From Hymenobacter plasmatis (GTDB lineage: Bacteria > Bacteroidota > Bacteroidia > Cytophagales > Hymenobacteraceae): a stretch of 64,000 nt of DNA. The DNA lies in the NCBI RefSeq assembly GCF_020711255.1, contig NZ_JAJFAW010000016.1:1-64000 (forward strand), read 5' to 3'. Shown in pieces: positions 1 to 64,000 of this stretch (within the stretch, counting starts at the first letter, position 1; every line of letters begins with the position of its first letter). Under the pieces are notes generated by a model. It did not search any database. It was not told the DNA's origin and saw nothing but the letters and a program-made list of their open reading frames with translations. A program made the position numbers and the translations under genes.

Positions 1-149
1 ACGACCCGCTCTTTTTGGCTGTCATAACAGAAGAAATATACGTCCTTCTTCCGTCCGGCTAGCTTAGACCACCTCATCCAAAGACCAAAGTGTTAAAAAT
101 ATTAAATTAAGGGTTATTGCTCCCGCCGTTTCTCGCTATCCGTTATGCT

Positions 150-584
150 ATGGTACAGCACACCTTAAGTTCGGACCCATACCTCACTCTAACCTACGAC
201 GCCGACCACGACTGGCTCTACGCCAATTGGCACGGCCAAGTGGATAGCGAAGACGTCATGACGGGGTCGATAAATTTGTTGAATGCATTGCGAAGAGCGC
301 AGTGTGCCAAAGTGCTCAACGACAACACCCATCTGTCCGGTATCTGGGCCGATGCGGCGATATGGGGCGCCGAAGAGCTGTTGCCTCAACTCTATGAAGC
401 AGGCTGCCGCCATTTTGCATGGGTATATTCTCCCGAAATCTACAGCCGTCTTTCTACCGAAATTATCCTTGAACACACCAGGGCAGGGATTGTGATACGA
501 ACCTTCGACGACCTCGCCGCTGCCAGTATCTGGCTAGACCAAGTGCAGCCAGCGCCGCAAGTGGAGGCCCACACCCAAGCTTAG
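150..584 (+). CDS. SpoIIAA/STAS-like protein
   Basis: This small soluble protein of about 144 residues has the look of the SpoIIAA-like (STAS fold) proteins common in Hymenobacter and relatives. It has an N-terminal strand region (YLTLTYDADHDWLYANW), a central segment in which a conserved Asn-Asp pair sits in KVLNDNTHLSG, and a C-terminal FDDLAAASIWL helix. No signal peptide or membrane segment is seen. I place the start at 150 (MVQHTL) because the residues from an upstream ATG at 117 look non-conserved, but 117 is possible. Its stop interlocks with that of the convergent ABC exporter, with four bases shared. Its specific role is unknown; STAS proteins often act in regulation. Confidence 0.7.
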   Translation: MVQHTLSSDPYLTLTYDADHDWLYANWHGQVDSEDVMTGSINLLNALRRAQCAKVLNDNTHLSGIWADAAIWGAEELLPQLYEAGCRHFAWVYSPEIYSRLSTEIILEHTRAGIVIRTFDDLAAASIWLDQVQPAPQVEAHTQA

Positions 585-2428
585 CTCAACTCAAATTGCA
601 GCCGCAGCAGGTTCGCGTAGAGCCCGCCTTCGCGCTCGCTCAGCTCCTCGTGCGTGCCAGCCTCCACGATGCGGCCGCCGTCAATCACCAGGATTTTATC
701 GACTTTGCGAATGGTCGAAAGCCGGTGCGCGATGATGAGGCTGGTGCGGTGTTCCATTAGTTCATCCAGAGCGCCCTGTACCAACTTTTCGCTTTCGCTG
801 TCAAGAGAGGAGGTAGCTTCGTCCAGAATCAGGATGGCGGGGTTTTTCAGGATGGCGCGGGCAATGGCCACGCGCTGGCGCTGCCCACCCGAGAGCTTGA
901 TGCCGCGGTCGCCCACCACCGTATCGAGCGCCTCGGGAAAGGCCTGAATGAACTGCCAGGCGTTGGCCCGCTCGGCGGCTTCGATGATTTCGGCGTCGGA
1001 CGCGCCCGGCTTGCCGTAGGCAATGTTCTCGCGGATGGTGCCGCCGAAGAGCAGGGTTTCCTGCGGCACGATGCCGATGTGTCGGCGCAGGGCCGTGAGG
1101 TCATAGTCCTGCACGTCGTGCCCATCCACGATGATGCGGCCGCCGCTGAGCGGATAAAATTGCATCAGCAGGCCGGCAATGGTGCTTTTGCCCGCGCCAC
1201 TGGGCCCCACGAGGGCAATTTTCTCGCCCGCCGCGATGTGGAAGTTGATGTCCTTGAGCACCGCGATGTCGGGCCGGGTGGGGTAGCGGAAGGCCACGTG
1301 CTCGTAGCGGATGTCGCCCTGGATGCGGGCCGGCACCAGCCCCACGGCCGGCTCGATGTGCGTGGGCTCGGGCGTTTCGTCGAGGATTTCAAGAATTCGC
1401 TCCGAAGCGCCCAGCGTGCTTTGCACCTTGCCATACATCTCGCCGAGGCCCGCGATAGACGCGCCGATAAAGGCCGTGTAGAGCAGGAAAGTGAGCAGCT
1501 GGCTCACTTCGAGGTGGTCGGGGCCGGGCGAGTACACGAGCGTGGCCGCGCGCCACAGAATGAGGATGATGCCGCCGGTGAGGCCAATAATGACGAACGA
1601 CACGAAGCCGCCCCGGAACAGGTTGCTGCGCAGCGCCGCCTGCACCACGCGGTTGAGCGAGGCGCCATAGCGCTGGGTTTCGAACTGTTCGTTGGTGAAG
1701 GCCTTCACCGAGTTGATGGCCTGCAGGGTTTCCTCCACAATGGTGTTGGTGGTGGCTAACTCCTGCTGGGTGCTGCGGGCCAGGGTGCGGATTTTGCGCC
1801 CGAACAGCCCCGCCGCCAGCACGATGGGCGGAAACGTGAGCAGCATGAACAGCGACAGCTTCACCGACACTATCATGATGGCCGTGATGCCGATAACCAG
1901 GGTAAACACCTGCCGGAACAGCTCGGCCAGGGTGAGCGAAAACGTATCCTGAATCTGGCTGACATCGGAAGTGATGCGCGAGGTAATGGCCCCGACGCGG
2001 TTCTGCTCGAAGAAGGGGATGGGCAGCTGCACGAACTTGGCGTAGAGCGCCTTGCGAATATCACGCACGGTGAACTCACTCACCTGCGTGAAAAACCAGA
2101 TGCGCCCGAACGAGAAAAAGCCCTGAAACACGATGATGACGAACAGCAGCAGCGCAATGCTGTCGATGCCCAGCTCGATGCCGTTGGGCAGGATTACGGG
2201 CTTGTGGTTCGCCGCGTCGATGAGCTTGCCGGCCAGAAATGGAAACGCCATGAAGGTGCTGCTGCTGAGCAACAACATCATCAGGCCCACCGCAAACAGG
2301 CCCTTGTAGGGCAGCACGTAGCGGAAAATCCGCAGGCTGCGCTTGAGGGATTCCTTGTTTACTTTCGGTTTGGGCAGGTCGGCGGCGAGGGCGTCGCTGC
2401 CGCTGGTATTGAGTCCACTACGGGCCAT
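581..2428 (-). CDS. ABC exporter, fused permease and ATPase (MsbA/lipid A exporter type)
   Basis: This is a 615-residue half-transporter that should dimerise in the inner membrane and export a lipid, peptide or drug using ATP. A six-helix type-1 exporter domain covers about residues 35-330. The nucleotide-binding domain follows at about 370-610, with Walker A GPSGAGKS (408-415), signature LSGGQ (512-516), Walker B ILILDE (532-537) and an H-loop IIAHR, so all catalytic motifs are intact. The length is normal for MsbA-like proteins. The substrate cannot be read from the sequence. It is a single gene with an ATG start, and its stop overlaps the stop of the convergent STAS-like gene. Confidence 0.92.
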   Translation of the reverse strand: MARSGLNTSGSDALAADLPKPKVNKESLKRSLRIFRYVLPYKGLFAVGLMMLLLSSSTFMAFPFLAGKLIDAANHKPVILPNGIELGIDSIALLLFVIIVFQGFFSFGRIWFFTQVSEFTVRDIRKALYAKFVQLPIPFFEQNRVGAITSRITSDVSQIQDTFSLTLAELFRQVFTLVIGITAIMIVSVKLSLFMLLTFPPIVLAAGLFGRKIRTLARSTQQELATTNTIVEETLQAINSVKAFTNEQFETQRYGASLNRVVQAALRSNLFRGGFVSFVIIGLTGGIILILWRAATLVYSPGPDHLEVSQLLTFLLYTAFIGASIAGLGEMYGKVQSTLGASERILEILDETPEPTHIEPAVGLVPARIQGDIRYEHVAFRYPTRPDIAVLKDINFHIAAGEKIALVGPSGAGKSTIAGLLMQFYPLSGGRIIVDGHDVQDYDLTALRRHIGIVPQETLLFGGTIRENIAYGKPGASDAEIIEAAERANAWQFIQAFPEALDTVVGDRGIKLSGGQRQRVAIARAILKNPAILILDEATSSLDSESEKLVQGALDELMEHRTSLIIAHRLSTIRKVDKILVIDGGRIVEAGTHEELSEREGGLYANLLRLQFELS

Positions 2429-2481
2429 TCAATAAATAAAATCAGGGCCCTGCGAATGCAAGGCTCTCACGAAAAATAATC

Positions 2482-2973
2482 TTAACGTCTCGGTTTTGGC
2501 TGACGACGGTTTTGCTCCACTTTTATTTCACCGGCGCCGCCAAAAGGCACGGGCAATTGAATGAGCACCAGCAGCGGCCGGCCGCGACGCATGGCGGGCT
2601 GCCAGCCCGTGAGCAGGGGCACCACGCGCAGGGCCTCGGCGTCGCACTCGGGCGAGAGTGACTTGGCCACCACGGGGTTGCTCACCGAGCCATCGGCGTT
2701 TACGGTAGCATTTACGAGCACCGTGCCGCTCAACTGCTTGGCACGGGCCGCGGCGGGGTAGTTGATGTGCTCCAGAAAAAACAAGCCCAGCGCCTGCTCG
2801 CCTCCCGGATACACTGGGGCCCGGTCGGGGCGGTTGGGGGCGGAGTGGGCCTGCACCTGCATGTGGTCGGCCTTGAGTACAATGGGCTCCTGGGTAGTGG
2901 GAGCGGGCTGCTGGGCCAGGGCCACCGGAGCGGCAGCTACTAGCAGCAGGAACGAGAAGATAGTCTTGGTCAT
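2482..2973 (-). CDS. TonB C-terminal domain protein
   Basis: This 163-residue exported protein has a Sec signal peptide (FLLLVAAAPVALAQQ) and a C-terminal TonB-like domain. The motifs are YPAAARAKQLSGTVLVNATVNADG and a conserved Cys-Asp-Ala-Glu-Ala-Leu-Arg near residue 120. It lacks the N-terminal transmembrane anchor and the proline-rich spacer of a true TonB, so it is more likely a periplasmic protein using the TonB fold than the energy transducer. It begins six bases after the stop of the sodium:solute symporter and is probably co-transcribed with it. Confidence 0.8.
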   Translation of the reverse strand: MTKTIFSFLLLVAAAPVALAQQPAPTTQEPIVLKADHMQVQAHSAPNRPDRAPVYPGGEQALGLFFLEHINYPAAARAKQLSGTVLVNATVNADGSVSNPVVAKSLSPECDAEALRVVPLLTGWQPAMRRGRPLLVLIQLPVPFGGAGEIKVEQNRRQPKPRR

Positions 2974-2979
2974 AATGCC

Positions 2980-4482
2980 TTAAACCGCAGCTTGGGGTAT
3001 CGGGTTCACCACGGCGGGGCGCGAAATGGCCAGCAGGCCCAGGTACACCAGCGCGCCGTTGAGCAGCAGGATTTCGAAGCCAAACTTGTAGCCGTTGAGC
3101 CACTCCACCGAGTGCGACACAATGAGCCAGGTGAGCAGCACCGCCGTTACGCAGGTGGGCAGCACCAGCCGGTCGCGCAGGTTGCGCCGGGTGAGAATGC
3201 CAAAGGCAAACAGCCCCAGCAGTGGCCCATAGGTGAAGCCCGCGGCCTTGTACACGGCATCAATCAGGCTCTGCTCGTTGATGACGCGGAAAATGAGGAT
3301 GATGCCAATCAACACCACCGACCAGCCCAGGTGCGTGAACTGGCGCAGTTGGGCCTGCCGCTTCTCGGGATACTGGTTGATGCCGAGGAAGTCGACACAG
3401 AACGAGGTGGTGAGGGCCGTAAGGGCCGAGTCGGCCGAGGCGTAAGTAACGGCGATGATGCCCAGAATGAAGATGATGCCGGCCGTGAGCGAAAACTGCG
3501 TAGTGGCCAGAAACGGAAACACCTTGTCGGTATCCAGGCCGCCTTTCAGGTTCAGGAGCTGGGGCAGCTGCTCCAGGTGCAGGCCGCGGGCGGCGGCGTA
3601 TTTGTACATCAGCACACCCAGGGTCAGGAATAGGATGTTGACGCACACAATGACCGGGGTGAACCAGAACAGGTTTTTCTGCGCCTCCCCCAGGCTGCGG
3701 CAGCTCAGGTTTTTCTGCATCAGGTCCTGGTCGAGGCCGGTCATGACGATGGTGATGAACATGCCCGAGGCGAACTGCTTCCAGAAGAACTTATCGTCCC
3801 GGAAATCAGAGAAGTAAACTTTCGACATCGGGCTGTCCGTCACGGACGTCACCAACTGCTTGAAGCCCAGGTTCAGGGCATCCGACATGAAGTAGATGCT
3901 CAGGCCCACGCAGCTCAACATGGCCAGGGTCTGGAAAGTATCGGTCCACAGAATGGTTTTCAGGCCCCCTTTGAAGGTGTAGAGGTAGATGAACAGGATG
4001 CTTACTACCACCGTAACGGCGAAGGGCACGCCCATGGCATCGAACACCGCCAGCTGCAGCACGCCGGCTACCAAGTACAGCCGCAGGGCCGAGCCCAACG
4101 ACCTCGAAATCAGAAAGAACAGCGCGCCGGTCTTGTAGCTCCAATAGCCAAACCGCTGCTCCAGATACGAGTAGATGGACACCAGCCGCAGCCGGTAGTA
4201 AAGTGGCAGCAGAACGGTGCCAATGACCACGTAGCCGGCCACAAAGCCCAGTGCCACCGCCAGATAGCTCCAGCTTTTGCCGTACACGTTGCCCGGCACC
4301 GAAATGAACGTGACCCCCGACAGGGAGGTGCCAATCATGGCAAACGCCACCATGTACCACGGTGCGTTTCGGTTGGCCACAAAAAAACTTTCGCTCGTAG
4401 CCCCCCGCGAGGTGAGGATGGCAATGACGATGAGAACGGCAAAGTAGCCTGCAACGAGGCTCAAAACTAGAGTTGGCGACAT
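2980..4482 (-). CDS. Sodium:solute symporter (SSS family)
   Basis: This is a 500-residue polytopic membrane protein of the SSS family, which couples sodium entry to uptake of sugars, amino acids or other small solutes. Many hydrophobic helices run through its length. Family features include the N-terminal segment ATSESFFVANRNAPW, the GTSLSGVTFISVPG loop and the LYTFKGGLKTILWTDTFQ segment (sodium/solute symporter signature region). I chose the ATG at 4482 rather than an upstream start because a TACCTTTG promoter box lies only six bases upstream of it and the upstream extension is not SSS-like. It heads an operon with the TonB-domain gene. The substrate is unknown. Confidence 0.9.
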   Translation of the reverse strand: MSPTLVLSLVAGYFAVLIVIAILTSRGATSESFFVANRNAPWYMVAFAMIGTSLSGVTFISVPGNVYGKSWSYLAVALGFVAGYVVIGTVLLPLYYRLRLVSIYSYLEQRFGYWSYKTGALFFLISRSLGSALRLYLVAGVLQLAVFDAMGVPFAVTVVVSILFIYLYTFKGGLKTILWTDTFQTLAMLSCVGLSIYFMSDALNLGFKQLVTSVTDSPMSKVYFSDFRDDKFFWKQFASGMFITIVMTGLDQDLMQKNLSCRSLGEAQKNLFWFTPVIVCVNILFLTLGVLMYKYAAARGLHLEQLPQLLNLKGGLDTDKVFPFLATTQFSLTAGIIFILGIIAVTYASADSALTALTTSFCVDFLGINQYPEKRQAQLRQFTHLGWSVVLIGIILIFRVINEQSLIDAVYKAAGFTYGPLLGLFAFGILTRRNLRDRLVLPTCVTAVLLTWLIVSHSVEWLNGYKFGFEILLLNGALVYLGLLAISRPAVVNPIPQAAV

Positions 4483-4488
4483 AAGGAG

Positions 4489-4496
4489 CAAAGGTA
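4489..4496 (-). promoter_or_regulatory. Bacteroidetes -7 box TACCTTTG for the SSS symporter
   Basis: TACCTTTG on the minus strand lies six bases before the ATG at 4482. It matches the known Bacteroidota -7 element TAnnTTTG. No clear TTG -33 element is seen at the usual spacing. Confidence 0.6.
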
Positions 4497-4659
4497 GCGC
4501 CCATAAGCGCTGCGGTGTACCATAGAAGTTGGGCCGATATCTCAGGGTAGCGGAAGGCCTTACAGTGCCAGGATAATTTATATCTACATTTAAGCCTTTC
4601 AAGTCCGGCCCAACGCTTAGGATAAACTTCCCGCACTTTTTCTACCTCAATCCCGCAGC

Positions 4660-5835
4660 ATGCGCTACCTATTCTACTGGCTCTTTATGTTGAGCACCCT
4701 TACGGCTCATGGCCAGCGAACTGGCGTAGCCTTCCAAGGCGGCAAATGGACGGAAGTGCTGGCAGCGGCTAAAAAGGCGCACAAGCCCGTGTTTTTCTAC
4801 GCGTGGTCGCCCAGCTGCAGTCCCTGCGTGGGCATGTCGCGCGATGTCTTTCCCGATACCGCGGTAGCACGCTATTACAACGCTCATTTCGTGAGCTATA
4901 AGGCCAATATCGACGAAGGCGAGGGTAAAGCGCTGTCCACTCGGTACGGCATTCGGTCGCTGCCCGCCTACCTGTATTTCACGGCCGAGGGCAAGCCGCT
5001 GCACCGAAGCGGAGGCGGAAAACCTGCCGCTGAATTTATTCAGGATGGCCAGGATGCGCTCAACCCCAGCAAAGCATACTTCGCACTGAAAGACCGTTAC
5101 GCTTCCGGGGACCGAACGGCCGCGCTGCTCTACGCCTTTAGCAAAGCCCCGGGTATCGCGCAAGAAGAAGCGCTGCATACCCAGGTAACGGGCGAGTACC
5201 TGAAAACCCAGAGTGCGCAGGAGATGTCTTCGCAGAAAAACCTGGAATACATTTTCAATCAGTTCCTGCCTTATGAGTCGCTGGCCACGCAGTATTTCCT
5301 GCAACATCAGGCCGAATTTGTGCCGAAGTTTGGGCAGGAGGCCGTTACCAGGAAAAGCCGGGAACTCATCAGCAATGCCGCCAACGCCCTTGGTCATAAG
5401 AACGACAAGGTTGGGCTGGGCAACCTGCAGCAATCAATAGCCCGGCTGCTGCCCGCCCAAGCCAAGCAGTGGCAGGAACTTGCCCAAGTCCAGTACTTCA
5501 TGATGCAGCGCAACTGGCCGGCATACGTTGATGCCACGCTTGCTTACGGCCAGCAGTTCGCTGCCCAGGATAGTTTCACGCTGAACTATGCCACCGCCAT
5601 TCTTACCGCTTTCGTCGACGACAAAGCACTGCTAGCCAAGGGAGACCAGATAATTCAACAAGCCATTGCCGCTGACAGAAGCCACTTTTACCTCCTTACA
5701 CGGGCCAAACTCCTGCATAAGTTGGGCAACGATGCCGACGCTTCCACTGCGGCTATGGAATCAATAGCAGCGGCCACTAAAGCCGGAGCTAACCACGATG
5801 AAGCCACTGAGTTTCTGGCAGAAATCAAGAAGTAA
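4660..5835 (+). CDS. Exported thioredoxin-fold protein
   Basis: This 391-residue protein has a Sec signal peptide (MRYLFYWLFMLSTLTAHGQ) and a thioredoxin-like domain at about residues 22-130. Its active-site motif is SCSPC (CxxC), preceded by KPVFFYAWSP and followed by the cis-proline segment IRSLPAYLYF. The remaining 260 residues are helical and resemble the repeat-like tail of DUF255/thioredoxin-like proteins of Bacteroidota. It probably acts in periplasmic thiol redox or as a chaperone. It is divergent from the SSS symporter and stands alone. Confidence 0.85.
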   Translation: MRYLFYWLFMLSTLTAHGQRTGVAFQGGKWTEVLAAAKKAHKPVFFYAWSPSCSPCVGMSRDVFPDTAVARYYNAHFVSYKANIDEGEGKALSTRYGIRSLPAYLYFTAEGKPLHRSGGGKPAAEFIQDGQDALNPSKAYFALKDRYASGDRTAALLYAFSKAPGIAQEEALHTQVTGEYLKTQSAQEMSSQKNLEYIFNQFLPYESLATQYFLQHQAEFVPKFGQEAVTRKSRELISNAANALGHKNDKVGLGNLQQSIARLLPAQAKQWQELAQVQYFMMQRNWPAYVDATLAYGQQFAAQDSFTLNYATAILTAFVDDKALLAKGDQIIQQAIAADRSHFYLLTRAKLLHKLGNDADASTAAMESIAAATKAGANHDEATEFLAEIKK

Positions 5836-5845
5836 CGCCGGGGTG

Positions 5846-6859
5846 CTATTCCCAATCCTGCCAGCGCAGTACTTCGCCCACGGCGGGCGTGTGAAGCTCG
5901 CCGCGCAGCATGCCGCCCGCTGCCACGTCGGTGAGCTGGCGCAAGGGCTCCGAAGCGGGCTCGTCGGATAGGTCGAAGGTGCCGTAGTGCATGGGCACGA
6001 TGTGGCCGGCCCGCAGCACGTTCACGGCCTTGGCGGCCTCGTGCGGATTGACGTGGCTCTTGGCCATCATGAAGGCAGGTTTGTAGGCCCCGATGGGCAT
6101 CAGCACAATGTCGACGGGGCCAAACCGCTCTTCGATGGTCTCGAAATGCTCGGCATACGCGGTGTCGCCGGCGAAGTAGATGAGCTTGTCGGCGACCCGG
6201 ATGAGGAAGCTGCCCCAGAGCACGCGGTTCAGGTCGGCCAGGCCCCGGCGGTGCCAGTGGGCCGCGGGCAGGTAAAAGATTTCCAGCGGCGCGTTTGGCC
6301 CCAAGTCGTATTGCTGCCACCAGCCGGCCTCCTGCACCGGCAGGCCCGGCGCCAGGCCTTGCAGCAGCGGCCCCATGCGCAGCGACGACAGCACCCGCAT
6401 CTGCGGGTTCTGCTGCGCCAGCAGGCGCAGGGATTTTTCGTCCAGATGGTCACGGTGGCCGTGCGAGAGCAGCAGGTAGTCGATGCCTGTGATGGCCTCC
6501 GGCGCGCAGGGCAGGGCATGGCGGTGGCGCAGCCCAATTGAGCTAAACAGGACGGGGTCAAACAGCAGCGTCACGCCCGCCGCGCGCAGCAAAAAGCTGG
6601 AGTGCCCCAGCCACACCAGCATGTCTTCCTGGGCGGAAAACGCGGCCGTGCAGTCTACCACGGCGGGGGCCCAGGTGTCGGCCTTTTTCTCGGCCTTCTG
6701 CGGGTTAGCGGTGAGCTGCCACTTGAGCACGGTGGAAAACGCGGGCTCAAACAGCTCCTCGCCGTTGGCGAATTCATCGCCGAAAAGCTTGTTGCCGGGG
6801 TAGCCGGGCCGCACGGTTGGCAGGGCTTCGTTGCGGAGGTAAGAAATGCGTTTGGCCAT
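5846..6859 (-). CDS. MBL-fold metallohydrolase (NAPE-PLD/UlaG-like)
   Basis: This 337-residue cytoplasmic protein carries the metallo-beta-lactamase metal motif HGHRDHLD (HxHxDH) near residue 135. Further metal-site residues are in YFAGDTAYAEHF and VPMHYGTFD. The arrangement matches the NAPE-PLD/UlaG-like branch, which hydrolyses phosphodiester or lactone bonds; the actual substrate is unknown. A second, distantly similar MBL protein lies at 42631-43752. A near-consensus TATCTTTC box is five bases before the ATG, directly after the terminator of the M61 peptidase gene. Confidence 0.87.
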   Translation of the reverse strand: MAKRISYLRNEALPTVRPGYPGNKLFGDEFANGEELFEPAFSTVLKWQLTANPQKAEKKADTWAPAVVDCTAAFSAQEDMLVWLGHSSFLLRAAGVTLLFDPVLFSSIGLRHRHALPCAPEAITGIDYLLLSHGHRDHLDEKSLRLLAQQNPQMRVLSSLRMGPLLQGLAPGLPVQEAGWWQQYDLGPNAPLEIFYLPAAHWHRRGLADLNRVLWGSFLIRVADKLIYFAGDTAYAEHFETIEERFGPVDIVLMPIGAYKPAFMMAKSHVNPHEAAKAVNVLRAGHIVPMHYGTFDLSDEPASEPLRQLTDVAAGGMLRGELHTPAVGEVLRWQDWE

Positions 6860-6865
6860 AACCTG

Positions 6866-6907
6866 AAAGATAAAATTGCCCGATTACGCGCGGTAACCGG
6901 GCAATTT
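6866..6907 (-). terminator. Terminator after the M61 peptidase gene
   Basis: A perfect 10-bp stem (AAATTGCCCG, 6873-6882, with 6898-6907) has an additional inner TTAC/GTAA pairing and, read on the minus strand, is followed by a T-rich run. It lies 36 bases after the M61 stop and just before the promoter of the MBL gene. Confidence 0.75.
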
Positions 6908-6942
6908 GTGTTGCTTAACTAACGAAACCCTACGCCGCGGGT

Positions 6943-8814
6943 TTAGTTGGCCACTTGGCTGGACAGCCACGCCTCGCGCAGTGCTTTCTGGCTGGGCGAA
7001 TACACCATTTTCTCCACGGCTTCCACGGGCTTTACCTGCATGTTGGGGTCTTCGGAGAGGATGAGCTGCGTGGTTTTTTCGGCTCCGCCCCGGGTTCTCA
7101 CCTTCACAAACACCACGTCGCTGGGCGAGTGCTTGCGCAGCACGCCGTCGAGGTCGGCGGGGCTCTTGAGGTCTTTGCCATCAAGCGTCACCAGCTGGTC
7201 GCCGCGGTCGATGCCGGCTTTGTAGAGGCCCGAGCCAACCTGGGTATTATAAGCCACTACGCAACGGGCGGACTCGTCGAATGCCACCTGGTGGGCGAGC
7301 GCCACCCCCGGCGTCCGGGCCGGCACCAGAGCCAGGCCCGCCCCGAGCAGGCTTTCGCTGAAGCGGGGCTGCTCGTGGCCGTACACGTACTGACGGAAGA
7401 AGCGGTTGGCAAATACGGTGTCTTTGCTCACCTCGCCCAGCACCCGCTGCAAATCCTTTACAGTGTAGGGGTTGGCGGGAGCGTAGCCTGCCTGCTTCTT
7501 GCCGTATTGCTCCCACATGGACTGCATAAACTTGTCGAGCGTGGTGCGGTAGTTTTGGCGCAGCTGCAAATCGAGCACCAGCGCAATGCCAGCGCCCTGG
7601 TCGTAGTACGACAGGTAGGTATTGCCGGAATTGAGCGGGTCGATGCTGGAGGCGGCGTCCATGAACGCGGCCTGGCGGCTCATGTCGATGGGGGAGGCGA
7701 AGCGCGCGCCGGGGCTGTTCTGGCGCAGGTTTACCCAGCGGCCGATGTCGCCGAGAAATTCTTCGTCCTCAATCAGCTTGGCCCGGCGCAGGGCCAGGCG
7801 GCCGTAGTACTGCGTGAAGCCTTCGGCAAACCACAGGGCGTCGCTCATGTTGGCCCGCTGGAAGTCAAACGGTTCCAGGTCGCAGGGGCGCAGGCGCTCC
7901 ACGTTCCAGGCATGGAAGAATTCGTGCGCCACCGTGCCCAGGTTGCGCGTGGCCTCCTCGTTGTGCAGGGAGCGCGGGCTCGTGACGGAAGTGGAGTTTC
8001 GGTGCTCCATGCCGTCCCCGCTGGCCTGGGGCAGGTAGTCGGCCAGGAAGGTGTAGCGGCCAAAATCATAGGTGGGCAGCTCACCAAAAATCGCCTTTTC
8101 CTCCTTCACCACCTGCTGTACTTTCTTGGCGTAGGCATCCACTTCGGCCACGGGGCCCTGGTAGAGCACAGCCAGCTCAATGGTCTGGTCGCCCTCGGGC
8201 CAGGTGCGCACCTGCTGGGCGCCCAGGGAAACCGGGCTGTCCATAAGGTACTGCAGGTTAGGGGCGGTGTAGGTGGTTTTGTCGGCGCTGGCCCGCAGCT
8301 GGGTGGCCACCTGCCAGCCGGCGGGTAGGTCAAATTTCACTTCGGCGGGGCGGCCTTCCAGGCCCGTGGCGTAGCACAGCGTGGCGGGCATGTTGAGGTG
8401 GGCGTGCTGCTGGTCGATGCCGGCGTAGGTGCCGTCGGTGCGGTCGCCGTAGAGGGTGTAGTTGAACACCACGGTGCCATCGGCGCCGGTCTTCACGTCC
8501 CAGCCATACGGGTCGGGCCGGTTGAGCGATAGGGGCTGGTTGCTGCCATTGGTGGCCACCACGTAATACACGTTTTTGGCAAACTCGTGCAGCGAGTAGC
8601 GCCCCGGCGAGCTGCGGGCCATGCGCACATGCAGCACCTGCCCACTGGGCACCCCCGAAAACGTGGCCGTAATCCGGGCCTCGTGGTGCACCGCGTTGGG
8701 AAACGCCACCGAGTACCGCACGGCCGGGCCTGCATCGGCCTTCGCCTGGGCCTGCGCCTCTGTCCCTGCCAGGCTCAGTGTCAGTAGAATAGTGGCAGTA
8801 ATAACCTGTTTCAT
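6943..8814 (-). CDS. M61 family metallopeptidase with PDZ domain
   Basis: This is a 623-residue exported peptidase of the M61 (glycyl aminopeptidase) family. It has a signal peptide (MKQVITATILLTLSLAGTEAQA), an N-terminal beta domain, the zinc motif HEFFH at about 296-300 followed by WNVERLRP, and a C-terminal PDZ-like domain at about 520-600 (YKAGIDRGDQLVTLDGKDL). The catalytic residues are intact. The ATG at 8814 is preferred because it starts the signal peptide directly; the reading frame remains open for another 154 codons upstream, but that extension is unlike the family. It is probably monocistronic, with a strong terminator after it. Confidence 0.9.
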   Translation of the reverse strand: MKQVITATILLTLSLAGTEAQAQAKADAGPAVRYSVAFPNAVHHEARITATFSGVPSGQVLHVRMARSSPGRYSLHEFAKNVYYVVATNGSNQPLSLNRPDPYGWDVKTGADGTVVFNYTLYGDRTDGTYAGIDQQHAHLNMPATLCYATGLEGRPAEVKFDLPAGWQVATQLRASADKTTYTAPNLQYLMDSPVSLGAQQVRTWPEGDQTIELAVLYQGPVAEVDAYAKKVQQVVKEEKAIFGELPTYDFGRYTFLADYLPQASGDGMEHRNSTSVTSPRSLHNEEATRNLGTVAHEFFHAWNVERLRPCDLEPFDFQRANMSDALWFAEGFTQYYGRLALRRAKLIEDEEFLGDIGRWVNLRQNSPGARFASPIDMSRQAAFMDAASSIDPLNSGNTYLSYYDQGAGIALVLDLQLRQNYRTTLDKFMQSMWEQYGKKQAGYAPANPYTVKDLQRVLGEVSKDTVFANRFFRQYVYGHEQPRFSESLLGAGLALVPARTPGVALAHQVAFDESARCVVAYNTQVGSGLYKAGIDRGDQLVTLDGKDLKSPADLDGVLRKHSPSDVVFVKVRTRGGAEKTTQLILSEDPNMQVKPVEAVEKMVYSPSQKALREAWLSSQVAN

Positions 8815-8983
8815 GAGCAGAAATAATAGCGAGCCTAAGAAATTCAAAAACCAAGCTGAAACAGCTAGGCGCACAAAGTTGCTGTAAACCTGCAATAGGA
8901 ACTTGGTTGGTGCGCTAAAAATTGGGTTCGGTACTGCTAAATTGATGTTTGAGCCTTCTGCAGCGCCTGCAGTAGCTAGCACA

Positions 8984-9685
8984 TCAATCTTGCGGAATAG
9001 CTTCAATCTGCCTAAAAACTGCGGCTTCCACGGCCCCACCAAAAAACACGGCGCTGCTCGTTGGGCTAAGCCCGAGGCGGCCCAACGCCGGGTGCAGGTC
9101 GGGCAGCTCCCGTGCCCGCAGGCCCGTCGTGAGCCGAAAAAAAACATACATGAGTGTGAGCAACACCCGGCGCCAGCCCCGCCGGGCTGGGCGGAAATCT
9201 GCCAGTAGCCACGGCGCCCCCGGCCGCTGGGCGGCCCGTAATTGCGCCAGGGCCGTTTCAATCTCGGAAAGCGCAATGCAGTCGAGCACGAAAAAGGTAA
9301 TAATGGTGTCGAATTGCTCCATCGGGCCTAGCGCGGCCTGCGTACCGTGGCGAAACTCCACCTGAGCAGATGTATGGGGGCATTCCTGGGCTAGCCGGGT
9401 GCGGGCGCGGGCCAGCATATTCGGCGACGCTTCGAGGTAGAGCACCGTGGCCTGGGGTCGGCGCCGCAGCACCTCCGTGAGTATCCAGCCCGTGCCTCCG
9501 CCCAGAATGAGCACGCGCGGGGCCCCGGCCGGCAACCCGGCCAGCGCCGCCCGCTGCGCTTTTTTCAGGGTGGGCCCAAACACCAGGCCGGTGAGCGCAT
9601 CGTAGCACCACGCCACGCGGTCGAACCCCGTGAGTGGCTCGGTGGCCGCAGAGGCTGGAAGTGGGGCAGCAATTGGGTCGGGCAT
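8984..9685 (-). CDS. Class I SAM-dependent methyltransferase
   Basis: This 233-residue protein has the class I methyltransferase signature: motif I VLILGGGTGWI at about 68-78, an acidic residue ending the next strand (VLYLEASPNML), and FDTIITFFVLDC in the motif IV region. The C-terminal part has hydrophobic stretches (LLTLMYVFFRLTTGL) that may lie at the membrane. The substrate is not evident; quinone or lipid methylation would fit but is a guess. I use the ATG at 9685 (MPDPIAAPL); an alternative start at 9739 would add 18 residues. Confidence 0.8.
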   Translation of the reverse strand: MPDPIAAPLPASAATEPLTGFDRVAWCYDALTGLVFGPTLKKAQRAALAGLPAGAPRVLILGGGTGWILTEVLRRRPQATVLYLEASPNMLARARTRLAQECPHTSAQVEFRHGTQAALGPMEQFDTIITFFVLDCIALSEIETALAQLRAAQRPGAPWLLADFRPARRGWRRVLLTLMYVFFRLTTGLRARELPDLHPALGRLGLSPTSSAVFFGGAVEAAVFRQIEAIPQD

Positions 9686-9789
9686 GTAAAAAGAGAGGAG
9701 GGAAGAAAAAAAATGGCTCTGCAAGTAACTGAGAAACAATTATCGGTGGCGCAATACGCCCGGGCGCTGCGAAAAAATTGGGCTGGGTG

Positions 9790-9821
9790 TTGTTTAGCTG
9801 CAAAATGGGACTGTATCTTTG
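9790..9821 (+). promoter_or_regulatory. tRNA-Leu promoter (TTG-N21-TATCTTTG)
   Basis: A TTG at 9790-9792 and TATCTTTG at 9814-9821, separated by 21 bases, match both known Bacteroidota promoter elements. The box ends 53 bases before the tRNA. Confidence 0.7.
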
Positions 9822-9874
9822 CACCATCAAAAGGCCGCACTTCCTAACGGAGAGCGGCTTTTTGCCCACTGCAT

Positions 9875-9956
9875 GCGCTTGTGGCGAAATTGGTAGACGC
9901 GCTGTCTTCAGGCGGCAGTTCCGCAAGGTGTGGGAGTTCGAGTCTCCCCGAGCGCA
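9875..9956 (+). tRNA. tRNA-Leu, anticodon CAG
   Basis: An 82-base class II tRNA folds with a 7-bp acceptor stem (GCGCTTG with CGAGCGC, one G-T pair), a D-arm containing TTGGTAGACGC, a CTGTC/GGCAG anticodon stem with loop TTCAGGC giving anticodon CAG, a short variable arm, and a T-arm with GTTCGAGTC. The discriminator base is A. The 3' CCA is not encoded, since CGT follows. A terminator lies directly downstream. Confidence 0.95.
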
Positions 9957-9965
9957 CGTTTTTGA

Positions 9966-9996
9966 AAAAGCCAGCCCAATTGGGCTGGCTTTTTTC
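9966..9996 (+). terminator. Rho-independent terminator after tRNA-Leu
   Basis: The hairpin AGCCAGCCCA/TGGGCTGGCT, followed by a run of Ts, begins about ten bases after the tRNA. Confidence 0.85.
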
Positions 9997-10053
9997 GTTT
10001 TGCGTATTTGGGGTACCAAAACCTCTCCTCGCATTTTAGCGGCCCACGTGCCT

Positions 10054-10737
10054 ATGAACCGCTTTACCTCCCGCTTGCTGGCGCTGGCCGGCCTGCTCAC
10101 CCTCGAAATCGTGTTTGGGGCGGTGCTTTTTGTGGCGGCGTTTGCGGTGTTTTTTTACCTGGCCCGGGTCGTGTTCGTGCACCACTCCATGGCGCTCGAC
10201 AACTGGGCGTCGGGCATCGTCGACAGCTGGCGCCATACCATTCCCGGCCTCACGGGGCCCGTGCGGTTCGTGACCTTCTTTGCGGCGCTGCCGTTTTTGC
10301 TGCCTGGAAGCATTCTGGCCTCCTTTCTGATACGCCGGGCCGGCCACCCCCGCGAAGGCTGGGAACTGGTCCTAGCCATGTTCGGCGGCATCGTGCTCAA
10401 CCAGTTGCTGAAGTGGTACTTCGGGCGGCCGCGGCCCAGCAACGCCCTGCTCCACACCCTGGGCCTGAGCTTTCCCAGCGGGCACGCCATGCTGGGCATG
10501 ACGTTCTACGGCTGCCTGGCATGGCTGCTGGCGAGGCACTTTGCGCGGCCCGGCTTGGTCGCGCCGCTGCTGATTTGGGTGGGGCTGATTGGGCTGACCC
10601 GCGTGTACCTGCACGCACACTACGCCACCGATGTGCTGGCCGGCTTTGCCGGCGGCGCAGCCTGGCTGGTGGTCTGCCGGGCCGGGCTCAAGCTGTTCTG
10701 GAAGGAAGAGGAAGTGGTGTTGGGCGCCAAGGAGTAA
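10054..10737 (+). CDS. PAP2-family phosphatase
   Basis: This 227-residue integral membrane phosphatase has the three PAP2 motifs: KWYFGRPRP (C1), SFPSGHAM (C2) and the RVYLHAHYATD segment (C3, catalytic His with Asp). About five to six transmembrane helices surround them. The family removes phosphate from phosphatidic acid, undecaprenyl diphosphate or related lipid phosphates. I chose the ATG at 10054 because upstream codons would run through the tRNA and its terminator. It converges on the GAF protein gene. Confidence 0.9.
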   Translation: MNRFTSRLLALAGLLTLEIVFGAVLFVAAFAVFFYLARVVFVHHSMALDNWASGIVDSWRHTIPGLTGPVRFVTFFAALPFLLPGSILASFLIRRAGHPREGWELVLAMFGGIVLNQLLKWYFGRPRPSNALLHTLGLSFPSGHAMLGMTFYGCLAWLLARHFARPGLVAPLLIWVGLIGLTRVYLHAHYATDVLAGFAGGAAWLVVCRAGLKLFWKEEEVVLGAKE

Positions 10738-10782
10738 GGTGCAGACACTTCTTCCTGCGGCTGGCCCACCCGTTTCTCATGT

Positions 10783-13143
10783 CTACAGCTTTACCTGCAC
10801 ACGCAAGGCCAGCAGGCCCTTCACGCCTTGTAGCTCTTCCAGCTCTAACTCCTCCACGCCGGGCTCCAGCAGGCCGCGGTCCTGCAGGTAGTCGATGTAC
10901 TCGACGTACTCCACGGCCTCGCGGGTTTGGGCGTATACCAGGGCAATGGTGCCGGGCTGGGTTAGCCGCTCGCCGGTGCCTTGCACAGTGGCCTTGTCAA
11001 TGCGCTTCTTGATGATTTCGTAGCGGATGTTGTAGGCCCCGTCCACGTCGAACTGGCGCTCATCCTGCCGGAAGCGAATGCTGAGCGGCTGGCCGTGAAT
11101 GAGAATGAGCTGCGTGGTTTCGAGTGGCACGGGCAGCGTATCGCGCAAGGCGGCGGTGCGGCGCGTGATTTCCACCATCGTCAGCAGCTGCCACAGCCGC
11201 AGGTTTTTCAGGAAAACCAGGTCGAAGGGCTTGTTCTCCACCAGCGTGCCGCCCACGTAGATGTTGTACTCCACGCCATCGGTTTTGTAGCGCTGGAAGT
11301 AGTGCGGAAACATGTGCTGCGCCTTGTCCTCTTCCTCGTCGAGAAAGTCGCTCACGGCATCGTTCAGGGTGGTCACGCTCACCTCAAAGTCCTTCCGGCG
11401 CTTGTAGAGAATACCGAGCTTGTCGTCGATATTATCCCAATACTTCGTGATGACGGGGCGCAGCTCGGGCGTGTGCGTGGCCAGGTACTCAAACAACGGC
11501 TCCACTTCGCGCGAAAGCGAGTCGTAGATGTTGGCTTCGTCGCCAGAAAGCATGCCCTCGTGCAGGCGCTTTAGGTTCTTGGTAACGTAGAACTTGAGCT
11601 CGTCGAGGATGGGCAGGTGCTGGTACTCGGAGGCCTTTTTCAGGACCTTGTTGGCCAGGGTGAGGTGCTCAATCAGGTCGCCCTGAATGGCTTCGTTGCG
11701 CGCCGTGCTGCTGCCCCGAATGTCGCAGGAGCCGTGCAGCGGGTACACGTCCTCAAACACAATGGCCTCCATCTCGGCGTTGCGGTTGCCGGCATCGAGC
11801 TCGGCGAGCAGGTTGCGGGCCGCGTCCATAAAGCGCCACTCCATGGTGGGGTGAATGGCCGTAAACTTCTCGCGGATAATGGCATGCACCCGCGCCTGCA
11901 GGTCCTCGGCGTTGCGCTTCACGGCCACCGCAAACAGGGGCATGAATTGGGCCACCTTGTCCATGTCGAACTCATCGAGCCCGCCCACCGCCGGCGTGCC
12001 CAGCTCCAGCAAGCCCACCGTGTCGTTGCCATAGGGCAGCAGCGCCAAGATGGTGGAATGAATGCCCAGCCCCAGGATTTGCTGGCGCAGGTCTTCGGGG
12101 ATGTCGGCCGTGGCCACGTCCTTCATTACCAGGGGCTCGCGCTCGCGCAGGAGGCGGTCATAAATCAGCCGGAAGCTGCTGCTGGCCGACTGGTGCTGCA
12201 CCTGCTTGGTGAGGAAGCTGTGGTTGATTTTGCGCCCAAAATCCACAAAGGCGCGCTTTTTCTCATCGTAGGCCGCTATGCCGAGCTGCAGCGCCGGCTG
12301 CGCAAACAGCACCCGCAGCTTCTCCTGAATCTGCTCGAAGCGGGCTGGGGTTTGCAGCACGTCGCGCTCCAGTAGGTCGTATTTCAGCTCCGATAGTATC
12401 TCCTGCTCGGTCACGTCGACTAGCTGGATGATATTGAAGCCTTCCAGCTCAAAGTGCTCGGCGGGCAGCAGCTCGCTCCACAGCTCGGGGCGGTGGCGGT
12501 TGTGGATGAGCGTTTCCACCTGCTCGGGCGTGAGCACCGGCGGCTCGCCCACCACTTTTACCCGCACAAAGTCGGAGTTGAACACCACCCCGTAATGGCG
12601 GTACAGCCCAATTTTGTAGTCCGGCACCGTGAAAATAATGGTGCCTAGGGCCGGCAGCTCGGCCCCGTACACGCGGTGCAGCACGAGGTGGTAGGCCATC
12701 AGCCCCATTTGTCGCTCCATGGCCGCCATGTCGATGTTGAGCGGCTGCTTGATGGTGCGGTCCTTGTTGAGCATCACCGCTTCGAACAAGCGAGTAGAAT
12801 AGAAGCTGCGCCGCTGAAACGGCCCAATCACCCCGCTGATGTCGGTGGCAAACGAGGCGGGCGGAAACACCGCCATCATGAGCGTTTCAATTAAGTCGCA
12901 GCCGCACTCCACCACCGAGTGGTCGGTGAGGGGGCCGCGGCACCAAGATTCCTGCGCTACCTGCTGGGAAATGGCGTGGGCCAGCAAGGCCACCCCGGAA
13001 TTGGTGGATTGCTCGCGCTCCTGCCAGTAGGCAATGAGTGGCTCCAGGCTGAGCGTGGAACGGAACGGGAAAAGCGACGGGGCGGCGTTTTGGCGCGACT
13101 CGGGCAGCGCCGGGGCTACCGGAGAGGGGGTTTCAGCAGGCAT
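10783..13143 (-). CDS. Large GAF-domain protein
   Basis: This 786-residue soluble protein contains a GAF-like domain at about residues 290-440 (FRLIYDRLLREREPLVMKDV followed by ILALLPYGNDTVGLLELG). The flanking regions are rich in helices and have no motif I recognise. There is no kinase, cyclase or HD output domain and no DNA-binding domain. Similar long GAF-only proteins occur in Hymenobacteraceae; the function is unknown and signalling is only suggested by the GAF fold. The start is the ATG at 13143; a GTG five codons upstream is possible. Confidence 0.8.
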   Translation of the reverse strand: MPAETPSPVAPALPESRQNAAPSLFPFRSTLSLEPLIAYWQEREQSTNSGVALLAHAISQQVAQESWCRGPLTDHSVVECGCDLIETLMMAVFPPASFATDISGVIGPFQRRSFYSTRLFEAVMLNKDRTIKQPLNIDMAAMERQMGLMAYHLVLHRVYGAELPALGTIIFTVPDYKIGLYRHYGVVFNSDFVRVKVVGEPPVLTPEQVETLIHNRHRPELWSELLPAEHFELEGFNIIQLVDVTEQEILSELKYDLLERDVLQTPARFEQIQEKLRVLFAQPALQLGIAAYDEKKRAFVDFGRKINHSFLTKQVQHQSASSSFRLIYDRLLREREPLVMKDVATADIPEDLRQQILGLGIHSTILALLPYGNDTVGLLELGTPAVGGLDEFDMDKVAQFMPLFAVAVKRNAEDLQARVHAIIREKFTAIHPTMEWRFMDAARNLLAELDAGNRNAEMEAIVFEDVYPLHGSCDIRGSSTARNEAIQGDLIEHLTLANKVLKKASEYQHLPILDELKFYVTKNLKRLHEGMLSGDEANIYDSLSREVEPLFEYLATHTPELRPVITKYWDNIDDKLGILYKRRKDFEVSVTTLNDAVSDFLDEEEDKAQHMFPHYFQRYKTDGVEYNIYVGGTLVENKPFDLVFLKNLRLWQLLTMVEITRRTAALRDTLPVPLETTQLILIHGQPLSIRFRQDERQFDVDGAYNIRYEIIKKRIDKATVQGTGERLTQPGTIALVYAQTREAVEYVEYIDYLQDRGLLEPGVEELELEELQGVKGLLALRVQVKL

Positions 13144-13218
13144 GGTAACGAAAAACACGAATTTCCGGCCAAACGTTGCAGCGCGGTAGGTACTATACGC
13201 GAGCCACTTCCGGCGCGG

Positions 13219-13773
13219 CTACTTGACTAACTCGATGTACGGCTTTTGCTTGAGGTCGATTACAAAAGCACTGTCGGCTGCCGCGCTGTTGCGCTTGGGC
13301 CGGGCGGCATAAACCGTTTTTTTGGTATTGGTGTAGCAGGTGCAGCAGCCGCTGCCGTCGAGGCTGCCGGCCAGCCGGGTGCTGTCGATAACCAACACCG
13401 TGGTGGGTACAGGCTTGCTTTGCGGCGGCTGCACCAAGTATTGCACCACGTAGCGGTACTTGTTGAGCTTGGCAGTTCCGGCTTGGGCAAACGGCGTGGT
13501 GTTGTTGATGACCACACTGTCGCGGGCCCGGGCCGCCGTGCGAATCAGCGTGACCGTTTCCGGCTTGGTCGTGGTGCTGTAGGGGAGCGGCGAGCGCTGA
13601 ATGATAATGGTGTCCAGGTCGGCAGTCGCAAAGCGCGGCGAGAAGCGCAGCTTGATGGCATCCGCTTGGTCATCCTGGCAGTTGCAGACGTTGTTGGCGC
13701 AGCAGCCACTCATCAGCAGGACTGCGGTTAGGAAAAAAGCAGTAGAAACTCGAAAGGGCAGAAGGTGAGCCAT
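13219..13773 (-). CDS. Predicted lipoprotein, cysteine-rich N-terminus
   Basis: This 184-residue protein has a signal peptide ending in LLMSGC (lipobox), so it is probably a lipoprotein. The mature N-terminus is unusually cysteine-rich (CCANNVCNC) and a second cluster CCTC occurs near residue 140. I do not recognise the family. A TACCTTTG promoter box lies seven bases before the ATG, so it has its own promoter. Confidence 0.72.
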   Translation of the reverse strand: MAHLLPFRVSTAFFLTAVLLMSGCCANNVCNCQDDQADAIKLRFSPRFATADLDTIIIQRSPLPYSTTTKPETVTLIRTAARARDSVVINNTTPFAQAGTAKLNKYRYVVQYLVQPPQSKPVPTTVLVIDSTRLAGSLDGSGCCTCYTNTKKTVYAARPKRNSAAADSAFVIDLKQKPYIELVK

Positions 13774-13780
13774 AGCAGGC

Positions 13781-13788
13781 CAAAGGTA
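13781..13788 (-). promoter_or_regulatory. -7 box TACCTTTG for the cysteine-rich lipoprotein
   Basis: TACCTTTG on the minus strand, seven bases before the ATG at 13773. It is followed upstream by an imperfect inverted repeat. Confidence 0.6.
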
Positions 13789-13789
13789 A

Positions 13790-13845
13790 GGCCCGTAGCA
13801 CCCACCTCGGCCGCATTGGGCTGAAGCTGGGCACTACGGGCCAGA
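13790..13845. repeat. Short inverted repeat between two lipoprotein genes
   Basis: GGCCCGTAG (13790-13798) pairs with CTACGGGCC (13834-13842); pairing continues imperfectly inward. No T-run follows. It sits between the upstream gene's stop and the promoter at 13781-13788, so it could be a terminator-like structure or an operator. Confidence 0.4.
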
Positions 13846-13886
13846 CGATATCAAAAATTGAGCTGAGGCAGAGCCCCGGCCGGAGC

Positions 13887-14546
13887 TTAACGGCTGCCGG
13901 TAACGACCGACGACGAAGGCAGGGTGGGGTTCTCCACGGTACCGCCCGAGAGCAGCAGCGGGCGCAGGCGGGCGGCCGCCGTATCGAGCTGGGGCCGAAT
14001 CTGGGCCATGGCACCGCGCAGGGCAATGATGTCGGCCAGGCGCGGAGCGGTGGTTTGGGAGTAGCCGTGGTACATAGCCACCTTTACGGCGGAGGTGCCC
14101 GTGCCCGCGTAGGTACCCAGCAGGTTGCCAGCCGCGTCGCTCACTTCCACTTCGGCCTGCAGGGTGGTCTTGTACCACTCCAGCGGAATGCCCAGGATGG
14201 CGGGCAGCATAAACGTGATAACCTGAATGCCCTGCAAGCCGCGGCCCGTGCGCACGGTGCGCACTTTCTTCACCACCAGCTTGGCGTAGCCATAGGTTGC
14301 CGTATCGGTGGCCTCCGTCAGGTTCACGCGGCACTCTTGTTGAAACAGCTTGAGCGGGTCCTCGGGCAGTGCGCCGTCGTTCATCGCCAACGGGCCTTGG
14401 TCGGCCATGATTTCCAGGGCGGGCAGGCGCTTGGAAATGCTAGCAGTAGGCGTGCTTTTCATCATGGACTTCACCGACACACAGGCTGGCGCTGCCAGCA
14501 GGGCCGGAGCAAGTGCCAGCAGGGCAAGTTGACGAGTGAGCTTCAT
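13887..14546 (-). CDS. Hypothetical lipoprotein
   Basis: This 219-residue protein has a signal peptide with a lipobox-like LLAAPAC at its end, so it is probably a lipoprotein. The mature part is mixed alpha/beta with a hydrophobic stretch near residue 125 (IQVITFMLPAILGIPL). I recognise no domain. About 230 bases of AT-rich sequence with no clear feature precede it. Confidence 0.65.
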   Translation of the reverse strand: MKLTRQLALLALAPALLAAPACVSVKSMMKSTPTASISKRLPALEIMADQGPLAMNDGALPEDPLKLFQQECRVNLTEATDTATYGYAKLVVKKVRTVRTGRGLQGIQVITFMLPAILGIPLEWYKTTLQAEVEVSDAAGNLLGTYAGTGTSAVKVAMYHGYSQTTAPRLADIIALRGAMAQIRPQLDTAAARLRPLLLSGGTVENPTLPSSSVVTGSR

Positions 14547-14776
14547 AGCTGTAAATTAGTGAGAATAAGGGTAAAGGGAAAGCAGGGCTTCAAAAAATGC
14601 CAAAATGTAGGCCAATGCGATGTAACCTGAGCTAAGAGAAGCTAAATTACCTGATATAGATGGCAAACATGTTGTTTCTCGGTGAACGGAGCAAAAAAAC
14701 CTGCTACCGTAGGCAATTTGGAAGGTCAACTTTACTAGCTTTCCCCTGCTCAAAAATTACAATAAATAAGGATTGC

Positions 14777-16174
14777 CTATTTATAAATAGGCTCTTCTAT
14801 TGCGGTTAGCTCTGGGTTATGGTAGTTATCGATAAACTCGCCTTCCCAGCGGGCCACTACCGCCGAGGCCAGGCAGTTGCCGAGCACGTTTACGGCGGTC
14901 CGAGCCATGTCCATCAGGGCGTCGATACCCAGGATGATGAACACCGGCCAGGCCGGCAGGTTGAAGGAGGCTACCGTAGCCAGCAGAATAACCAGCGATG
15001 CCCGGGGCACGCCGGCCACGCCTTTGCTGGTGAGCATAAGGGTGAATACCATCAGCAGTTGCTGCCCAAAGGTGAGCGGTACGCCCGCGGCCTGGGCTAC
15101 AAACACCGCCGCCAGCGAGAGGTACAGCGTGGTGCCGTCCAGGTTAAACGAGTAGCCGGTGGGCATCACGAAGGCCACAATGCGGCGCGGCACCCCGATG
15201 GATTCCATGGCTTCCATGGCGCGGGGCAACGCTGCCTCCGATGAGGTAGTAGCGAAAGCGATGCTCACCGGCTCGGCCACGGCCGCCAGGAAGCGGCGCA
15301 GCGGGATGCGGGCAATCAGGGCCACCGGCAGCAGAACCAGCACGGCAAACGCAATAAGGGCCCCGTACAGCGTCAGGAGCAGTTGCAGGGCATTGAGCAG
15401 CGGCGCAAAACCCATTTTGCCCACCGTATAGGCCAGGGCCCCGCCCACGCCTAATGGCGCGAAATACATCACCACGTTGGTGAACTTAAACATCACCTCC
15501 GAGAGGCTTTCGCAGAACTCCAGCATCACGCGACGGGGGCGCTCGGGGGTGAGGGCCAGCCCAATGGCGAACAGGATGGCAAAAATTACTACTTGCAGCA
15601 CCTGGCCCTCGGCTACCGACTTGGCAATGTTTTCGGGGAAGATGTGCAGGATGATGTCCGACGCGGTTTGGGGCGGGGCGGCGGCCAGTGCTTCTTCCTT
15701 CACACCCGCCTGGCTGATGCCCACGCCGGCTTTGGTGAGGTTGATGGCCGCCAGCCCGATAAACAAGGCGAACGTCGTGACAATCTCGAAGTACACCAGG
15801 GCCTTCAAGCCCATGCGGCCTACCTGCTTGAGGTTGGCGTGGCCCGCAATGCCCACTACCAGCGTCGCAAAAACCAGCGGCGCAATAATGGTTTTAACGA
15901 GCCGCAGGAAGGCGTCGCTCAGTACTTTGAGGTTCATGGCCACGCCGGGCGCATCGTGGCCCAGCTCAATGCCGACCAGCATGCTGACCACAATCCAGAG
16001 CGTGAGCGAGCGACGTGGCGCAACGGCTCCGGCCACGGCCGCCAGGGCCAGCCAGCGCGCCGCCACCGGAACGGCGTGGGGTAGCGCGAGTAAATTATTG
16101 GCAGTCAGTATGGTGACAATGAGCGCCAGGAGTAAAAGCGTAACCGCAACGAGGAGTAAGCGAGATTTCGTCAT
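14777..16174 (-). CDS. Dicarboxylate/amino acid:cation symporter (DAACS family)
   Basis: This 465-residue membrane protein belongs to the sodium- or proton-coupled dicarboxylate/glutamate symporter family. Family hallmarks are the serine-rich segment FATTSSEAALPRAM, the NLDGTTLY motif, and SKGVAGVPRAS. The start at 16174 (MTKSRLLL) gives a normal length; the upstream in-frame extension is arginine- and tryptophan-rich and not family-like. An 18-base perfect palindrome (14775-14792) covers its last codons and stop. Residues do not decide between C4-dicarboxylates and glutamate/aspartate as substrate. Confidence 0.9.
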   Translation of the reverse strand: MTKSRLLLVAVTLLLLALIVTILTANNLLALPHAVPVAARWLALAAVAGAVAPRRSLTLWIVVSMLVGIELGHDAPGVAMNLKVLSDAFLRLVKTIIAPLVFATLVVGIAGHANLKQVGRMGLKALVYFEIVTTFALFIGLAAINLTKAGVGISQAGVKEEALAAAPPQTASDIILHIFPENIAKSVAEGQVLQVVIFAILFAIGLALTPERPRRVMLEFCESLSEVMFKFTNVVMYFAPLGVGGALAYTVGKMGFAPLLNALQLLLTLYGALIAFAVLVLLPVALIARIPLRRFLAAVAEPVSIAFATTSSEAALPRAMEAMESIGVPRRIVAFVMPTGYSFNLDGTTLYLSLAAVFVAQAAGVPLTFGQQLLMVFTLMLTSKGVAGVPRASLVILLATVASFNLPAWPVFIILGIDALMDMARTAVNVLGNCLASAVVARWEGEFIDNYHNPELTAIEEPIYK

Positions 16175-16279
16175 GCAACTAAAAAGGCCGGGATAACGGA
16201 TTGAAGGCCTAAAGAACGGCATTATCCAGCCAGCAAGCCCGTAGGCGCCCCAAGCGCGGGCGCCAGACAGAACAAAAAC

Positions 16280-16310
16280 GCCTCGTAACCAATGATTACG
16301 AGGCATTTTG
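16280..16310 (-). terminator. Terminator after the DUF6799/actin-fold gene
   Basis: A perfect 9-bp stem (GCCTCGTAA, 16280-16288, with 16296-16304) is followed on the minus strand by a GTTTTTGTT run. It lies just after the stop of the gene at 16329-17552. Confidence 0.75.
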
Positions 16311-16328
16311 GTAAGGCCAAAGGCTGTG

Positions 16329-17552
16329 CTAAGGCAGCGACAGTAGGTAGCCCATGGTGAAGTTGGTATCGAAGCCGAACACGAACTGCTGGCAACCCGT
16401 AGCCGCGGCCACTGCCTCATAGATATTGAGGCCGGCCTTGGCTTTGGCGGTGTTGAGCTGAGTGTAGTAGCTGGCGGGCTTGAGCACGGTGTAGGGCTCC
16501 TGGCCCTGCCGCACGGCCTTGGCCAGCTCGTAGGGCGCCCCTCCTATAATAAAGCACGTGCCGCGCAGGTTAGCGGGTACTTGCCCGGCCTTGTTTTTTA
16601 CATCGGCGGCTACCACGGCATCGGCCGTGTGCTTTTCGTAGTACTTGGAGCCGTACGAATCGGTCACGCGGGTTTCTTTGCCTTCCAGCCAGGCAATTTT
16701 GCTGTTGGCAGAGCCTAGGTCCAGCACAAAGGCTTTGTTGGCAAAACCGGGAGGCAGGGCGGCTAGCAGGCCCAGTTCGCCTTCGCGCTCCGGCGTCACC
16801 GTCGTTACCACGTACTTAAGCTCTTCCAGTCCCTTCACGATGTTGTGTGTGCCCTGCGACAGCGCCGCGCCCGAGCTCATCACAAAGTGAATGTCGCGCG
16901 CCGACACCCCAAAGTCGAGCATCTGGCCAATGTAGGCCTTCAGGCCGGTGCGGATATCGGCGGCGGTGGCCATGTTTTCCATCACCAGGCTATTGCCAAA
17001 CTCGGATTTTTCCAGCTTCCAGTTCCGTTTTTCGTCCATGCGAATGATGAACAGGTTGAAGCCGCTGGCCCCGAGCTCCACCACCCCGCGCAGCTTGCCA
17101 TTGACGGGCGCCGTGGGCCGGTACGTAAAGGCCGGTGCTACCGGAGCGTCTGCTACGTGAGCCGGAGCAGGAGCTACTGGAGCTGGGGCAGGGGCTGGCG
17201 ACGGTGCCGCTTCCATAAGGGCCAGCATGGGAGCTTCGGGGGCGGGTGCCTTCTGAAGGAGGTCACCGGTCAAGCTCAACATGTCGCCTTCCTGCAATAC
17301 CACCCGCTTGCCGCTGGTGAGCACCACCGACTGGGTGCGGTACTCCACCCGCACGCCGTTGGGCAAGGTGATGTCCTGGCTCAACGGCTTCGACTGGTTG
17401 CCGGTCTGGAGCACCATGGCCTGGTTCTGCACTTTAAACCATGGGATGTAGCCCCGGGCTTCGGTGGATTTGGTCTGGGCAGCGGCCTGCTGGGTGCTGC
17501 TGGCCAGTAATATGGCGCTGAGAAGGAGGGAGGCAAGTAACGGTTTTTTCAT
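16329..17552 (-). CDS. Exported DUF6799 protein with an actin/Ppx-like C-terminal domain
   Basis: This 407-residue protein has a Sec signal peptide (LLLSAILLASSTQQAAAQ), then a DUF6799-like domain at about 30-105 with the form MVLQTGN...VEYRTQSVVLTSGKRVVLQEGD. An alanine/proline-rich linker follows at about 110-145. The last 260 residues look like an ASKHA (actin/Hsp70/exopolyphosphatase) fold: VVELGASGFNLFIIRM resembles a phosphate-1 loop, FVLDLGSANSKIAWLEG a phosphate-2 loop, and CFIIGGAPYELA an adenosine-type loop. ASKHA enzymes normally act in the cytoplasm, so export is odd. The DUF6799 unit is shared with the protein at 18784-19350. Its function is unknown. Confidence 0.72.
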   Translation of the reverse strand: MKKPLLASLLLSAILLASSTQQAAAQTKSTEARGYIPWFKVQNQAMVLQTGNQSKPLSQDITLPNGVRVEYRTQSVVLTSGKRVVLQEGDMLSLTGDLLQKAPAPEAPMLALMEAAPSPAPAPAPVAPAPAHVADAPVAPAFTYRPTAPVNGKLRGVVELGASGFNLFIIRMDEKRNWKLEKSEFGNSLVMENMATAADIRTGLKAYIGQMLDFGVSARDIHFVMSSGAALSQGTHNIVKGLEELKYVVTTVTPEREGELGLLAALPPGFANKAFVLDLGSANSKIAWLEGKETRVTDSYGSKYYEKHTADAVVAADVKNKAGQVPANLRGTCFIIGGAPYELAKAVRQGQEPYTVLKPASYYTQLNTAKAKAGLNIYEAVAAATGCQQFVFGFDTNFTMGYLLSLP

Positions 17553-17767
17553 CGGAGTGGGGGCGAAGCAGATTTCGGCGTTTTAGATGGAACGGAGAAG
17601 AATTATAACGCTGCAAAGCTCATTCTCACCGTCCAGCTTGCTCTTTGCCACTAGGCCAAAGGGTAAGATTCCTGGCTTAGTTGTCCGATTTGCCCGGCCG
17701 CAACGTAGGTGGTTCGTTTTTTGGCCCCATCTTGGGGCTCGCCCCAATGGCGGCTGCATTCCCACCC

Positions 17768-18775
17768 ATGCCAACCTGGACCCTGACCACCCACGAGCTG
17801 CACCTGCGCTACGTTTGGAAAATATCCCGCAACGCTTCCAGCACCAAAACCAACCTGCTCCTGCGCGTATCGGGTGCCGGCCAGAGCGGCACCGGTGAAG
17901 CCGCGCCCAACGTGCGCTACGACGAAACTCCCGAGTTGCTGAAGCAGCAGTTCGAAGCGCTGCAAGCTAACGGATTATCCGCCGTAACCTCCCTGGTTGA
18001 GCTGGATGAGCTGCTGGCCGCCCAGCCCGTGGCCCATGCCCTGAGCTTCGCCCTGGAATCGGCCTTGGTGCAGTGGCTGGCGGCTTGTGCCGGGCAGCCG
18101 GTGTGGCAGTGGCTGGGCGTGCCGCAGCCTGCCCGCACCGTCCCCACGGCCTTTTCGCTGCCCATTATGGAGCCCGGCGCCGTTGCCGGGTTTTTGCAGG
18201 AGCAAAACGCCGCGCGGTTTCAGCTGCTCAAAATCAAAGTCAACCAGGCTGAAGGACTTGAGCTGATTCGGGAGGTGGCCCGCGTCTTGCCCGGGCACGG
18301 CCTGCTGGTAGACGGCAACGAAACCTGGACCGACGCCGACGGCGTGCTCGGCTTCCTAGAGCAGGCCACCGCGCTGCCCGGCGTGCACCTGCGCTTTCTC
18401 GAGCAGCCCATGCCCGCGGCCCTGGCCGAAGACTACCGATACCTGCGCCCCCGCAGCACGGTGCCGCTGCTGGCCGACGAATCGGTGACGGACACGGCCG
18501 ACTTCGCCGAAATTGCCCGGCAGTTTCACGGCGTCAACGTGAAGCTGATGAAGGCCGGCGGCTTCCGGCGCGGCATTGAGCTGCTCCGGCGCACAAATGC
18601 CCACGGCCTGCTCCCCATGCTGGGCTGCATGGTGGAAACGACGGTGGGCATTGAGGCGGCCATGCAAATTAGCGCGCTGGCCGAGGTGCACGACTTGGAC
18701 GGCTTCCTGATTGTGAAGGATGAGCCGTTTGGGCTGGTGGGGGAGGAGGCCGGGCAGTTGTTTCTGCCTGCCTAA
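17768..18775 (+). CDS. Dipeptide epimerase (enolase superfamily, L-Ala-D/L-Glu type)
   Basis: This 335-residue enzyme carries all marks of the muconate-lactonizing subgroup of the enolase superfamily. These are KIK (155-157) and a Lys in NVKLMKAGG (about 259-262) as the two acid/base lysines, and metal ligands Asp182 (VDGNETW), Glu212 (LEQP) and Asp237 (ADES). A DLD motif at 309-311 matches the DxD that binds the dipeptide amino group, which points to an L-Ala-D/L-Glu or related dipeptide epimerase in murein peptide recycling. I chose the ATG at 17768; ATGs at 17747 and 17681 are also in frame. Confidence 0.9.
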   Translation: MPTWTLTTHELHLRYVWKISRNASSTKTNLLLRVSGAGQSGTGEAAPNVRYDETPELLKQQFEALQANGLSAVTSLVELDELLAAQPVAHALSFALESALVQWLAACAGQPVWQWLGVPQPARTVPTAFSLPIMEPGAVAGFLQEQNAARFQLLKIKVNQAEGLELIREVARVLPGHGLLVDGNETWTDADGVLGFLEQATALPGVHLRFLEQPMPAALAEDYRYLRPRSTVPLLADESVTDTADFAEIARQFHGVNVKLMKAGGFRRGIELLRRTNAHGLLPMLGCMVETTVGIEAAMQISALAEVHDLDGFLIVKDEPFGLVGEEAGQLFLPA

Positions 18776-18783
18776 TCCCGGCC

Positions 18784-19350
18784 TTATTTCGGGGCCGTTA
18801 GCTGCGCGTCGAGCTGCGCGATTTGGGCGTCGATGGATTTGGTGTCGGGCAAGTCGGTGCGGCCCTGGCTCAACAAGCTTATCTTCTGGGTCAGCAGCTC
18901 AATTTTCTTGGTGAGGAGGGAGTTCTGTATCGCGGGGTCAGAGAAGCCGGGGCCGCGCTGCACGTAGGTGTCAAACTTGCCGCTGGGGCCATTGGGCGCT
19001 TCGCCCCGGGCCGCTGCCGCACTACCGGGCGTGGCAAACACCACCCCGCCGTCTGCCCGCACGTAGTCGCCTTCGCGCAGGGTCAGCTTCTTGCCCTGGG
19101 GGTTAATCTTGTCGGCGGGCATTTCCACGATGCCGCTTTTGTAGTTGATTTTGACGCCGCTTTCCAGCTTCACGTTTTGGGTGAGGGGCGTGAGCACCTT
19201 GCCCTCGCGGCGCATCACCTCACCGTCCTTAAACACAAACTGGGTGCGGGGCGTAGTTTTAACGGGGAAGCCGCCTTCCTGCGCGGCGGCGTGGCGGGGG
19301 GCGGTGGCCAAGCAGGCGGCCGCCAGCAATACGAAAACAAGACGATGCAT
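18784..19350 (-). CDS. Exported DUF6799 protein
   Basis: This 188-residue protein has a signal peptide (MHRLVFVLLAAACLATAPRHAAA) and a domain at about 30-110 that resembles DUF6799, with two similar repeats (KDGEVMRREGKVLTPLTQ and KSGIVEMPADK...LTLREGDYVRADG). A C-terminal coiled-coil-like stretch follows (LLTKKIELLTQKISLLSQ). It is a paralogue, in its N-terminal unit, of the protein at 16329-17552, with only the epimerase gene between them. The role is unknown. The start is the ATG at 19350; an upstream start would break the signal peptide. Confidence 0.72.
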   Translation of the reverse strand: MHRLVFVLLAAACLATAPRHAAAQEGGFPVKTTPRTQFVFKDGEVMRREGKVLTPLTQNVKLESGVKINYKSGIVEMPADKINPQGKKLTLREGDYVRADGGVVFATPGSAAAARGEAPNGPSGKFDTYVQRGPGFSDPAIQNSLLTKKIELLTQKISLLSQGRTDLPDTKSIDAQIAQLDAQLTAPK

Positions 19351-19452
19351 AGAAATGAGAAAAGTGGTTGAACCTGCGAGGATACGCATTTTGCGGCGTT
19401 AAGGAGAAAGACCGTCCAGTTAACCTAAAATAATTTTAAAATAATCGGGAAC

Positions 19453-19466
19453 AATGTTGCAACATT
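19453..19466. promoter_or_regulatory. Candidate MarR operator palindrome
   Basis: AATGTTGCAACATT is a perfect 14-base palindrome that covers the TTG -33 element of the marR-type gene's promoter, a placement expected for self-repression. Confidence 0.55.
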
Positions 19467-19487
19467 AAATGTACCTACATAAATTTG
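19457..19487 (+). promoter_or_regulatory. Promoter TTG-N20-TAAATTTG of the MarR gene
   Basis: TTG at 19457-19459 and TAAATTTG at 19480-19487, with 20 bases between, match both Bacteroidota promoter elements. The ATG at 19509 follows 21 bases later. Confidence 0.75.
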
Positions 19488-19508
19488 CAACCGATTCCAC
19501 TGCCTACC

Positions 19509-19964
19509 ATGCGCATCGAAGACGAAATCAAGCAGCCCATCTTTCGCGACGAGTTTCAGAAGGCCCACATCAACCTACTGTACACGGCCGGCTGGTTGCA
19601 GCTGCGCCAGACGGCGGCATTTAAGCCCTTCGGCCTCACGCTGCCGCAGTTCAACATCCTCCGCATTTTGCGGGGCCAGCACCCATTGCCGGCCACCGTG
19701 GCCTTGCTCATCGACCGCATGCTGGACAAGACCAGCAACGCCTCCCGCATTGTGGACCGGCTGGAAGAAAAGCAGCTGGTGACGCGCACCGTGTGCCCCG
19801 CCAACCGCCGCGCCGTGGACATCCGCATCACCAAAGCCGGCCTCGACCTGCTCGACCGCATCGAGGAAGCCGGCGTTACCAACCCCGGCGGCATCAACCA
19901 GCTCACCCCTGCGGAAGTGCACCAGCTCAACACTTTGCTCGATAAAATTCGAACGGAGGAATAA
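19509..19964 (+). CDS. MarR-family transcriptional regulator
   Basis: This 151-residue protein is a typical MarR repressor with a winged helix-turn-helix. Helix segments include LTLPQFNILRILRGQ, the recognition region DKTSNASRIVDRLEEKQLVTR, and the wing region CPANRRAVDIRITKAGLDLL. Such proteins bind short palindromes as dimers and release on ligand binding. The ATG at 19509 is preferred over a TTG at 19485 that would lie within the promoter. A perfect palindrome overlaps its own promoter. The yceI-type gene starts 110 bases downstream in the same direction and is a likely target. Confidence 0.9.
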   Translation: MRIEDEIKQPIFRDEFQKAHINLLYTAGWLQLRQTAAFKPFGLTLPQFNILRILRGQHPLPATVALLIDRMLDKTSNASRIVDRLEEKQLVTRTVCPANRRAVDIRITKAGLDLLDRIEEAGVTNPGGINQLTPAEVHQLNTLLDKIRTEE

Positions 19965-20074
19965 TTGATTTTACCGAATTAACTGCAGACGCCATTCTGG
20001 CACATTTTTTCGTTGCGGCCCGGCCGTAGCATACCCTCGATTAATTATTAAATTTCCCCAATTCCCTTTTTCAG

Positions 20075-20719
20075 ATGAAAAAATTCCTGTTGCCCGCTTT
20101 GTTTGCTGTTGCCGTTATCGGCGGTGCCCCTGCTGCTTCGGCGCAAAAAATAAACAGCGCCAAAATGGCCACCAACGCCCCGGCCTATAAGCTGCAGCCG
20201 CAGCTCAGCACCTTGGGCTGGGATGGCAAAGCCGTAACCCACGGCCACAACGGCACCATGCAGTTCGCCGACGGCGACCTGCTCGTGAAAGGCAATGCCA
20301 TCGTGGGTGGCACCGTAACCGTGGACATGAAGACCATGAAAGCCACCGACATCACGGATGCCGAGAACCAAGCCAAGTTTGTGGGCCACATGAGCAGCGA
20401 CGACTTCTTCGGCGTGGCTACGTACCCCACCTCTACCTTCAAAATCGTGAGCGTGGCCCCTATTAAAGGTGCCGCCAAAGATGCTAACAACGCCACCATC
20501 ACCGGCGACATGACCATCAAAGGCGTAACCCAGCGCCTGAGCTTCCCCGCCAAAGTAGGCGTGAAAGACGGTGTAGCCGCCGCCACCGGCAAGATGACCA
20601 TCGACCGCACCAAGTTCGGCCTGAAGTACGGCTCGAAATCGTTCTTCGAGAGCATCGGCGACAAAGCCATCTACGATACCTTCGACCTGACCTTCAACGT
20701 TATTGCCAAGAAGGCTTAA
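20075..20719 (+). CDS. YceI-family periplasmic protein
   Basis: This 214-residue protein has a signal peptide (MKKFLLPALFAVAVIGGAPAASA) and a YceI lipocalin-like domain. Characteristic pieces are VGHMSSDDFFGVATYPTSTFKI, TGDMTIKGVTQRLSFPAKV and TIDRTKFGLKYGSKSFFE. YceI proteins bind long isoprenoid chains in the periplasm and are often induced by stress. It follows the MarR gene and has a terminator 76 bases after its stop. No separate strong promoter is evident, although the 110-base gap could hold one. Confidence 0.92.
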   Translation: MKKFLLPALFAVAVIGGAPAASAQKINSAKMATNAPAYKLQPQLSTLGWDGKAVTHGHNGTMQFADGDLLVKGNAIVGGTVTVDMKTMKATDITDAENQAKFVGHMSSDDFFGVATYPTSTFKIVSVAPIKGAAKDANNATITGDMTIKGVTQRLSFPAKVGVKDGVAAATGKMTIDRTKFGLKYGSKSFFESIGDKAIYDTFDLTFNVIAKKA

Positions 20720-20795
20720 TTGCCCAAGCAGTTCGATTTAAGGGCCTTCGCACAGTAGCCCCTTCTGTTGCTGCCGTGAAATGCCCTCTTCCAAC

Positions 20796-20829
20796 AAAAA
20801 AGCCCGCCAAGATTGGCGGGCTTTTTTTA
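20796..20829. terminator. Bidirectional terminator
   Basis: AAGCCCGCCA/TGGCGGGCTT with A-run and T-run on either side lies between the convergent yceI-type gene and the gene at 20827. Confidence 0.85.
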
Positions 20830-21384
20830 TTCGGGAATGCTGAAGTGTCGGGGCAGCTCAAATTTCAAATGCCGGCTCTTGCTGCGGCTGTGCAGGTTGC
20901 TCAGCACCTCATCCAGTTCTTCCTTGTACTCGAGCCACAGGTCCTCGTGCAGATTCTTTAGAATCATGGCCGGCAGGCGGGCCGCCAACCGGGCCGTCGC
21001 ATTGAAAAACCCGTCGTACACGCTGTCGAACTGCCCGGAGTAGTTATCGATGCACTGCCGCAGGGTGTACACGAGCAGGTCGACTTCCAGCTGCTTGCTC
21101 TTGGTGATGCGACGGGCGCGGGCCGCTTCCTGCACACTCGCCCGCAGCGCCTTCACCAGGCTCCGATTGAGTAAGCGGCCCGATACGGCCACATTAAACA
21201 GCTCATGGATGCGGTCGGCGGCTTCTTCCTGAATTTGGGCCAGGGTCACGTCGGCCAGCAATTCGAAGCGGTAGGTTTCATACAACTCGGCGTCGCGGCG
21301 CACGGCGCGTAGCAGCAGCGCTTCCTTGTCGCTTTCGGGCAGGCGCTTGAGGGCTTTTTTGAAATCGGAGGAGGGGACGGGCAT
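20827..21384 (-). CDS. Conserved hypothetical protein
   Basis: This 185-residue soluble, mainly helical protein is rich in Leu, Arg and Glu. It has no signal peptide, membrane segment or known motif. The N-terminus (SSDFKKALKRLPESDKEALLLRAVRRD) is like small helical proteins conserved in Hymenobacteraceae. The ATG at 21384 is chosen because the upstream extension is Asn/Ser-rich and unlike the rest, though a start as far up as 21498 is open. Confidence 0.6.
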   Translation of the reverse strand: MPVPSSDFKKALKRLPESDKEALLLRAVRRDAELYETYRFELLADVTLAQIQEEAADRIHELFNVAVSGRLLNRSLVKALRASVQEAARARRITKSKQLEVDLLVYTLRQCIDNYSGQFDSVYDGFFNATARLAARLPAMILKNLHEDLWLEYKEELDEVLSNLHSRSKSRHLKFELPRHFSIPE

Positions 21385-21694
21385 TAATGAGTTGCTGCTA
21401 ATGGAGAATTCTGGTCGAATGAAGTTAGAGTTATTCGAAAGGCCGAGGTAATAGTTGTTGCCCGGGTAAAAATCTGCCCCCGAAGCCCGCGTGCCCACTT
21501 GTTTAAATTTGGCATTCGCTATATAAATAGCCTAATGCCAACAGGCTCAGACAAGCACTGCTGCAGGGCCGTGTTACCAGCCTGGCAAGCTCCGCCTTGC
21601 GTTAATAAAATCAGTGGAAATAAGGAAACGAATCAGGGATATTCATAGTTATTACAAGCTACCCCACGCGGGCTTTCCTGCGTAAATTTGCCCT
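21385..21694. other. Divergent intergenic region
   Basis: This stretch of about 310 bases between the hypothetical gene and clpS is AT-richer than its surroundings. Apart from the clpS promoter box at 21683-21690 I see no RNA gene, palindrome or coding signal. Confidence 0.5.
21683..21690 (+). promoter_or_regulatory. -7 box TAAATTTG for clpS
   Basis: TAAATTTG ends four bases before the clpS ATG, leaving almost no room for a 5' leader. Confidence 0.6.
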
Positions 21695-21976
21695 ATGAAC
21701 ACCCGCCCACAAATTGAGCACGATGAGGACGTACTGCTGCTCGAAGAAGAAGTTGAGCTGCGTAACCTCGTTGTGTATAACGACGACGTCAACACCTTTG
21801 AGCACGTCATCAAAACCCTGATTGACGTGTGCGGCCACCAGCCGGAGCAGGCCGAGCAATGCACGCTGCTCATCCACTACAAGGGCCAGTGCGCCGTTAA
21901 AATAGGCACGTACGAGGAGCTGGAGCCAATGTGCACGGCCATCCACGACCGCGGTATCTCGGCAGATGTAGTGTAG
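21695..21976 (+). CDS. clpS: ClpS, adaptor of the ClpAP protease
   Basis: This 93-residue protein matches ClpS, which delivers N-degron substrates to the Clp unfoldase. The signature is LVVYNDDVNTFEHVI at about 25-39, where the Asn-Asp pair lines the N-end-residue pocket, followed by QAEQCTLLIHYKGQCAVKIG. The length is normal. The start is fixed by the promoter box four bases upstream. No clpA lies in the window. Confidence 0.93.
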   Translation: MNTRPQIEHDEDVLLLEEEVELRNLVVYNDDVNTFEHVIKTLIDVCGHQPEQAEQCTLLIHYKGQCAVKIGTYEELEPMCTAIHDRGISADVV

Positions 21977-22064
21977 TTGTGGGGGATTAGTGGTCGGTTG
22001 TCGGGTTACTCTGGCAATTCGTAGCTAGCTCCCGGCAACCAACAACTGACAACCCAAACAACGA

Positions 22065-22679
22065 ATGGAGTTTCCCTCAAAACTGATTGAAAACGCGGTG
22101 GGTGAGCTGGCGCGTCTGCCCGGCATTGGCCGCAAAACGGCCCTGCGCCTGGCGCTTCACTTGCTCAAGGCCGAGATGGATACCACCGCTTCGCTGGCCG
22201 AAGCGCTGGCCAAAATGCGCTTCGAAATAACCTACTGCCGCACCTGCCATAGCATTTCCGATGCTGAGGAGTGCGACATCTGCGCCAACAAGCTGCGCGA
22301 CCACAGCTTGGTGTGCGTGGTGTCGGACGTGCGCGACGTCATTGCCATCGAAAACACGGGCCAGTACAAAGGCGTGTACCACGTGCTCGGCGGCGTGATT
22401 TCGCCCATTGAAGGCGTGGGTCCTTCCGATTTGCACATCGATTCGCTGGTGGAGCGGGCCAGCACCGAAGACTCCGAAATCCGGGAGGTCATCCTCGCTA
22501 TCAGCCCCACGATGGAAGGCGACACCACGGCGTTTTACCTCTCGCGCCGTCTGCGCGATTTGCCCAACGTGCACATCAGCACCATTGCCCGCGGCATTCC
22601 GGTGGGCGGTGAGCTGGAGTACGCCGACGAAATTACCCTGGGCCGCAGCATTGTGGAGCGCCTCCGGCAAGCCCGGTAA
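22065..22679 (+). CDS. recR: RecR, recombination mediator
   Basis: This 204-residue protein is RecR, which acts with RecF/RecO to load RecA at gaps. It has an N-terminal helix-hairpin-helix (ARLPGIGRKTALRLALHLL), a four-cysteine zinc finger (CRTCHSISDAEECDIC), and a Toprim domain (LVCVVSDVRDVIAIENTG with PTMEGDTTAFYL). All parts are present and the length is normal. It lies 88 bases after clpS. Confidence 0.97.
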   Translation: MEFPSKLIENAVGELARLPGIGRKTALRLALHLLKAEMDTTASLAEALAKMRFEITYCRTCHSISDAEECDICANKLRDHSLVCVVSDVRDVIAIENTGQYKGVYHVLGGVISPIEGVGPSDLHIDSLVERASTEDSEIREVILAISPTMEGDTTAFYLSRRLRDLPNVHISTIARGIPVGGELEYADEITLGRSIVERLRQAR

Positions 22680-22696
22680 GCCCATTCCGGCGCCAG

Positions 22697-22778
22697 GCGA
22701 AGGACCTTCTCCCGTTCGAACACTTAGCAGTATATCCATGATTACTGCAATTAGTTCAACGGTGGGAAGGTCCTTCGC
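22697..22778. repeat. Diverged intergenic palindrome (GCGAAGGACCTT type)
   Basis: GCGAAGGACCTTCTCCCGTT at the left (22697 onward) pairs imperfectly with 22754-22778. The arm resembles GCGAAGCACCTTCTC of the copy at 56652, but the outer GTCATGC ends are missing. It lies between recR and the glycosyltransferase gene. Confidence 0.6.
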
Positions 22779-22816
22779 TTTGTTCGGCCGGACATAGTGT
22801 AATTTCGCCGGCTGTG

Positions 22817-24820
22817 GTGAAGCTCTCCGTCATTATTGTCAATTACAATGTCTGCTATTTTCTGGAGCAGGCGCTGCTGTCCGTTCGCCGGGCCGTGGAG
22901 AAATTGGCACAGCCGGTAGAGGTGTTCGTGGTCGACAATAACTCCGTCGACGGCTCGGTGGCGATGGTGCAGGCGCGGTTTCCGGAGGTAATCCTGATTG
23001 CCAACCGCCACAACCCCGGCTTTTCTAAGGCCAACAATCAGGCGCTGCGCCGCGCCACCGGCCAGTACCGGCTGCTGCTCAACCCCGATACGGTGGTGGA
23101 GGAAGATACCTTCCGGGCCTGCTGCGAGTTTATGGACGGGCACCCCGAGTGCGGCGGCCTGGGCGTGAAAATGCTCGACGGGCAGGGCAATTTCCTGCCC
23201 GAAAGCAAGCGGGCCCTGCCCACGCCCAAGGTGGCGTTCTACAAAATGTTTGGCTTGGCGAAGCTCATGCCCAAGTCGCGCACCTTTGGGCGGTACCACC
23301 TTGGCTTTCTGAGCCAGGAAGAAACCCACGAGGTGGAGGTGCTAAGCGGCGCCTTCATGCTGCTGCGCCAAACCGCCCTCGATAAAATTGGGCTGCTCGA
23401 CGAAGACTATTTCATGTACGGAGAGGACATCGACCTCTCGTATCGCCTGACGCAGGGCGGCTGGAAAAACTATTATTTCCCCGGCACGCGCATCATTCAC
23501 TACAAGGGCGAGAGCACGAAGCGCACCAGCGTGAACTTCGTGTTCGTGTTTTACCGGGCCATGGTGATTTTTGCCCGCAAACACTTCGCCCCGGGCCAAG
23601 CGGGCCTTTTTTCGCTGCTGATAAACGCGGCCATCTGGCTGATGGCCGGCGCGGCAGTGCTGGAGCGGCTGGCCGTGCGGGTGGCCCCGCTGCTGCTCGA
23701 TGCCGGCCTGATTTGGGGCGGGATGTACTTCCTGAAATCGTATTGGGAGCACAACCACAAGTTTGTGCCGGGCGATTACCCGCCGCAGTACATGATGGTG
23801 GCCGTGCCGGCCTACATCCTGGTCTGGCTCACCTCGGCCTACCTGAGCGGGGCCTACGACCCACCCGTGAAAACCTCGCGGGTGGCGCGCGGCATCTTTG
23901 TGGGCACGCTGTTAATCTCGGCGGCGTCTAACTACCTCGATGCCTGGCGTTTTTCCAAGGCGCTGATAATTCTAGGAGGGGTGTGGGCCGTGGTGGCCCT
24001 GATGGGCCGGCAGCTGCTGACGCACTTTCTCAAGTACCGCGACCTGCGCCTGAGCGAGCAGCGGCATAAGAACATTGCCATTGTGGGCTCGGGGCCCGAA
24101 ACCCACCGCGTGCGCCAGCTGCTGGAAGCCGCCGGGGTGCAGGCGCGCGTGATTGGCTACGTAAGCGTGCCCCATAAGGGCAGCCCGTCCGCACCATCGG
24201 CGGCGCTGCTGAGCCACCCGGCTGCGCCGGGGCCCGACGAGCCACTGGGGGAACTGCGCCAGCTCGCCGATATCATCCGCCTCTACGCGCTGGATGAATT
24301 GATATTTTGTGGCAAAGACTTGCCCGCCAGCCAGATTATTGCCCTGATGCTGAGCCTGCCGGCTACCCCGCGGGTGGCCTACAAGATTCTGCCCGAAGAC
24401 AGCCAGTACATCATCGGGAGCAGCAGCAAGGACACGCCGGGCGACTATTATACCCTGGACATTGCCCTGAACCTCTACCAGCCCCGGCAGGCCCGAGCCA
24501 AGCGCCTGCTCGACGTGCTGAGCAGCGTTGGGCTGCTGCTCTTGTCGCCCGTGCTCATTTGGCTGCAGCCTAAAAAAGGCCGGTTCCTTCGCAATTGCCT
24601 GGCGGTGCTGCTGGGCAGCCGTACCTGGGTGGGGCTGCGGCACACCCACGGCTCGGCCCGGGCGGTGCCCGCCGTGCTGTCGCCGGCCGATGCAGCTGTG
24701 TCGGCTGCCCCGCTCAACGAAGTCACGCGGCGGCGGCTGGAGCTGCTTTATGCCAAAGATTATGAGCCCAGCACGGATTTGAGCGTGCTTTGGCGCTGCT
24801 GGAGGCGGCTGGGGCAGTAA
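22817..24820 (+). CDS. GT2 glycosyltransferase fused to a sugar-transferase-like regulatory region
   Basis: This 667-residue protein begins with a family 2 glycosyltransferase domain (about 1-260). It shows SVIIVNYN, DNNSVDGS, NPGFSKANNQALR, the metal-binding region LNPDT, and YGEDIDLSYR. Five or so membrane helices follow (about 265-405). The last part (about 415-560) is a Rossmann-like segment (NIAIVGSGPETHRVRQLLEAAGV) resembling the nucleotide-binding-like domain of undecaprenyl-phosphate sugar phosphotransferases. It ends soon after a helix (LDVLSSVGLLLLSPVLIWL) where those enzymes continue into their catalytic domain, so the transferase part is lacking. It starts with GTG (22817, or 22814). 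It probably acts in surface polysaccharide synthesis. Confidence 0.85.
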   Translation: MKLSVIIVNYNVCYFLEQALLSVRRAVEKLAQPVEVFVVDNNSVDGSVAMVQARFPEVILIANRHNPGFSKANNQALRRATGQYRLLLNPDTVVEEDTFRACCEFMDGHPECGGLGVKMLDGQGNFLPESKRALPTPKVAFYKMFGLAKLMPKSRTFGRYHLGFLSQEETHEVEVLSGAFMLLRQTALDKIGLLDEDYFMYGEDIDLSYRLTQGGWKNYYFPGTRIIHYKGESTKRTSVNFVFVFYRAMVIFARKHFAPGQAGLFSLLINAAIWLMAGAAVLERLAVRVAPLLLDAGLIWGGMYFLKSYWEHNHKFVPGDYPPQYMMVAVPAYILVWLTSAYLSGAYDPPVKTSRVARGIFVGTLLISAASNYLDAWRFSKALIILGGVWAVVALMGRQLLTHFLKYRDLRLSEQRHKNIAIVGSGPETHRVRQLLEAAGVQARVIGYVSVPHKGSPSAPSAALLSHPAAPGPDEPLGELRQLADIIRLYALDELIFCGKDLPASQIIALMLSLPATPRVAYKILPEDSQYIIGSSSKDTPGDYYTLDIALNLYQPRQARAKRLLDVLSSVGLLLLSPVLIWLQPKKGRFLRNCLAVLLGSRTWVGLRHTHGSARAVPAVLSPADAAVSAAPLNEVTRRRLELLYAKDYEPSTDLSVLWRCWRRLGQ

Positions 24821-24956
24821 TTTAATTCGGATAGCATCGATTCTAAGTCGTAATTTGGGCTTCTCTGCCGGCAAAGGCAGCTGTTCTTAAACGCTGCTTC
24901 GACCAATGCTTGGGGTGGCGGCATCTTCGGTTAGTCACTATCACCTTCACTGCATT

Positions 24957-26177
24957 ATGTCCAGCACTACCACCATCGCGCCCCCTTCGCCGCTTTCCAA
25001 CCGCATTCAGGCGATGCACGAATCGGCTACGATTGCCATGGCCAAGAAGTGCCGGGAGCTTATCGCCAAGGGGTTCGACGTTATCAATTTGAGCTTCGGC
25101 GAGCCCGACTTCCAAACGCCCCAATACATCAAGGATGCCGCCAAGGAGGCCCTTGACAAAGGCTTTACTTTCTACACGCCCGTGCCCGGCATTCCGGAGC
25201 TGCGGCAGGCCATCTGCGACAAATTCAAGCGCGATAATCAGCTTGAGTACCTGCCCAATCAGATTGTGGTGAGCACCGGCGCCAAGCAGTCCTTGGCCAA
25301 TGCCGTGCTCAGCCTGGTGAATCCCGGCGATGAGGTCATCGTGTTTTCGCCCTACTGGGTGAGCTACGAGGAGATGGTGAAGCTGGCCGAAGGCACGTCG
25401 GTGCCGCTGGTGGGTACACTTGAAAACGACTACAAAGTGACGGCCGCGCAGCTCGAAGCCGCCATCACGGAGCGTACCAAGCTCATCATGTACTCTTCGC
25501 CCTGCAACCCCACGGGCTCGGTATTCAGCCGGCAGGAACTGGGCGAAATTGCGGCCGTATTGGCGCGGCATCCGCAGGTATATGCCCTAGCCGATGAGAT
25601 TTACGAGTACATCAACTTTGTGGGCGAGCACGTGAGCTTGGCTCAATTTCCGGAGGTGAAGGACCGGGTGATTACCGTGAACGGCTTTTCGAAGGGCTAT
25701 GCTATGACCGGCTGGCGCCTGGGCTACCTGGCCGCCCGCCAGGACATTGCATCGGCCTGCGAGAAAATGCAAAGCCAGATTACGTCCGGTACCTGCTCCA
25801 TTGCGCAGCACGCCGGCGTAGCGGCTCTGCGCGGCGGCCGCGCCTCCGCCGACGAGATGGTGGAAGCCTACCGCCGCCGCCGCGATTTGGTGCTCGACAT
25901 TGTGAAGGACATTCCCGGTCTTAAAACGCCCACGCCCAGCGGCGCATTCTACGTCTTTCCTGATGTATCGGCATTCCTGGGCCGCACTGCGCCCGACGGC
26001 AGCCACATCAGCACCTCGATGGATTTGGCGCTGTACCTGCTGAACGATGGGCTGGTATCGGCAGTGTCGGGCGAGGCATTTGGGGCGCCGGACTGCATCC
26101 GGTTTAGCACGGCCGCGGCCGACGACAAGCTGGTAGAAGCATTTCGGCGGGTGAAGGCAAGCTTGGCGAAACTCTAG
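24957..26177 (+). CDS. PLP-dependent class I aminotransferase (aspartate aminotransferase type)
   Basis: This 406-residue enzyme belongs to fold-type I aminotransferases of the AspAT Ib group. It has INLSFGEPDFQTP near the N-terminus, VSTGAKQSLANAVLS, SPCNPTGSVFS (Asn-Pro-Thr-Gly), and the PLP lysine in NGFSKGYAMTGWRLGY. A conserved arginine near the end (CIRFSTA) should bind the substrate carboxylate. It likely transfers amino groups between aspartate or other amino acids and 2-oxoglutarate. The ATG at 24957 gives the usual N-terminus. Confidence 0.92.
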   Translation: MSSTTTIAPPSPLSNRIQAMHESATIAMAKKCRELIAKGFDVINLSFGEPDFQTPQYIKDAAKEALDKGFTFYTPVPGIPELRQAICDKFKRDNQLEYLPNQIVVSTGAKQSLANAVLSLVNPGDEVIVFSPYWVSYEEMVKLAEGTSVPLVGTLENDYKVTAAQLEAAITERTKLIMYSSPCNPTGSVFSRQELGEIAAVLARHPQVYALADEIYEYINFVGEHVSLAQFPEVKDRVITVNGFSKGYAMTGWRLGYLAARQDIASACEKMQSQITSGTCSIAQHAGVAALRGGRASADEMVEAYRRRRDLVLDIVKDIPGLKTPTPSGAFYVFPDVSAFLGRTAPDGSHISTSMDLALYLLNDGLVSAVSGEAFGAPDCIRFSTAAADDKLVEAFRRVKASLAKL

Positions 26178-26267
26178 AGAGGCGCCGTGGGGCATGCGGC
26201 GGCTAGGCCAGCCCAAGCCCTGCCATGGGGCTGACGTGCCGGGGTAGAACGCGCCGTGGCTCGTCCC

Positions 26268-26275
26268 TACCTTTG
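26268..26275 (+). promoter_or_regulatory. -7 box TACCTTTG for the heptose kinase gene
   Basis: TACCTTTG ends four bases before the ATG at 26280, suggesting a very short or absent leader. Confidence 0.6.
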
Positions 26276-26279
26276 CGCA

Positions 26280-27275
26280 ATGTCTGTCGATTCTCTGCTT
26301 ACGCTTTTCGAAAACTTCAACAACCTGCGCGTCCTCATTATTGGGGATGTGATGGTGGATGCCTACGTATGGGGCCGGTCTACGCGGCTCTCGCCCGAGG
26401 CGCCGGTGCCCATTGTGCACGTGGCCCGCACCGAGCAGCGCCTGGGCGGGGCCGCCAACGTGGCTCTGAACGTGCAGGCCCTCGGCGCCACGCCGCTGCT
26501 CTGCGCCGTGATTGGCACCGACCCGGGCGGCGACCAGCTCCTGCAGCTGCTGCACGAGCGGCAGCTTTCGTCGGATGGCATCATTCGCAGCGCGCACCGG
26601 CCCACCACGGTCAAGCAGCGCATTCTGGCGCACGGCCAGCAGCTGCTGCGCATCGACTCCGAGGTTGAAACCGACGTCAACGCCGAAGAAAGTGCCCAAT
26701 TGCTGGCCGCCTACGACGACCTGCTGGCCCGCGCCGATGTGGTGATTTTCGAGGATTACGACAAGGGCGTGCTCAACGAAGCCATTATTGCCGAGTGTAT
26801 TGCGCGGGCGCGGGAGCGCGGCATTCCCACGGTGGTAGACCCCAAGAAGAAGAACTTCCTGGCTTACCGGAGCTGCACGCTCTTCAAGCCCAATTTGAAA
26901 GAGCTGCGCGAGGGCCTGAAGCTGGAATTCGGCGACCCTGTGTCGGACCGCCCCGGGTTTGAAGCGGCCGTAACCCGGCTGCGCGAGGTACTGGAGCCCG
27001 AAACGGTGCTGGTGACGCTGTCGGAATACGGCGTATTTGCGCAGCAGAACGAGCAGAAAACGTATCTGCCGGCCCACCTGCGCACCATTTCCGATGTCTC
27101 CGGTGCCGGCGATACCGTCATTAGCATCGCCGCCCTGTGCGTGGCCCTGGGCTGCCCGCCTGCCTTCACCGCCGCGCTAGCCAACCTTGGCGGTGGGCTG
27201 GTATGCGAGCAGGTAGGCGTGGTGCCCGTGGAGAAGCAGCTGTTGCTGCAGGAAGCCATGGAAGCTGGAATCTAA
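26280..27275 (+). CDS. rfaE1: D-glycero-beta-D-manno-heptose-7-phosphate kinase (PfkB family)
   Basis: This 331-residue sugar kinase of the PfkB family has the GDVMVDAYVWG start, RLGGAANVALNVQALG, and the catalytic GAGD (SDVSGAGDT) near residue 280. The arrangement (RLSPEAPVPIV, DYDKGVL, VVDPKKKNF) matches the kinase half of HldE/RfaE, which phosphorylates heptose-7-phosphate for lipopolysaccharide core. The adenylyltransferase half is absent, so another gene must supply it. The start at 26280 is supported by a promoter box four bases before it. Confidence 0.88.
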   Translation: MSVDSLLTLFENFNNLRVLIIGDVMVDAYVWGRSTRLSPEAPVPIVHVARTEQRLGGAANVALNVQALGATPLLCAVIGTDPGGDQLLQLLHERQLSSDGIIRSAHRPTTVKQRILAHGQQLLRIDSEVETDVNAEESAQLLAAYDDLLARADVVIFEDYDKGVLNEAIIAECIARARERGIPTVVDPKKKNFLAYRSCTLFKPNLKELREGLKLEFGDPVSDRPGFEAAVTRLREVLEPETVLVTLSEYGVFAQQNEQKTYLPAHLRTISDVSGAGDTVISIAALCVALGCPPAFTAALANLGGGLVCEQVGVVPVEKQLLLQEAMEAGI

Positions 27276-27282
27276 ACTACCC

Positions 27283-27359
27283 AACCCGAAAAAGCTATAA
27301 AAGGAAGATGGCACCGGGTAGAACCCGGTGCCATCTTCCTTTTATAGCTTTTTCGGGTT
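27283..27359. terminator. Long perfect hairpin between convergent genes
   Basis: Two perfectly complementary 37-base arms (27283-27319 and 27323-27359) are separated by three bases. The left arm starts AACCCGAAAAAGC and ends CACCGGGT. Each arm has A/T-rich tracts near its outer end, so it could end transcription from both rfaE1 and the PhnA-domain gene. It is far longer than the other terminators here, and its right arm ends at the stop of the PhnA gene. Confidence 0.7.
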
Positions 27360-27568
27360 TAAGCCTTTTTCAAAAACTCTGTTTTGAGCACCATAGTGCT
27401 GCCGCCGGCCCGGCCTTCAATCTCGCTGGGAGAGTTGGTGAGGCGGATGTTTTTAACCACCGTACCGCGCTTGAGCGTCAGCGACGAGCCTTTTACTTTC
27501 AGGTCTTTGATAAGGGTAACCGAGTCGCCTTCGGCGAGGAGCGTACCGTTGCTGTCTTTTACGTCCAT
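27359..27568 (-). CDS. PhnA-domain protein (YjdM C-terminal type)
   Basis: This 69-residue protein is the PhnA/YjdM domain ([25 protein letters not shown], then [14 protein letters not shown]). It is an SH3-like fold first found beside phosphonate genes but of unclear function. The N-terminal zinc ribbon of full-length YjdM is missing, a common form in Bacteroidota. I use the ATG at 27568; upstream codons run into the palindromic repeat at 27619-27711. Confidence 0.85.
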
Positions 27569-27618
27569 GGGAAGGCTTTTTCTGGTTCTAATAACGAAGT
27601 AGAAAGACTGAAAATCAC

Positions 27619-27711
27619 AATCGGCTGTCATGCTGAGGCACAAAGCATCTTCTCCCGGCCCAACGATTCAGACGCGAGAAGATGCTTTGTGCCTCAGCAT
27701 GACAGCCGATT
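27619..27711. repeat. Palindromic element, copy 1
   Basis: Perfect 36-base arms (27619-27654 and 27676-27711) contain GTCATGCTGAG and AAGCATCTTCTC, around a 21-base loop with AACGATTC. It fills the gap between the PhnA and hemE genes. Confidence 0.9.
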
Positions 27712-27716
27712 ATAAA

Positions 27717-28742
27717 CTACCCGCGCCAGGCCTTCACCGTGTCCACGAAGACGCGCACGTTGTCGGGGTCGGTGTCGGGGTACACGCCGTGGCCGAGGTT
27801 GGCGATGTGGGGGGCGCCGGCAAATTTGCGGAGCATGGTTTCGGTGGCGCTTTTCACCTGCTCGCGGGTGCCGTAGAGGGCGCAGGGGTCGAGGTTGCCT
27901 TGCAGGGTTTTGCCGTCGGCCTCGCGGCGCACCTGCATGGGGTCCTGGTTCCAATCCAGCCCAATGGTGCGGCAGGGCATGGCCGCGAAATCGGGCACCG
28001 CCCACCAGGCGCCTTTTGCAAAGACCGTGACGGGCACCAGGGGAGCCAGGGCCTCGCAGATTTCGGCGATATAGCGGGTCGAGAATTCGCGGTAGTGGTC
28101 GGGGGGCAGGATGCCAGCCCAGGAATCGAACACCTGCACCACCTGGGCGCCGGCGGCCACCTGGGCCTTGAGGTAAGCAATAGTGGTGGCCGTGATTTTG
28201 GCGAGCAGCTGATGGGCCAGGGCGGGCTCGCGGTAGAGCATGCCGCGGGCTTTGCTGAAGGTTTTGGAGCCATGGCCCTCTACCATGTAGGCCAGAATGG
28301 TCCAGGGAGCGCCGGCGAAACCGATAAGCGGCACCCGGCCGTTGAGGGCGCGGTGGGTAATGCGGATGGCTTCGAGCACGTAGCCGAGGTGCTCTTCGGG
28401 GTCGGCGATGCGGAGCTTGGCCACGTCGGCGGCCGATTTGATGACTTCGGGAAAGAGCGGACCGCGGGCTTCCACCATTTCATAAGTCAGGCCCATGGCA
28501 TCGGGCACCACCAGGATGTCGGAGAAGATGATGGCGGCGTCCACGTCCAGCGCATCGATGGGCTGGATAGTGACTTCGGCGGCCAGGGCGGGCGTTTCTA
28601 CCAGCTCTTTAAAGCCGGACAGGCGGGCGCGGAGGGCGCGGTACTCGGGCAGGATGCGGCCAGCTTGGCGCATGAGCCAGACGGGGGTGCGCTCGGTGGC
28701 TTCGCCACGGGCGGCGCGCAGGAAAAGGTCGTTTTTCAGCAT
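27717..28742 (-). CDS. hemE: Uroporphyrinogen decarboxylase
   Basis: This 341-residue enzyme makes coproporphyrinogen III in heme synthesis. It carries the signature [14 protein letters not shown] near residue 21, [28 protein letters not shown] and [11 protein letters not shown] near the end. The length is normal and the key aspartate of the DILVVPDA region is present. I use the ATG at 28742; a TACCTTTG box lies nine bases upstream. Palindromic elements lie on both sides of the gene. Confidence 0.96.
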
Positions 28743-28751
28743 AGACAGGGG

Positions 28752-28759
28752 CAAAGGTA
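28752..28759 (-). promoter_or_regulatory. -7 box TACCTTTG for hemE
   Basis: TACCTTTG on the minus strand, nine bases before the hemE ATG. Confidence 0.6.
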
Positions 28760-28807
28760 CACCGGGGAGTAGACGGACGCAGCATTATTACGGACCGGCA
28801 AAAAGCC

Positions 28808-28905
28808 GTCATGCTGAGCGCAGCCGAAGCATCTCTACTGCTCAACCAACTCTGTCGATAGAATTAGTATTGCGGTAGAGATGCTTCGGCTGCGCTCAGC
28901 ATGAC
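28808..28905. repeat. Palindromic element, copy 2 (long-loop subtype)
   Basis: Perfect 31-base arms (28808-28838 and 28875-28905) start GTCATGCTGAGCGCAGCC and end CATCTCTAC, with a 36-base loop. It lies upstream of hemE and after the stop of the outer-membrane protein gene. Confidence 0.9.
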
Positions 28906-28946
28906 CGTCCTTTTTACTACGATAGCGCTGGCTTTTCGACCAGTGT

Positions 28947-31748
28947 TTACTTCCCAAAGTGCCGCAAATTATAAGTAAAGCTGAGCAGGAAATATTGCTG
29001 CAAAATGCGGCTGCGAACGTCTTCTACGTAGGTTTCAGTAGTGTTGCGGACCACGCTGCGGTTTTGGTTCAGCACGTCGTAAGCCTGCAATTTCAGCTCG
29101 CCTTGTTTGTTGGCGAAGAACTGCCGGGCCAGGGCCACGTTCCAGAGCACGATGCGCTGGTTGTAGCCGGCGGCGCGGCCGGTGTTGTTGCTGTACCACA
29201 CGTCGGACGTGAGCACGAGCCGGGCTGGGAGCTGGTAAAACACGTCGGCCGTGAGGGTTTGGGTGAGGTAGGAGGTGTTTTGCTCGGGGAGGCGCGAGTA
29301 GGTGGCGGCCTGGTACGTCACGTTGGCGCCGAGGCTGAACTCGAGCTGCTCGTTGAAGGCGGAATTGACGCTGGCGCCCTGGCCCAGGCTCCAGGTGCGG
29401 CCGGTGTTGGGCAGGCCGTTTACGTAGCTGGGCGACTTTACGAAGTTGCCGTTGGTTGTCAGGTTGAGGTTGAGCTTACGGGTGGCCAGGCGCTGGCCCA
29501 ACGACAGGAACCCGTTGAGGCTGTAGTAGCCGTTGGCGTTCAGGGGGCGGGTGGTTTGCACGCCGCTGGCGCTGAAGGACGTAGCCGATACTATCCGGTC
29601 GTCGACGCGGCTGCCGTTCAGCAGGCCAAACACGCTGCGGTTGGTGGCGGCGTTGAATTGCGAGAAAGTGGCAATCAGCGACTGCACGTATTCCGGGCGC
29701 AGGTTGGGGTTGCCGGTTTGCACGCTCAGCGGGTTCGAGTTGTCGCGCACGGGCTGCAGCTGGGTAGCGGTGGGCGCATTCAGGCGGGTGCGGTAGTTGA
29801 GCCGCAGCGAGCGGTTGCGGCTGCCGGTGTAGCTGAACAACGCATTGGGCAGCAGGCTGGTGAAGCGGCGCTGCACCGTGGTGTCGGCCGACAGGTTGCG
29901 CACCTGGAGCTCAGCCTGCTGGGCATCCAGGCCCAGGCCCACGGAGTAGCGCAGCCGGCGCTTCTGCAGTGTGAGCCCCGCCCGATTGGCCTGATACAAG
30001 CTGGTGAACTGGTTGCTCAGGCCCGGGTTCAGGCGGTCGTACTGGCCGCTGGTGTCGTTGAAATCGGTGGTGAGACGGGTGCCGTTGTTGCGGGCATCGG
30101 TCAGGGCATAGTGCACTTCCAGCTTGGTGCGCAAGGATAGGGGCTCGGCAAAAGCAAGGCTCACCACGTTGTTGCGCACGGGCGTGTTCTGCTCAATTTG
30201 CTGGTTGAGCTGCTGGGTAAGCGGCGTGCCCGTGGCATCAAAGAACGTGTTGGTGGCGCGGTTCAGGGCCGTGCCGTCCAGGTTGCTAAGGGTGGAATTG
30301 AAGTTGGCCGAAAACGTGCGCCCCACGCGCTTAAAGCGGCGCATCAGCAGGACGTTGCCGCCGCCGTTGGGGTTGGTGGTGGTGGCGTCGTAGCGGTTTT
30401 GGCCCTGGTTGAGCAAGCGGGCGCCGATGGCCGACTGCTGCTGGTTTTGGCGGTACTGGTCGGTGGTTTGCCACCAGGCGTAGGGCGTCAGGCGCAGGGA
30501 GGTTAGGGTGTCCAGCATGTAGTCCAGGCGCAGGTTGAAGCGGTGGCTGGTGGTGGTGCTGCGGTTCAGGAGTGCCTGGTCGGTTACGAGGGGCAGGCCC
30601 GCTTCGCTGCCGGTGGTCAGGATGCCGGCCACGTTTTCGCGCCGGATTTGCTGGTCCGTTACGGTGGTGGCGCGGCTGGCCAGGTAGCTGGTAGCTACTT
30701 CGGCGCGCTTGCCCCAGGCGTCGCGGTAGTTCAGCCCAACTGCCCCCGATTCGGTGATGTTGGTGGGCTGGGAGCTGGCGCCGGGCGAGTTTTGGCGCCC
30801 GCCCATTTGCAGCTGCATGCGCCCCCCGCCGCCGGCCCCACCCGCGGGCGGCCCAAAGTCGCTTAACGAAGGCCCGCCGTTGTCGGAAAAGCCTTGCTGG
30901 TTGATGTTGTTGGCCTGGGCCAGTACCGAAATCTGGCGGCCGTTGTTGAACCGGTTCAGGCCCAGGCGGCCCTGATAGCGGCCATCGGTGCCCAGCCCCA
31001 GGCCATTGGCGCCGAAGTAGCCCTTGCGCTTGTCGCGCTTGGTCACGAGGTTGAGGGTGCGCTGGCGGTTGCCGTCGTCGATGCCTGAAAAGGCTGACTG
31101 GTCGCTCTGCTGGTCGTAGAGCTGCACCTTGTCGATGATGTCGGCCGGTAGGTTCTTGGTGGCCATTTTGGGGTCGTCGCCGAAGAAAGGCTTGCCATCC
31201 ACCAGCACGCGGTTCACGGCCTGGCCCTGGGCCCGGATGCTGCCGTCGCGGTCCACTTCCACGCCCGGCAGTTTCTTGAGCAAGGACTCCACGGCGGCGT
31301 TGGGCTGGGTTTTAAAGGCCTTGGCGTTGAAATCGATGGTATCGCCGCTCACCGTGACGGCTGCGCGCTCCTGCGTTACCACTACCTCGCCCAGCTTTTG
31401 GGAGAGCCCGCCCAGGCGCAGGGTGCCCACGTCGGGGGTGGGGTTGGTGGCCGTTACGGACACGGGCACCAGCCGGGCGCGGTAGCCGAGGGCCGTTACC
31501 AGCACGCGGTAGTTGCCGGGGGCCACGTTGCGCAGGGCAAAGCGTCCGTCGCTGTCCGTGATGCCGAACGTGACGTAGCTGGAATCCTTGGCCAGCGTGA
31601 GCGATACAGAGGCTTCGCGGATGGGTTTGCCGGTGGTCGAGTCGGCCAGGGTACCGCGCACTGTGCCCTGGCCCGGTCGGGTAGGGGCTTGCGCCCGGCC
31701 GGCCGTGGCCAGGCCGAGCAGCAAGCTCAACAGCAGAAAAAGGCGCAT
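28947..31748 (-). CDS. TonB-linked outer-membrane beta-barrel protein
   Basis: This 933-residue protein has a signal peptide (LLLSLLLGLATAGRAQ) and a carboxypeptidase-regulatory beta-sandwich at about 27-112 (GTVRGTLADSTTGKPIREASVSL). A plug-like region follows at about 115-235 (VESLLKKLPGVEVDRDG, VNRVLVDGKPFFGDDP), and then a long beta-barrel ending in FTYNLRHF. A Gly/Gln/Met-rich loop occurs at about 300-325. It resembles the TonB-receptor-like proteins found next to GLPGLI proteins. The GLPGLI gene ends seven bases before its start, so the two form an operon, divergent from a two-component system. The ligand is unknown. Confidence 0.88.
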   Translation of the reverse strand: MRLFLLLSLLLGLATAGRAQAPTRPGQGTVRGTLADSTTGKPIREASVSLTLAKDSSYVTFGITDSDGRFALRNVAPGNYRVLVTALGYRARLVPVSVTATNPTPDVGTLRLGGLSQKLGEVVVTQERAAVTVSGDTIDFNAKAFKTQPNAAVESLLKKLPGVEVDRDGSIRAQGQAVNRVLVDGKPFFGDDPKMATKNLPADIIDKVQLYDQQSDQSAFSGIDDGNRQRTLNLVTKRDKRKGYFGANGLGLGTDGRYQGRLGLNRFNNGRQISVLAQANNINQQGFSDNGGPSLSDFGPPAGGAGGGGRMQLQMGGRQNSPGASSQPTNITESGAVGLNYRDAWGKRAEVATSYLASRATTVTDQQIRRENVAGILTTGSEAGLPLVTDQALLNRSTTTSHRFNLRLDYMLDTLTSLRLTPYAWWQTTDQYRQNQQQSAIGARLLNQGQNRYDATTTNPNGGGNVLLMRRFKRVGRTFSANFNSTLSNLDGTALNRATNTFFDATGTPLTQQLNQQIEQNTPVRNNVVSLAFAEPLSLRTKLEVHYALTDARNNGTRLTTDFNDTSGQYDRLNPGLSNQFTSLYQANRAGLTLQKRRLRYSVGLGLDAQQAELQVRNLSADTTVQRRFTSLLPNALFSYTGSRNRSLRLNYRTRLNAPTATQLQPVRDNSNPLSVQTGNPNLRPEYVQSLIATFSQFNAATNRSVFGLLNGSRVDDRIVSATSFSASGVQTTRPLNANGYYSLNGFLSLGQRLATRKLNLNLTTNGNFVKSPSYVNGLPNTGRTWSLGQGASVNSAFNEQLEFSLGANVTYQAATYSRLPEQNTSYLTQTLTADVFYQLPARLVLTSDVWYSNNTGRAAGYNQRIVLWNVALARQFFANKQGELKLQAYDVLNQNRSVVRNTTETYVEDVRSRILQQYFLLSFTYNLRHFGK

Positions 31749-31755
31749 GGGTAAG

Positions 31756-32565
31756 TTAGTTGCGGAAGTTGCTGCCTTCCATCATGCGCTGGCGGAAGTC
31801 GGCCATGGCCTTTTCGCGCATTTCTTTCAGCTCCGCTGGGGTCACTTTTTGGGCCGTGGCGCTAGGCTTTACTTCCGCTTCGGGCACGGCTTTTAGCTCA
31901 ACTTTGGCCGCGCGGTATTGCTCCTGGTCGCTTTCCAGGGCCAGCACCACGCCCTTTTCGGGCGTCAGGTCGCGCACCGGCGAGTAGGTGAAGGGCAGGT
32001 CGGTGGTGAACCACACGGTGTAGGTTTCTTTCTTGTAGGGCACCGTGGCTTTGCGGCAGGTGTAGCCGGCAATCTTCTTGGTTTGGGTGGTCACGGTCCA
32101 GTTGGCGGGCGGGGCAATGGGCGCGTCGCTGCGGTAGGTAGTTGGGCTGTTGTCCTTCTTCACGGTGAGTACCGTGGTGGTGGTGCGATTGGCCAGGTCG
32201 AGATAAGTCGCCTCTTCAAAGGGCCGCGCGAAGTTGGTAACCTTGGGCGCGCTGGCGGGCCCCTCGCCGTTGCCGTTCATAGACACGGTGCGCATGGTCA
32301 TGCCGCCGCCTTCGCGTTCCTCTTTGGCCGCGGTGCCGGCAAAGGTGAGGTTGAGCCCAAACGAGCGGGTTTCCGGAATGTCCGTTGGGAAATCGGGGCT
32401 GCCGGGCTTAATGGCCTGCCCGTTGATTACGATGCGCATCTGGCTCAGGTCCACGCGCTGCGTGGCTTCGTAGTTGATGCGCCCGCTGGTTTGGGCCAAG
32501 GCAGTGCCGGCCGCCAGCAGGCCCACGGCGAAGGATAGTACTAGGTTTTTTGCAGCGTTTTTCAT
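31756..32565 (-). CDS. GLPGLI-family exported protein
   Basis: This 269-residue protein has a signal peptide (LVLSFAVGLLAAGTALAQ) and the GLPGLI-family layout: GRINYEATQRVDLS near the N-terminus, TTTVLTVKKDN, then IAGYTCRKATV with the conserved cysteine, YTVWFTTDLPF, and YSPVRDLTPEKGVVLALE at the motif position. The namesake GLPGLI residues are not conserved exactly. The C-terminus is a charged helix (AELKEMREKAMADFRQRMM). The family is restricted mostly to Bacteroidota and its role is unknown. It is first in an operon with the outer-membrane protein. Confidence 0.83.
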   Translation of the reverse strand: MKNAAKNLVLSFAVGLLAAGTALAQTSGRINYEATQRVDLSQMRIVINGQAIKPGSPDFPTDIPETRSFGLNLTFAGTAAKEEREGGGMTMRTVSMNGNGEGPASAPKVTNFARPFEEATYLDLANRTTTTVLTVKKDNSPTTYRSDAPIAPPANWTVTTQTKKIAGYTCRKATVPYKKETYTVWFTTDLPFTYSPVRDLTPEKGVVLALESDQEQYRAAKVELKAVPEAEVKPSATAQKVTPAELKEMREKAMADFRQRMMEGSNFRN

Positions 32566-32677
32566 GGGAATGGGCGGGTGTTGAATTGAACGCTACAAAG
32601 CACCGACATTCTTTTGTAAAGTACTGTTATCCTGTGTTAAATAGTGTTAACGCTGAAAAACCGCTCAGCTCAACCCG

Positions 32678-32685
32678 TACTTTTG
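32678..32685 (+). promoter_or_regulatory. -7 box TACTTTTG for the histidine kinase
   Basis: TACTTTTG ends 27 bases before the kinase ATG at 32713, in the divergent region shared with the GLPGLI operon. Confidence 0.55.
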
Positions 32686-32712
32686 TTTGGCACCACTAGC
32701 TTTTCTTCTCCC

Positions 32713-34218
32713 ATGAAACGCCGCATTCGCTCCATTTTCTGGCTTATGGTGGTGTGCATGCTGGGCATCAATGGCTTCCAGGCCTATTGGCTGTACAATA
32801 CTTATCAGCTCACGGCCAGCCAGTTTGCCCGCACCGCCCGCGAGGCTCTGGAGAGCGTGGTGCAGGGCCAGCAACTGAACATGGCTCGGCAATTCGTAGA
32901 CCGCGAACAAGGCACCAAAGGGCGAATTGTCGTATTCCAAAATATCACCGGCGACGGCCAGCTCGACCGCGTGGTGGTGCGACAGCACGCCGCTTCCGAC
33001 GGCTCCCAGCAAGGATTTTTCTATAAGCGCGAAACAACCGAGCGCCGCGATACGCTTGCTCAAGCTGGCCCAGCGACGAAAACCAGAATCCAAGTGCAGC
33101 AGCCGGGGCAGCCCGCCAGGATATCGGGCCCGGCCACCACAATGGTGCGTAAAATTTCGAAAATCCTGGCGGACAACTTCGCCGGCGGCAAGCCTGTCGA
33201 CCTCCGCCAGCTGGCCGCCGACTACCACCGCGCCTTGCGCTTACGCGGCGCCGATGCTGCCCTGGTACTTGACACGCTGAGCATTCCCATTCGCCAGCCC
33301 AACGCCGGCAGCGTACTGCAAAAGAAGGCCCCCGCGCGGCGCGGCTTTAGCCTGCAAACGTCGCCCGTTTCGCTCAATCCCTTTCGGGAGCTGTACGTGC
33401 AGGCTTCGTTCCAGCCGCCCACGTTCTACGTGCTGCGCCAAATGGGCGGGCTGCTGGCCGGCTCGGTGCTGCTGCTGGCCCTCACCACGGGCTGCTTCTG
33501 GCTGATGCTGAGCACCATTCTGAAGCAAAAGAAGCTGTCAGACGTCAAGAACGACTTCATCAACAACATGACGCACGAGCTGAAAACGCCGCTGGCCACG
33601 GTCTCGGCCGCAGTGGAGGCCCTGCAGAACTTCGGCGCGCTCAACGACCCGGCCAAGACCCAGGCCTACCTCAGCATCTCGCGCACCGAGCTGCAGCGCC
33701 TATCCGATTTGGTAGAGAAAGTACTGAACATCGCCGTGGATGAGCGCCAGCAACTCGAGCTAATGCCCGAGCCGGTGCAGCCAGCCGAACTCGTGGCTGA
33801 AATCGTGGCCCGCCACCAGCTGCAAGCTGCCAAGCCCGTAAAATTCGACGTGGAAGTGGCCCCGGCCGCCCCGGTGCAATTCGACCGGCTGCACATGGGA
33901 AACGTCATCAACAACCTCATCGACAACGCCATCAAGTACTCCCGCGATGACGTGACCATCACCATTCGCGGCCGTCAGGAAGCCTCTGGCTGGCACCTCA
34001 CCGTGGCCGATAATGGCCCTGGCATCGAATCCGGGTACCAGGAAGCCATCTTCGACCGGTTTTTCCGGGTGCCTACGGGCAATCTGCACAATGTCAAAGG
34101 CTTTGGGCTTGGGCTGTACTATGTTCGGCAGGTGGTAGAGCGCCACGGCGGTCGCATTGGGGTGCGCAGTGGGGTGGGCCAGGGCAGCGAATTTGCCTTG
34201 TGGATTCCGCAGGGGTAA
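32713..34218 (+). CDS. Membrane sensor histidine kinase
   Basis: This 501-residue kinase has a membrane helix at about 8-28, a periplasmic sensor region at about 29-235, and a second helix at about 238-262 (LLAGSVLLLALTTGCFWLML). Its HisKA domain carries the phosphoacceptor His288 in NNMTHELKTPLA, and the ATPase domain has NLIDNAIKYS (N box), DNGPGI and GFGLGLYYV. The sensor domain matches nothing I know. The ATG at 32713 is chosen because it starts the first membrane helix. It precedes its response regulator by 184 bases that contain repeats. Confidence 0.92.
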   Translation: MKRRIRSIFWLMVVCMLGINGFQAYWLYNTYQLTASQFARTAREALESVVQGQQLNMARQFVDREQGTKGRIVVFQNITGDGQLDRVVVRQHAASDGSQQGFFYKRETTERRDTLAQAGPATKTRIQVQQPGQPARISGPATTMVRKISKILADNFAGGKPVDLRQLAADYHRALRLRGADAALVLDTLSIPIRQPNAGSVLQKKAPARRGFSLQTSPVSLNPFRELYVQASFQPPTFYVLRQMGGLLAGSVLLLALTTGCFWLMLSTILKQKKLSDVKNDFINNMTHELKTPLATVSAAVEALQNFGALNDPAKTQAYLSISRTELQRLSDLVEKVLNIAVDERQQLELMPEPVQPAELVAEIVARHQLQAAKPVKFDVEVAPAAPVQFDRLHMGNVINNLIDNAIKYSRDDVTITIRGRQEASGWHLTVADNGPGIESGYQEAIFDRFFRVPTGNLHNVKGFGLGLYYVRQVVERHGGRIGVRSGVGQGSEFALWIPQG

Positions 34219-34249
34219 GGTTAGCCGGCAGCCTCTTACTCACACCATT

Positions 34250-34332
34250 TGTCATGCTGACGAAGGAAGCATCTTCTCACCGTTGCACGAATCGTTCGAG
34301 CGTGATAAGATGCTTCCTTCGTCAGCATGACA
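34250..34332. repeat. Palindromic element, copy 3
   Basis: 31-base arms (34250-34280 and 34302-34332) with one mismatch, carrying TGTCATGCTGACGAAGGAAG. The short loop contains CGAATCGTTCG. It sits between the kinase and regulator genes. Confidence 0.9.
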
Positions 34333-34356
34333 GATGCTTGGGTTTATTTCCGAGGT

Positions 34357-34384
34357 AAAGATGCTTCGCTGCGCTCTGCATGAC
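34357..34384. repeat. Half copy of the palindromic element
   Basis: AAAGATGCTTCGCTGCGCTC then TGCATGAC matches only the right arm of copy 6 (56709-56742); no left arm is present. It lies directly after copy 3 and ends 18 bases before the response-regulator ATG. Confidence 0.8.
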
Positions 34385-34402
34385 GTTCATTTAATAAAAA
34401 AA

Positions 34403-35080
34403 ATGCCCACTGTTCTACTCATAGAAGACGAGCCCTCGCTGGGCCTGATTGTCAAAGACAGTCTGGAAAGCCGCGGCTTCACCGTGCAGTACGCTGCCGA
34501 TGGCGAACAGGGCCTGCAGCTGTTTCGGCAGCAGTGCCCGGATATTGTGGTGGCCGATGTGATGATGCCCAAGCTCGATGGCTTCTCGTTGGCCGAGCAA
34601 ATCCGGCGGGACAATGCGTCCGTGCCCATTATTTTCCTCACGGCTCGTTCGCAGTCTGCCGATGTGGTGCGCGGCTTCGAGCTGGGCGGCAACGACTACC
34701 TCAAAAAGCCATTCAGCATGGACGAGCTGATAGTGCGCATCAAAGCCCAGCTCAACCGCCAGCCCACCGCGGCCCCCGCGCCCACGGGGCTCCTCACCAT
34801 CGGCCGCTACGAGTTCGACCATCCCAAGCAGAAGCTGCGCCTCGGCGCTCTGGAAGAAACCCTCACCAACCGCGAAGCGGAGCTGCTCAAGCGGCTCTAC
34901 GACCAGCGCAACCAGGTGCTGGCGCGCAATACCGTGCTGCGGGAGCTATGGGGCGACGACTCGTTTTTCAACGGCCGCAGCCTGGACGTGTTCATCACCC
35001 GCCTGCGCCGCTGCCTGAAAGACGACCCGCAGGTGCAGATTGTGAACATCCGCGGCATCGGCTACAAGCTGATTTTGTAG
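34403..35080 (+). CDS. Response regulator, OmpR/PhoB type
   Basis: This 225-residue regulator has a receiver domain with the acidic pair in LLIEDEPS, phosphoacceptor Asp52 (VVADVMMP), the Thr/Ser of FLTARSQ and Lys of YLKKPFS. A PhoB-type winged-helix DNA-binding domain follows at about 130-225 (TNREAELLKRLY, NGRSLDVFITRLRRCL, IVNIRGIGYKLIL). It should act with the upstream kinase and may control the divergent GLPGLI/outer-membrane operon. The start is the ATG at 34403. Confidence 0.94.
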   Translation: MPTVLLIEDEPSLGLIVKDSLESRGFTVQYAADGEQGLQLFRQQCPDIVVADVMMPKLDGFSLAEQIRRDNASVPIIFLTARSQSADVVRGFELGGNDYLKKPFSMDELIVRIKAQLNRQPTAAPAPTGLLTIGRYEFDHPKQKLRLGALEETLTNREAELLKRLYDQRNQVLARNTVLRELWGDDSFFNGRSLDVFITRLRRCLKDDPQVQIVNIRGIGYKLIL

Positions 35081-35095
35081 CCACGGGCAGCATTC

Positions 35096-35119
35096 AATCG
35101 GCTGTCATGCTTCCATGAC
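35096..35119. repeat. Collapsed remnant of the palindromic element
   Basis: AATCGGCTGTCATGCT (35096-35111) is identical to the left end of copy 1, but the rest is missing and CATGAC follows at once (35114-35119), leaving only the two outer tips. Confidence 0.6.
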
Positions 35120-35134
35120 GGTAAGCTTTGGCAT

Positions 35135-35755
35135 TTACCGCGTCAGCCCCGGAAACAGGGCGCTGATGGCCGTGGCTAGGAAATTGACCCCAATGGCCAG
35201 CGTGATGAATCCCATGATGCGCGACATGGCCGCCATGCCGGGCTTGCCCAGTACGCGGGTGAGCCGCAGGGAAAAGAGCAGGATGATAAAGGCAGCCAGC
35301 GCCACTAGCGCAAAGCCAAACACCGTCATGGCCTTGTCGACGTAAGTGGGCCGAATGAGGCCAATGCAAATGGCCATGGAGCCGGGGCCCGACAGCATGG
35401 GCATGGCCAGCGGCGTGAAGCTGATGTCGTCCTTGTGCTTGCTTTCTTCGAGGGCATCGGGCCCCACCCGGTCGCGGTTGGCGCCGGGCGTGAGCAGCTC
35501 AAAGGCCGAGCGCATGAGCAGGATGCCGCCCGCAATGCGCAAGTGCTGGATGTTGATGCCAAAAAAATTGAGAATGTACTGCCCGCCAAAAAAGGCCACG
35601 CTCAGAATCGCCACCATGTAGATGCAGGCGCGCAGGGCCGTGCGGGCGCGTTCCTGGGCACGGTCTTCGGCCGTGAGGGTCAGAAAAACCGGCATCGCCC
35701 CAAACGGATTGACGATGGAAAACAGGGTGGTGAAGGTGGCGAGGAGAATTTCCAT
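35135..35755 (-). CDS. MarC-family membrane protein
   Basis: This 206-residue inner-membrane protein of the MarC family has about six helices. Family pieces are FSIVNPFGAMPVFLTLT at the N-terminus, GINIQHLRIAGGILLMRSAFELL and PLAMPMLSGPGSMA. MarC proteins were once linked to antibiotic resistance but have no firm role. The ATG at 35755 is supported by TACCTTTG six bases upstream. Confidence 0.9.
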   Translation of the reverse strand: MEILLATFTTLFSIVNPFGAMPVFLTLTAEDRAQERARTALRACIYMVAILSVAFFGGQYILNFFGINIQHLRIAGGILLMRSAFELLTPGANRDRVGPDALEESKHKDDISFTPLAMPMLSGPGSMAICIGLIRPTYVDKAMTVFGFALVALAAFIILLFSLRLTRVLGKPGMAAMSRIMGFITLAIGVNFLATAISALFPGLTR

Positions 35756-35761
35756 AGGTCG

Positions 35762-35769
35762 CAAAGGTA
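35762..35769 (-). promoter_or_regulatory. -7 box TACCTTTG for the marC-type gene
   Basis: TACCTTTG on the minus strand, six bases before the ATG at 35755. Confidence 0.6.
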
Positions 35770-35875
35770 TGCGTAGGTATCGGCTGGATGGAAAAGCCTT
35801 ATTTTGCCAGCTCAACGGCGGAGTTTACTGCTCTGCTTCGCTTCCTGCTTCTCGTTTTTCGCCTTTCCCCACCTA

Positions 35876-36451
35876 ATGATTCCTGACTCTTCCGCCGACA
35901 GTTCTCCTTCCGGCCCAAGTAACGACGACCGCCCCATTATGGAAACGCCCATCGTAGGCATCATCATGGGGTCGAAATCGGATTTAAAAATCATGTCGGC
36001 CGCTTCCGACGTGCTCCGTCAGTTCGGTATTCCCTTCGAAATCACGCTGGTGTCGCCGCACCGCACGCCGCACCGCATGGTGGAGTATGCCGAAAGTGCC
36101 CGCAAGCGCGGCCTGCGCGTGCTCATTGCCGGTGGGGGCGGGGCGGCCCACCTGCCGGGCATGGTGGCGGCCTTCACCACGCTGCCCGTCATCGGGGTGC
36201 CCATCAACAGCACCATTTCCATTCAGGGGCTCGATTCTATTCTGAGCATGATTCAGATGCCGGCCGGCGTGCCCGTGGCCACGGTGGGCGTGGATGGGGC
36301 TGCCAATGCGGCCGTGCTGGCCACCCAAATGCTGGCCCTGAACAATGCCCGCCTGGCCGATGCCCTGGAAAAGTACCGCACCACCCTCAAGGACCGGGTG
36401 ATGCGCACCATTGAGGAACTGCGCAAAGGCGGCTTTCAGGACGATGTCTAA
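35876..36451 (+). CDS. purE: PurE, N5-carboxyaminoimidazole ribonucleotide mutase
   Basis: This enzyme of purine synthesis converts N5-CAIR to CAIR. It has IMGSKSDLKIM, the conserved histidine segment SPHRTPHRMVEYA, the AGGGGAAHLPGMVAA loop and PVIGVPINS. Started at 35876 it has 191 residues with a Ser-rich N-terminal tail. A start at 35939 (METPIVGIIMGS) gives 170 residues, closer to the usual length, and is an equal candidate. The downstream endonuclease-like gene follows by 17 bases. No purK is present in the window. Confidence 0.92.
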   Translation: MIPDSSADSSPSGPSNDDRPIMETPIVGIIMGSKSDLKIMSAASDVLRQFGIPFEITLVSPHRTPHRMVEYAESARKRGLRVLIAGGGGAAHLPGMVAAFTTLPVIGVPINSTISIQGLDSILSMIQMPAGVPVATVGVDGAANAAVLATQMLALNNARLADALEKYRTTLKDRVMRTIEELRKGGFQDDV

Positions 36452-36468
36452 TTCCTTGCGCCCCTTAG

Positions 36469-37590
36469 ATGTCTGATTTTTTATCCTTGCTGGTGACCAT
36501 CGCCCACTGGGTGGTGTGGGTGCTGGGAGGCCTGGGCCTGGTGGTGACGCTGCTGCCCATACTGCGCCAAACCGCCTGGTGGATTCGCGCCTGCGACTTC
36601 CCCCGCCTGCAAATCGTGGCGGGCCTGGTGCTGAGCCTGGCGCTCACGCTGGCCCTGCCGCACGAGCCCGGCCTTGCTTACTCCTGCTTTTGGGTGAGCC
36701 TGGCGGTGGCCCTGGCTTACCAAATCAGCCGCATCTGGCCCTACACGCCGCTGCACCGCAAGCAGGTGGCCAACGCCGTGCGTGCCGAAGACGACAACGA
36801 CCACCACATCAGCCTGCTGGTGACCAACGTGCTGATGTATAACCGCGATGCCTCGCGCTGCCTGGGCCACATTCGCAACTACCAGCCCGATATTGTGCTG
36901 GCCGTGGAAACTGATGACTGGTGGCTGAGCCAGCTCCAGGGCATCGAGAAAACGCACCCGTATACCTGCCACGCCCCGCTGCCCAATACCTATGGCATGC
37001 TGGTGTTTTCGCGGCTGCCCTTGCGCGAACCCCAGATTCGGTACATTCTGGACAAGGAAATCCCCTCGTTTCATGGCTGCGCGGTGCTGCCCAACGGCGT
37101 ATCCGTGAACATGCACTTCCTGCACCCCAAGCCGCCGGCGCCGCAGGAGTCGAAAACCAGTGCCCGGCGCGATGCCGAGCTGCTGGTGGTGGGCAAGGTT
37201 ATTCAGCGGCACGAAGGCCCCACCATTGTGGCCGGCGACTTAAACGACGTAGCCTGGTCGCATACTTCCGAGCTGTTTCGGCGGCTGTCGCGCTTGCTCG
37301 ACCCGCGCATTGGCCGGGGCCTGCTGCCCACCTTCCACGCCGACCACAAGCTGTTGCGCTGGCCCCTGGACCACGTATTTCATTCGTCGCACTTCCGCCT
37401 GCAGCGGCTGGAGCGGCTCACCCACATCGGCTCCGACCATTACCCCATCTACATCCGCCTCAGCTACGAGCCCAGCGGCTGGCAGGAGCAGGAGGACCAG
37501 CTCGAAAAGGCCGATGCCGAAGACCACCAGGAAGCCGAAGCCAAAATCGAAGAGGGCGTAACCGAAGCCGCCCAGCCCACCGAAGATTAA
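36469..37590 (+). CDS. Endonuclease/exonuclease/phosphatase-family membrane protein
   Basis: This 373-residue protein begins with three membrane helices (about 5-90), then an endonuclease/exonuclease/phosphatase domain. The motifs are LVTNVLMYNRD (metal-binding Asn), DIVLAVETDDWW (Glu), VAGDLNDVAWS (DxN) and a terminal SDHYPI (Asp-His). The C-terminal tail is very acidic (EDHQEAEAKIEEG). The active site is intact, so a phosphodiesterase or lipid phosphatase is likely. It is close behind purE, but a functional link is not evident. Confidence 0.87.
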   Translation: MSDFLSLLVTIAHWVVWVLGGLGLVVTLLPILRQTAWWIRACDFPRLQIVAGLVLSLALTLALPHEPGLAYSCFWVSLAVALAYQISRIWPYTPLHRKQVANAVRAEDDNDHHISLLVTNVLMYNRDASRCLGHIRNYQPDIVLAVETDDWWLSQLQGIEKTHPYTCHAPLPNTYGMLVFSRLPLREPQIRYILDKEIPSFHGCAVLPNGVSVNMHFLHPKPPAPQESKTSARRDAELLVVGKVIQRHEGPTIVAGDLNDVAWSHTSELFRRLSRLLDPRIGRGLLPTFHADHKLLRWPLDHVFHSSHFRLQRLERLTHIGSDHYPIYIRLSYEPSGWQEQEDQLEKADAEDHQEAEAKIEEGVTEAAQPTED

Positions 37591-37631
37591 TTCCGGCAAG
37601 CTGGGCGGCAAGGGTTGGGCTGCGAAATGGG

Positions 37632-38297
37632 CTAGCGCTTGGCTGATGCTTTGCGCGTAACCAGCTCTGCGGGCTGGAAATCACCGACGGGCGTCACACG
37701 GCCGCTGGCGCTCACGTACGTGGGCCGGATGCGCATGGTGAGGCGCCGGGCGCTGCCGGTGAAGTCGGCCAGGCCCGCGGCGAAAGCGACCGGGGTGCTG
37801 CCGTTGAGCAGCGCCGGGGTCAGCTTCAGGTTCACGTCGACGGGTAGGGTCACGATGGCGCTGGATTCCAACGTGGTGTTGGCGCCGGTGCTGCCCTTGG
37901 TCAGCTCACGGCCGTCAAGAAACAGCTGGTAATCGAGCTGCTTGAGCTGCAGATTGACCTGGCTGGAATTGCGGGCATACACCCGCATGCGCAAGCGCAG
38001 GGGCAGGTTGCCGGTTTGCAGGGCGGTTTGCAGCTTGGCCTGCTGGGCCGGCGTGAAGTCGTTGGCCTGGCGCACAAACAGGATGTCCTGGCCCCCCAAC
38101 CGGGCTTCGTCCATGAAGTTGAGCCGGTACTGAATCTGGTCGTAGGCCAGTGTTTCCTGGGCTTCGGCCGAGAGGTTGCTTTTCTTGGAGCTGGGCGATT
38201 CTTTAACTCGGTCGCTAACGCTGCATTGGCTGGTGCCCACCAGCAGGGCCCCGAGGGCAAGCGCCCGGAGCGGAAAAAAGTAGGAAGTGGATTTCAT
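37632..38297 (-). CDS. Predicted lipoprotein, possibly LEA type 2-like
   Basis: This 221-residue protein has a signal peptide ending GTSQC, a weak lipobox. The middle contains alternating beta strands (LRLRMRVYARNSSQVNLQLKQLDYQLFLDGREL) like the water-stress/LEA type 2 (WHy) domain, which folds as an immunoglobulin-like sandwich. The match is by appearance only. It is followed by a few-base gap to the convergent gene and preceded by about 290 bases without features. Confidence 0.6.
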   Translation of the reverse strand: MKSTSYFFPLRALALGALLVGTSQCSVSDRVKESPSSKKSNLSAEAQETLAYDQIQYRLNFMDEARLGGQDILFVRQANDFTPAQQAKLQTALQTGNLPLRLRMRVYARNSSQVNLQLKQLDYQLFLDGRELTKGSTGANTTLESSAIVTLPVDVNLKLTPALLNGSTPVAFAAGLADFTGSARRLTMRIRPTYVSASGRVTPVGDFQPAELVTRKASAKR

Positions 38298-38530
38298 AAA
38301 GTAACGGGTGAGTCGTGGCGGGGAGTCAAAAGTTGCGCAAGGCCAACAGGCCGCAACGGGCGTGCTTACGCAAATGGGCGAATGTTGGGCTAAAATTAGC
38401 GCATCTCTGCGCTACTGTTGAACTAACCAGAATTAATTGGCCTCTTTCCGACCAATTCATTCCACTTGAGCCAAACCCAGCAGGAGCGGTTGCCCCTTTC
38501 AAATCAGCCCAATAAGCATGGATTGGGCAT

Positions 38531-38567
38531 AAAAAAGGCTGGAAGCGCAATGCTTCCAGCCTTTTTA
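38531..38567 (-). terminator. Terminator after dnaK
   Basis: AAGGCTGGAAGC/GCTTCCAGCCTT with T-runs on both sides lies 20 bases after the dnaK stop. Confidence 0.85.
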
Positions 38568-38586
38568 TTATCAGCGACGGCTGGTA

Positions 38587-40536
38587 TTATTTGCCGTCGA
38601 CTTCTTCGTAGTCCACATCGGTTACGTGGTCGCCTTGCGGCTGGCCCTGACCGTTGCCGCCGGCACCTTGGCCGTCGCCGCCGGGGAAGCCCCCGCCGGG
38701 CTGGCCGGCTCCGCCGCCTTCGCCACCGCCTGCAGCGTACATCTCCTGCGAAGCGGCCTGCCAAGCCGCGTTGATGGCGGCCATGGCCGTATCAATGGCG
38801 TTGAGGTCTTTGCTCTCGTGGGCTTTCTTGAGGTCGGCCAGTGCGCCTTCGATGGCGGTTTTGTTGCCACCGCTCAGCTTCTCGCCGTACTCCTTCAGCT
38901 GCTTCTCGGTCTGGAAAATCATCGAGTCGGCAGCGTTCACCTTGCTAATGCGCTCGGTTTCGGCTTTGTCCGATTCGGCGTTGGCGGCAGCCTCGTCGCG
39001 CATGCGCTTGATGTCGGCTTCGCTCAGGCCCGAGCTGGCTTCGATGCGAATTTTCTGCTCTTTGCCGGTGCCTTTGTCCTTGGCGGTTACGTTCAGGATG
39101 CCGTTGGCGTCGATGTCGAAGATTACCTCAATCTGCGGCACGCCACGGGGTGCGGGGGGGATGCTGTCGAGGTGGAACTTGCCGATGGTGCGGTTCTGGC
39201 TGGCCAGCGGACGCTCGCCTTGCAGCACGTGGATTTCTACCGAAGGCTGGTTGTCCGACGCCGTCGAGAAGGTTTCCGATTTCTTGGTCGGGATGGTCGT
39301 GTTCGATTCGATGAGCTTGGTCATCACGCCGCCCATGGTCTCGATGCCCAGCGACAGCGGGGTCACGTCGAGCAGCAGCACGTCCTTCACCTCACCGGTG
39401 AGCACACCGCCCTGAATAGCCGCGCCGATGGCCACTACCTCGTCAGGGTTCACACCCTTGGAAGGCTTCTTGCCGAAGAACTTCTCTACTTCCTCCTGAA
39501 TGCGGGGAATGCGGGTAGAACCACCCACGAGGATAACCTCGTTGATATCTGAAGTCGACAAACCAGCATCTTGCAGAGCTTTCTTCACGGGCTCCATCGA
39601 ACGACGCACGAGGTCGTCGGCGAGCTGCTCAAACTTGGCGCGGCTCAATTTCACCACCAGGTGCTTGGGGCCCGAGGCCGTAGCGGTGATGTAGGGCAGG
39701 TTGATTTCGGTTTCGGTCGAGCTCGACAGCTCAACTTTGGCTTTCTCCGAAGCTTCCTTCAGGCGCTGCAGGGCCATGGGGTCCTTGCGCAGGTCGAGGC
39801 CTTCGTTTTCGCTGCTGAACTGGTCAGCCAGGAAGTTGATGATAACCTGGTCGAAGTCGTCGCCCCCGAGGTGGGTGTCGCCGTTGGTGCTCAATACTTC
39901 AAACACGCCATCGCCGAGTTCGAGGATGGAGATGTCGAACGTACCGCCACCGAGGTCATACACGGCAATCTTCTGGTCTTTGTGCTTCTTGTCGAGACCA
40001 TAAGCCAAGGCAGCGGCCGTGGGCTCGTTGATGATGCGCTTCACGTCGAGGCCGGCAATGGCACCGGCTTCTTTAGTAGCCTGGCGCTGGGCGTCGTTGA
40101 AGTAAGCCGGCACCGTGATAACGGCTTCGGTTACGGTCGTACCCAGGTAATCTTCGGCCGTCTGCTTCATCTTCTGCAGAATCATGGCCGAAATCTCCTG
40201 CGGCGTGTAGTTACGGTCGCCGATTTTCACGGCCACGGTGTTGTTGGGGCCAGGTACTACTTCGTAGGATACGTGCTTCTGCTCGGCGGTCACCTCATCG
40301 AAGTGGCGGCCCATGAAGCGCTTGATGCTGGAAATCGTGTTCTTGGGGTTGGTCACGGCCTGGCGCTTGGCAGGGTCGCCCACCTTGCGCTCGCCCTTGC
40401 CCCCGTCGAGAAACGCGACGATGCTGGGGGTGGTGCGGCGGCCTTCGCTGTTGGGAATTACAACAGGTTCGTTGCCTTCCATTACGGCCACGCACGAGTT
40501 GGTGGTGCCGAGGTCAATGCCGATTATTTTTCCCAT
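38587..40536 (-). CDS. dnaK: DnaK, Hsp70 chaperone
   Basis: This 649-residue Hsp70 uses ATP to fold and protect proteins. Hallmarks are [15 protein letters not shown] at the N-terminus, [36 protein letters not shown] and [11 protein letters not shown] in the ATPase domain, and a substrate domain with [14 protein letters not shown]. The C-terminal tail is strongly glycine-rich ([20 protein letters not shown]) before the conserved acidic end VDYEEVDGK. No dnaJ or grpE adjoins it. A 17-base inverted repeat lies about 95 bases upstream of the ATG. Confidence 0.98.
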
Positions 40537-40871
40537 GATGGGGTGTTTTTTAGTTAGGTGTGGAATGTCAGGTCAAAGCAGCCCACCGGGCCGCTGACCG
40601 ACGATTACAAGCAACGTACCAGCGTGCTTTTGGTGACAGATTGTCACCGGCAGGCCGCGGAAAGCCCATCTAAGCTGCCGCCGTAGCCGGATTGGCTGTA
40701 AGCAACTGAATATTTCCTGACAGGGATGCAGAGAGGGCGGTTGCTAAATCTTTAGCAGTGACGCAATCATCATTTCTTCGCTGGCGCAACCAAGAATGTG
40801 CGGAGCATATTGTCGTCTGCTTGGAAAACCGTGGGCTCTACATGGTCGCCAATAACGACGAATCATGCTAA
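40537..40871. other. Region upstream of dnaK
   Basis: This stretch of about 335 bases between the alpha/beta hydrolase stop and the dnaK start holds the inverted repeat at 40632-40648. A TACGTTGC sequence on the minus strand at about 40612-40619 could be a poor -7 box. I see no coding or RNA gene signal. Confidence 0.5.
40632..40648. promoter_or_regulatory. Inverted repeat GGTGACA-N3-TGTCACC upstream of dnaK
   Basis: Seven-base perfect arms (40632-40638 and 40642-40648) lie just upstream of the likely dnaK promoter region. The spacing and size fit a dimeric regulator's operator; it is not the CIRCE element. Confidence 0.5.
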
Positions 40872-41825
40872 TTAGTGGCTCAGAAACGCTCCTATCTGCT
40901 GCTCCCACGCCGCTGAGTACCGCCGCCAATACGGCTCGTGACCCACGCCCGTAAAATCGTTACGCACTTTGGGCCCGGCCAGATTGCTGAAAATGGTATC
41001 GGTTTCGGCGCGGGTAACGCGTGGGTCGGCAGTGCCCCATAGCAGGAGGGTGGGCGTGTGGATTTGGCTGGCGTAGCGCTCGGCGTTGAGACCGAAGGCC
41101 CAGAAACCGTTTTGCACGCCGCCCCAGAATACAAGCAGGTCTGCCATTGGGAAGCCGGGCAGATGCATGGAAGCGAAGCGGTTGTAGGCCGTTTGGCGCA
41201 TGTTGCCGTAGGGGCATTCCAGGATGTTGGCGGAGGGGCGAACGCCCAGCTCGGCCTCAGCCCGCAAGATGGCCACGGCGCCCATGCTCACACCGTAGAG
41301 GATGAGCGAGTCGGCGGGGTGCCGGGTGCGCAGGTAGTGCACGGCAGCCACCACGTCATCGGCCTCGCGGTAGCCCACGGTAGTTTCGAAACCGGCCGAA
41401 TTGCCATTGCCCGCTTGGTCAACTAGCAGCACATTGTAGCCCAGGCGGCGGAAATAGCCCGCCTCGTGGGTGAGGTGCGACTTGCTGCTCGTGTAGCCAT
41501 GAAACAGCGCCACCGTGCCGCGGGCACGGCCGCTGTCGGGGCGGGCATACCAGGCTTCGAGTGCGCCATTTGGGCTGGCGATGCGGACCGTTTGAACGGG
41601 GAAGCTGGGTTTGCCGCCGTTCTGTGGCTTGGGGTTTCGGATGCCGGTGAGCAGCACCCACAGCTTCTTGCCGGGACTGAGCTGCTCGGGGTTGGGAGAA
41701 TGGAGACCCATCTCATTCGAGAAGTGGGTAAAGCGCCAAGCGTGAAAAAAGGCTACGGCGTTCAGGGCAGCGAAACCAACGAGCAAAAGCAGCAGAAGCT
41801 GGCGAAGGCGGGAGCGTTTTTTCAA
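40872..41825 (-). CDS. Alpha/beta hydrolase, membrane-anchored
   Basis: This protein of about 317 residues has an N-terminal membrane anchor (RQLLLLLLVGFAALNAVAFF) and an alpha/beta hydrolase fold. It shows ALFHGYTSSKS (oxyanion loop), the nucleophile elbow GVSMGA near residue 185, LLLWGTADPRV with the acid, and the histidine in VGHEPYWR. It resembles YqkD/FrsA-like hydrolases of the inner membrane. No ATG occurs at a sensible place; the TTG at 41825 gives KKRSRLRQ as the cytoplasmic lead and lies 17 bases after the rluE stop, so I use that. Probably co-transcribed with rluE. Confidence 0.8.
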   Translation of the reverse strand: MKKRSRLRQLLLLLLVGFAALNAVAFFHAWRFTHFSNEMGLHSPNPEQLSPGKKLWVLLTGIRNPKPQNGGKPSFPVQTVRIASPNGALEAWYARPDSGRARGTVALFHGYTSSKSHLTHEAGYFRRLGYNVLLVDQAGNGNSAGFETTVGYREADDVVAAVHYLRTRHPADSLILYGVSMGAVAILRAEAELGVRPSANILECPYGNMRQTAYNRFASMHLPGFPMADLLVFWGGVQNGFWAFGLNAERYASQIHTPTLLLWGTADPRVTRAETDTIFSNLAGPKVRNDFTGVGHEPYWRRYSAAWEQQIGAFLSH

Positions 41826-41842
41826 TTCAGATTGACGCTTTC

Positions 41843-42499
41843 TTAGGGTTTCATTGGACGGCGGGGCGCGGTTTGCGGCGCCTTCTCGCCTTTCACCGCC
41901 ACCTTCCGATTCGCTGGGTTCTTCGTGGCCGAAAATTTCGCCTTCAGCTTGCGGGACTCTTCGGGCGTGAGCTCGCGCCACTGGCCCGGGGCCAACTCGC
42001 CTAGGTCCAGCTCGTCGATGCTGGCGCGGATGAGGCGCAGGCAGGGCAGGCCCACGGCCGCGCACATTTTGCGAACCTGCCGGTTCATGCCCTGGGAAAT
42101 GGTGATGGCCAGCCAGCTGGTCGGGATGCTGGCCCGGTAGCGGATGGGAGTGCTGCGCTCCCACAGCTCCGTGGGCTCGGGCATGATTTGGGCCCGGGCG
42201 GGGGCCGTGAGGCCTTCTTTAATCTGCACACCGCGCCGCAGCTTCTCCAGCGCTTCTTCCGAAACCACGCCTTCTACCTGGGCCCAGTAGGTTTTGGGTA
42301 CTTTGAATTTGGGGTCGCTGAGGCGGTGCTGCAGGGCTTTGTCGTCGGTGAGCAGGAGCAGGCCTTCGCTGTCGAAATCGAGCCGGCCCACCGGATATAT
42401 GCCGGGCACTGGCACGAAGTCCTTGAGCGTGGCGCGGCCGTGCTCATCCGTGAACTGGGTGAGGACTTCGTAGGGCTTGTTGAGGAGAATGTAGCGCAT
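41843..42499 (-). CDS. rluE: RluE-type 23S rRNA pseudouridine synthase
   Basis: This 218-residue enzyme makes a pseudouridine in 23S rRNA. It begins directly with ILLNKPYEVLTQFTD and has the catalytic aspartate in GRLDFDSEGLLLLTDD near residue 41, and GMNRQVRKMCAAVGLP later. It lacks the S4 RNA-binding domain, which matches RluE rather than RluB/RluF. A basic tail (about 185-218) is added. The start is the ATG at 42499. A palindromic element lies immediately upstream. Confidence 0.88.
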   Translation of the reverse strand: MRYILLNKPYEVLTQFTDEHGRATLKDFVPVPGIYPVGRLDFDSEGLLLLTDDKALQHRLSDPKFKVPKTYWAQVEGVVSEEALEKLRRGVQIKEGLTAPARAQIMPEPTELWERSTPIRYRASIPTSWLAITISQGMNRQVRKMCAAVGLPCLRLIRASIDELDLGELAPGQWRELTPEESRKLKAKFSATKNPANRKVAVKGEKAPQTAPRRPMKP

Positions 42500-42514
42500 G
42501 GGTCCAATTGTAAA

Positions 42515-42612
42515 CGTGATGCTGAGCTTGTCGAAGCATCTCTACCTCGCTACTAATTCGATTAAAGAAGTTAGTTAAGCAGTAGAGATGCTTCGACAAG
42601 CTCAGCATGACG
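42515..42612. repeat. Palindromic element, copy 4 (long-loop subtype)
   Basis: 31-base arms (42515-42545 and 42582-42612), one mismatch, carry ATGCTGAGCTTGTCGAAGC and CATCTCTAC. The 36-base loop is AT-rich. It lies between the MBL gene's stop and the rluE start. Confidence 0.9.
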
Positions 42613-42630
42613 GGCTTGTAATGCTCCGCG

Positions 42631-43752
42631 CTACTCCCACCAGTGGGAGCTTGGCAGCGCAGTCCCCAAAGTTACCGGTTCCCCGAGGTGTGGCGTGGTG
42701 ATGGGCTGGTGCAGGCGGGCCGCCTCGGCCGTAGCCCGGATTACCGGGTCGTTCCAGGCATGGTTGGCTTCGGTGAAAGCGGCCCAATGCACGGGCAGCA
42801 TCACTTGGGTGCGCACGTCGCGGGCGGCCTGCACGCTTTGTTCGGGCATCATGTGAATCTGGGCCCATTGCGCGTCGTACTGCCCGCATTCCATCAGCGC
42901 CAGGTCGAAAGGACCGTAGGTGGTGCCAATGGTGCGGAAGTGGGGGCCATAGCCGCCATCGCCGCTGTAAAAGACGCTTTTCGTGTCCGATTTCATTACC
43001 CAGGAGCTCCAGAGCGTGGAGTTGCGGTTGGTGAGGCCGCGGCCCGAGAAATGGCGGCTGGGCGTGCACACCAGCGTGAGGCCGGGCAGCCGCACGCTGT
43101 CGCCCCAGTTCATTTCGCGGATGCGCTCCGGCGCCACGCCCCAGGCCCGCAGGTGTGCCCCCACGCCCAAGGGGACGTAAAAGTGGGCCACTTTGCCTTT
43201 GATGCGCCGAATGGTTTGGTAGTCGAGGTGGTCGTAGTGGTCGTGCGAAATCAGTACGGCGTCAATGCGCGGCAGCTTTTCCGGGCTGATGGGCAAGGTA
43301 GGGTTGTAGCGCGGCGGGGTCAGCAGGGCGCTGGGGCCCAGGTCCACGCTCAGCATGGGGTCGAGCAGAATGTTTTTGCCGGCCAGCTCCACCAGGCTGG
43401 CCGAATGGCCGAACCACGTCACGCGCACGAGCTCCGGCGTTTTGCGCACGATGGCCAGCGAGTCGAGTGGCTGCATGGGCAGAGGGCCAGCGGGCCGGGA
43501 GTTCGGGTTTTTGCGAAAGAGAAATTTCCACAGCACGGCCAGGGTGCTGCTGCCGGTCATCACTTGGGTGGGCACCATGTTCACAAACTCGCCGTCGTGA
43601 TAATGGCCCGATTTCGCATACCCCGCGCGCTCGGCCTTGGTGGGCGTGCCGCCAAACTCGGGGCTAAGGCTAACAAACGCCACGGCCGCAACGAGAGCCA
43701 CGCCAATGATGCTGCTGGATGCCATGAGGAAGGTCTTTAGCGCTTTTCGCAT
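42631..43752 (-). CDS. Membrane-anchored MBL-fold hydrolase (NAPE-PLD-like)
   Basis: This 373-residue protein starts with a membrane helix or uncleaved signal (ASSIIGVALVAAVAFVSL) and has the metal motif SHDHYDHLDY near residue 165. GDGGYGPHF and LPVHWAAF supply the remaining ligands. The layout matches N-acyl-phosphatidylethanolamine phospholipase D-like hydrolases. It is a distant paralogue of the protein at 5846-6859, which lacks the anchor. It begins three bases after the stop of the upstream NAD-binding gene, so the two form an operon. Confidence 0.88.
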   Translation of the reverse strand: MRKALKTFLMASSSIIGVALVAAVAFVSLSPEFGGTPTKAERAGYAKSGHYHDGEFVNMVPTQVMTGSSTLAVLWKFLFRKNPNSRPAGPLPMQPLDSLAIVRKTPELVRVTWFGHSASLVELAGKNILLDPMLSVDLGPSALLTPPRYNPTLPISPEKLPRIDAVLISHDHYDHLDYQTIRRIKGKVAHFYVPLGVGAHLRAWGVAPERIREMNWGDSVRLPGLTLVCTPSRHFSGRGLTNRNSTLWSSWVMKSDTKSVFYSGDGGYGPHFRTIGTTYGPFDLALMECGQYDAQWAQIHMMPEQSVQAARDVRTQVMLPVHWAAFTEANHAWNDPVIRATAEAARLHQPITTPHLGEPVTLGTALPSSHWWE

Positions 43753-43755
43753 GCG

Positions 43756-44430
43756 TTAGGCGGCCCCCTTGCCGTGGGCCAGCGCCTCAATGTCCCGGAC
43801 TTCCAGCACCGGTTTTGGGTAGCCCGTGCGCACCGCCGCTATCATGGCCTGGCCCAACTCCTGCAAGGTGGAAGCATAGGAAGGCGCCAGCCGCCGGATA
43901 ATGGGGTAGAGCCAGCCCACGTACCGGTACGCTTTCGGCATATTACGCTGACCGGCCGTGGGGTGCATGAAGCCCGGCCGAAACATGTAGGCGTGCCGAA
44001 AAGGCAGGTGCATGAGAGCGTTTTCGGTGCGGCCTTTTACGCGGGCCCAGTGGCTGCGGCCGCGCTCGGAGCTGTCGGTGCCCGCGCCAGTGACGTAGCA
44101 AAACGTCAGGTCGGGGTTCAGGCGAACCAGGGTCTGGGCCACGGCCAGGGTCAGGTCGTGGGTGATGCGCTCGTATTCTTCTTTCGAAATGCCCAGCGAC
44201 GAAATGCCCGCGCAGAAAAAACAGGCATTGTACCCGGTGAGCTGGTTTTCGACGGGCCCAAGGTTTTGCAAGTCGGCCACTTGCAACTCCTTCATTTTGG
44301 GGTGCGAGCGGCCGGTGGGCTTGCGGGTGAGCACCAGCACTTGCTCCACATCGGGGTCTTGCAGGCATTCGAGCAGCACGCCCTCGCCCACCATGCCGGT
44401 GGCGCCGGTAAGAATCGCCTTGATTTTCAT
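43756..44430 (-). CDS. NAD(P)-binding atypical SDR protein
   Basis: This 224-residue protein has the Rossmann motif LTGATGMVGEGVLLEC and CFFCAGISSLG, as in atypical short-chain dehydrogenases of the NmrA/HTATIP2 group. A YVTGAGTDSSERG segment stands where SDRs have their catalytic serine, but the YxxxK motif is replaced by RVKGRTENAL. It may be an oxidoreductase or a redox sensor. It is first in an operon with the MBL hydrolase. Confidence 0.85.
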   Translation of the reverse strand: MKIKAILTGATGMVGEGVLLECLQDPDVEQVLVLTRKPTGRSHPKMKELQVADLQNLGPVENQLTGYNACFFCAGISSLGISKEEYERITHDLTLAVAQTLVRLNPDLTFCYVTGAGTDSSERGRSHWARVKGRTENALMHLPFRHAYMFRPGFMHPTAGQRNMPKAYRYVGWLYPIIRRLAPSYASTLQELGQAMIAAVRTGYPKPVLEVRDIEALAHGKGAA

Positions 44431-44583
44431 ATTGGTTCGGTAAAGTAGGAGGGAGGACGCTGCGGAGAGGATTCTACTTTACGAAGCGTAGCATTTCCTT
44501 CACCCAATGATAATCGGCCAAATACAATGGCGGTCCTGTCGAGCTTTAAAAGCATTAGCACCATGAGCCTAGCCTAATCGTCT

Positions 44584-44666
44584 GTCATGCAGAGCGCAGC
44601 GAAGCATCTTATCACGTTCGGACGAGTCGTTCTACGGTGATAAGATGCTTCCTTCGTCAGCATGAC
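44584..44666. repeat. Palindromic element, copy 5 (hybrid arms)
   Basis: Left arm 44584-44615 is of the GCAGAGCGCAGCGAAGC subtype, right arm 44637-44666 of the CTTCCTTCGTCAGC subtype, so the middle of the arms does not pair while outer and inner parts do. It lies after the VWA gene stop. Confidence 0.88.
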
Positions 44667-44704
44667 CGTACCAAGAGGGGCGTAGCAGCGCAGGCGACAA
44701 GCCT

Positions 44705-46786
44705 CTACACGCTGCCCGAGTACTTCCGCGTCGCCCATTCGGCCGTGAGGAAAGCCAGAATCACGAAGAAAATCCACTTCAGATTTATCAAATCCTTCAG
44801 GTCTTCTTCGGCGGTAATTACCGGTTTGTAGTTTGCCTTTTGAATATCCTGGGCCAGTTGGTCGAATTGAGCTGGATAGTAGAGGCGCGAGCCGCTGCGG
44901 CGCGAGAGTTGAGCCAACAGGTTGTGGTCGGCGCGCGACTCCAGCGCTTCCAGCGGCTGCGACTGCACCACTAGCTCGCCCGCATCTTGTTGGGCCTGGC
45001 CGCCCAGCGTGGCGCGTGCCTGATAGCGGTAGAGGCCGGCGGGCAGCGGGCCCAGGTGCAGGGGCGCCCCGTCCTCGGGGTTGGCGAAGGTGAAGCGGCG
45101 GGTTTGCTGCTTCTCGTCGGTGAGGGTGAGGTCGATTCTCTGGTTGTAGATGCGCTCGAACACGGCGTTGTAGGTTTCGGCGCCGAGCGTTACATCGTCC
45201 TGCGTGCCGAAGCTTTCCTGCGTGGGGTACACGTCGAGGCGCTTCTTGTTGGCGTTTTGGGTCAGGAGCTGCAGCGTGCGGATGATGAGCCGGTCGTAGG
45301 CTTCGGGCTTGTCGTCGTGCTCCACGGCTTCCTGCAGGCGCCACTGCCAGCTGCCGTCGGTGAGCAGCGTGGCCTGGCGCCGGTCGGTGGTGCCCCCAAA
45401 TACCAGCAGCGGCTTCTGGGTGGCCACGCGGCCTACCCGCTGCCACAGCGCTGCCTCGGCGCCCGCGCCCAGGCGCAAATCGCCGAACGGTACCGGGGCC
45501 GGCGGGTATGCCGCAAAGCGGCGGACCGATTCCTCGTCGGTGGCGAAGCGGGCAAAGCCGGGGTTGGGCAGCGGCGTCACTTCATCGGTCTGGGCCCCGC
45601 GCGGCTGAATGGTAAGGCCCGTGCCCAACTGGTTGTAAGCCGCCAAATCCGACTGAGCGCCGATGATGTACAGCGCTGGCGTGCGGCGGGCTTTTACCTG
45701 AGCCAGAATCTCATTGCCCAGGCCACCCTGCGCCGGGATTTGGTGCAGAATGGCCACGTCAAAATCGGCCCCGGCCCGCAGCGGCGCTACCCCCGGCAGG
45801 GCCAGCGTCAGGTCGAAGTTGTTGTTGGCCAGAATCGCGGCCCGCAGCGCCTTCAGGTCGGGGTGAGGCGCGGCGCCGGCCAGCAGCACGCGCAGCTTGC
45901 CTTTCACAATTTCAATGAAGGCCGTGCGGGCATTGTTCAGCTCCGTAAACTCGCCGGGCTGGGGCACCACGCGCACTTCGTAGCGGCGCTTGCCGGGCGC
46001 GGGGGCGGTGATTTGGAAGGTAGCTTTCACGCGCCGGCGGCCGGCGGGGAGCGTCACGCGGCGGCTTTCGAGCACGCGGTTGCCTTCGCGCAGCTCCACG
46101 GTGGCTGCGCCGCCCGCGAAGCCCTCAAACCCAATTTCGGCTTCCACCGGAAACCGGTTGCCGCTGAACGCGACGCGGTTGTAGGTGAGGCCGGTGAGGC
46201 GCAGGTCTTTTTTGGGCACGGTATCGCCCACCGCCACGCTGTAAATCGGAAAGCTGTACTCGGAATAAGCCGGGCTGCGGCCCTGGTTTACCAGACCGTC
46301 GCTCAGCAGCACCACGCCGGCCAGGTTGCGGCCATCGTAGGCTTCGCGGGTGCCGGACAGCAGGCGGTCGAGGTCAGTGGTGGGGGCGACGAAGCGTAAG
46401 GAATCAAGCCGGGCCGGGCGGCCGGGCGTGGGAGTCAGGGTGCGGGTTTCGACGGTGAAGCCCTTGCTGCGCAGGGTTTCGGCCAGGCGCGCGAGGCCGG
46501 CGGTGGCCTGGCTCAACACGTTCTTCGGCGTGAACAGCTCCACCGACTGAGAGTTATCAACCGCAAGCACAATGGTGGGCTGCTCGGTGTGCGTGGTCGT
46601 CGTCTTGATAAACGGGCCCAGCAGCAGGTAGCACAGGAAGCTAACCACGGCAAAGCGCAAGGCAGCCAGCGCATAATTCAGGTTGCGGCTCCACGGCGCT
46701 TTAGCCGAGTATTGCAGCGCCGCATAGCCCGCTCCCACGAGCAGGCACAGCGGAATAAACCAGGCAGAATATTGGGTAGTCAGCAA
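44705..46786 (-). CDS. Large membrane VWA-domain protein
   Basis: This 693-residue protein has two membrane helices near the N-terminus (about 10-25 and 38-60) and one near the end (about 668-688). Between them lies a von Willebrand A-like region at about 70-195 (TIVLAVDNSQSVELF with the start of a metal site, GVVLLSDGLVNQG). A set of beta-sandwich-like segments follows. The family is widespread in Bacteroidota, usually beside BatA-type genes, but no such partner is here. It appears to start with TTG (46786), since no earlier in-frame ATG exists. Its function is unknown. Confidence 0.82.
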   Translation of the reverse strand: MLTTQYSAWFIPLCLLVGAGYAALQYSAKAPWSRNLNYALAALRFAVVSFLCYLLLGPFIKTTTTHTEQPTIVLAVDNSQSVELFTPKNVLSQATAGLARLAETLRSKGFTVETRTLTPTPGRPARLDSLRFVAPTTDLDRLLSGTREAYDGRNLAGVVLLSDGLVNQGRSPAYSEYSFPIYSVAVGDTVPKKDLRLTGLTYNRVAFSGNRFPVEAEIGFEGFAGGAATVELREGNRVLESRRVTLPAGRRRVKATFQITAPAPGKRRYEVRVVPQPGEFTELNNARTAFIEIVKGKLRVLLAGAAPHPDLKALRAAILANNNFDLTLALPGVAPLRAGADFDVAILHQIPAQGGLGNEILAQVKARRTPALYIIGAQSDLAAYNQLGTGLTIQPRGAQTDEVTPLPNPGFARFATDEESVRRFAAYPPAPVPFGDLRLGAGAEAALWQRVGRVATQKPLLVFGGTTDRRQATLLTDGSWQWRLQEAVEHDDKPEAYDRLIIRTLQLLTQNANKKRLDVYPTQESFGTQDDVTLGAETYNAVFERIYNQRIDLTLTDEKQQTRRFTFANPEDGAPLHLGPLPAGLYRYQARATLGGQAQQDAGELVVQSQPLEALESRADHNLLAQLSRRSGSRLYYPAQFDQLAQDIQKANYKPVITAEEDLKDLINLKWIFFVILAFLTAEWATRKYSGSV

Positions 46787-46947
46787 GCGAAAGTCGGATT
46801 GAATCAGCGCTTAAGTTCGTCACCGGGCGCCAAGGTTGCAGGCCGGGGCGGGTGCATTAGGGGAGCTCTATAACCAGTGGGAGACCATTGAAGATATAAG
46901 CCGGCCGAATATAGTGCTCAGACCATGCCCGCGCCTGTCCTTTCGCG

Positions 46948-46974
46948 CCCGCAGCATTGGCGTGATGCTGCGGG
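46948..46974. repeat. Hairpin in the gap before the VWA gene
   Basis: CCCGCAGCAT and ATGCTGCGGG form a perfect 10-bp stem with a seven-base loop. No T-run follows on either strand, so it is not a standard terminator. Nothing else is seen in this 240-base gap. Confidence 0.45.
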
Positions 46975-47026
46975 GCTACTCCGGTCAAAAAATTAATACG
47001 GTGCTGCTTCTTTTTCGAGGTTTCGC

Positions 47027-47776
47027 CTACGTCAGCATGCCGCCATCTACCTGCAGCACCTGGCCGGTGATGTAGCTCGAATCATCCGACGCCAGGAAAG
47101 CCGTGGCTTTGGCCACGTCCTTGGGCGAGCCGCCGCGCTTGAGCGGAATGGCCTTGCGCCACTCGTCTACCTGCTTGGGGTCGAGGGCATCGGTCATTTC
47201 GGTTTCGATGAAGCCGGGGGCAATGGCGTTGCAGCGGATGTTGCGCGAGCCTAGTTCCAGGGCCACCGACTTGGTGAAGCCGATGATGCCGGCTTTGCTG
47301 GCGGCATAGTTGGCCTGCCCGGCGTTGCCTTTGATGCCCACCACGCTGGTCATGTTGATGATGGAGCCGGCTTTGGCGCGCATCATGGGCTTGGTGGCGG
47401 CCTTGGTGAGGTTGAACACCGACTTGAGGTTCACGGTGAGCACCTGGTCCCACTGTTGCTCGCTCATGCGCATGAGCAGCCCGTCCTGGGTGATGCCGGC
47501 GTTGTTGACGAGGATGTCGAGCTTGCCAAAATCAGCCAGCACGTCCTCAATCAGCTTTTCGGCCTGGGTGTAGTCGGAAGCGTCGGAGCGGTAGCCTTTG
47601 GCTTTGGTGCCGTGGGCCGAAAGCTCGGCTTCCAGGGCCTGGCCCTTTTCGACGGAGGAGAGATAGGTGAAGGCCACTTGGGCACCGAGTTGGGCAAAAT
47701 GTGCCGCGATGGCGCGGCCAATTCCTTTGGAAGCGCCCGTTACGAGGGCCACTTTTCCGGTCAGCGTTTGAGTCAT
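47027..47776 (-). CDS. fabG: FabG, 3-oxoacyl-ACP reductase
   Basis: This 249-residue SDR enzyme reduces 3-oxoacyl-ACP with NADPH in fatty acid synthesis. It has the cofactor loop VTGASKGIGRAIA, VNNAGITQDGLLMRM, the catalytic Ser of NMTSVVGIKGN and YAASK (Tyr-Lys), and ends SSYITGQVLQVDGGML. The length and motifs match FabG closely. The start at 47776 is four bases after a near-consensus TACCTTCG box. A 36-bp inverted repeat lies upstream. Confidence 0.95.
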   Translation of the reverse strand: MTQTLTGKVALVTGASKGIGRAIAAHFAQLGAQVAFTYLSSVEKGQALEAELSAHGTKAKGYRSDASDYTQAEKLIEDVLADFGKLDILVNNAGITQDGLLMRMSEQQWDQVLTVNLKSVFNLTKAATKPMMRAKAGSIINMTSVVGIKGNAGQANYAASKAGIIGFTKSVALELGSRNIRCNAIAPGFIETEMTDALDPKQVDEWRKAIPLKRGGSPKDVAKATAFLASDDSSYITGQVLQVDGGMLT

Positions 47777-47780
47777 GGGG

Positions 47781-47788
47781 CGAAGGTA
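47781..47788 (-). promoter_or_regulatory. Near-consensus -7 box TACCTTCG for fabG
   Basis: TACCTTCG on the minus strand, four bases before the fabG ATG; one mismatch to TAnnTTTG. Confidence 0.4.
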
Positions 47789-47790
47789 GG

Positions 47791-47898
47791 TAGCGCGAAC
47801 GTAGCGCGGACTCTGTAGTCCGCGTCTCAGAACGACCTGAGGAGGGGCTTCCCCGTCGCGGGGACGCGGACTACAGAGTCCGCGCTACGTTCGCGCTA
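47791..47898. repeat. Perfect 36-bp inverted repeat between fabG and the flavoprotein gene
   Basis: Arms at 47791-47826 and 47863-47898 are exact reverse complements (TAGCGCGAACGTAGCGCGGA at the left end) around a 36-base loop. The arm itself contains two TAGCGCG starts. It occupies almost the whole divergent promoter region. Confidence 0.9.
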
Positions 47899-47906
47899 CA
47901 GCGGGC

Positions 47907-47914
47907 TAACTTCG
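47907..47914 (+). promoter_or_regulatory. Near-consensus -7 box TAACTTCG
   Basis: TAACTTCG ends nine bases before the ATG at 47924; one mismatch to TAnnTTTG. Confidence 0.4.
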
Positions 47915-47923
47915 CCCCACATT

Positions 47924-49165
47924 ATGCCTCACCACGATATCTGCATTTTGGGTGCCGGCCCCGGCGGGGCCACCGCCGCCCTGCACCTGGCCAACGCCGG
48001 CCACCACTGCCTGCTGCTTGACCGCGCTTCCTTTCCCCGCGACAAAATCTGCGGCGACGCCCTCAGCGGCAAGGTGCTGAGCGAGTTGCGGCGCATCGGC
48101 GAAACGCTGCCCGCGCAGCTGGCCGCCGCGCCCATGCAGGTGCCCAGCTGGGGCATCGATTTCTTCGCGCCCAACGGCCGCCGGCTCGGCATTCCCTTTA
48201 AGCCCAAGTTCGACAAAGCCACCGACCACGCCGCCGGCCACGTAGCCAAGCGCCTCGATTTCGACGACTTCCTGGTGGAAGAAGTGCGCCAGCGGCCCGA
48301 AATCGAATTCCGCGAAAACGTGGATGTGGCCCGCACCGAGCGCACGCCCACCGGTTGGCAGCTGCTCGACAAAGCCGGCCAGGAGGTGGCTTCCTGCCGC
48401 ATTCTATTGGTGGCCAACGGTGCCCAGTCCGAATTTGCCCGCAAGGTGGCCGGCCACGCCCTCGAGCCTGACCACCACTGCGCCGGCCTGCGCACCTACT
48501 ACGACAAAGTGACTGGCCTGAGCCCCGACAACTTTATTGAGCTGCACTTCATAAAGGACTTTCTGCCTGGCTATCTCTGGGTTTTCCCGCTGCCCAACGG
48601 CCAGGCTAACGTGGGCGTCGGCATGCTTTCCAAGACCGTCGCGGCCAAGAAAATCAACCTCCGCCAGCGGCTCGACGAAATTCTGACCACGCACCCTACA
48701 CTTGCGCCGCGCTTTGCCAATGCCGAGCGGCTGGGGCCCGTGCGCGGGTTTGGCCTGCCCTTGGGCTCCAAGCGCCGGCCTTTGTCTGGCGCCAACTACA
48801 TGCTGCTCGGCGATGCCGGCTCGCTCATCGACCCCTTCAGCGGCGAGGGCATTTCGCACGCCATGGTGAGTGGGCGCCACGCCGCCATTTGGGCCGCCCA
48901 AGCCGTGGCCAAGGTCGATTTTAGCCCAGAATTTCTTAAGAACTACGACAAAGCCGTGTACAACCGCCTCGGTCAGGAGCTACGGCTGAGCCGCGTGATG
49001 CAGCGGTTGCTCAACTTCCCCAGCCTCTTCAACATCGTGGCCAACCGCGCCGTCAACAATCCCACTTTGGCCGAAACCCTGTCGGCCATGTTCATGGACC
49101 TTGACTTGCGGGAACGGCTGCGCCAGCCAGGGTTTTATTTCAAGCTGCTGTTTGGCGGGAAGTAG
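47924..49165 (+). CDS. Geranylgeranyl-reductase-like FAD oxidoreductase
   Basis: This 413-residue flavoprotein has the FAD-binding start ICILGAGPGGATAALHLANAG, RASFPRDKICGDALSGKV, and LLGDAGSLIDPFSGEGISHAM near residue 300. This matches the geranylgeranyl reductase family, which saturates isoprenoid chains of lipids or quinones. Some members have other oxidoreductase roles, so the substrate is open. It is divergent from fabG across a long inverted repeat. Confidence 0.87.
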   Translation: MPHHDICILGAGPGGATAALHLANAGHHCLLLDRASFPRDKICGDALSGKVLSELRRIGETLPAQLAAAPMQVPSWGIDFFAPNGRRLGIPFKPKFDKATDHAAGHVAKRLDFDDFLVEEVRQRPEIEFRENVDVARTERTPTGWQLLDKAGQEVASCRILLVANGAQSEFARKVAGHALEPDHHCAGLRTYYDKVTGLSPDNFIELHFIKDFLPGYLWVFPLPNGQANVGVGMLSKTVAAKKINLRQRLDEILTTHPTLAPRFANAERLGPVRGFGLPLGSKRRPLSGANYMLLGDAGSLIDPFSGEGISHAMVSGRHAAIWAAQAVAKVDFSPEFLKNYDKAVYNRLGQELRLSRVMQRLLNFPSLFNIVANRAVNNPTLAETLSAMFMDLDLRERLRQPGFYFKLLFGGK

Positions 49166-49212
49166 GCGTTCTGTAATCCTTTAAAAAGAACGTAATGCTA
49201 TGTGCAGCCGTG

Positions 49213-49501
49213 GAACCTCACCCCCGGCCCCTCTCCAAAAGAGAGGGGTGCCAGGCGCGGCTCTGTCATTGCGAGGAGGCACGACGAAGCAATCCGTCTT
49301 GGTCTCAGCGACCAGCCTACTAATGTGAAAAAGCCCCAGCACTGCGCAGTGCCGGGGCTTTTTTTCATAAAAGGGCATTATCACTTCTCAGGGCAGGTCG
49401 CAAGGAGAGGAAGGATTGCCGCGTTCCGCTGCGCTCCACTCGCAATGACAGAACCGCGTCTGGCTCCCCTCTCTTTTGGAGAGGGGCCGGGGGTGAGGTT
49501 C
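49213..49501. repeat. Composite nested inverted repeat
   Basis: Perfect outer arms of 36 bases (49213-49248 and 49466-49501, starting GAACCTCACCCCCGGCCCCT) enclose inner arms with GTCATTGCGAG and CAATCC (about 49260-49310 and 49410-49455). A terminator hairpin lies at the centre. It fills most of the 399-base gap between the flavoprotein and TPR lipoprotein genes, which are convergent. Confidence 0.88.
49329..49366. terminator. Bidirectional terminator inside the composite repeat
   Basis: AAGCCCC-GCACTGC/GCAGTGC-GGGGCTT with one mismatch is flanked by A- and T-runs. It can serve both convergent genes. Confidence 0.8.
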
Positions 49502-49564
49502 TTCCCGGGCGAACTCTCCAAGCTGCAGGCCTAGCTTTTAGCTCAACCTTTCAGCTCAACTCTG

Positions 49565-50485
49565 CTACCGCTTTGCTGCGGGGCGGGGCGCTGCTTTAGC
49601 ACCAGGTGCTTTGACAGGCTCTTTGCCTTCGTTTTTCACATAGCGGCGGAGGCTCTTGGCCGCTTCGGGGTTGAGTTTGGTCGCCCGCTCCAAGTCGCGG
49701 CGCGCTTCGGCTAGCTTGTCAAACGAAGAGTAGCTGATGCCGCGGTATTCCCAGGCGTCAGCATAGGTGGAGTCGAGCTGGATGGCGCGGGTAAAATCGG
49801 CCACTGCTGGCTTGTATTGGTACATCTGCATCTTGGCCACGCCGCGCCCGAAGAAAGATTCTTTGTCGTCGGGCCGATACTTGAGGGCACCAGAAAAGTC
49901 CGACGCGGCTGCTTTGTATTCCTTCATCATCAGGCGATTTACGCCGCGGTTGTAGTAAGCGTCGGGGTTGGTGCGCTCGTAGCGCAGGGCGGCGGTGTAG
50001 TCGGGCAGCGCTTCTTTATACTGCTTGAGGTAGCTTTTGGCCTTAGCGCGCTGGAGCAGGGCGGTTGCGTTTTTGGGATTGGCCTTCACGGCCGCCTCGG
50101 CGTTGGCGAGCATGGTGCGGTATTCCGCGGTAGTCATTTTCTTCTCCTTCGCCCGCTCGGCCGAAGCCACCGCCGCGCTTGGAGCTACAGCAGGAGCACT
50201 GTTAGCAGCCGCGCCACCTGCCGGCACATTTTCCGTGATTGGAGCACCAACCGGAGCGCCTGTCACGGTGGGAGGAGTGGTTGGTTCTGCGGTGGCAACA
50301 CGGGCATCCGGAGCAGTTGCTGCGGCGCCACTTGAGTCGGGGCGGGTGGCACCGGTGGCTACGGGCGCATCCATGGGCTGGCTCGCAACGGAAGGCTTCT
50401 CCTTTTCGGTAACGGTAGTGGCGCAGTTGGTAAGGAATGCCAACAGCCCAATGGCGGCCAGCGGCGTGCGGAAAAGTAATTTCAT
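49565..50485 (-). CDS. TPR-repeat lipoprotein
   Basis: This 306-residue protein has a lipobox (LLAFLTNC) and a Pro/Ala/Thr-rich linker at about 25-110. At least four tetratricopeptide repeats follow at about 115-280 (YKEALPDYTAALRYERTNPDAYYNRGVNRL, YKPAVADFTRAIQLDSTYADAWEYRGISY). It ends in a Lys/Ala-rich tail. TPR units bind partner proteins, so it is likely a scaffold at the outer membrane. The ATG at 50485 starts the signal peptide; an upstream start would disrupt it. Confidence 0.82.
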   Translation of the reverse strand: MKLLFRTPLAAIGLLAFLTNCATTVTEKEKPSVASQPMDAPVATGATRPDSSGAAATAPDARVATAEPTTPPTVTGAPVGAPITENVPAGGAAANSAPAVAPSAAVASAERAKEKKMTTAEYRTMLANAEAAVKANPKNATALLQRAKAKSYLKQYKEALPDYTAALRYERTNPDAYYNRGVNRLMMKEYKAAASDFSGALKYRPDDKESFFGRGVAKMQMYQYKPAVADFTRAIQLDSTYADAWEYRGISYSSFDKLAEARRDLERATKLNPEAAKSLRRYVKNEGKEPVKAPGAKAAPRPAAKR

Positions 50486-50641
50486 GGAGTCAGAAGTATG
50501 GTAGGAAGTGGGCGGCTTTGCCGTTACCGGGGCGTTATACGGAGACAATGCAAGTGTGGCCGATATCCTGGGCCGCACAAAAGCCCTCCCAAGTAGTTAA
50601 GCCGAAGTATTGGATATAGCTGCGCGGTGCGGGGCCGCGTC

Positions 50642-50649
50642 TATCTTTG
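50642..50649 (+). promoter_or_regulatory. -7 box TATCTTTG for lpdA
   Basis: TATCTTTG ends 60 bases before the lpdA ATG at 50710, a longer leader than most genes here. Confidence 0.55.
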
Positions 50650-50709
50650 CGCCACAATGGGTGGGTCCCCCAGGCGGGCCCGGTGTACTTTTTTCTTCCT
50701 GAGAAGTTT

Positions 50710-52104
50710 ATGGCATTGCAATTTGATTTGGTCGTGGTCGGCAGCGGCCCCGGCGGGTACGTAGCCGCCATTCGGGCGTCGCAATTGGGCCTGAAAGTGG
50801 GCGTTATCGAGCGCGAGTCGCTGGGCGGCATCTGCCTCAACTGGGGCTGTATCCCCACCAAAGCCCTGCTCAAGTCGGCGCAGGTATTTGAATACCTCAA
50901 CCACGCCAGCGACTACGGCCTTAAGGCCGACGGCGTCGGCTTTGACTTCAACGCCGTAATCAACCGCAGCCGCGGCGTGGCCGACGGCATGAGCAAGGGC
51001 ATCAACTTCCTGTTCAAAAAGAATAAGATTGAAACCGTGATGGGCACCGGCAAAGTGCTGGCCCCCGGCAAAGTAGAAGTGACCAAGGCCGACGGCAGCA
51101 AAGAAACCGTCGAAGCCAAAAGCATCATCCTCGCCACCGGCGCCCGCTCGCGCGAGCTGCCCACCATGCCCGTCGACAACAAGAAAATCATCGGCTACCG
51201 CAAGGCCATGAGCATGGAGCAACTGCCCAAGCGCCTCGTGGTGGTGGGCTCGGGTGCCATCGGCGTCGAGTTTGCCTACTTCTACCGCACCATGGGCTCC
51301 GAAGTGACGGTGGTGGAGTACCTGCCCCGCATCGTGCCCGTGGAGGACGAGGAAGTGTCGCGTCAGATGGAGAAGTCGTTCCGCAAAATCGGCGTGAACG
51401 TGCTCACCAGCGCCGAAGTAACCAAAGTGGACACCGCCGGCGAAGGCTGCAAAGTGACCATCAAAACCGCCAAGGGCGAGCAGGTGATTGAGTGCGACGT
51501 GGTGCTGAGCGCCGTGGGCGTGACCACCAACCTCGAGAACATCGGCATCGAAGAGCTGGGCATCAAAGTAGAGCGCGGCCGTGTGCTGGTGGATGACTTT
51601 TACCAGACCAACGTTCCCGGCATCTACGCCATCGGCGACATCGTGCCCGGCCCCGCGCTGGCCCACGTGGCCTCAGCCGAAGGCATCATTTGCGTCGAGA
51701 AAATTGCCGGCCACCACCCCGAGCCGCTCAACTACCAGAACATCCCCGGCTGCACCTACGCCTCGCCCGAAATCGCCAGCGTGGGCTACACCGAAGCCGA
51801 AGCCAAGGAAAAAGGCTACGACGTGCTGGTGGGCAAATTCCCCTTCTCCGCCTCGGGCAAAGCCAGCGCCGCCGGTGCCAAGGATGGCTTTGTGAAAGTC
51901 ATTTTCGACAAGAAATACGGCGAGTGGCTTGGTGCCCACATGATTGGCATGAACGTGACCGAGATGATTGCCGAAGTAGTGGTAGCCCGCAAGCTGGAAA
52001 CCACGGGTATGGACATCGTTAAGTCGGTGCACCCGCACCCCACGATGTCGGAAGCCATTATGGAAGCTGCCGCTGCTGCTTACGGCGAGGTGATTCACCT
52101 GTAA
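50710..52104 (+). CDS. lpdA: Dihydrolipoyl dehydrogenase (E3)
   Basis: This 464-residue flavoenzyme re-oxidises lipoamide in pyruvate or 2-oxoglutarate dehydrogenase complexes. It has the FAD loop VVGSGPGGYVAAIRA, the redox disulfide in GGICLNWGCIPTKALLKS, the NAD loop VVGSGAIGVEFAYFY, GIYAIGDIVPGPALAHVA, and the catalytic His-Glu in HPHPTMSEAIMEAA. All are intact. The start at 50710 (MALQFDLVVVG) is the usual one. A terminator lies after it. Confidence 0.97.
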   Translation: MALQFDLVVVGSGPGGYVAAIRASQLGLKVGVIERESLGGICLNWGCIPTKALLKSAQVFEYLNHASDYGLKADGVGFDFNAVINRSRGVADGMSKGINFLFKKNKIETVMGTGKVLAPGKVEVTKADGSKETVEAKSIILATGARSRELPTMPVDNKKIIGYRKAMSMEQLPKRLVVVGSGAIGVEFAYFYRTMGSEVTVVEYLPRIVPVEDEEVSRQMEKSFRKIGVNVLTSAEVTKVDTAGEGCKVTIKTAKGEQVIECDVVLSAVGVTTNLENIGIEELGIKVERGRVLVDDFYQTNVPGIYAIGDIVPGPALAHVASAEGIICVEKIAGHHPEPLNYQNIPGCTYASPEIASVGYTEAEAKEKGYDVLVGKFPFSASGKASAAGAKDGFVKVIFDKKYGEWLGAHMIGMNVTEMIAEVVVARKLETTGMDIVKSVHPHPTMSEAIMEAAAAAYGEVIHL

Positions 52105-52125
52105 TTGAGTATCGACTTAAGCTGC

Positions 52126-52162
52126 AAAAAAAGGCTCCTGCAATATGCAGGAGCCTTTTTTT
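52126..52162. terminator. Bidirectional terminator between lpdA and the Clc gene
   Basis: AAGGCTCCTGCA/TGCAGGAGCCTT with A- and T-runs lies between the convergent genes. Confidence 0.85.
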
Positions 52163-52192
52163 ATTCAAGAAAAAACTGAATTCAGCTCAACC

Positions 52193-54085
52193 TTATTCAA
52201 TCTCCGATTTCTGCTTCTGAAACAGCGCCTGGCCGCGCAGCAGCACGCGTAGGCTCTTGCGCTTGAGCGAAATGTGGGGAGCCATTTTGCCGTCGTCTTC
52301 GAGGCGGTTTTTGTAGGCGGTCAGAATGTCGCGGTAGGAGATAACGCCGCTCACCAGCGCTTTGCTGCCGGGGCTGAGGACGGGCAGCACGTCCACGTTT
52401 TCGCGGGCCATGCGCTCTACGGCGGTGCGGAGGGTGTCGGTGGCCAGTACGGTGGAGGAGCGGGGCTGCAGCAGGGCGCTGATGGGCGCGTGCTCATCGG
52501 CGTGCCAGCCGGCCAGGGCCACGGTGCTCACGATGCCGGCAAACGACCCGTCGGGGTTCACAATAACCAGATGTGGGCCGGTGCGCTCCGAGTCGCGCTC
52601 GGTCCATTCGCGCACTTCGCGGATGCTGTTGTCGGTGCTGATGGCCACCATGCCGTTTTGCAGCACGCGGCCTACGTTCACTTTGTCGAGCAAGTCGGGC
52701 TCGTAATCGACCGGCGTTTTCACGCCGCGGCGGGCAATTTTCTCGGTCATGATGGTATTGCCCATCAGCAGAAACGACACCAGATAAGCGCCGGTGCAGG
52801 CACCCAGCAGCGGCAGCAGCGCCTGCGCCTGGCCGGTGGACTCCACCGCGAAAACGATGGAGGTGAGCAGCGCCCGCGACGCGCCCGCAAACATGGCTGC
52901 CATGCCCACCAGCGCGGCCAGCGGTAGTACAATATCCGAAGCTGGAAAGAAGTGCTTAATGGCCACGCCCAACAGCGCACCCGTGGCCCCGCCAATGGTG
53001 AGCAACGGCGCCAGCGTGCCGCCCGACGTGCCGCTGCCCAGCGAGATAGCCCACGACGCAAACTTGAGCAAGCACAGCGACAGCAGCAAGCTCAGCGGCG
53101 CATTGCCCGACAGCACAGTGGTAATGTTCTCGTAGCCCACGCCCAGGGTGCGCGGCGCGAAGTAACCGATGCCGCCCACCGCCAGGCCGCCCAGTGCGGG
53201 CCACCAGGCCCAGTGAATGGGCAGCTTTTCGAAACTGTCTTCGATGAAATACACGATTTTGGTAATGACCACCGAGGCCAGGCCTACCAGCAGGCCGATG
53301 GCGCTGTAGGTGGCCAGGGCACCGTTGCTCGGGGCGAGCAGCGCGGGCATTTCAAACACCGGGCCTTGCTCGAACAGCAGGTGGTGGCCTGCCGCACCCG
53401 TGATGCAGGCCAATGCTACCGGCAACAGCGAGCGGGGCGAAAACTCAAACAGCAGCAGCTCAATGGCCAGAAACACAGCCGCGATGGGCGTGCCGAAAAT
53501 GGCCGACATGCCCGCCGTGGCGCCCGCCGCCAGCAGCACTTTGCGCTCGTGGTGGGTGATGTTGATGAGCTGGCCCAACGTGGAGCCCAACGCACCGCCC
53601 GTAGCAATAATGGGCCCCTCGGCGCCAAACGGGCCACCCGTGCCGATGGAAATGGCCGCCGACAGCGGCTTGAGGTACATAATGGACGGCTTGATGCGGC
53701 TCTGGTTGGTCAGAATTTGCTCCATGGCCTCGGGGATGCCGTGGCCGCGAATGGCCTTGGAGCCGTAAATGGCCATCAGGCTGACCAGCAGGCCGCCAAG
53801 GGCCGGCATCAAAATCACCCACAGGCCGAGGTGGTTAGTTGCCGGGCTGTGGTAGTTCAGCGCCAGTTCGCCATGAAAAACCAGGTTCGTGACCAGGTTG
53901 ATGAGGTAGACCAGCAGCCGGGCCACCAAGCTGATGGTAAGAGCTACTAGCACCGCCAGGGCCGAAATACGCACCAGTCGCTGCTTGTTGGGCGCCACGC
54001 GGGGCTGCACGCCGTCGTCGGCTAAAGTTGAATCGAGGGAGGGGGCAATGGGGATGCCGGCATGCGCAAGCGTGGGGTGTTTCAT
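52193..54085 (-). CDS. Clc chloride channel/transporter with CBS domains
   Basis: This 630-residue membrane protein is a Clc-family channel or H+/Cl- antiporter. The selectivity segments are present as GHGIPE (a variant of GSGIP), GPFGAEGP with the gating glutamate, and GTSGGTLAP. A C-terminal pair of CBS domains (about 470-600) should bind nucleotides and regulate it. The gating glutamate suggests a transporter rather than a simple channel, but the sequence does not prove it. Confidence 0.92.
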   Translation of the reverse strand: MKHPTLAHAGIPIAPSLDSTLADDGVQPRVAPNKQRLVRISALAVLVALTISLVARLLVYLINLVTNLVFHGELALNYHSPATNHLGLWVILMPALGGLLVSLMAIYGSKAIRGHGIPEAMEQILTNQSRIKPSIMYLKPLSAAISIGTGGPFGAEGPIIATGGALGSTLGQLINITHHERKVLLAAGATAGMSAIFGTPIAAVFLAIELLLFEFSPRSLLPVALACITGAAGHHLLFEQGPVFEMPALLAPSNGALATYSAIGLLVGLASVVITKIVYFIEDSFEKLPIHWAWWPALGGLAVGGIGYFAPRTLGVGYENITTVLSGNAPLSLLLSLCLLKFASWAISLGSGTSGGTLAPLLTIGGATGALLGVAIKHFFPASDIVLPLAALVGMAAMFAGASRALLTSIVFAVESTGQAQALLPLLGACTGAYLVSFLLMGNTIMTEKIARRGVKTPVDYEPDLLDKVNVGRVLQNGMVAISTDNSIREVREWTERDSERTGPHLVIVNPDGSFAGIVSTVALAGWHADEHAPISALLQPRSSTVLATDTLRTAVERMARENVDVLPVLSPGSKALVSGVISYRDILTAYKNRLEDDGKMAPHISLKRKSLRVLLRGQALFQKQKSEIE

Positions 54086-54223
54086 GGGTGACGCGTAAGT
54101 GGTAAAGCGGCTGCCCGGGAAGGGGCAGTTCGTCTATACGAACTTCGCGCAGGCAGGATGAGTGCCCGATGAAAGCAGGTCGTTGTGCGAATAAACCAAT
54201 TGGCAATTTGGAGGTTCGGCGCT

Positions 54224-55156
54224 TTAGTCCTGAATCGCTACCAATGGCACCTCAGGCTCGGCCACCGCTTTGGGCTTGCGGCTCACCAGCCACACGCCCA
54301 GGAAGATGAGCACGGCCTGCCCGGCCTTGCCCCAGGTGAGGTGGTCTTTGCCCAGACTCACGGCGATGAGTACGGCCAGTACCGGCTGCAGGTAGATGTA
54401 CACGCCCAGCAGGGCCGCAGAGGCGTACTTCAGGGCCCAGTTGTTAAGCAGGTAGGCCAGAATGGTGAGGAAGATGACCATGTAGCCGATTTCCAACCAG
54501 ATGTACAGCGGGAAGTGGCCGTAGTCGGCGGTGAGGGCCTCGCGCCAGCCAAAAGGCACCGCGATGAAGGCACCTACCAGGAAGATGCGCGCCAGCACCG
54601 TGAAGGCGTGGTACTTGCGCATCAAGGGCTGCACCAGCACCAGGTAGAGCCCAAAGACCGTGGCATTGGCCAGAATGAAAATGTTACCCAGCGTGGCGTG
54701 CGGGTAAATAGCCGCCTGCGCGTTGCGGCTCAGGATGAGCAAGCCCGCCCCGAAGGCGCCCACGGCAATGCCTAGTACGCGCGGCAGGGTGATTTTCTCA
54801 CTGAGCAAAATGGCCGAGGCAATGACCACCACAATGGGCGCGATGGTTTGCAGCAGCGAGGCGCTGATGGGCGAGGTCAGGTTCAGGCCCGAAAAAAACA
54901 GGAGCTGGTTGACGCCAATGCCGCAGATGCCGCAGGCAATGGCGCGCAGGTTGTCGGCCCGGCCCACCAGCTTATCCTGCGGGGCCACAATGCGGTGGAT
55001 GATGCCAAAGAACAGCGCCGCCCCCACGATGCGGAGCGTGACAATGCCAAACGGCCCCATGTAGCGCGGCATCACGTCTTTCGACAAGCTGTAGTTGGCG
55101 GCGTAGATGAGGGCGACGAAAAACAGCGCCGCGTGGACGCGGTAGGAATTGCGCAT
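54224..55156 (-). CDS. EamA/DMT-family transporter
   Basis: This 310-residue protein has about ten membrane helices and two EamA repeats (VALIYAANYSLSKDVMP near the start, YLEIGYMVIFLTILAYLLNNWALKYASAALLGVYIYLQPV in the second). The family exports or imports metabolites such as amino acids, nucleotide sugars or drugs. The substrate is not evident. The start is the ATG at 55156. Confidence 0.9.
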   Translation of the reverse strand: MRNSYRVHAALFFVALIYAANYSLSKDVMPRYMGPFGIVTLRIVGAALFFGIIHRIVAPQDKLVGRADNLRAIACGICGIGVNQLLFFSGLNLTSPISASLLQTIAPIVVVIASAILLSEKITLPRVLGIAVGAFGAGLLILSRNAQAAIYPHATLGNIFILANATVFGLYLVLVQPLMRKYHAFTVLARIFLVGAFIAVPFGWREALTADYGHFPLYIWLEIGYMVIFLTILAYLLNNWALKYASAALLGVYIYLQPVLAVLIAVSLGKDHLTWGKAGQAVLIFLGVWLVSRKPKAVAEPEVPLVAIQD

Positions 55157-55304
55157 AATAATTAATTCGGATAGCAGCGGCGGGAACCCACGGAACCAGG
55201 GGCCAACTTTGCGGCTGGCCCCGCGTGCCGCTAGAACTCGTTTCTATGACAAACGTTCTGACAAGCGAACCGCAAAGGTCGCGCTCCTAGCCTCGTCAAT
55301 TCCC

Positions 55305-56630
55305 ATGACCTCTCTTTTTCCCGACGAACCCGCCGCATTTACTCCCCAGCCTGGCCCCGGGCCCGACGCGCCCCTGGCCGAGCGCCAGCGCCCCCGCCGC
55401 TTGGCCGACTACGCCGGCCAGCAGCATTTGGTAGGGGAGAAGGGCGTGCTGCGCCGCTACCTCAACTCCGGCCGCCTGCCCAGCCTGATACTGTGGGGCC
55501 CGCCCGGCGTGGGCAAAACCACACTGGCGCACTTGCTGGCCTCGGAGCTGAAGCAGCCGTTTTCGGCGCTCTCGGCCATCAATGCGGGCGTGAAAGACGT
55601 GCGCGACGTGATTGAGAAGGCCAAGCGGCAGCGGGGCACGGTGCTGTTTATTGATGAAATTCACCGCTTTAGCAAGGCGCAGCAGGATGCTTTGCTCGGG
55701 GCCGTGGAGCAGGGTACCGTCACGCTGATTGGGGCTACTACTGAAAACCCTTCGTTTGAAGTTATCCCGGCCTTGCTCTCGCGTTGCCAAGTGTACGTGC
55801 TGGAGCCGCTGAGCGCGGAAACCCTGCGCGAGCTGGTGGCCAAAGCCTTGAAGGAAGACGAGGCCCTGAAGCAGAAAAAAGTGAAGCTGGCCGAAGACCA
55901 CGCCCTGCTGGCCCTGAGCGGGGGCGACGCCCGCAAGCTGCTTAACCTGCTGGAAATTGTGGTGCAAAGCACGCCGCCGGATAAAAAAGGCGTGGTCACT
56001 ATCACGGATGCGGTGGTGCAGGAGGTAGCCCAACGCCCGCTGGCCAAGTACGACAAGGGCGGCGAAATGCACTACGACGTCATTTCGGCCTTTATCAAAA
56101 GCATGCGCGGCTCCGACCCCAATGCCGCGCTCTACTACCTTGCCGTGATGCTGGAAGGCGGCGAAGACGTGAAGTTCATCGCCCGCCGCATGCTCATTCT
56201 GGCCTCCGAAGACATCGGCAACGCCAACCCCAACGCCCTGATGCTGGCCACGAGCTGCTTTCAGGCCTGCACGGTCATCGGCCTGCCGGAGTCGGATTTG
56301 ATTCTGGCCCAAACCGTTGTTTACCTGGCTACTTCGGTAAAAAGCAACGCCTCCTATATGGCCATTCGGGCGGCGCAGGCCGAGGTAAAAGCTAATGGTG
56401 TGTACCCCGTGCCGGTGCCGCTGCGCAACGCCCACACGCGCCTGATGAAGCAGCTCGGCTACGGCAAGGAGTACGCCTACTCGCACAACGGCGAGGGCAA
56501 TTTTGAGGAGCAAGAGTTTCTGCCCGATGCGCTGAGCGGCACCCGTTTCTACGAGCCGGGCCTGAATCCAAGCGAGCAGAAAATCCAGGAGCGTCTGCGC
56601 AGCTGGTGGGGCGAGAAGTACGGGTATTAG
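55305..56630 (+). CDS. rarA: RarA/MgsA, replication-associated AAA+ ATPase
   Basis: This 441-residue ATPase helps rescue stalled replication forks. It has RPRRLADYAGQQHLVG at the N-terminus, Walker A GPPGVGKTT, Walker B LFIDEIHRF, the sensor region IGATTENPSFE and the C-terminal MgsA domain (FIKSMRGSDPNAALYYLAVML, LASEDIGNANP). I start it at the ATG at 55305 because the open upstream stretch looks non-coding. Confidence 0.94.
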   Translation: MTSLFPDEPAAFTPQPGPGPDAPLAERQRPRRLADYAGQQHLVGEKGVLRRYLNSGRLPSLILWGPPGVGKTTLAHLLASELKQPFSALSAINAGVKDVRDVIEKAKRQRGTVLFIDEIHRFSKAQQDALLGAVEQGTVTLIGATTENPSFEVIPALLSRCQVYVLEPLSAETLRELVAKALKEDEALKQKKVKLAEDHALLALSGGDARKLLNLLEIVVQSTPPDKKGVVTITDAVVQEVAQRPLAKYDKGGEMHYDVISAFIKSMRGSDPNAALYYLAVMLEGGEDVKFIARRMLILASEDIGNANPNALMLATSCFQACTVIGLPESDLILAQTVVYLATSVKSNASYMAIRAAQAEVKANGVYPVPVPLRNAHTRLMKQLGYGKEYAYSHNGEGNFEEQEFLPDALSGTRFYEPGLNPSEQKIQERLRSWWGEKYGY

Positions 56631-56651
56631 CCCAACGTCATGCCGAGCCCG

Positions 56652-56742
56652 TCTGTCATGCAGAGCGCAGCGAAGCACCTTCTCACGCCTCAACGATTCG
56701 TTCTAACCTGAGAAGATGCTTCGCTGCGCTCTGCATGACAGA
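56652..56742. repeat. Palindromic element, copy 6
   Basis: 34-base arms (56652-56685 and 56709-56742), one mismatch, of the GCAGAGCGCAGCGAAGC subtype, with a CAACGATTCG loop. GTCATGCCGAGC just upstream (56639-56650) may be another fragment. It lies between rarA and sppA. Confidence 0.9.
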
Positions 56743-56895
56743 TGGCGCGAGCGAAACGGCAGGCGCCAGGCACTAAGCAGTTTATAGCTAGCTCAATTTC
56801 GAAACCCGGGCTGTTTTTGGATAGGATTTAAAAAAGCAGCGACAGCAGTTCTGCGTCCTTACTTTTACAAACCTAATTTCTGTAATATAAACGAC

Positions 56896-58668
56896 ATGCG
56901 TCAATTCTTTAAATACGTGCTGGCCACCCTCGTGGGCTTGGTGGCGTTCTGCTTCCTGGGCTTTGTGCTGCTGGCCGCCATCATTGGGGCCGCCAGCACG
57001 GCCGACCGCAAGGTAATCGCCGCCAATTCGGTGCTGGAGTTGAAGCTCAACGAGCCGCTCTCGGAGCGGGGGCGCGACAGCAAGTTTAATTTCTTTGGGG
57101 GCAACAACTCCTCCACGGGGCTGGTGAGCCTGAAGCAGGCCATACGCCGGGCCAAAACCGACGGCGACATCAAGGGTATTCTCCTGAACCTCGACATTGT
57201 GCAGGGCGGCATGGCTTCGATGGAAGAGGTGCGCAACGAGCTGCTCAACTTCAAGAAGTCGGGCAAGTTCATCGTGGCCTACCATGAAGTGTGCTCGGAG
57301 AAGGCCTTCTACCTCTCGTCGGTGGCCAATGAAATCTACCTGCACCCGCAAGGGACGCTGGAGTTCAACGGCTTGAGCACGGAGGTGCTGTTCTACAAGC
57401 GGCTGTTCGACAAGGCCGGCATTGAGCCGTACATCTTCCGCGTGGGTTCTTTCAAAAGCGCGGTTGAGCCGTTTTTCCGCGAGAACTTCTCCGATTCGGC
57501 CCGCTACCAAACCGTGTCGTTCCTGAACGCCATCAACAACCACATGATTGGGCAGGTAGCCGCCACCCGCGGCATTGCCCCGGCGCGCCTCAAGGTTATC
57601 AGCGACTCGATGCTGGTGCACAACGCCTCCGATGCCCTGCGCCTGAAGATGGTAACCAAGCTCGGCTACTTCGATGAAGTGCAGGACTACATGCGCGGCA
57701 AACTGGGTTTGAGCAGCAAGAAAAAGCCCAACCTGGTGAGCCTGCACGACTACTTCGACGAAGACCAGGCCGATGAAAACGAAGGCAAAACCAGCGGCAA
57801 CCGCATTGCCGTGATTTATGCCGAAGGCGACATCGTGACCGGCAAAGGCAGCGACGACAACATCGGCAGCGACAAGTTTGCCGAAGCCATCCGCAAGGCC
57901 CGGCTCGACGATAAGGTGAAGGCTGTGGTGCTGCGCATCAACTCGCCCGGCGGCTCGGCCTTGGCCTCCGACATTATCTACCGCGAGGTGCTGCTCACCA
58001 AGAAGGTGAAGCCGATTATTGCGTCGATGTCGGACGTGGCGGCGTCGGGCGGCTACTACATTGCCATGGCCTGCGACACCATTGTGGCCCACCCCAACAG
58101 CATCACGGGTTCCATTGGTGTGTTTGGCGTGCTGCCCAACATCCAGCCCATGCTGGCCAACAAGCTCGGCATCACCGTGGACCGCGTCACCACCGGCAAG
58201 TTCTCGGACCTGCCCACCATCACGCGCCCGCTCTCGGACTTTGAGAAGCGCACGCTGCAGCACGAAGTCGACCACATCTACGCCGATTTCACCACCAAGG
58301 CGGCCCTGGGCCGGCACATGCCCGTGGCGCGCCTGCGCCGCCTGGCGTCGGGCCGCGTCTGGAGCGGGGTCGAAGCCAAGAACAACGGCCTCGTGGACGT
58401 GCTGGGCGACTACACCGACGCCGTGAAAATAGCCGCCGCCCGCGCCCACATCAAGGCCGACGACTTCCGGGTGCAGCGCTTGCCCCGCCGCAAAACCGAG
58501 TTGGAACGCCTGCTCAACATGGTTGGGGCCGGCGATGACGAAGAAGCCCAAACCAAGGCCCTGCAAACCCAGTTGGGCCCGCTCTACCCGGCTTATGCGC
58601 AGTACCAGCAGCTCATGCACATGCGCGGCGTGCAGGCCCGGCTGCCCTATGAATTCGATTTGCAATAA
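56896..58668 (+). CDS. sppA: SppA, signal peptide peptidase (67K type)
   Basis: This 590-residue serine protease digests cleaved signal peptides in the membrane. It has an N-terminal membrane helix (about 8-32) and two tandem SppA/ClpP-fold domains. The catalytic Lys is in the first domain (VGSFKSAVEPFF, about residue 194), and the nucleophile Ser in the second (MSDVAASGGYYIAMA, about residue 383) after the NSPGGSAL motif. The layout matches SppA 67K. It is followed by punA after 31 bases. Confidence 0.94.
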   Translation: MRQFFKYVLATLVGLVAFCFLGFVLLAAIIGAASTADRKVIAANSVLELKLNEPLSERGRDSKFNFFGGNNSSTGLVSLKQAIRRAKTDGDIKGILLNLDIVQGGMASMEEVRNELLNFKKSGKFIVAYHEVCSEKAFYLSSVANEIYLHPQGTLEFNGLSTEVLFYKRLFDKAGIEPYIFRVGSFKSAVEPFFRENFSDSARYQTVSFLNAINNHMIGQVAATRGIAPARLKVISDSMLVHNASDALRLKMVTKLGYFDEVQDYMRGKLGLSSKKKPNLVSLHDYFDEDQADENEGKTSGNRIAVIYAEGDIVTGKGSDDNIGSDKFAEAIRKARLDDKVKAVVLRINSPGGSALASDIIYREVLLTKKVKPIIASMSDVAASGGYYIAMACDTIVAHPNSITGSIGVFGVLPNIQPMLANKLGITVDRVTTGKFSDLPTITRPLSDFEKRTLQHEVDHIYADFTTKAALGRHMPVARLRRLASGRVWSGVEAKNNGLVDVLGDYTDAVKIAAARAHIKADDFRVQRLPRRKTELERLLNMVGAGDDEEAQTKALQTQLGPLYPAYAQYQQLMHMRGVQARLPYEFDLQ

Positions 58669-58699
58669 ACTCTTTCAACTGCCCGACTCCCAGCCCTAA

Positions 58700-59527
58700 A
58701 TGCTCCATATGCAGCAACTGCGCGAGGCTACCGTTTACATCGAAGCCTACGCGCCCAATTTTCGCCCCGATATCGGCATCATCCTCGGTACGGGGCTCGG
58801 CGCGCTGGCCCGGGAAGTAGAAGTGCAGCACAGCATCAGCTACGCCAACATCCCGCACTTCCCGCTTTCGACCGTAGAAAGCCACGCCGGCCGGCTGCTG
58901 CTGGGCCGTCTGGGCGGCAAAAACGTGGCCGTGCTGCAAGGCCGCTTTCACTACTACGAGCGCTACACCATGGAGCAGGTGGTGCTGCCGGTGCGGGTGC
59001 TGAAGATGCTGGGCATCAAGCAGCTGGTAGTAAGTAATGCCGCGGGCGGACTCAACCCCGACTTCAATATTGCCGACCTGATGCTGATAGACGACCATAT
59101 CAATCTGCAGCCCACCAACCCGCTCATCGGCCCGAACCACGACGAGCTGGGCCCGCGCTTCCCGGACATGTTTGCCGCCTACGACCACGGCCTGCTGGCC
59201 CACGCCGAAGCCGCCGCCCAGGAGTTGGGCCAGGCTGCTACCACCCGGCGCGGCGTGTACGTGAGCGTGCCCGGCCCCATGCTCGAAACTCCGGCCGAGT
59301 ACCGCTACCTGCGCATCATCGGGGCCGATGCGGTGGGCATGAGCACCGTGCCCGAGGTAATTGCGGCCCGCCACCTGGGCTTGCCCGTGCTGGCCGTGTC
59401 GGTCATCACCGATTTGTGCTCGCCGGGGCACCTCAAGCCGGTGGTGCTGGCCGATATTTTTGCCGCTGCCGCCAAGGCCGAGCCGCGCCTTACGGCGTTG
59501 GTAAAGGCCGTAATCGAAAAGATGTAG
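58700..59527 (+). CDS. punA: Purine nucleoside phosphorylase I
   Basis: This 275-residue enzyme splits purine nucleosides with phosphate. It shows the trimeric PNP motifs GIILGTGLGALA, VESHAGRLLLGRLGG, VVSNAAGGLNPDF, DHINLQPTNPLIG, GVYVSVPGPMLETPAEYR and ADAVGMSTVPEVIAARH. The length is normal. Starts at 58700 (MLHMQQ) or 58709 (MQQLRE) are equally possible. It is the second gene of an operon with sppA, with a terminator after it. Confidence 0.95.
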   Translation: MLHMQQLREATVYIEAYAPNFRPDIGIILGTGLGALAREVEVQHSISYANIPHFPLSTVESHAGRLLLGRLGGKNVAVLQGRFHYYERYTMEQVVLPVRVLKMLGIKQLVVSNAAGGLNPDFNIADLMLIDDHINLQPTNPLIGPNHDELGPRFPDMFAAYDHGLLAHAEAAAQELGQAATTRRGVYVSVPGPMLETPAEYRYLRIIGADAVGMSTVPEVIAARHLGLPVLAVSVITDLCSPGHLKPVVLADIFAAAAKAEPRLTALVKAVIEKM

Positions 59528-59587
59528 CCGTTGAGCTAATTATTGACCTGAGTTCAATTCAAGGTTAGCTCAATTTGGTGTCAGGAG

Positions 59588-59624
59588 AAAAAAAAGGCCA
59601 TTGCAGATAGCAATGGCCTTTTTG
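59588..59624. terminator. Bidirectional terminator after punA
   Basis: AAGGCCATTGC/GCAATGGCCTT with A- and T-runs lies between punA and the convergent lipoprotein gene. Confidence 0.85.
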
Positions 59625-59643
59625 TTGAGCAGAAAACAGGAGC

Positions 59644-60081
59644 TTACGGCTGGGCCGAAAACACCAGTTCTTCGGTTTGGCTGGATTTGTTGGTAAAGCT
59701 GTAACGCAACTCGGTTGCCTTCAGACTTGTCAGGGTGTAGTCGGTGCTGGCGCCCTTTTGGTCGGTGAAATGCAACACGGTATTGTTGTTATTGAGCGCC
59801 CAGGTTCCGTTGTAGGTGGTGTTGTCAGCCAGGAGCTTTTGCGTGTAGGTGCCATCGGCTCGGAACGTGAGCGAATACCGGTCTTTTATACCAGTACCGC
59901 TGCTCGCTACCTGGCCATTTTGGCGAATTTCATCGAGGCGCCAGCTGCCCGTAGTTATTTGCTGCGAGGAGGATGTTTGGGTCTGAGCAGTGGGGGCGTC
60001 TTTTTTGGAGCAGCTACTCAGGCTGAGGCCAGCCAGCCCAAAGAGGAGTAGAAAAAGCGGAGCGCGGAAAGTGGAAATCAT
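59644..60081 (-). CDS. Lipocalin-like lipoprotein
   Basis: This 145-residue protein has a signal peptide with lipobox LSLSSC and a mature domain that looks like the small lipocalin-like (DUF4923/DUF5004-type) barrels of Bacteroidota. The pieces are TGSWRLDEIRQNG, YSLTFRADGTYTQKLLA, YNGTWALNNNNTVLHF and ATELRYSF. The ligand is unknown. The ATG at 60081 starts the signal peptide. Confidence 0.75.
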   Translation of the reverse strand: MISTFRAPLFLLLFGLAGLSLSSCSKKDAPTAQTQTSSSQQITTGSWRLDEIRQNGQVASSGTGIKDRYSLTFRADGTYTQKLLADNTTYNGTWALNNNNTVLHFTDQKGASTDYTLTSLKATELRYSFTNKSSQTEELVFSAQP

Positions 60082-60162
60082 GTAGAGCACAGAAAGTGAA
60101 AAGATGCTGTGATGACCCACTTTTTGGGCTTCACGTTGCAAGCAACGCAATTAAAAAATCAC

Positions 60163-61020
60163 TTATTTAATTATTTTAGTAATATGGGTGCCGCTCAGCA
60201 CCGAGAAGATGCCAACGCCGCCCTGCACGTTGCTGTAGATGGCTGAGGGCTGGGCAAACGGGTTGCCGTTGGCCCCGCGGGCATCGCGAATCGACTGGCG
60301 GAAACGGAAGAAGGCCGCATCGGTGTGGTAGAGGGTGGCCGTGACGGTATCGCCGCTGAGAAAGCGATAGGTGGTGCCCACCACAAACGGCTTGCCGTTG
60401 AGTAGCCGGTCCTCGATGGAGTTATCTACTTCGGGCCGCTTTAGCAGGGCGCCTTTGGCCGGGTTGCCTTTGTGCAGCTGCAGGCGGTAGCAGTCATCGT
60501 CCGTGGGCGGGTCGTGGAAGCTAGTGAGGAAATAAGCCTTGCGCTCGGCCCCGGTTTTGTCGTTGAACTTGTATTCCACCGAATCGATGGGCACGGGCGG
60601 GAGCATGGTGGTGGTGCTCGTGACGTGGCGGCCCTGAGTGTCGCGCACGTCAAGCTTAAACACGTCGCCGGGGCGGGCCACCAACGGGTCGCGCCCAATG
60701 TGGGAGTGGAATTTCTGGCCCGAGCTGGTGTCTACCAGGGCGGCGTAATTGGGCTTGAAGGGCAGCGGCACCACGGTGCCGTTGGGCATGGTGAGGCTCA
60801 CGGTAACGTCGGTGGGCACCTGCGGCAATGCCGCGCTCAGGTACGGCACCGAGGTGGTGACGGCCAGGCTCGGCACCTGGCCCGGCTCCAGGTAGCACTC
60901 CACCACCAGTTCGGCCGAGTAGCTAGGCAGCGCCACGTCGATGTTGTTCTGCAGCTTGCCACACCCAGCCAATGCCAGGAAGGCGAGGATGTAAACAGCA
61001 GATTTATTTATGGTTATCAT
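60163..61020 (-). CDS. DUF4249 lipoprotein
   Basis: This 285-residue protein has lipobox LALAGC and the DUF4249 layout: LVVECYLEPGQVPSLAVTTSVPYL, then PPVPIDSVEYKFND, and a late KPFVVGTTYRFLSGDTV. DUF4249 proteins are encoded with TonB-dependent receptors in Bacteroidota, but their role is not settled. It is the second gene after the receptor, separated by about 190 bases that include a palindromic element. Confidence 0.83.
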   Translation of the reverse strand: MITINKSAVYILAFLALAGCGKLQNNIDVALPSYSAELVVECYLEPGQVPSLAVTTSVPYLSAALPQVPTDVTVSLTMPNGTVVPLPFKPNYAALVDTSSGQKFHSHIGRDPLVARPGDVFKLDVRDTQGRHVTSTTTMLPPVPIDSVEYKFNDKTGAERKAYFLTSFHDPPTDDDCYRLQLHKGNPAKGALLKRPEVDNSIEDRLLNGKPFVVGTTYRFLSGDTVTATLYHTDAAFFRFRQSIRDARGANGNPFAQPSAIYSNVQGGVGIFSVLSGTHITKIIK

Positions 61021-61080
61021 AATGGGGATGTTCAGCAGTTTTTATAGGCTGAGCTGCTATGATGCTAAGTAGCGTCGTTG

Positions 61081-61169
61081 CCTGTCATGCAGAGCGCAGC
61101 GAAGCATCTTATCCCCGTTGCACGATTCGTTCTAACCTGATAAGATGCTTCCTGCGTCAGCATGGCAGG
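61081..61169. repeat. Palindromic element, copy 7 (hybrid arms)
   Basis: Left arm 61081-61113 is of the GCAGAGCGCAGCGAAGC subtype; right arm 61139-61169 is of the CTTCCTGCGTCAGC subtype. The loop carries ACGATTCGTTCTAACC as in copy 6. It lies between the receptor and DUF4249 genes. Confidence 0.88.
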
Positions 61170-61210
61170 CGGTGTGGGAGAATGACAGTTAACTGTGCTC
61201 TGCATTACCA

Positions 61211-63568
61211 TTAAAACCTGAAATTGTAAGTCAGCGAAGGAATGACCGGGAACAGCGATACCTGCTTGGCCTGGAAGCCGGTGGTGCGGTCGGTGGCTTT
61301 GTCCTTCACGGTTTCGAAAAACACGAAGTAGGCATTGCGCCGATTGTAGGCGTTGTAAATGCTCAGGGTGAGGTCCTGGTTGCGCCGGGTGCCGATTTTG
61401 TACACCACGCCGAGGTCGAGGCGGTGGTAGGGAATGAGCTGGTAGGAATTGCGGTTGGGGTAAATGGGCACCGGCCGCGGGTCAATGCCCGTGCTCGAGC
61501 CCGGAATGTCCTGCACGCCAAACCGGCCCAACGGCAGCGTGGTGAGCGAGCCCGAGGTATAGATGAAGCTGGCGGTGAGATTGATGCGCGCGTTGAGCTG
61601 ATGCAGCAGCACCACGGTCAGGTTGTGGCGGCGGTCGTAGTTGGGGTGGAAGTCCTGGCCGTTGTTTACGCCGGTGGTGCCGCGCTGGGGCTGGAAATTG
61701 CGCCAGCTCCAGGCCAGCGTGTAGCCTATCCAGCCGGTGGTTTTGCCGGTTTTCTTTTCCAGGTACAGCTCGTCGCCGTAGCTCCAGCTTTTGCCGAAAA
61801 TGAATTCCGCATCCAGTTCGGGGTTTACAAAAAGCTGGGCGCCGTCCTTAAAATCAACTTGGTTGCGGCCCCACTTGTAGTACACTTCGTTGGTGAGCAA
61901 GTACTTGCCCTGGCCCAATAGAAAGCTCACGCCACTGCTCAGCTGCTGCGAGCGCTGCGGCTGCACCGAGAGCCGCGAAGGGTACCAGATATCCGTGGGC
62001 AGCGAGGCACCCGAGTTCGTGACCAGGTGCACGTACTGGTACATCAGGGCGTAGCTGGCCTTGAGCGAGGTACGGTCGTTCAGGGAGTAGCGGGCCGATG
62101 CGCGGGGCTCGAGGCCGCCGTATTGGTTGCTGCCGCTGCGGAAGCCGGTCAGGCGCAGGCCGCCTTCGAGCTGCAGCTTGTCGGTGGCTTTGAAGTTGTC
62201 GGAGGCGTATAGGGCGCCGTCCAGGCCGTAGTAGCTCACATCGGACCCGAAGTTCACGCGGCCGTCGCCGGAATTGGCGTCCAGCCGGCCCACGCCGAAC
62301 TTGTGCTGAGTGAGCTGCGCGCCGGCTTTGAGCACGTGCCGGTCGTTGGGGGTGTACTCAAAATCGGTGCGGCCGCTGTAGTCGGTGATGCTCGAGCCCA
62401 GCTTGAAGCTGAACTGGTCGAGCTTGTTGGTCAGGTCGTATTTGTAATCCGAAACCGATACCGAGGTGTTGACGAAGAGCTTGGGCGAAAAAACGTGGTT
62501 CCAGCGCAGCGTGCCGATGGTGTTGCCCCAGTTGAATTTAAAATCGAACCCGCCCGAGCTGTTGAACCCAAACGTGTCGCGGCCCAGGTAGCCGCTCAGA
62601 AACAGCTGGTCTTTGTCGCCGAGCGTGTAGTTGGCCTTGGCGTTGAGGTCGTAGAAGTAGTAATCGGGAATGGGGCTGTAGTCTTCTTTTCCTTCGTTGG
62701 CCTTGTTGAGGGCGCGCGTGAAAATGTCGAAATACGTGCGGCGGCCCGACACGATGAACGAGCCTTTGCCCTTGTTAATAGGCCCCTCGTAGGTGAGGCG
62801 CGAAGAAATGAGGCCAACACCACCGGTGGCCACGTAGTGCTGGCGGTCACCCTCGCGCAACTTCACATCCACTACCGACGACAGCCGCCCGCCAAATTGA
62901 GCTGGAAAGCCCGATTTGTACAGGTCCACGCTTTGCACGGCATCGGAGTTGAACACCGAAAACAGCCCAAACAAGTGGTTGGGGTTGTACACCAGGGCAT
63001 TGTCGAGGAGTACCAAGTTTTGGTCGGCCGAGCCGCCGCGCACAAACAGGCCGCTGGTGCCCTCGCCGCCGCTCTGAATGCCCGGCTTGAGCTGCAGCGT
63101 TTTCAGAATATCAACTTCGCCAAACAACGCCGGCAGCAGCTTGGCCTCCCGGATGCTGAGGTGCTCGACGCCCATTTGCGTGGTTTTGAGCTTCTCTTCC
63201 AGCGTGGCGGCGCCTTCTACCACCACTTCGCCGAGCTGGTTGCCACTTTCCTCCAGGGCCACGTTGAGGCGCTGGTTTTTGGTCAGGTTCAGCTCGCGGG
63301 TGATTTGCTGATACCCCACGAAGGCCACCACCACTTGGTGCCGCCCGGCCGGCAGGGGCAGGGAGAAATGGCCCAGGGAATCGGCTGCGGTGCCGGTATT
63401 GAGCGCTGGCACAGCCACGCTGGCTCCCGGTAGCGCTTCGCCGCGCGCGCCGCGCACCGTGCCGCTGAGCAGAAAGCGGGCTGCTTCCTGCGACCAGCCC
63501 ACCCGTGGCCAGCCCAAGCCTAACAATAACACTAATAATAAGTAACGCTTAGCAGAACCCACAGGCAT
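61211..63568 (-). CDS. TonB-dependent receptor
   Basis: This 785-residue outer-membrane receptor has a signal peptide (LLLVLLLGLGWPRVGWS), a carboxypeptidase-regulatory domain at about 30-112 (LSGTVRGARGEALPGASVAV) and a plug domain at about 130-235 (GGEGTSGLFVRGGSADQNLVLLDNALVYNP). A 22-strand-type barrel ends in LTYNFRF with a terminal aromatic residue, as needed for barrel assembly. It is paired with the DUF4249 lipoprotein. The start at 63568 lies 22 bases after a TACCTTTG box. Confidence 0.93.
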   Translation of the reverse strand: MPVGSAKRYLLLVLLLGLGWPRVGWSQEAARFLLSGTVRGARGEALPGASVAVPALNTGTAADSLGHFSLPLPAGRHQVVVAFVGYQQITRELNLTKNQRLNVALEESGNQLGEVVVEGAATLEEKLKTTQMGVEHLSIREAKLLPALFGEVDILKTLQLKPGIQSGGEGTSGLFVRGGSADQNLVLLDNALVYNPNHLFGLFSVFNSDAVQSVDLYKSGFPAQFGGRLSSVVDVKLREGDRQHYVATGGVGLISSRLTYEGPINKGKGSFIVSGRRTYFDIFTRALNKANEGKEDYSPIPDYYFYDLNAKANYTLGDKDQLFLSGYLGRDTFGFNSSGGFDFKFNWGNTIGTLRWNHVFSPKLFVNTSVSVSDYKYDLTNKLDQFSFKLGSSITDYSGRTDFEYTPNDRHVLKAGAQLTQHKFGVGRLDANSGDGRVNFGSDVSYYGLDGALYASDNFKATDKLQLEGGLRLTGFRSGSNQYGGLEPRASARYSLNDRTSLKASYALMYQYVHLVTNSGASLPTDIWYPSRLSVQPQRSQQLSSGVSFLLGQGKYLLTNEVYYKWGRNQVDFKDGAQLFVNPELDAEFIFGKSWSYGDELYLEKKTGKTTGWIGYTLAWSWRNFQPQRGTTGVNNGQDFHPNYDRRHNLTVVLLHQLNARINLTASFIYTSGSLTTLPLGRFGVQDIPGSSTGIDPRPVPIYPNRNSYQLIPYHRLDLGVVYKIGTRRNQDLTLSIYNAYNRRNAYFVFFETVKDKATDRTTGFQAKQVSLFPVIPSLTYNFRF

Positions 63569-63590
63569 ACGGTAGCAATCGAGGAAAACA

Positions 63591-63598
63591 CAAAGGTA
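63591..63598 (-). promoter_or_regulatory. -7 box TACCTTTG for the TonB receptor
   Basis: TACCTTTG on the minus strand, 22 bases before the ATG at 63568. Confidence 0.6.
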
Positions 63599-63673
63599 GC
63601 GTGCTCTCCAACGCCCAGTCCGGCTGGATAGTTTGCCGCCCGCTCGCAGCCCCAGCAGCCGGAAACCGAGGAG

Positions 63674-63988
63674 CTAGCTTTTGCCCACAAACGGCTGCAG
63701 CGCCTGGCTGATTTGCGCGGCAGGCACCACGCCCGCCTGCCGCCACACCGGCTGCCCCTGATGGAAGAGAATGAGCGTGGGGATGCTCTGCACGCGGTAT
63801 TGCTGGGCCACCGCCGAGTTGCGGTCCACGTCAATCTTGATGACGCGCAGCTTGCCCCCGTGTTGGGCCGCTACCTGCTCCAGAATGGGCGCCATGGTTT
63901 TGCAGGGGCCGCACCAGGTGGCATAAAAATCGACCAGCACGGGCATGCCCGGGCTGTTGATGAGTTCGGGAAAGGATTTGCGTGGCAC
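63674..63988 (-). CDS. Thioredoxin
   Basis: This thioredoxin of about 104 residues reduces protein disulfides in the cytoplasm. It has VLVDFYATWCGPCKTMAP with the CGPC active site, IKIDVDRNSAVAQQYRV and the cis-proline segment SIPTLILFHQG. No signal peptide is seen. The first in-frame start in the window is GTG at 63988, close to the edge, so the true start may lie just outside; the fold itself is complete. Confidence 0.92.
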   Translation of the reverse strand: MPRKSFPELINSPGMPVLVDFYATWCGPCKTMAPILEQVAAQHGGKLRVIKIDVDRNSAVAQQYRVQSIPTLILFHQGQPVWRQAGVVPAAQISQALQPFVGKS

Positions 63989-64000
63989 GATGATGACGAA

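Follow-up and report, generated by a model that had tools for sequence, protein, structure and literature searches.

A putatively exported Ppx/GppA-fold protein with an altered active site in Hymenobacter plasmatis

Ppx/GppA proteins are known as enzymes of the cytoplasm that act on polyphosphate and alarmones. In a 64-kb stretch of DNA from Hymenobacter plasmatis (contig NZ_JAJFAW010000016.1, positions 1 to 64,000, hereafter called the window) one gene raises the question of what a protein of this kind would do on the other side of the membrane. A sequence-only reading had described the product as exported, with a DUF6799 domain followed by an actin/Ppx-like domain, and had noted that ATP and polyphosphate are scarce outside the cytoplasm. 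The open reading frame is as it was described there, and the layout of gene and product is given in Table 1.

Table 1. Position of the gene, the parts of its product and the adjoining hairpin within the window.
Feature	Position	Strand	Basis or remark
Whole gene	16329..17552	-	Open reading frame, 407 aa: probable signal peptide, DUF6799, Pro/Ala linker and Ppx/GppA-fold domain
Probable Sec signal peptide, residues 1-26	17475..17552	-	Called by eye; DUF6799-fused relatives start alike
DUF6799 domain, residues 44-97	17262..17423	-	Pfam PF20606
Pro/Ala-rich linker, about residues 102-139	17136..17249	-	Sequence; pLDDT mostly low
Ppx/GppA-fold domain, residues 150-407 (~258 residues)	16332..17105	-	Predicted structure and fold search
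Loop 1 ELGASGFN, residues 159-166	17055..17078	-	E159 at the metal-ligand Asp position of Ppx
SSGA, residues 226-229	16866..16877	-	ATSA(x)R region of Ppx; Arg lost
TPEREG, residues 253-258	16779..16796	-	E257 at the catalytic Glu position of Ppx
Loop 2 DLGSANSK, residues 278-285	16698..16721	-	D278 retained, K285 replaces Glu
IGGAPYEL, residues 336-343	16524..16547	-	'Adenosine' loop position
Terminator-like hairpin	16275..16309	both	Just downstream of the gene

The N-terminus consists of a short basic region (KK), a hydrophobic core and an alanine-rich stretch leading to AAAQ, and the claim of a clear Sec signal peptide holds when it is read by eye; signal peptides were called in this way or with a simple hydrophobicity rule. 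DUF6799 (PF20606) scores 32.4 bits against a Pfam cut-off of 26.8 and is here fused to the Ppx-fold domain. No Pfam family covers the C-terminal domain of the 407-residue protein at E up to 1; the other entries obtained at that level, DEC-1_N (residues 91-144) and Curlin_rpt (residues 42-53), both stay under their cut-offs. NCBIfam gave adenine phosphoribosyltransferase (E 0.099) and nothing usable. The GC content of the gene is 0.609 against 0.608 for the window, and a single promoter-like match was given no weight.

It might be argued that the gene is decaying or spurious, given that the domain is found in only 17 of the 37 genomes of the genus. Yet the frame is open, and comparison with four relatives gives a dN/dS of 0.086-0.172 for the domain (Nei-Gojobori, 268 codons), showing that it is under purifying selection. 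The protein also retains the residues characteristic of its own group. A chance or spurious origin is further disfavoured by the presence of the domain in 20 of the 59 genomes searched (including three of 22 from outside the genus) and by the alignment of its loops with those of Ppx/GppA. We consider decay or a spurious frame extremely improbable. Several more of the 59 genomes match DUF6799 only.

Structure prediction with AlphaFold was based on the 407-residue protein and 62 domains, which were left after a 93% redundancy filter of 80 sequences (the best 80 of 365 relatives). From residue 141 on, the mean pLDDT per ten residues lies between 86 and 98, except for values of 75 and 67 at residues 181-200. 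When the modelled domain is compared to the PDB with Foldseek, the best 27 among the 50 matches listed are Ppx/GppA or exopolyphosphatase chains, with Aquifex 1t6d on top (E 3.1e-13). VIA, which only re-ranks the Foldseek matches, gives H. pylori PPX/GppA a Z of 23.5 (rmsd 3.1, 248 residues); the best 23 among its 50 matches listed are Ppx-type, and the NTPDases come next, with Z values reaching 18.8 (246 residues). The actin/Ppx-like assignment is thereby supported, and an unrelated fold, set beforehand as its refutation, did not occur. The three loops pointed out in the sequence-only reading (ELGASGFNLF at residues 159-168, DLGSANSK and IGGAPYEL) indeed align with Ppx/GppA loops, where this fold has its phosphate-1, phosphate-2 and 'adenosine' loops. 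According to the model, the C-terminal domain almost certainly adopts the two-lobed Ppx/GppA fold.

Likeness to the known structures of Ppx/GppA (PF02541; A. aeolicus 1t6c/1t6d, H. pylori 6pc0, D. radiodurans 8jgo) thus extends over almost the whole domain, although the 407-residue protein has neither a PF02541 match (at E up to 1) nor the C-terminal HD-type region. The ASKHA fold is also common to the NTPDases or apyrases (GDA1/CD39; 4bra, 3zx3), but these have a lower Z than Ppx, and a Pfam scan at E up to 1 listed no match of the protein to their family. A profile comparison with Ppx of related genomes yields E 2.7e-5 over 141 columns (probability 74.5). PF02541 scores 13.0, 19.4 and 17.6 bits in three membrane-anchored relatives, all under the cut-off of 27, and in four distant exported relatives two scores pass (38.5 and 29.3 bits) and two fail (18.9 and 17.8 bits). 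The motif around the catalytic glutamate is most commonly TPEQEG in the exported family, a form which is present in Aquifex Ppx/GppA too. Since the genome of H. plasmatis also holds two canonical Ppx genes, the 407-residue protein is not the housekeeping copy. Several other matches were put aside: PHA synthase (E 0.002) and four weaker ones from a single-sequence PDB search were discarded as chance, a profile search of the PDB reached Aquifex Ppx only at E 0.9, under unrelated proteins, and carries no weight alone, and a sub-cut-off match in the same genome concerned an FtsA-like protein (L138, presumably FtsA).

Differences are more pronounced when the active site is considered. For D. radiodurans PPX, D7, R86, E114, D136 and E143 are described as residues of the catalytic centre (PMC11234463), and the equivalent Arg, Glu, Asp and Glu are named for a mycobacterial PPX (PMC3411833). 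These positions were transferred to the exported proteins by motif and alignment, and residues were counted in 43 exported-type rows and 23 Ppx rows. The positions of E114 and D136 (E257 and D278 here) are invariant in both sets, with Glu and Asp respectively in 43/43 and 23/23 rows. At the D7 position all 23 Ppx rows have Asp, whereas the exported rows have Glu in 36 cases (among them E159 of the 407-residue protein), Asp in six and Gln in one; the change from Asp to Glu keeps the acidic character. The Arg at R86 is found in all 23 Ppx rows and in just one of the 43 exported rows (L203), and is Ala in our protein; eight exported rows (L184-L191) have an Arg a few residues further on, which may be its displaced counterpart. 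Finally, the E143 position, always Glu in Ppx, is Lys in 41 of the 43 exported rows (K285 here), Leu in one and Glu in one. The REG motif reads T-I-G or similar in the group of the 407-residue protein and K/R-E/Q-G in many signal-peptide and TPR rows.

Two exported rows deviate in their own way. L123 (3612-4641, plus strand) is an anchored form with Glu for Lys in loop 2 (DMGSGGTE), the sole such row of the 43, and L203 (1668-3126, plus strand), a paralogue of the signal peptide plus TPR type, has Gln in loop 1, Leu for Lys and an Asp in the GG loop, and is by its sequence possibly a degenerate copy.

As to whether the catalytic residues of Ppx/GppA are kept, the answer is therefore divided: E257 and D278 remain, the Asp has mostly become Glu, and other residues stand for the Arg and the loop Glu in almost every one of the 43 exported rows. 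Judged by these positions, the 407-residue protein is not a canonical exopolyphosphatase. The earlier suggestion of a periplasmic or surface polyphosphate enzyme stands insofar as an exported-type Ppx-fold protein is concerned, but the polyphosphate part is weakened by the retention of only two of the five PPX core residues. NTPDases are ASKHA enzymes that act outside cells, and both Ppx and NTPDases consume their substrate and do not need ATP as a helper. Because Ppx/GppA hydrolases consume their substrate and NTPDases work extracellularly, export is in itself no paradox, and scarce external ATP does not exclude a function.

These considerations might point to an ordinary exopolyphosphatase or nucleotidase in the periplasm, which would scavenge phosphate in the same manner as Ppx or an NTPDase. 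The fold and the partial catalytic site agree with this, as do the extracellular NTPDases as fold relatives, but Lys takes the place of Glu in loop 2, the Arg is absent, and Pfam detects no phosphate-uptake gene among the scanned neighbours in the window. We regard such an enzyme as improbable.

The relatives bear on the export itself. Among the best 80 of 365 relatives, which come from Hymenobacter, Spirosoma, Dyadobacter, Arcicella and others, a pattern rule counts 56 proteins with a transmembrane anchor and 24 with a signal peptide and DUF6799. More distant relatives are lipoprotein-like (L037, L038, L045, L046), appear to have a signal peptide alone (such as L039 and L042) or appear to combine it with TPR (such as L040, L041 and L043). 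When 395 Bacteroidota genomes were sampled, matches better than E 1e-17 occurred in 24, and those read carry export-type N-termini; six of the weaker matches were read (L194-L199) and are ordinary Ppx without such an extension. A pair of lipoprotein-like members, separated by some 5 kb, is present in both G368 (contig C7) and G145 (contig C1); the loci are L127 and L128. Two plasmid-borne relatives are annotated merely as 'hypothetical protein', and a literature search, with most subscription papers outside its reach, returned no description of an exported Ppx/GppA group.

The altered loop 2 goes together with the N-terminal signal. To call a hydrophobic N-terminal segment we used a rule of our own, which asks for 15 residues with a Kyte-Doolittle mean of 1.5 or more. 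In a non-redundant set of 153 proteins, Lys at the seventh residue past the loop-2 Asp coincides with a hydrophobic N-terminal segment in 113, and Glu at this place with the lack of one in 35, counts that are not independent as many of these proteins are closely related. The exceptions are the anchored L123 with its Glu and four rows that escape the pattern: L143 and L153 are Ppx without signal, and L202 (Lys) and L203 (Leu) both have a signal peptide by eye. In an unrooted tree of 66 of the 153 rows one branch splits the 43 exported proteins from the 23 Ppx (support 100/98); as the tree has no root, this split does not imply that the exported group arose only once.

Could the hydrophobic N-terminus nonetheless be an anchor facing inwards, with the domain in the cytoplasm? 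The charges flanking the anchor in relatives are ambiguous and some anchored relatives neighbour kinase and PP2C genes, which would suit this explanation. However, relatives exist that are lipoprotein-like, have only a signal peptide or join it to TPR, and the N-terminus of the 407-residue protein ends in AAAQ and leads on to DUF6799, an arrangement shared by other proteins of the genus that have a signal peptide. A cytoplasmic domain is thus very unlikely. With all 113 Lys-type proteins counted having a hydrophobic N-terminal segment, and with lipoprotein-like and signal-peptide relatives at hand, the sequences indicate that the protein is very probably exported. A possible disulfide C333-C387 was considered as proof of export and given little weight: both Cys are present in 58 of 63 rows and one in the other five, and Cys is absent from three anchored relatives.

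A signal peptide and DUF6799 have probably taken the place, in Hymenobacter, of the membrane anchor seen in relatives. The model of DUF6799 is all-beta (pLDDT 88.5) and matches nothing in the PDB at E up to 0.001, nor anything over Z 2.3 in VIA. The H. plasmatis genome has five DUF6799 matches, against none in 14 control genomes. A second DUF6799 protein with a signal peptide is encoded nearby (18784-19389, minus strand, 201 aa, 34.6 bits), and the DUF6799-Ppx fusion may have drawn on a neighbouring gene of this kind.

Gene neighbourhoods differ between the two architectures. The gene under study lies between a divergent gene for an MR_MLE-type enzyme and an SDF symporter gene. A gene of the MR_MLE family is found directly upstream, and divergent, in 15 of the 22 assessable loci of DUF6799 type (two of the 24 were not assessable; loci from the best 80 of 365 relatives). 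For the anchored relatives within these best 80, 38 of the 50 loci that could be assessed (six of 56 could not) have a coiled-coil membrane gene immediately upstream, and 34 anchored loci have a second coiled-coil gene ahead of the first. Identity of this membrane protein with PspA/IM30 was rejected, as the member scanned first and eight of nine further members gave no match and the ninth only a weak one. A relative of this gene is also present in the H. plasmatis genome itself (L140, contig C72, 6860-7852, plus strand), coding for a membrane coiled-coil protein with a PspA/IM30 score of 33.1 bits (cut-off 33.9); no Ppx-fold gene was seen in the 15 kb read around it.

Three genomes (L206, L207 and L208) share a conserved set of five genes, in which those for VWA, PP2C and a protein kinase are followed by those for the anchored Ppx-fold protein and the coiled-coil protein, with Pfam checked for L208. 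The VWA/PP2C/kinase triad may be TerY-P-like, and a Ppx-fold gene is not known to belong to it. A similar set is found on the Hymenobacter plasmid NZ_CP095064.1 (L205), where the kinase and Ppx-fold frames are split. Unlike the anchored relatives that share an operon with these triads, the gene under study has no VWA, PP2C or kinase gene next to it. The arrangement suggests a role of the anchored form in signalling or envelope stress, which is not directly transferable to the 407-residue form.

This brings forward the explanation that the exported domain is a non-catalytic sensor or scaffold, which would bind a phosphorylated or nucleotide ligand in its Ppx-type cleft and signal through the anchor, DUF6799 or partner proteins without turnover. 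The replacement of Arg and loop Glu in nearly all exported rows speaks for it, as do the VWA, PP2C and kinase genes beside anchored relatives in three genomes and the frequent coiled-coil membrane genes. Against it, E257, the Glu that activates water, and D278 of the loop have remained invariant over deep divergence, and a pure binder does not need both. We hold a sensor, the main alternative to catalysis, to be possible but less likely than not. As the catalytic Glu and the loop Asp survive such divergence and the exchange of Arg and Glu follows a fixed pattern, altered catalysis is slightly preferred over pure sensing.

The reading we favour is therefore that of an exported-type Ppx-fold protein which acts as a hydrolase with an altered site, a statement that as a whole we put forward tentatively, at somewhat below an even chance. 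Following this reading, the protein would leave the cytoplasm by Sec export and its domain would work in the periplasm. The cleft would bind a phosphorylated ligand (polyphosphate, a nucleotide or another), phosphate would be removed with E257 and D278, and Lys 285 would partly stand in for the Arg and Glu that are missing. A phosphate-type ligand is fairly likely; that the domain is an active hydrolase is plausible, though the chances are a little against it. Several observations count against the favoured reading: the Ppx Arg and the Ppx loop Glu are each left in just one of the 43 exported rows, PF02541 gives no match for the protein and only sub-cut-off scores for anchored relatives, and three anchored genes adjoin kinase and phosphatase genes, which are of kinds that are usually cytoplasmic.

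Summarizing, the alignments place the 407-residue protein in a Bacteroidota set that pairs an export or membrane signal with an active site of its own (E/D159, E257, D278 and K285). Compared to Ppx/GppA, the exported family shares the two active-site acids, Glu and Asp, that never vary, and differs in its signal, the loop-1 Glu, the lost Arg and the loop-2 Lys. A wider proposal, rather unlikely as it stands, would be that of an extracytoplasmic Ppx/GppA branch in Bacteroidota which, with Glu and Lys for Asp and Glu and without the Arg, senses or turns over a phosphorylated envelope signal; its anchored members would be coupled to VWA/PP2C/kinase or coiled-coil membrane modules and the Hymenobacter copy would be released on a DUF6799 carrier. 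In the 153 proteins the Lys/Glu swap tracks the N-terminal signal almost perfectly, which offers a simple marker by which such proteins may be found and tested. If a coherent exported group with a conserved yet altered site holds true, it would mean that the Ppx fold, and perhaps its chemistry, is also put to use in the envelope of Bacteroidota.
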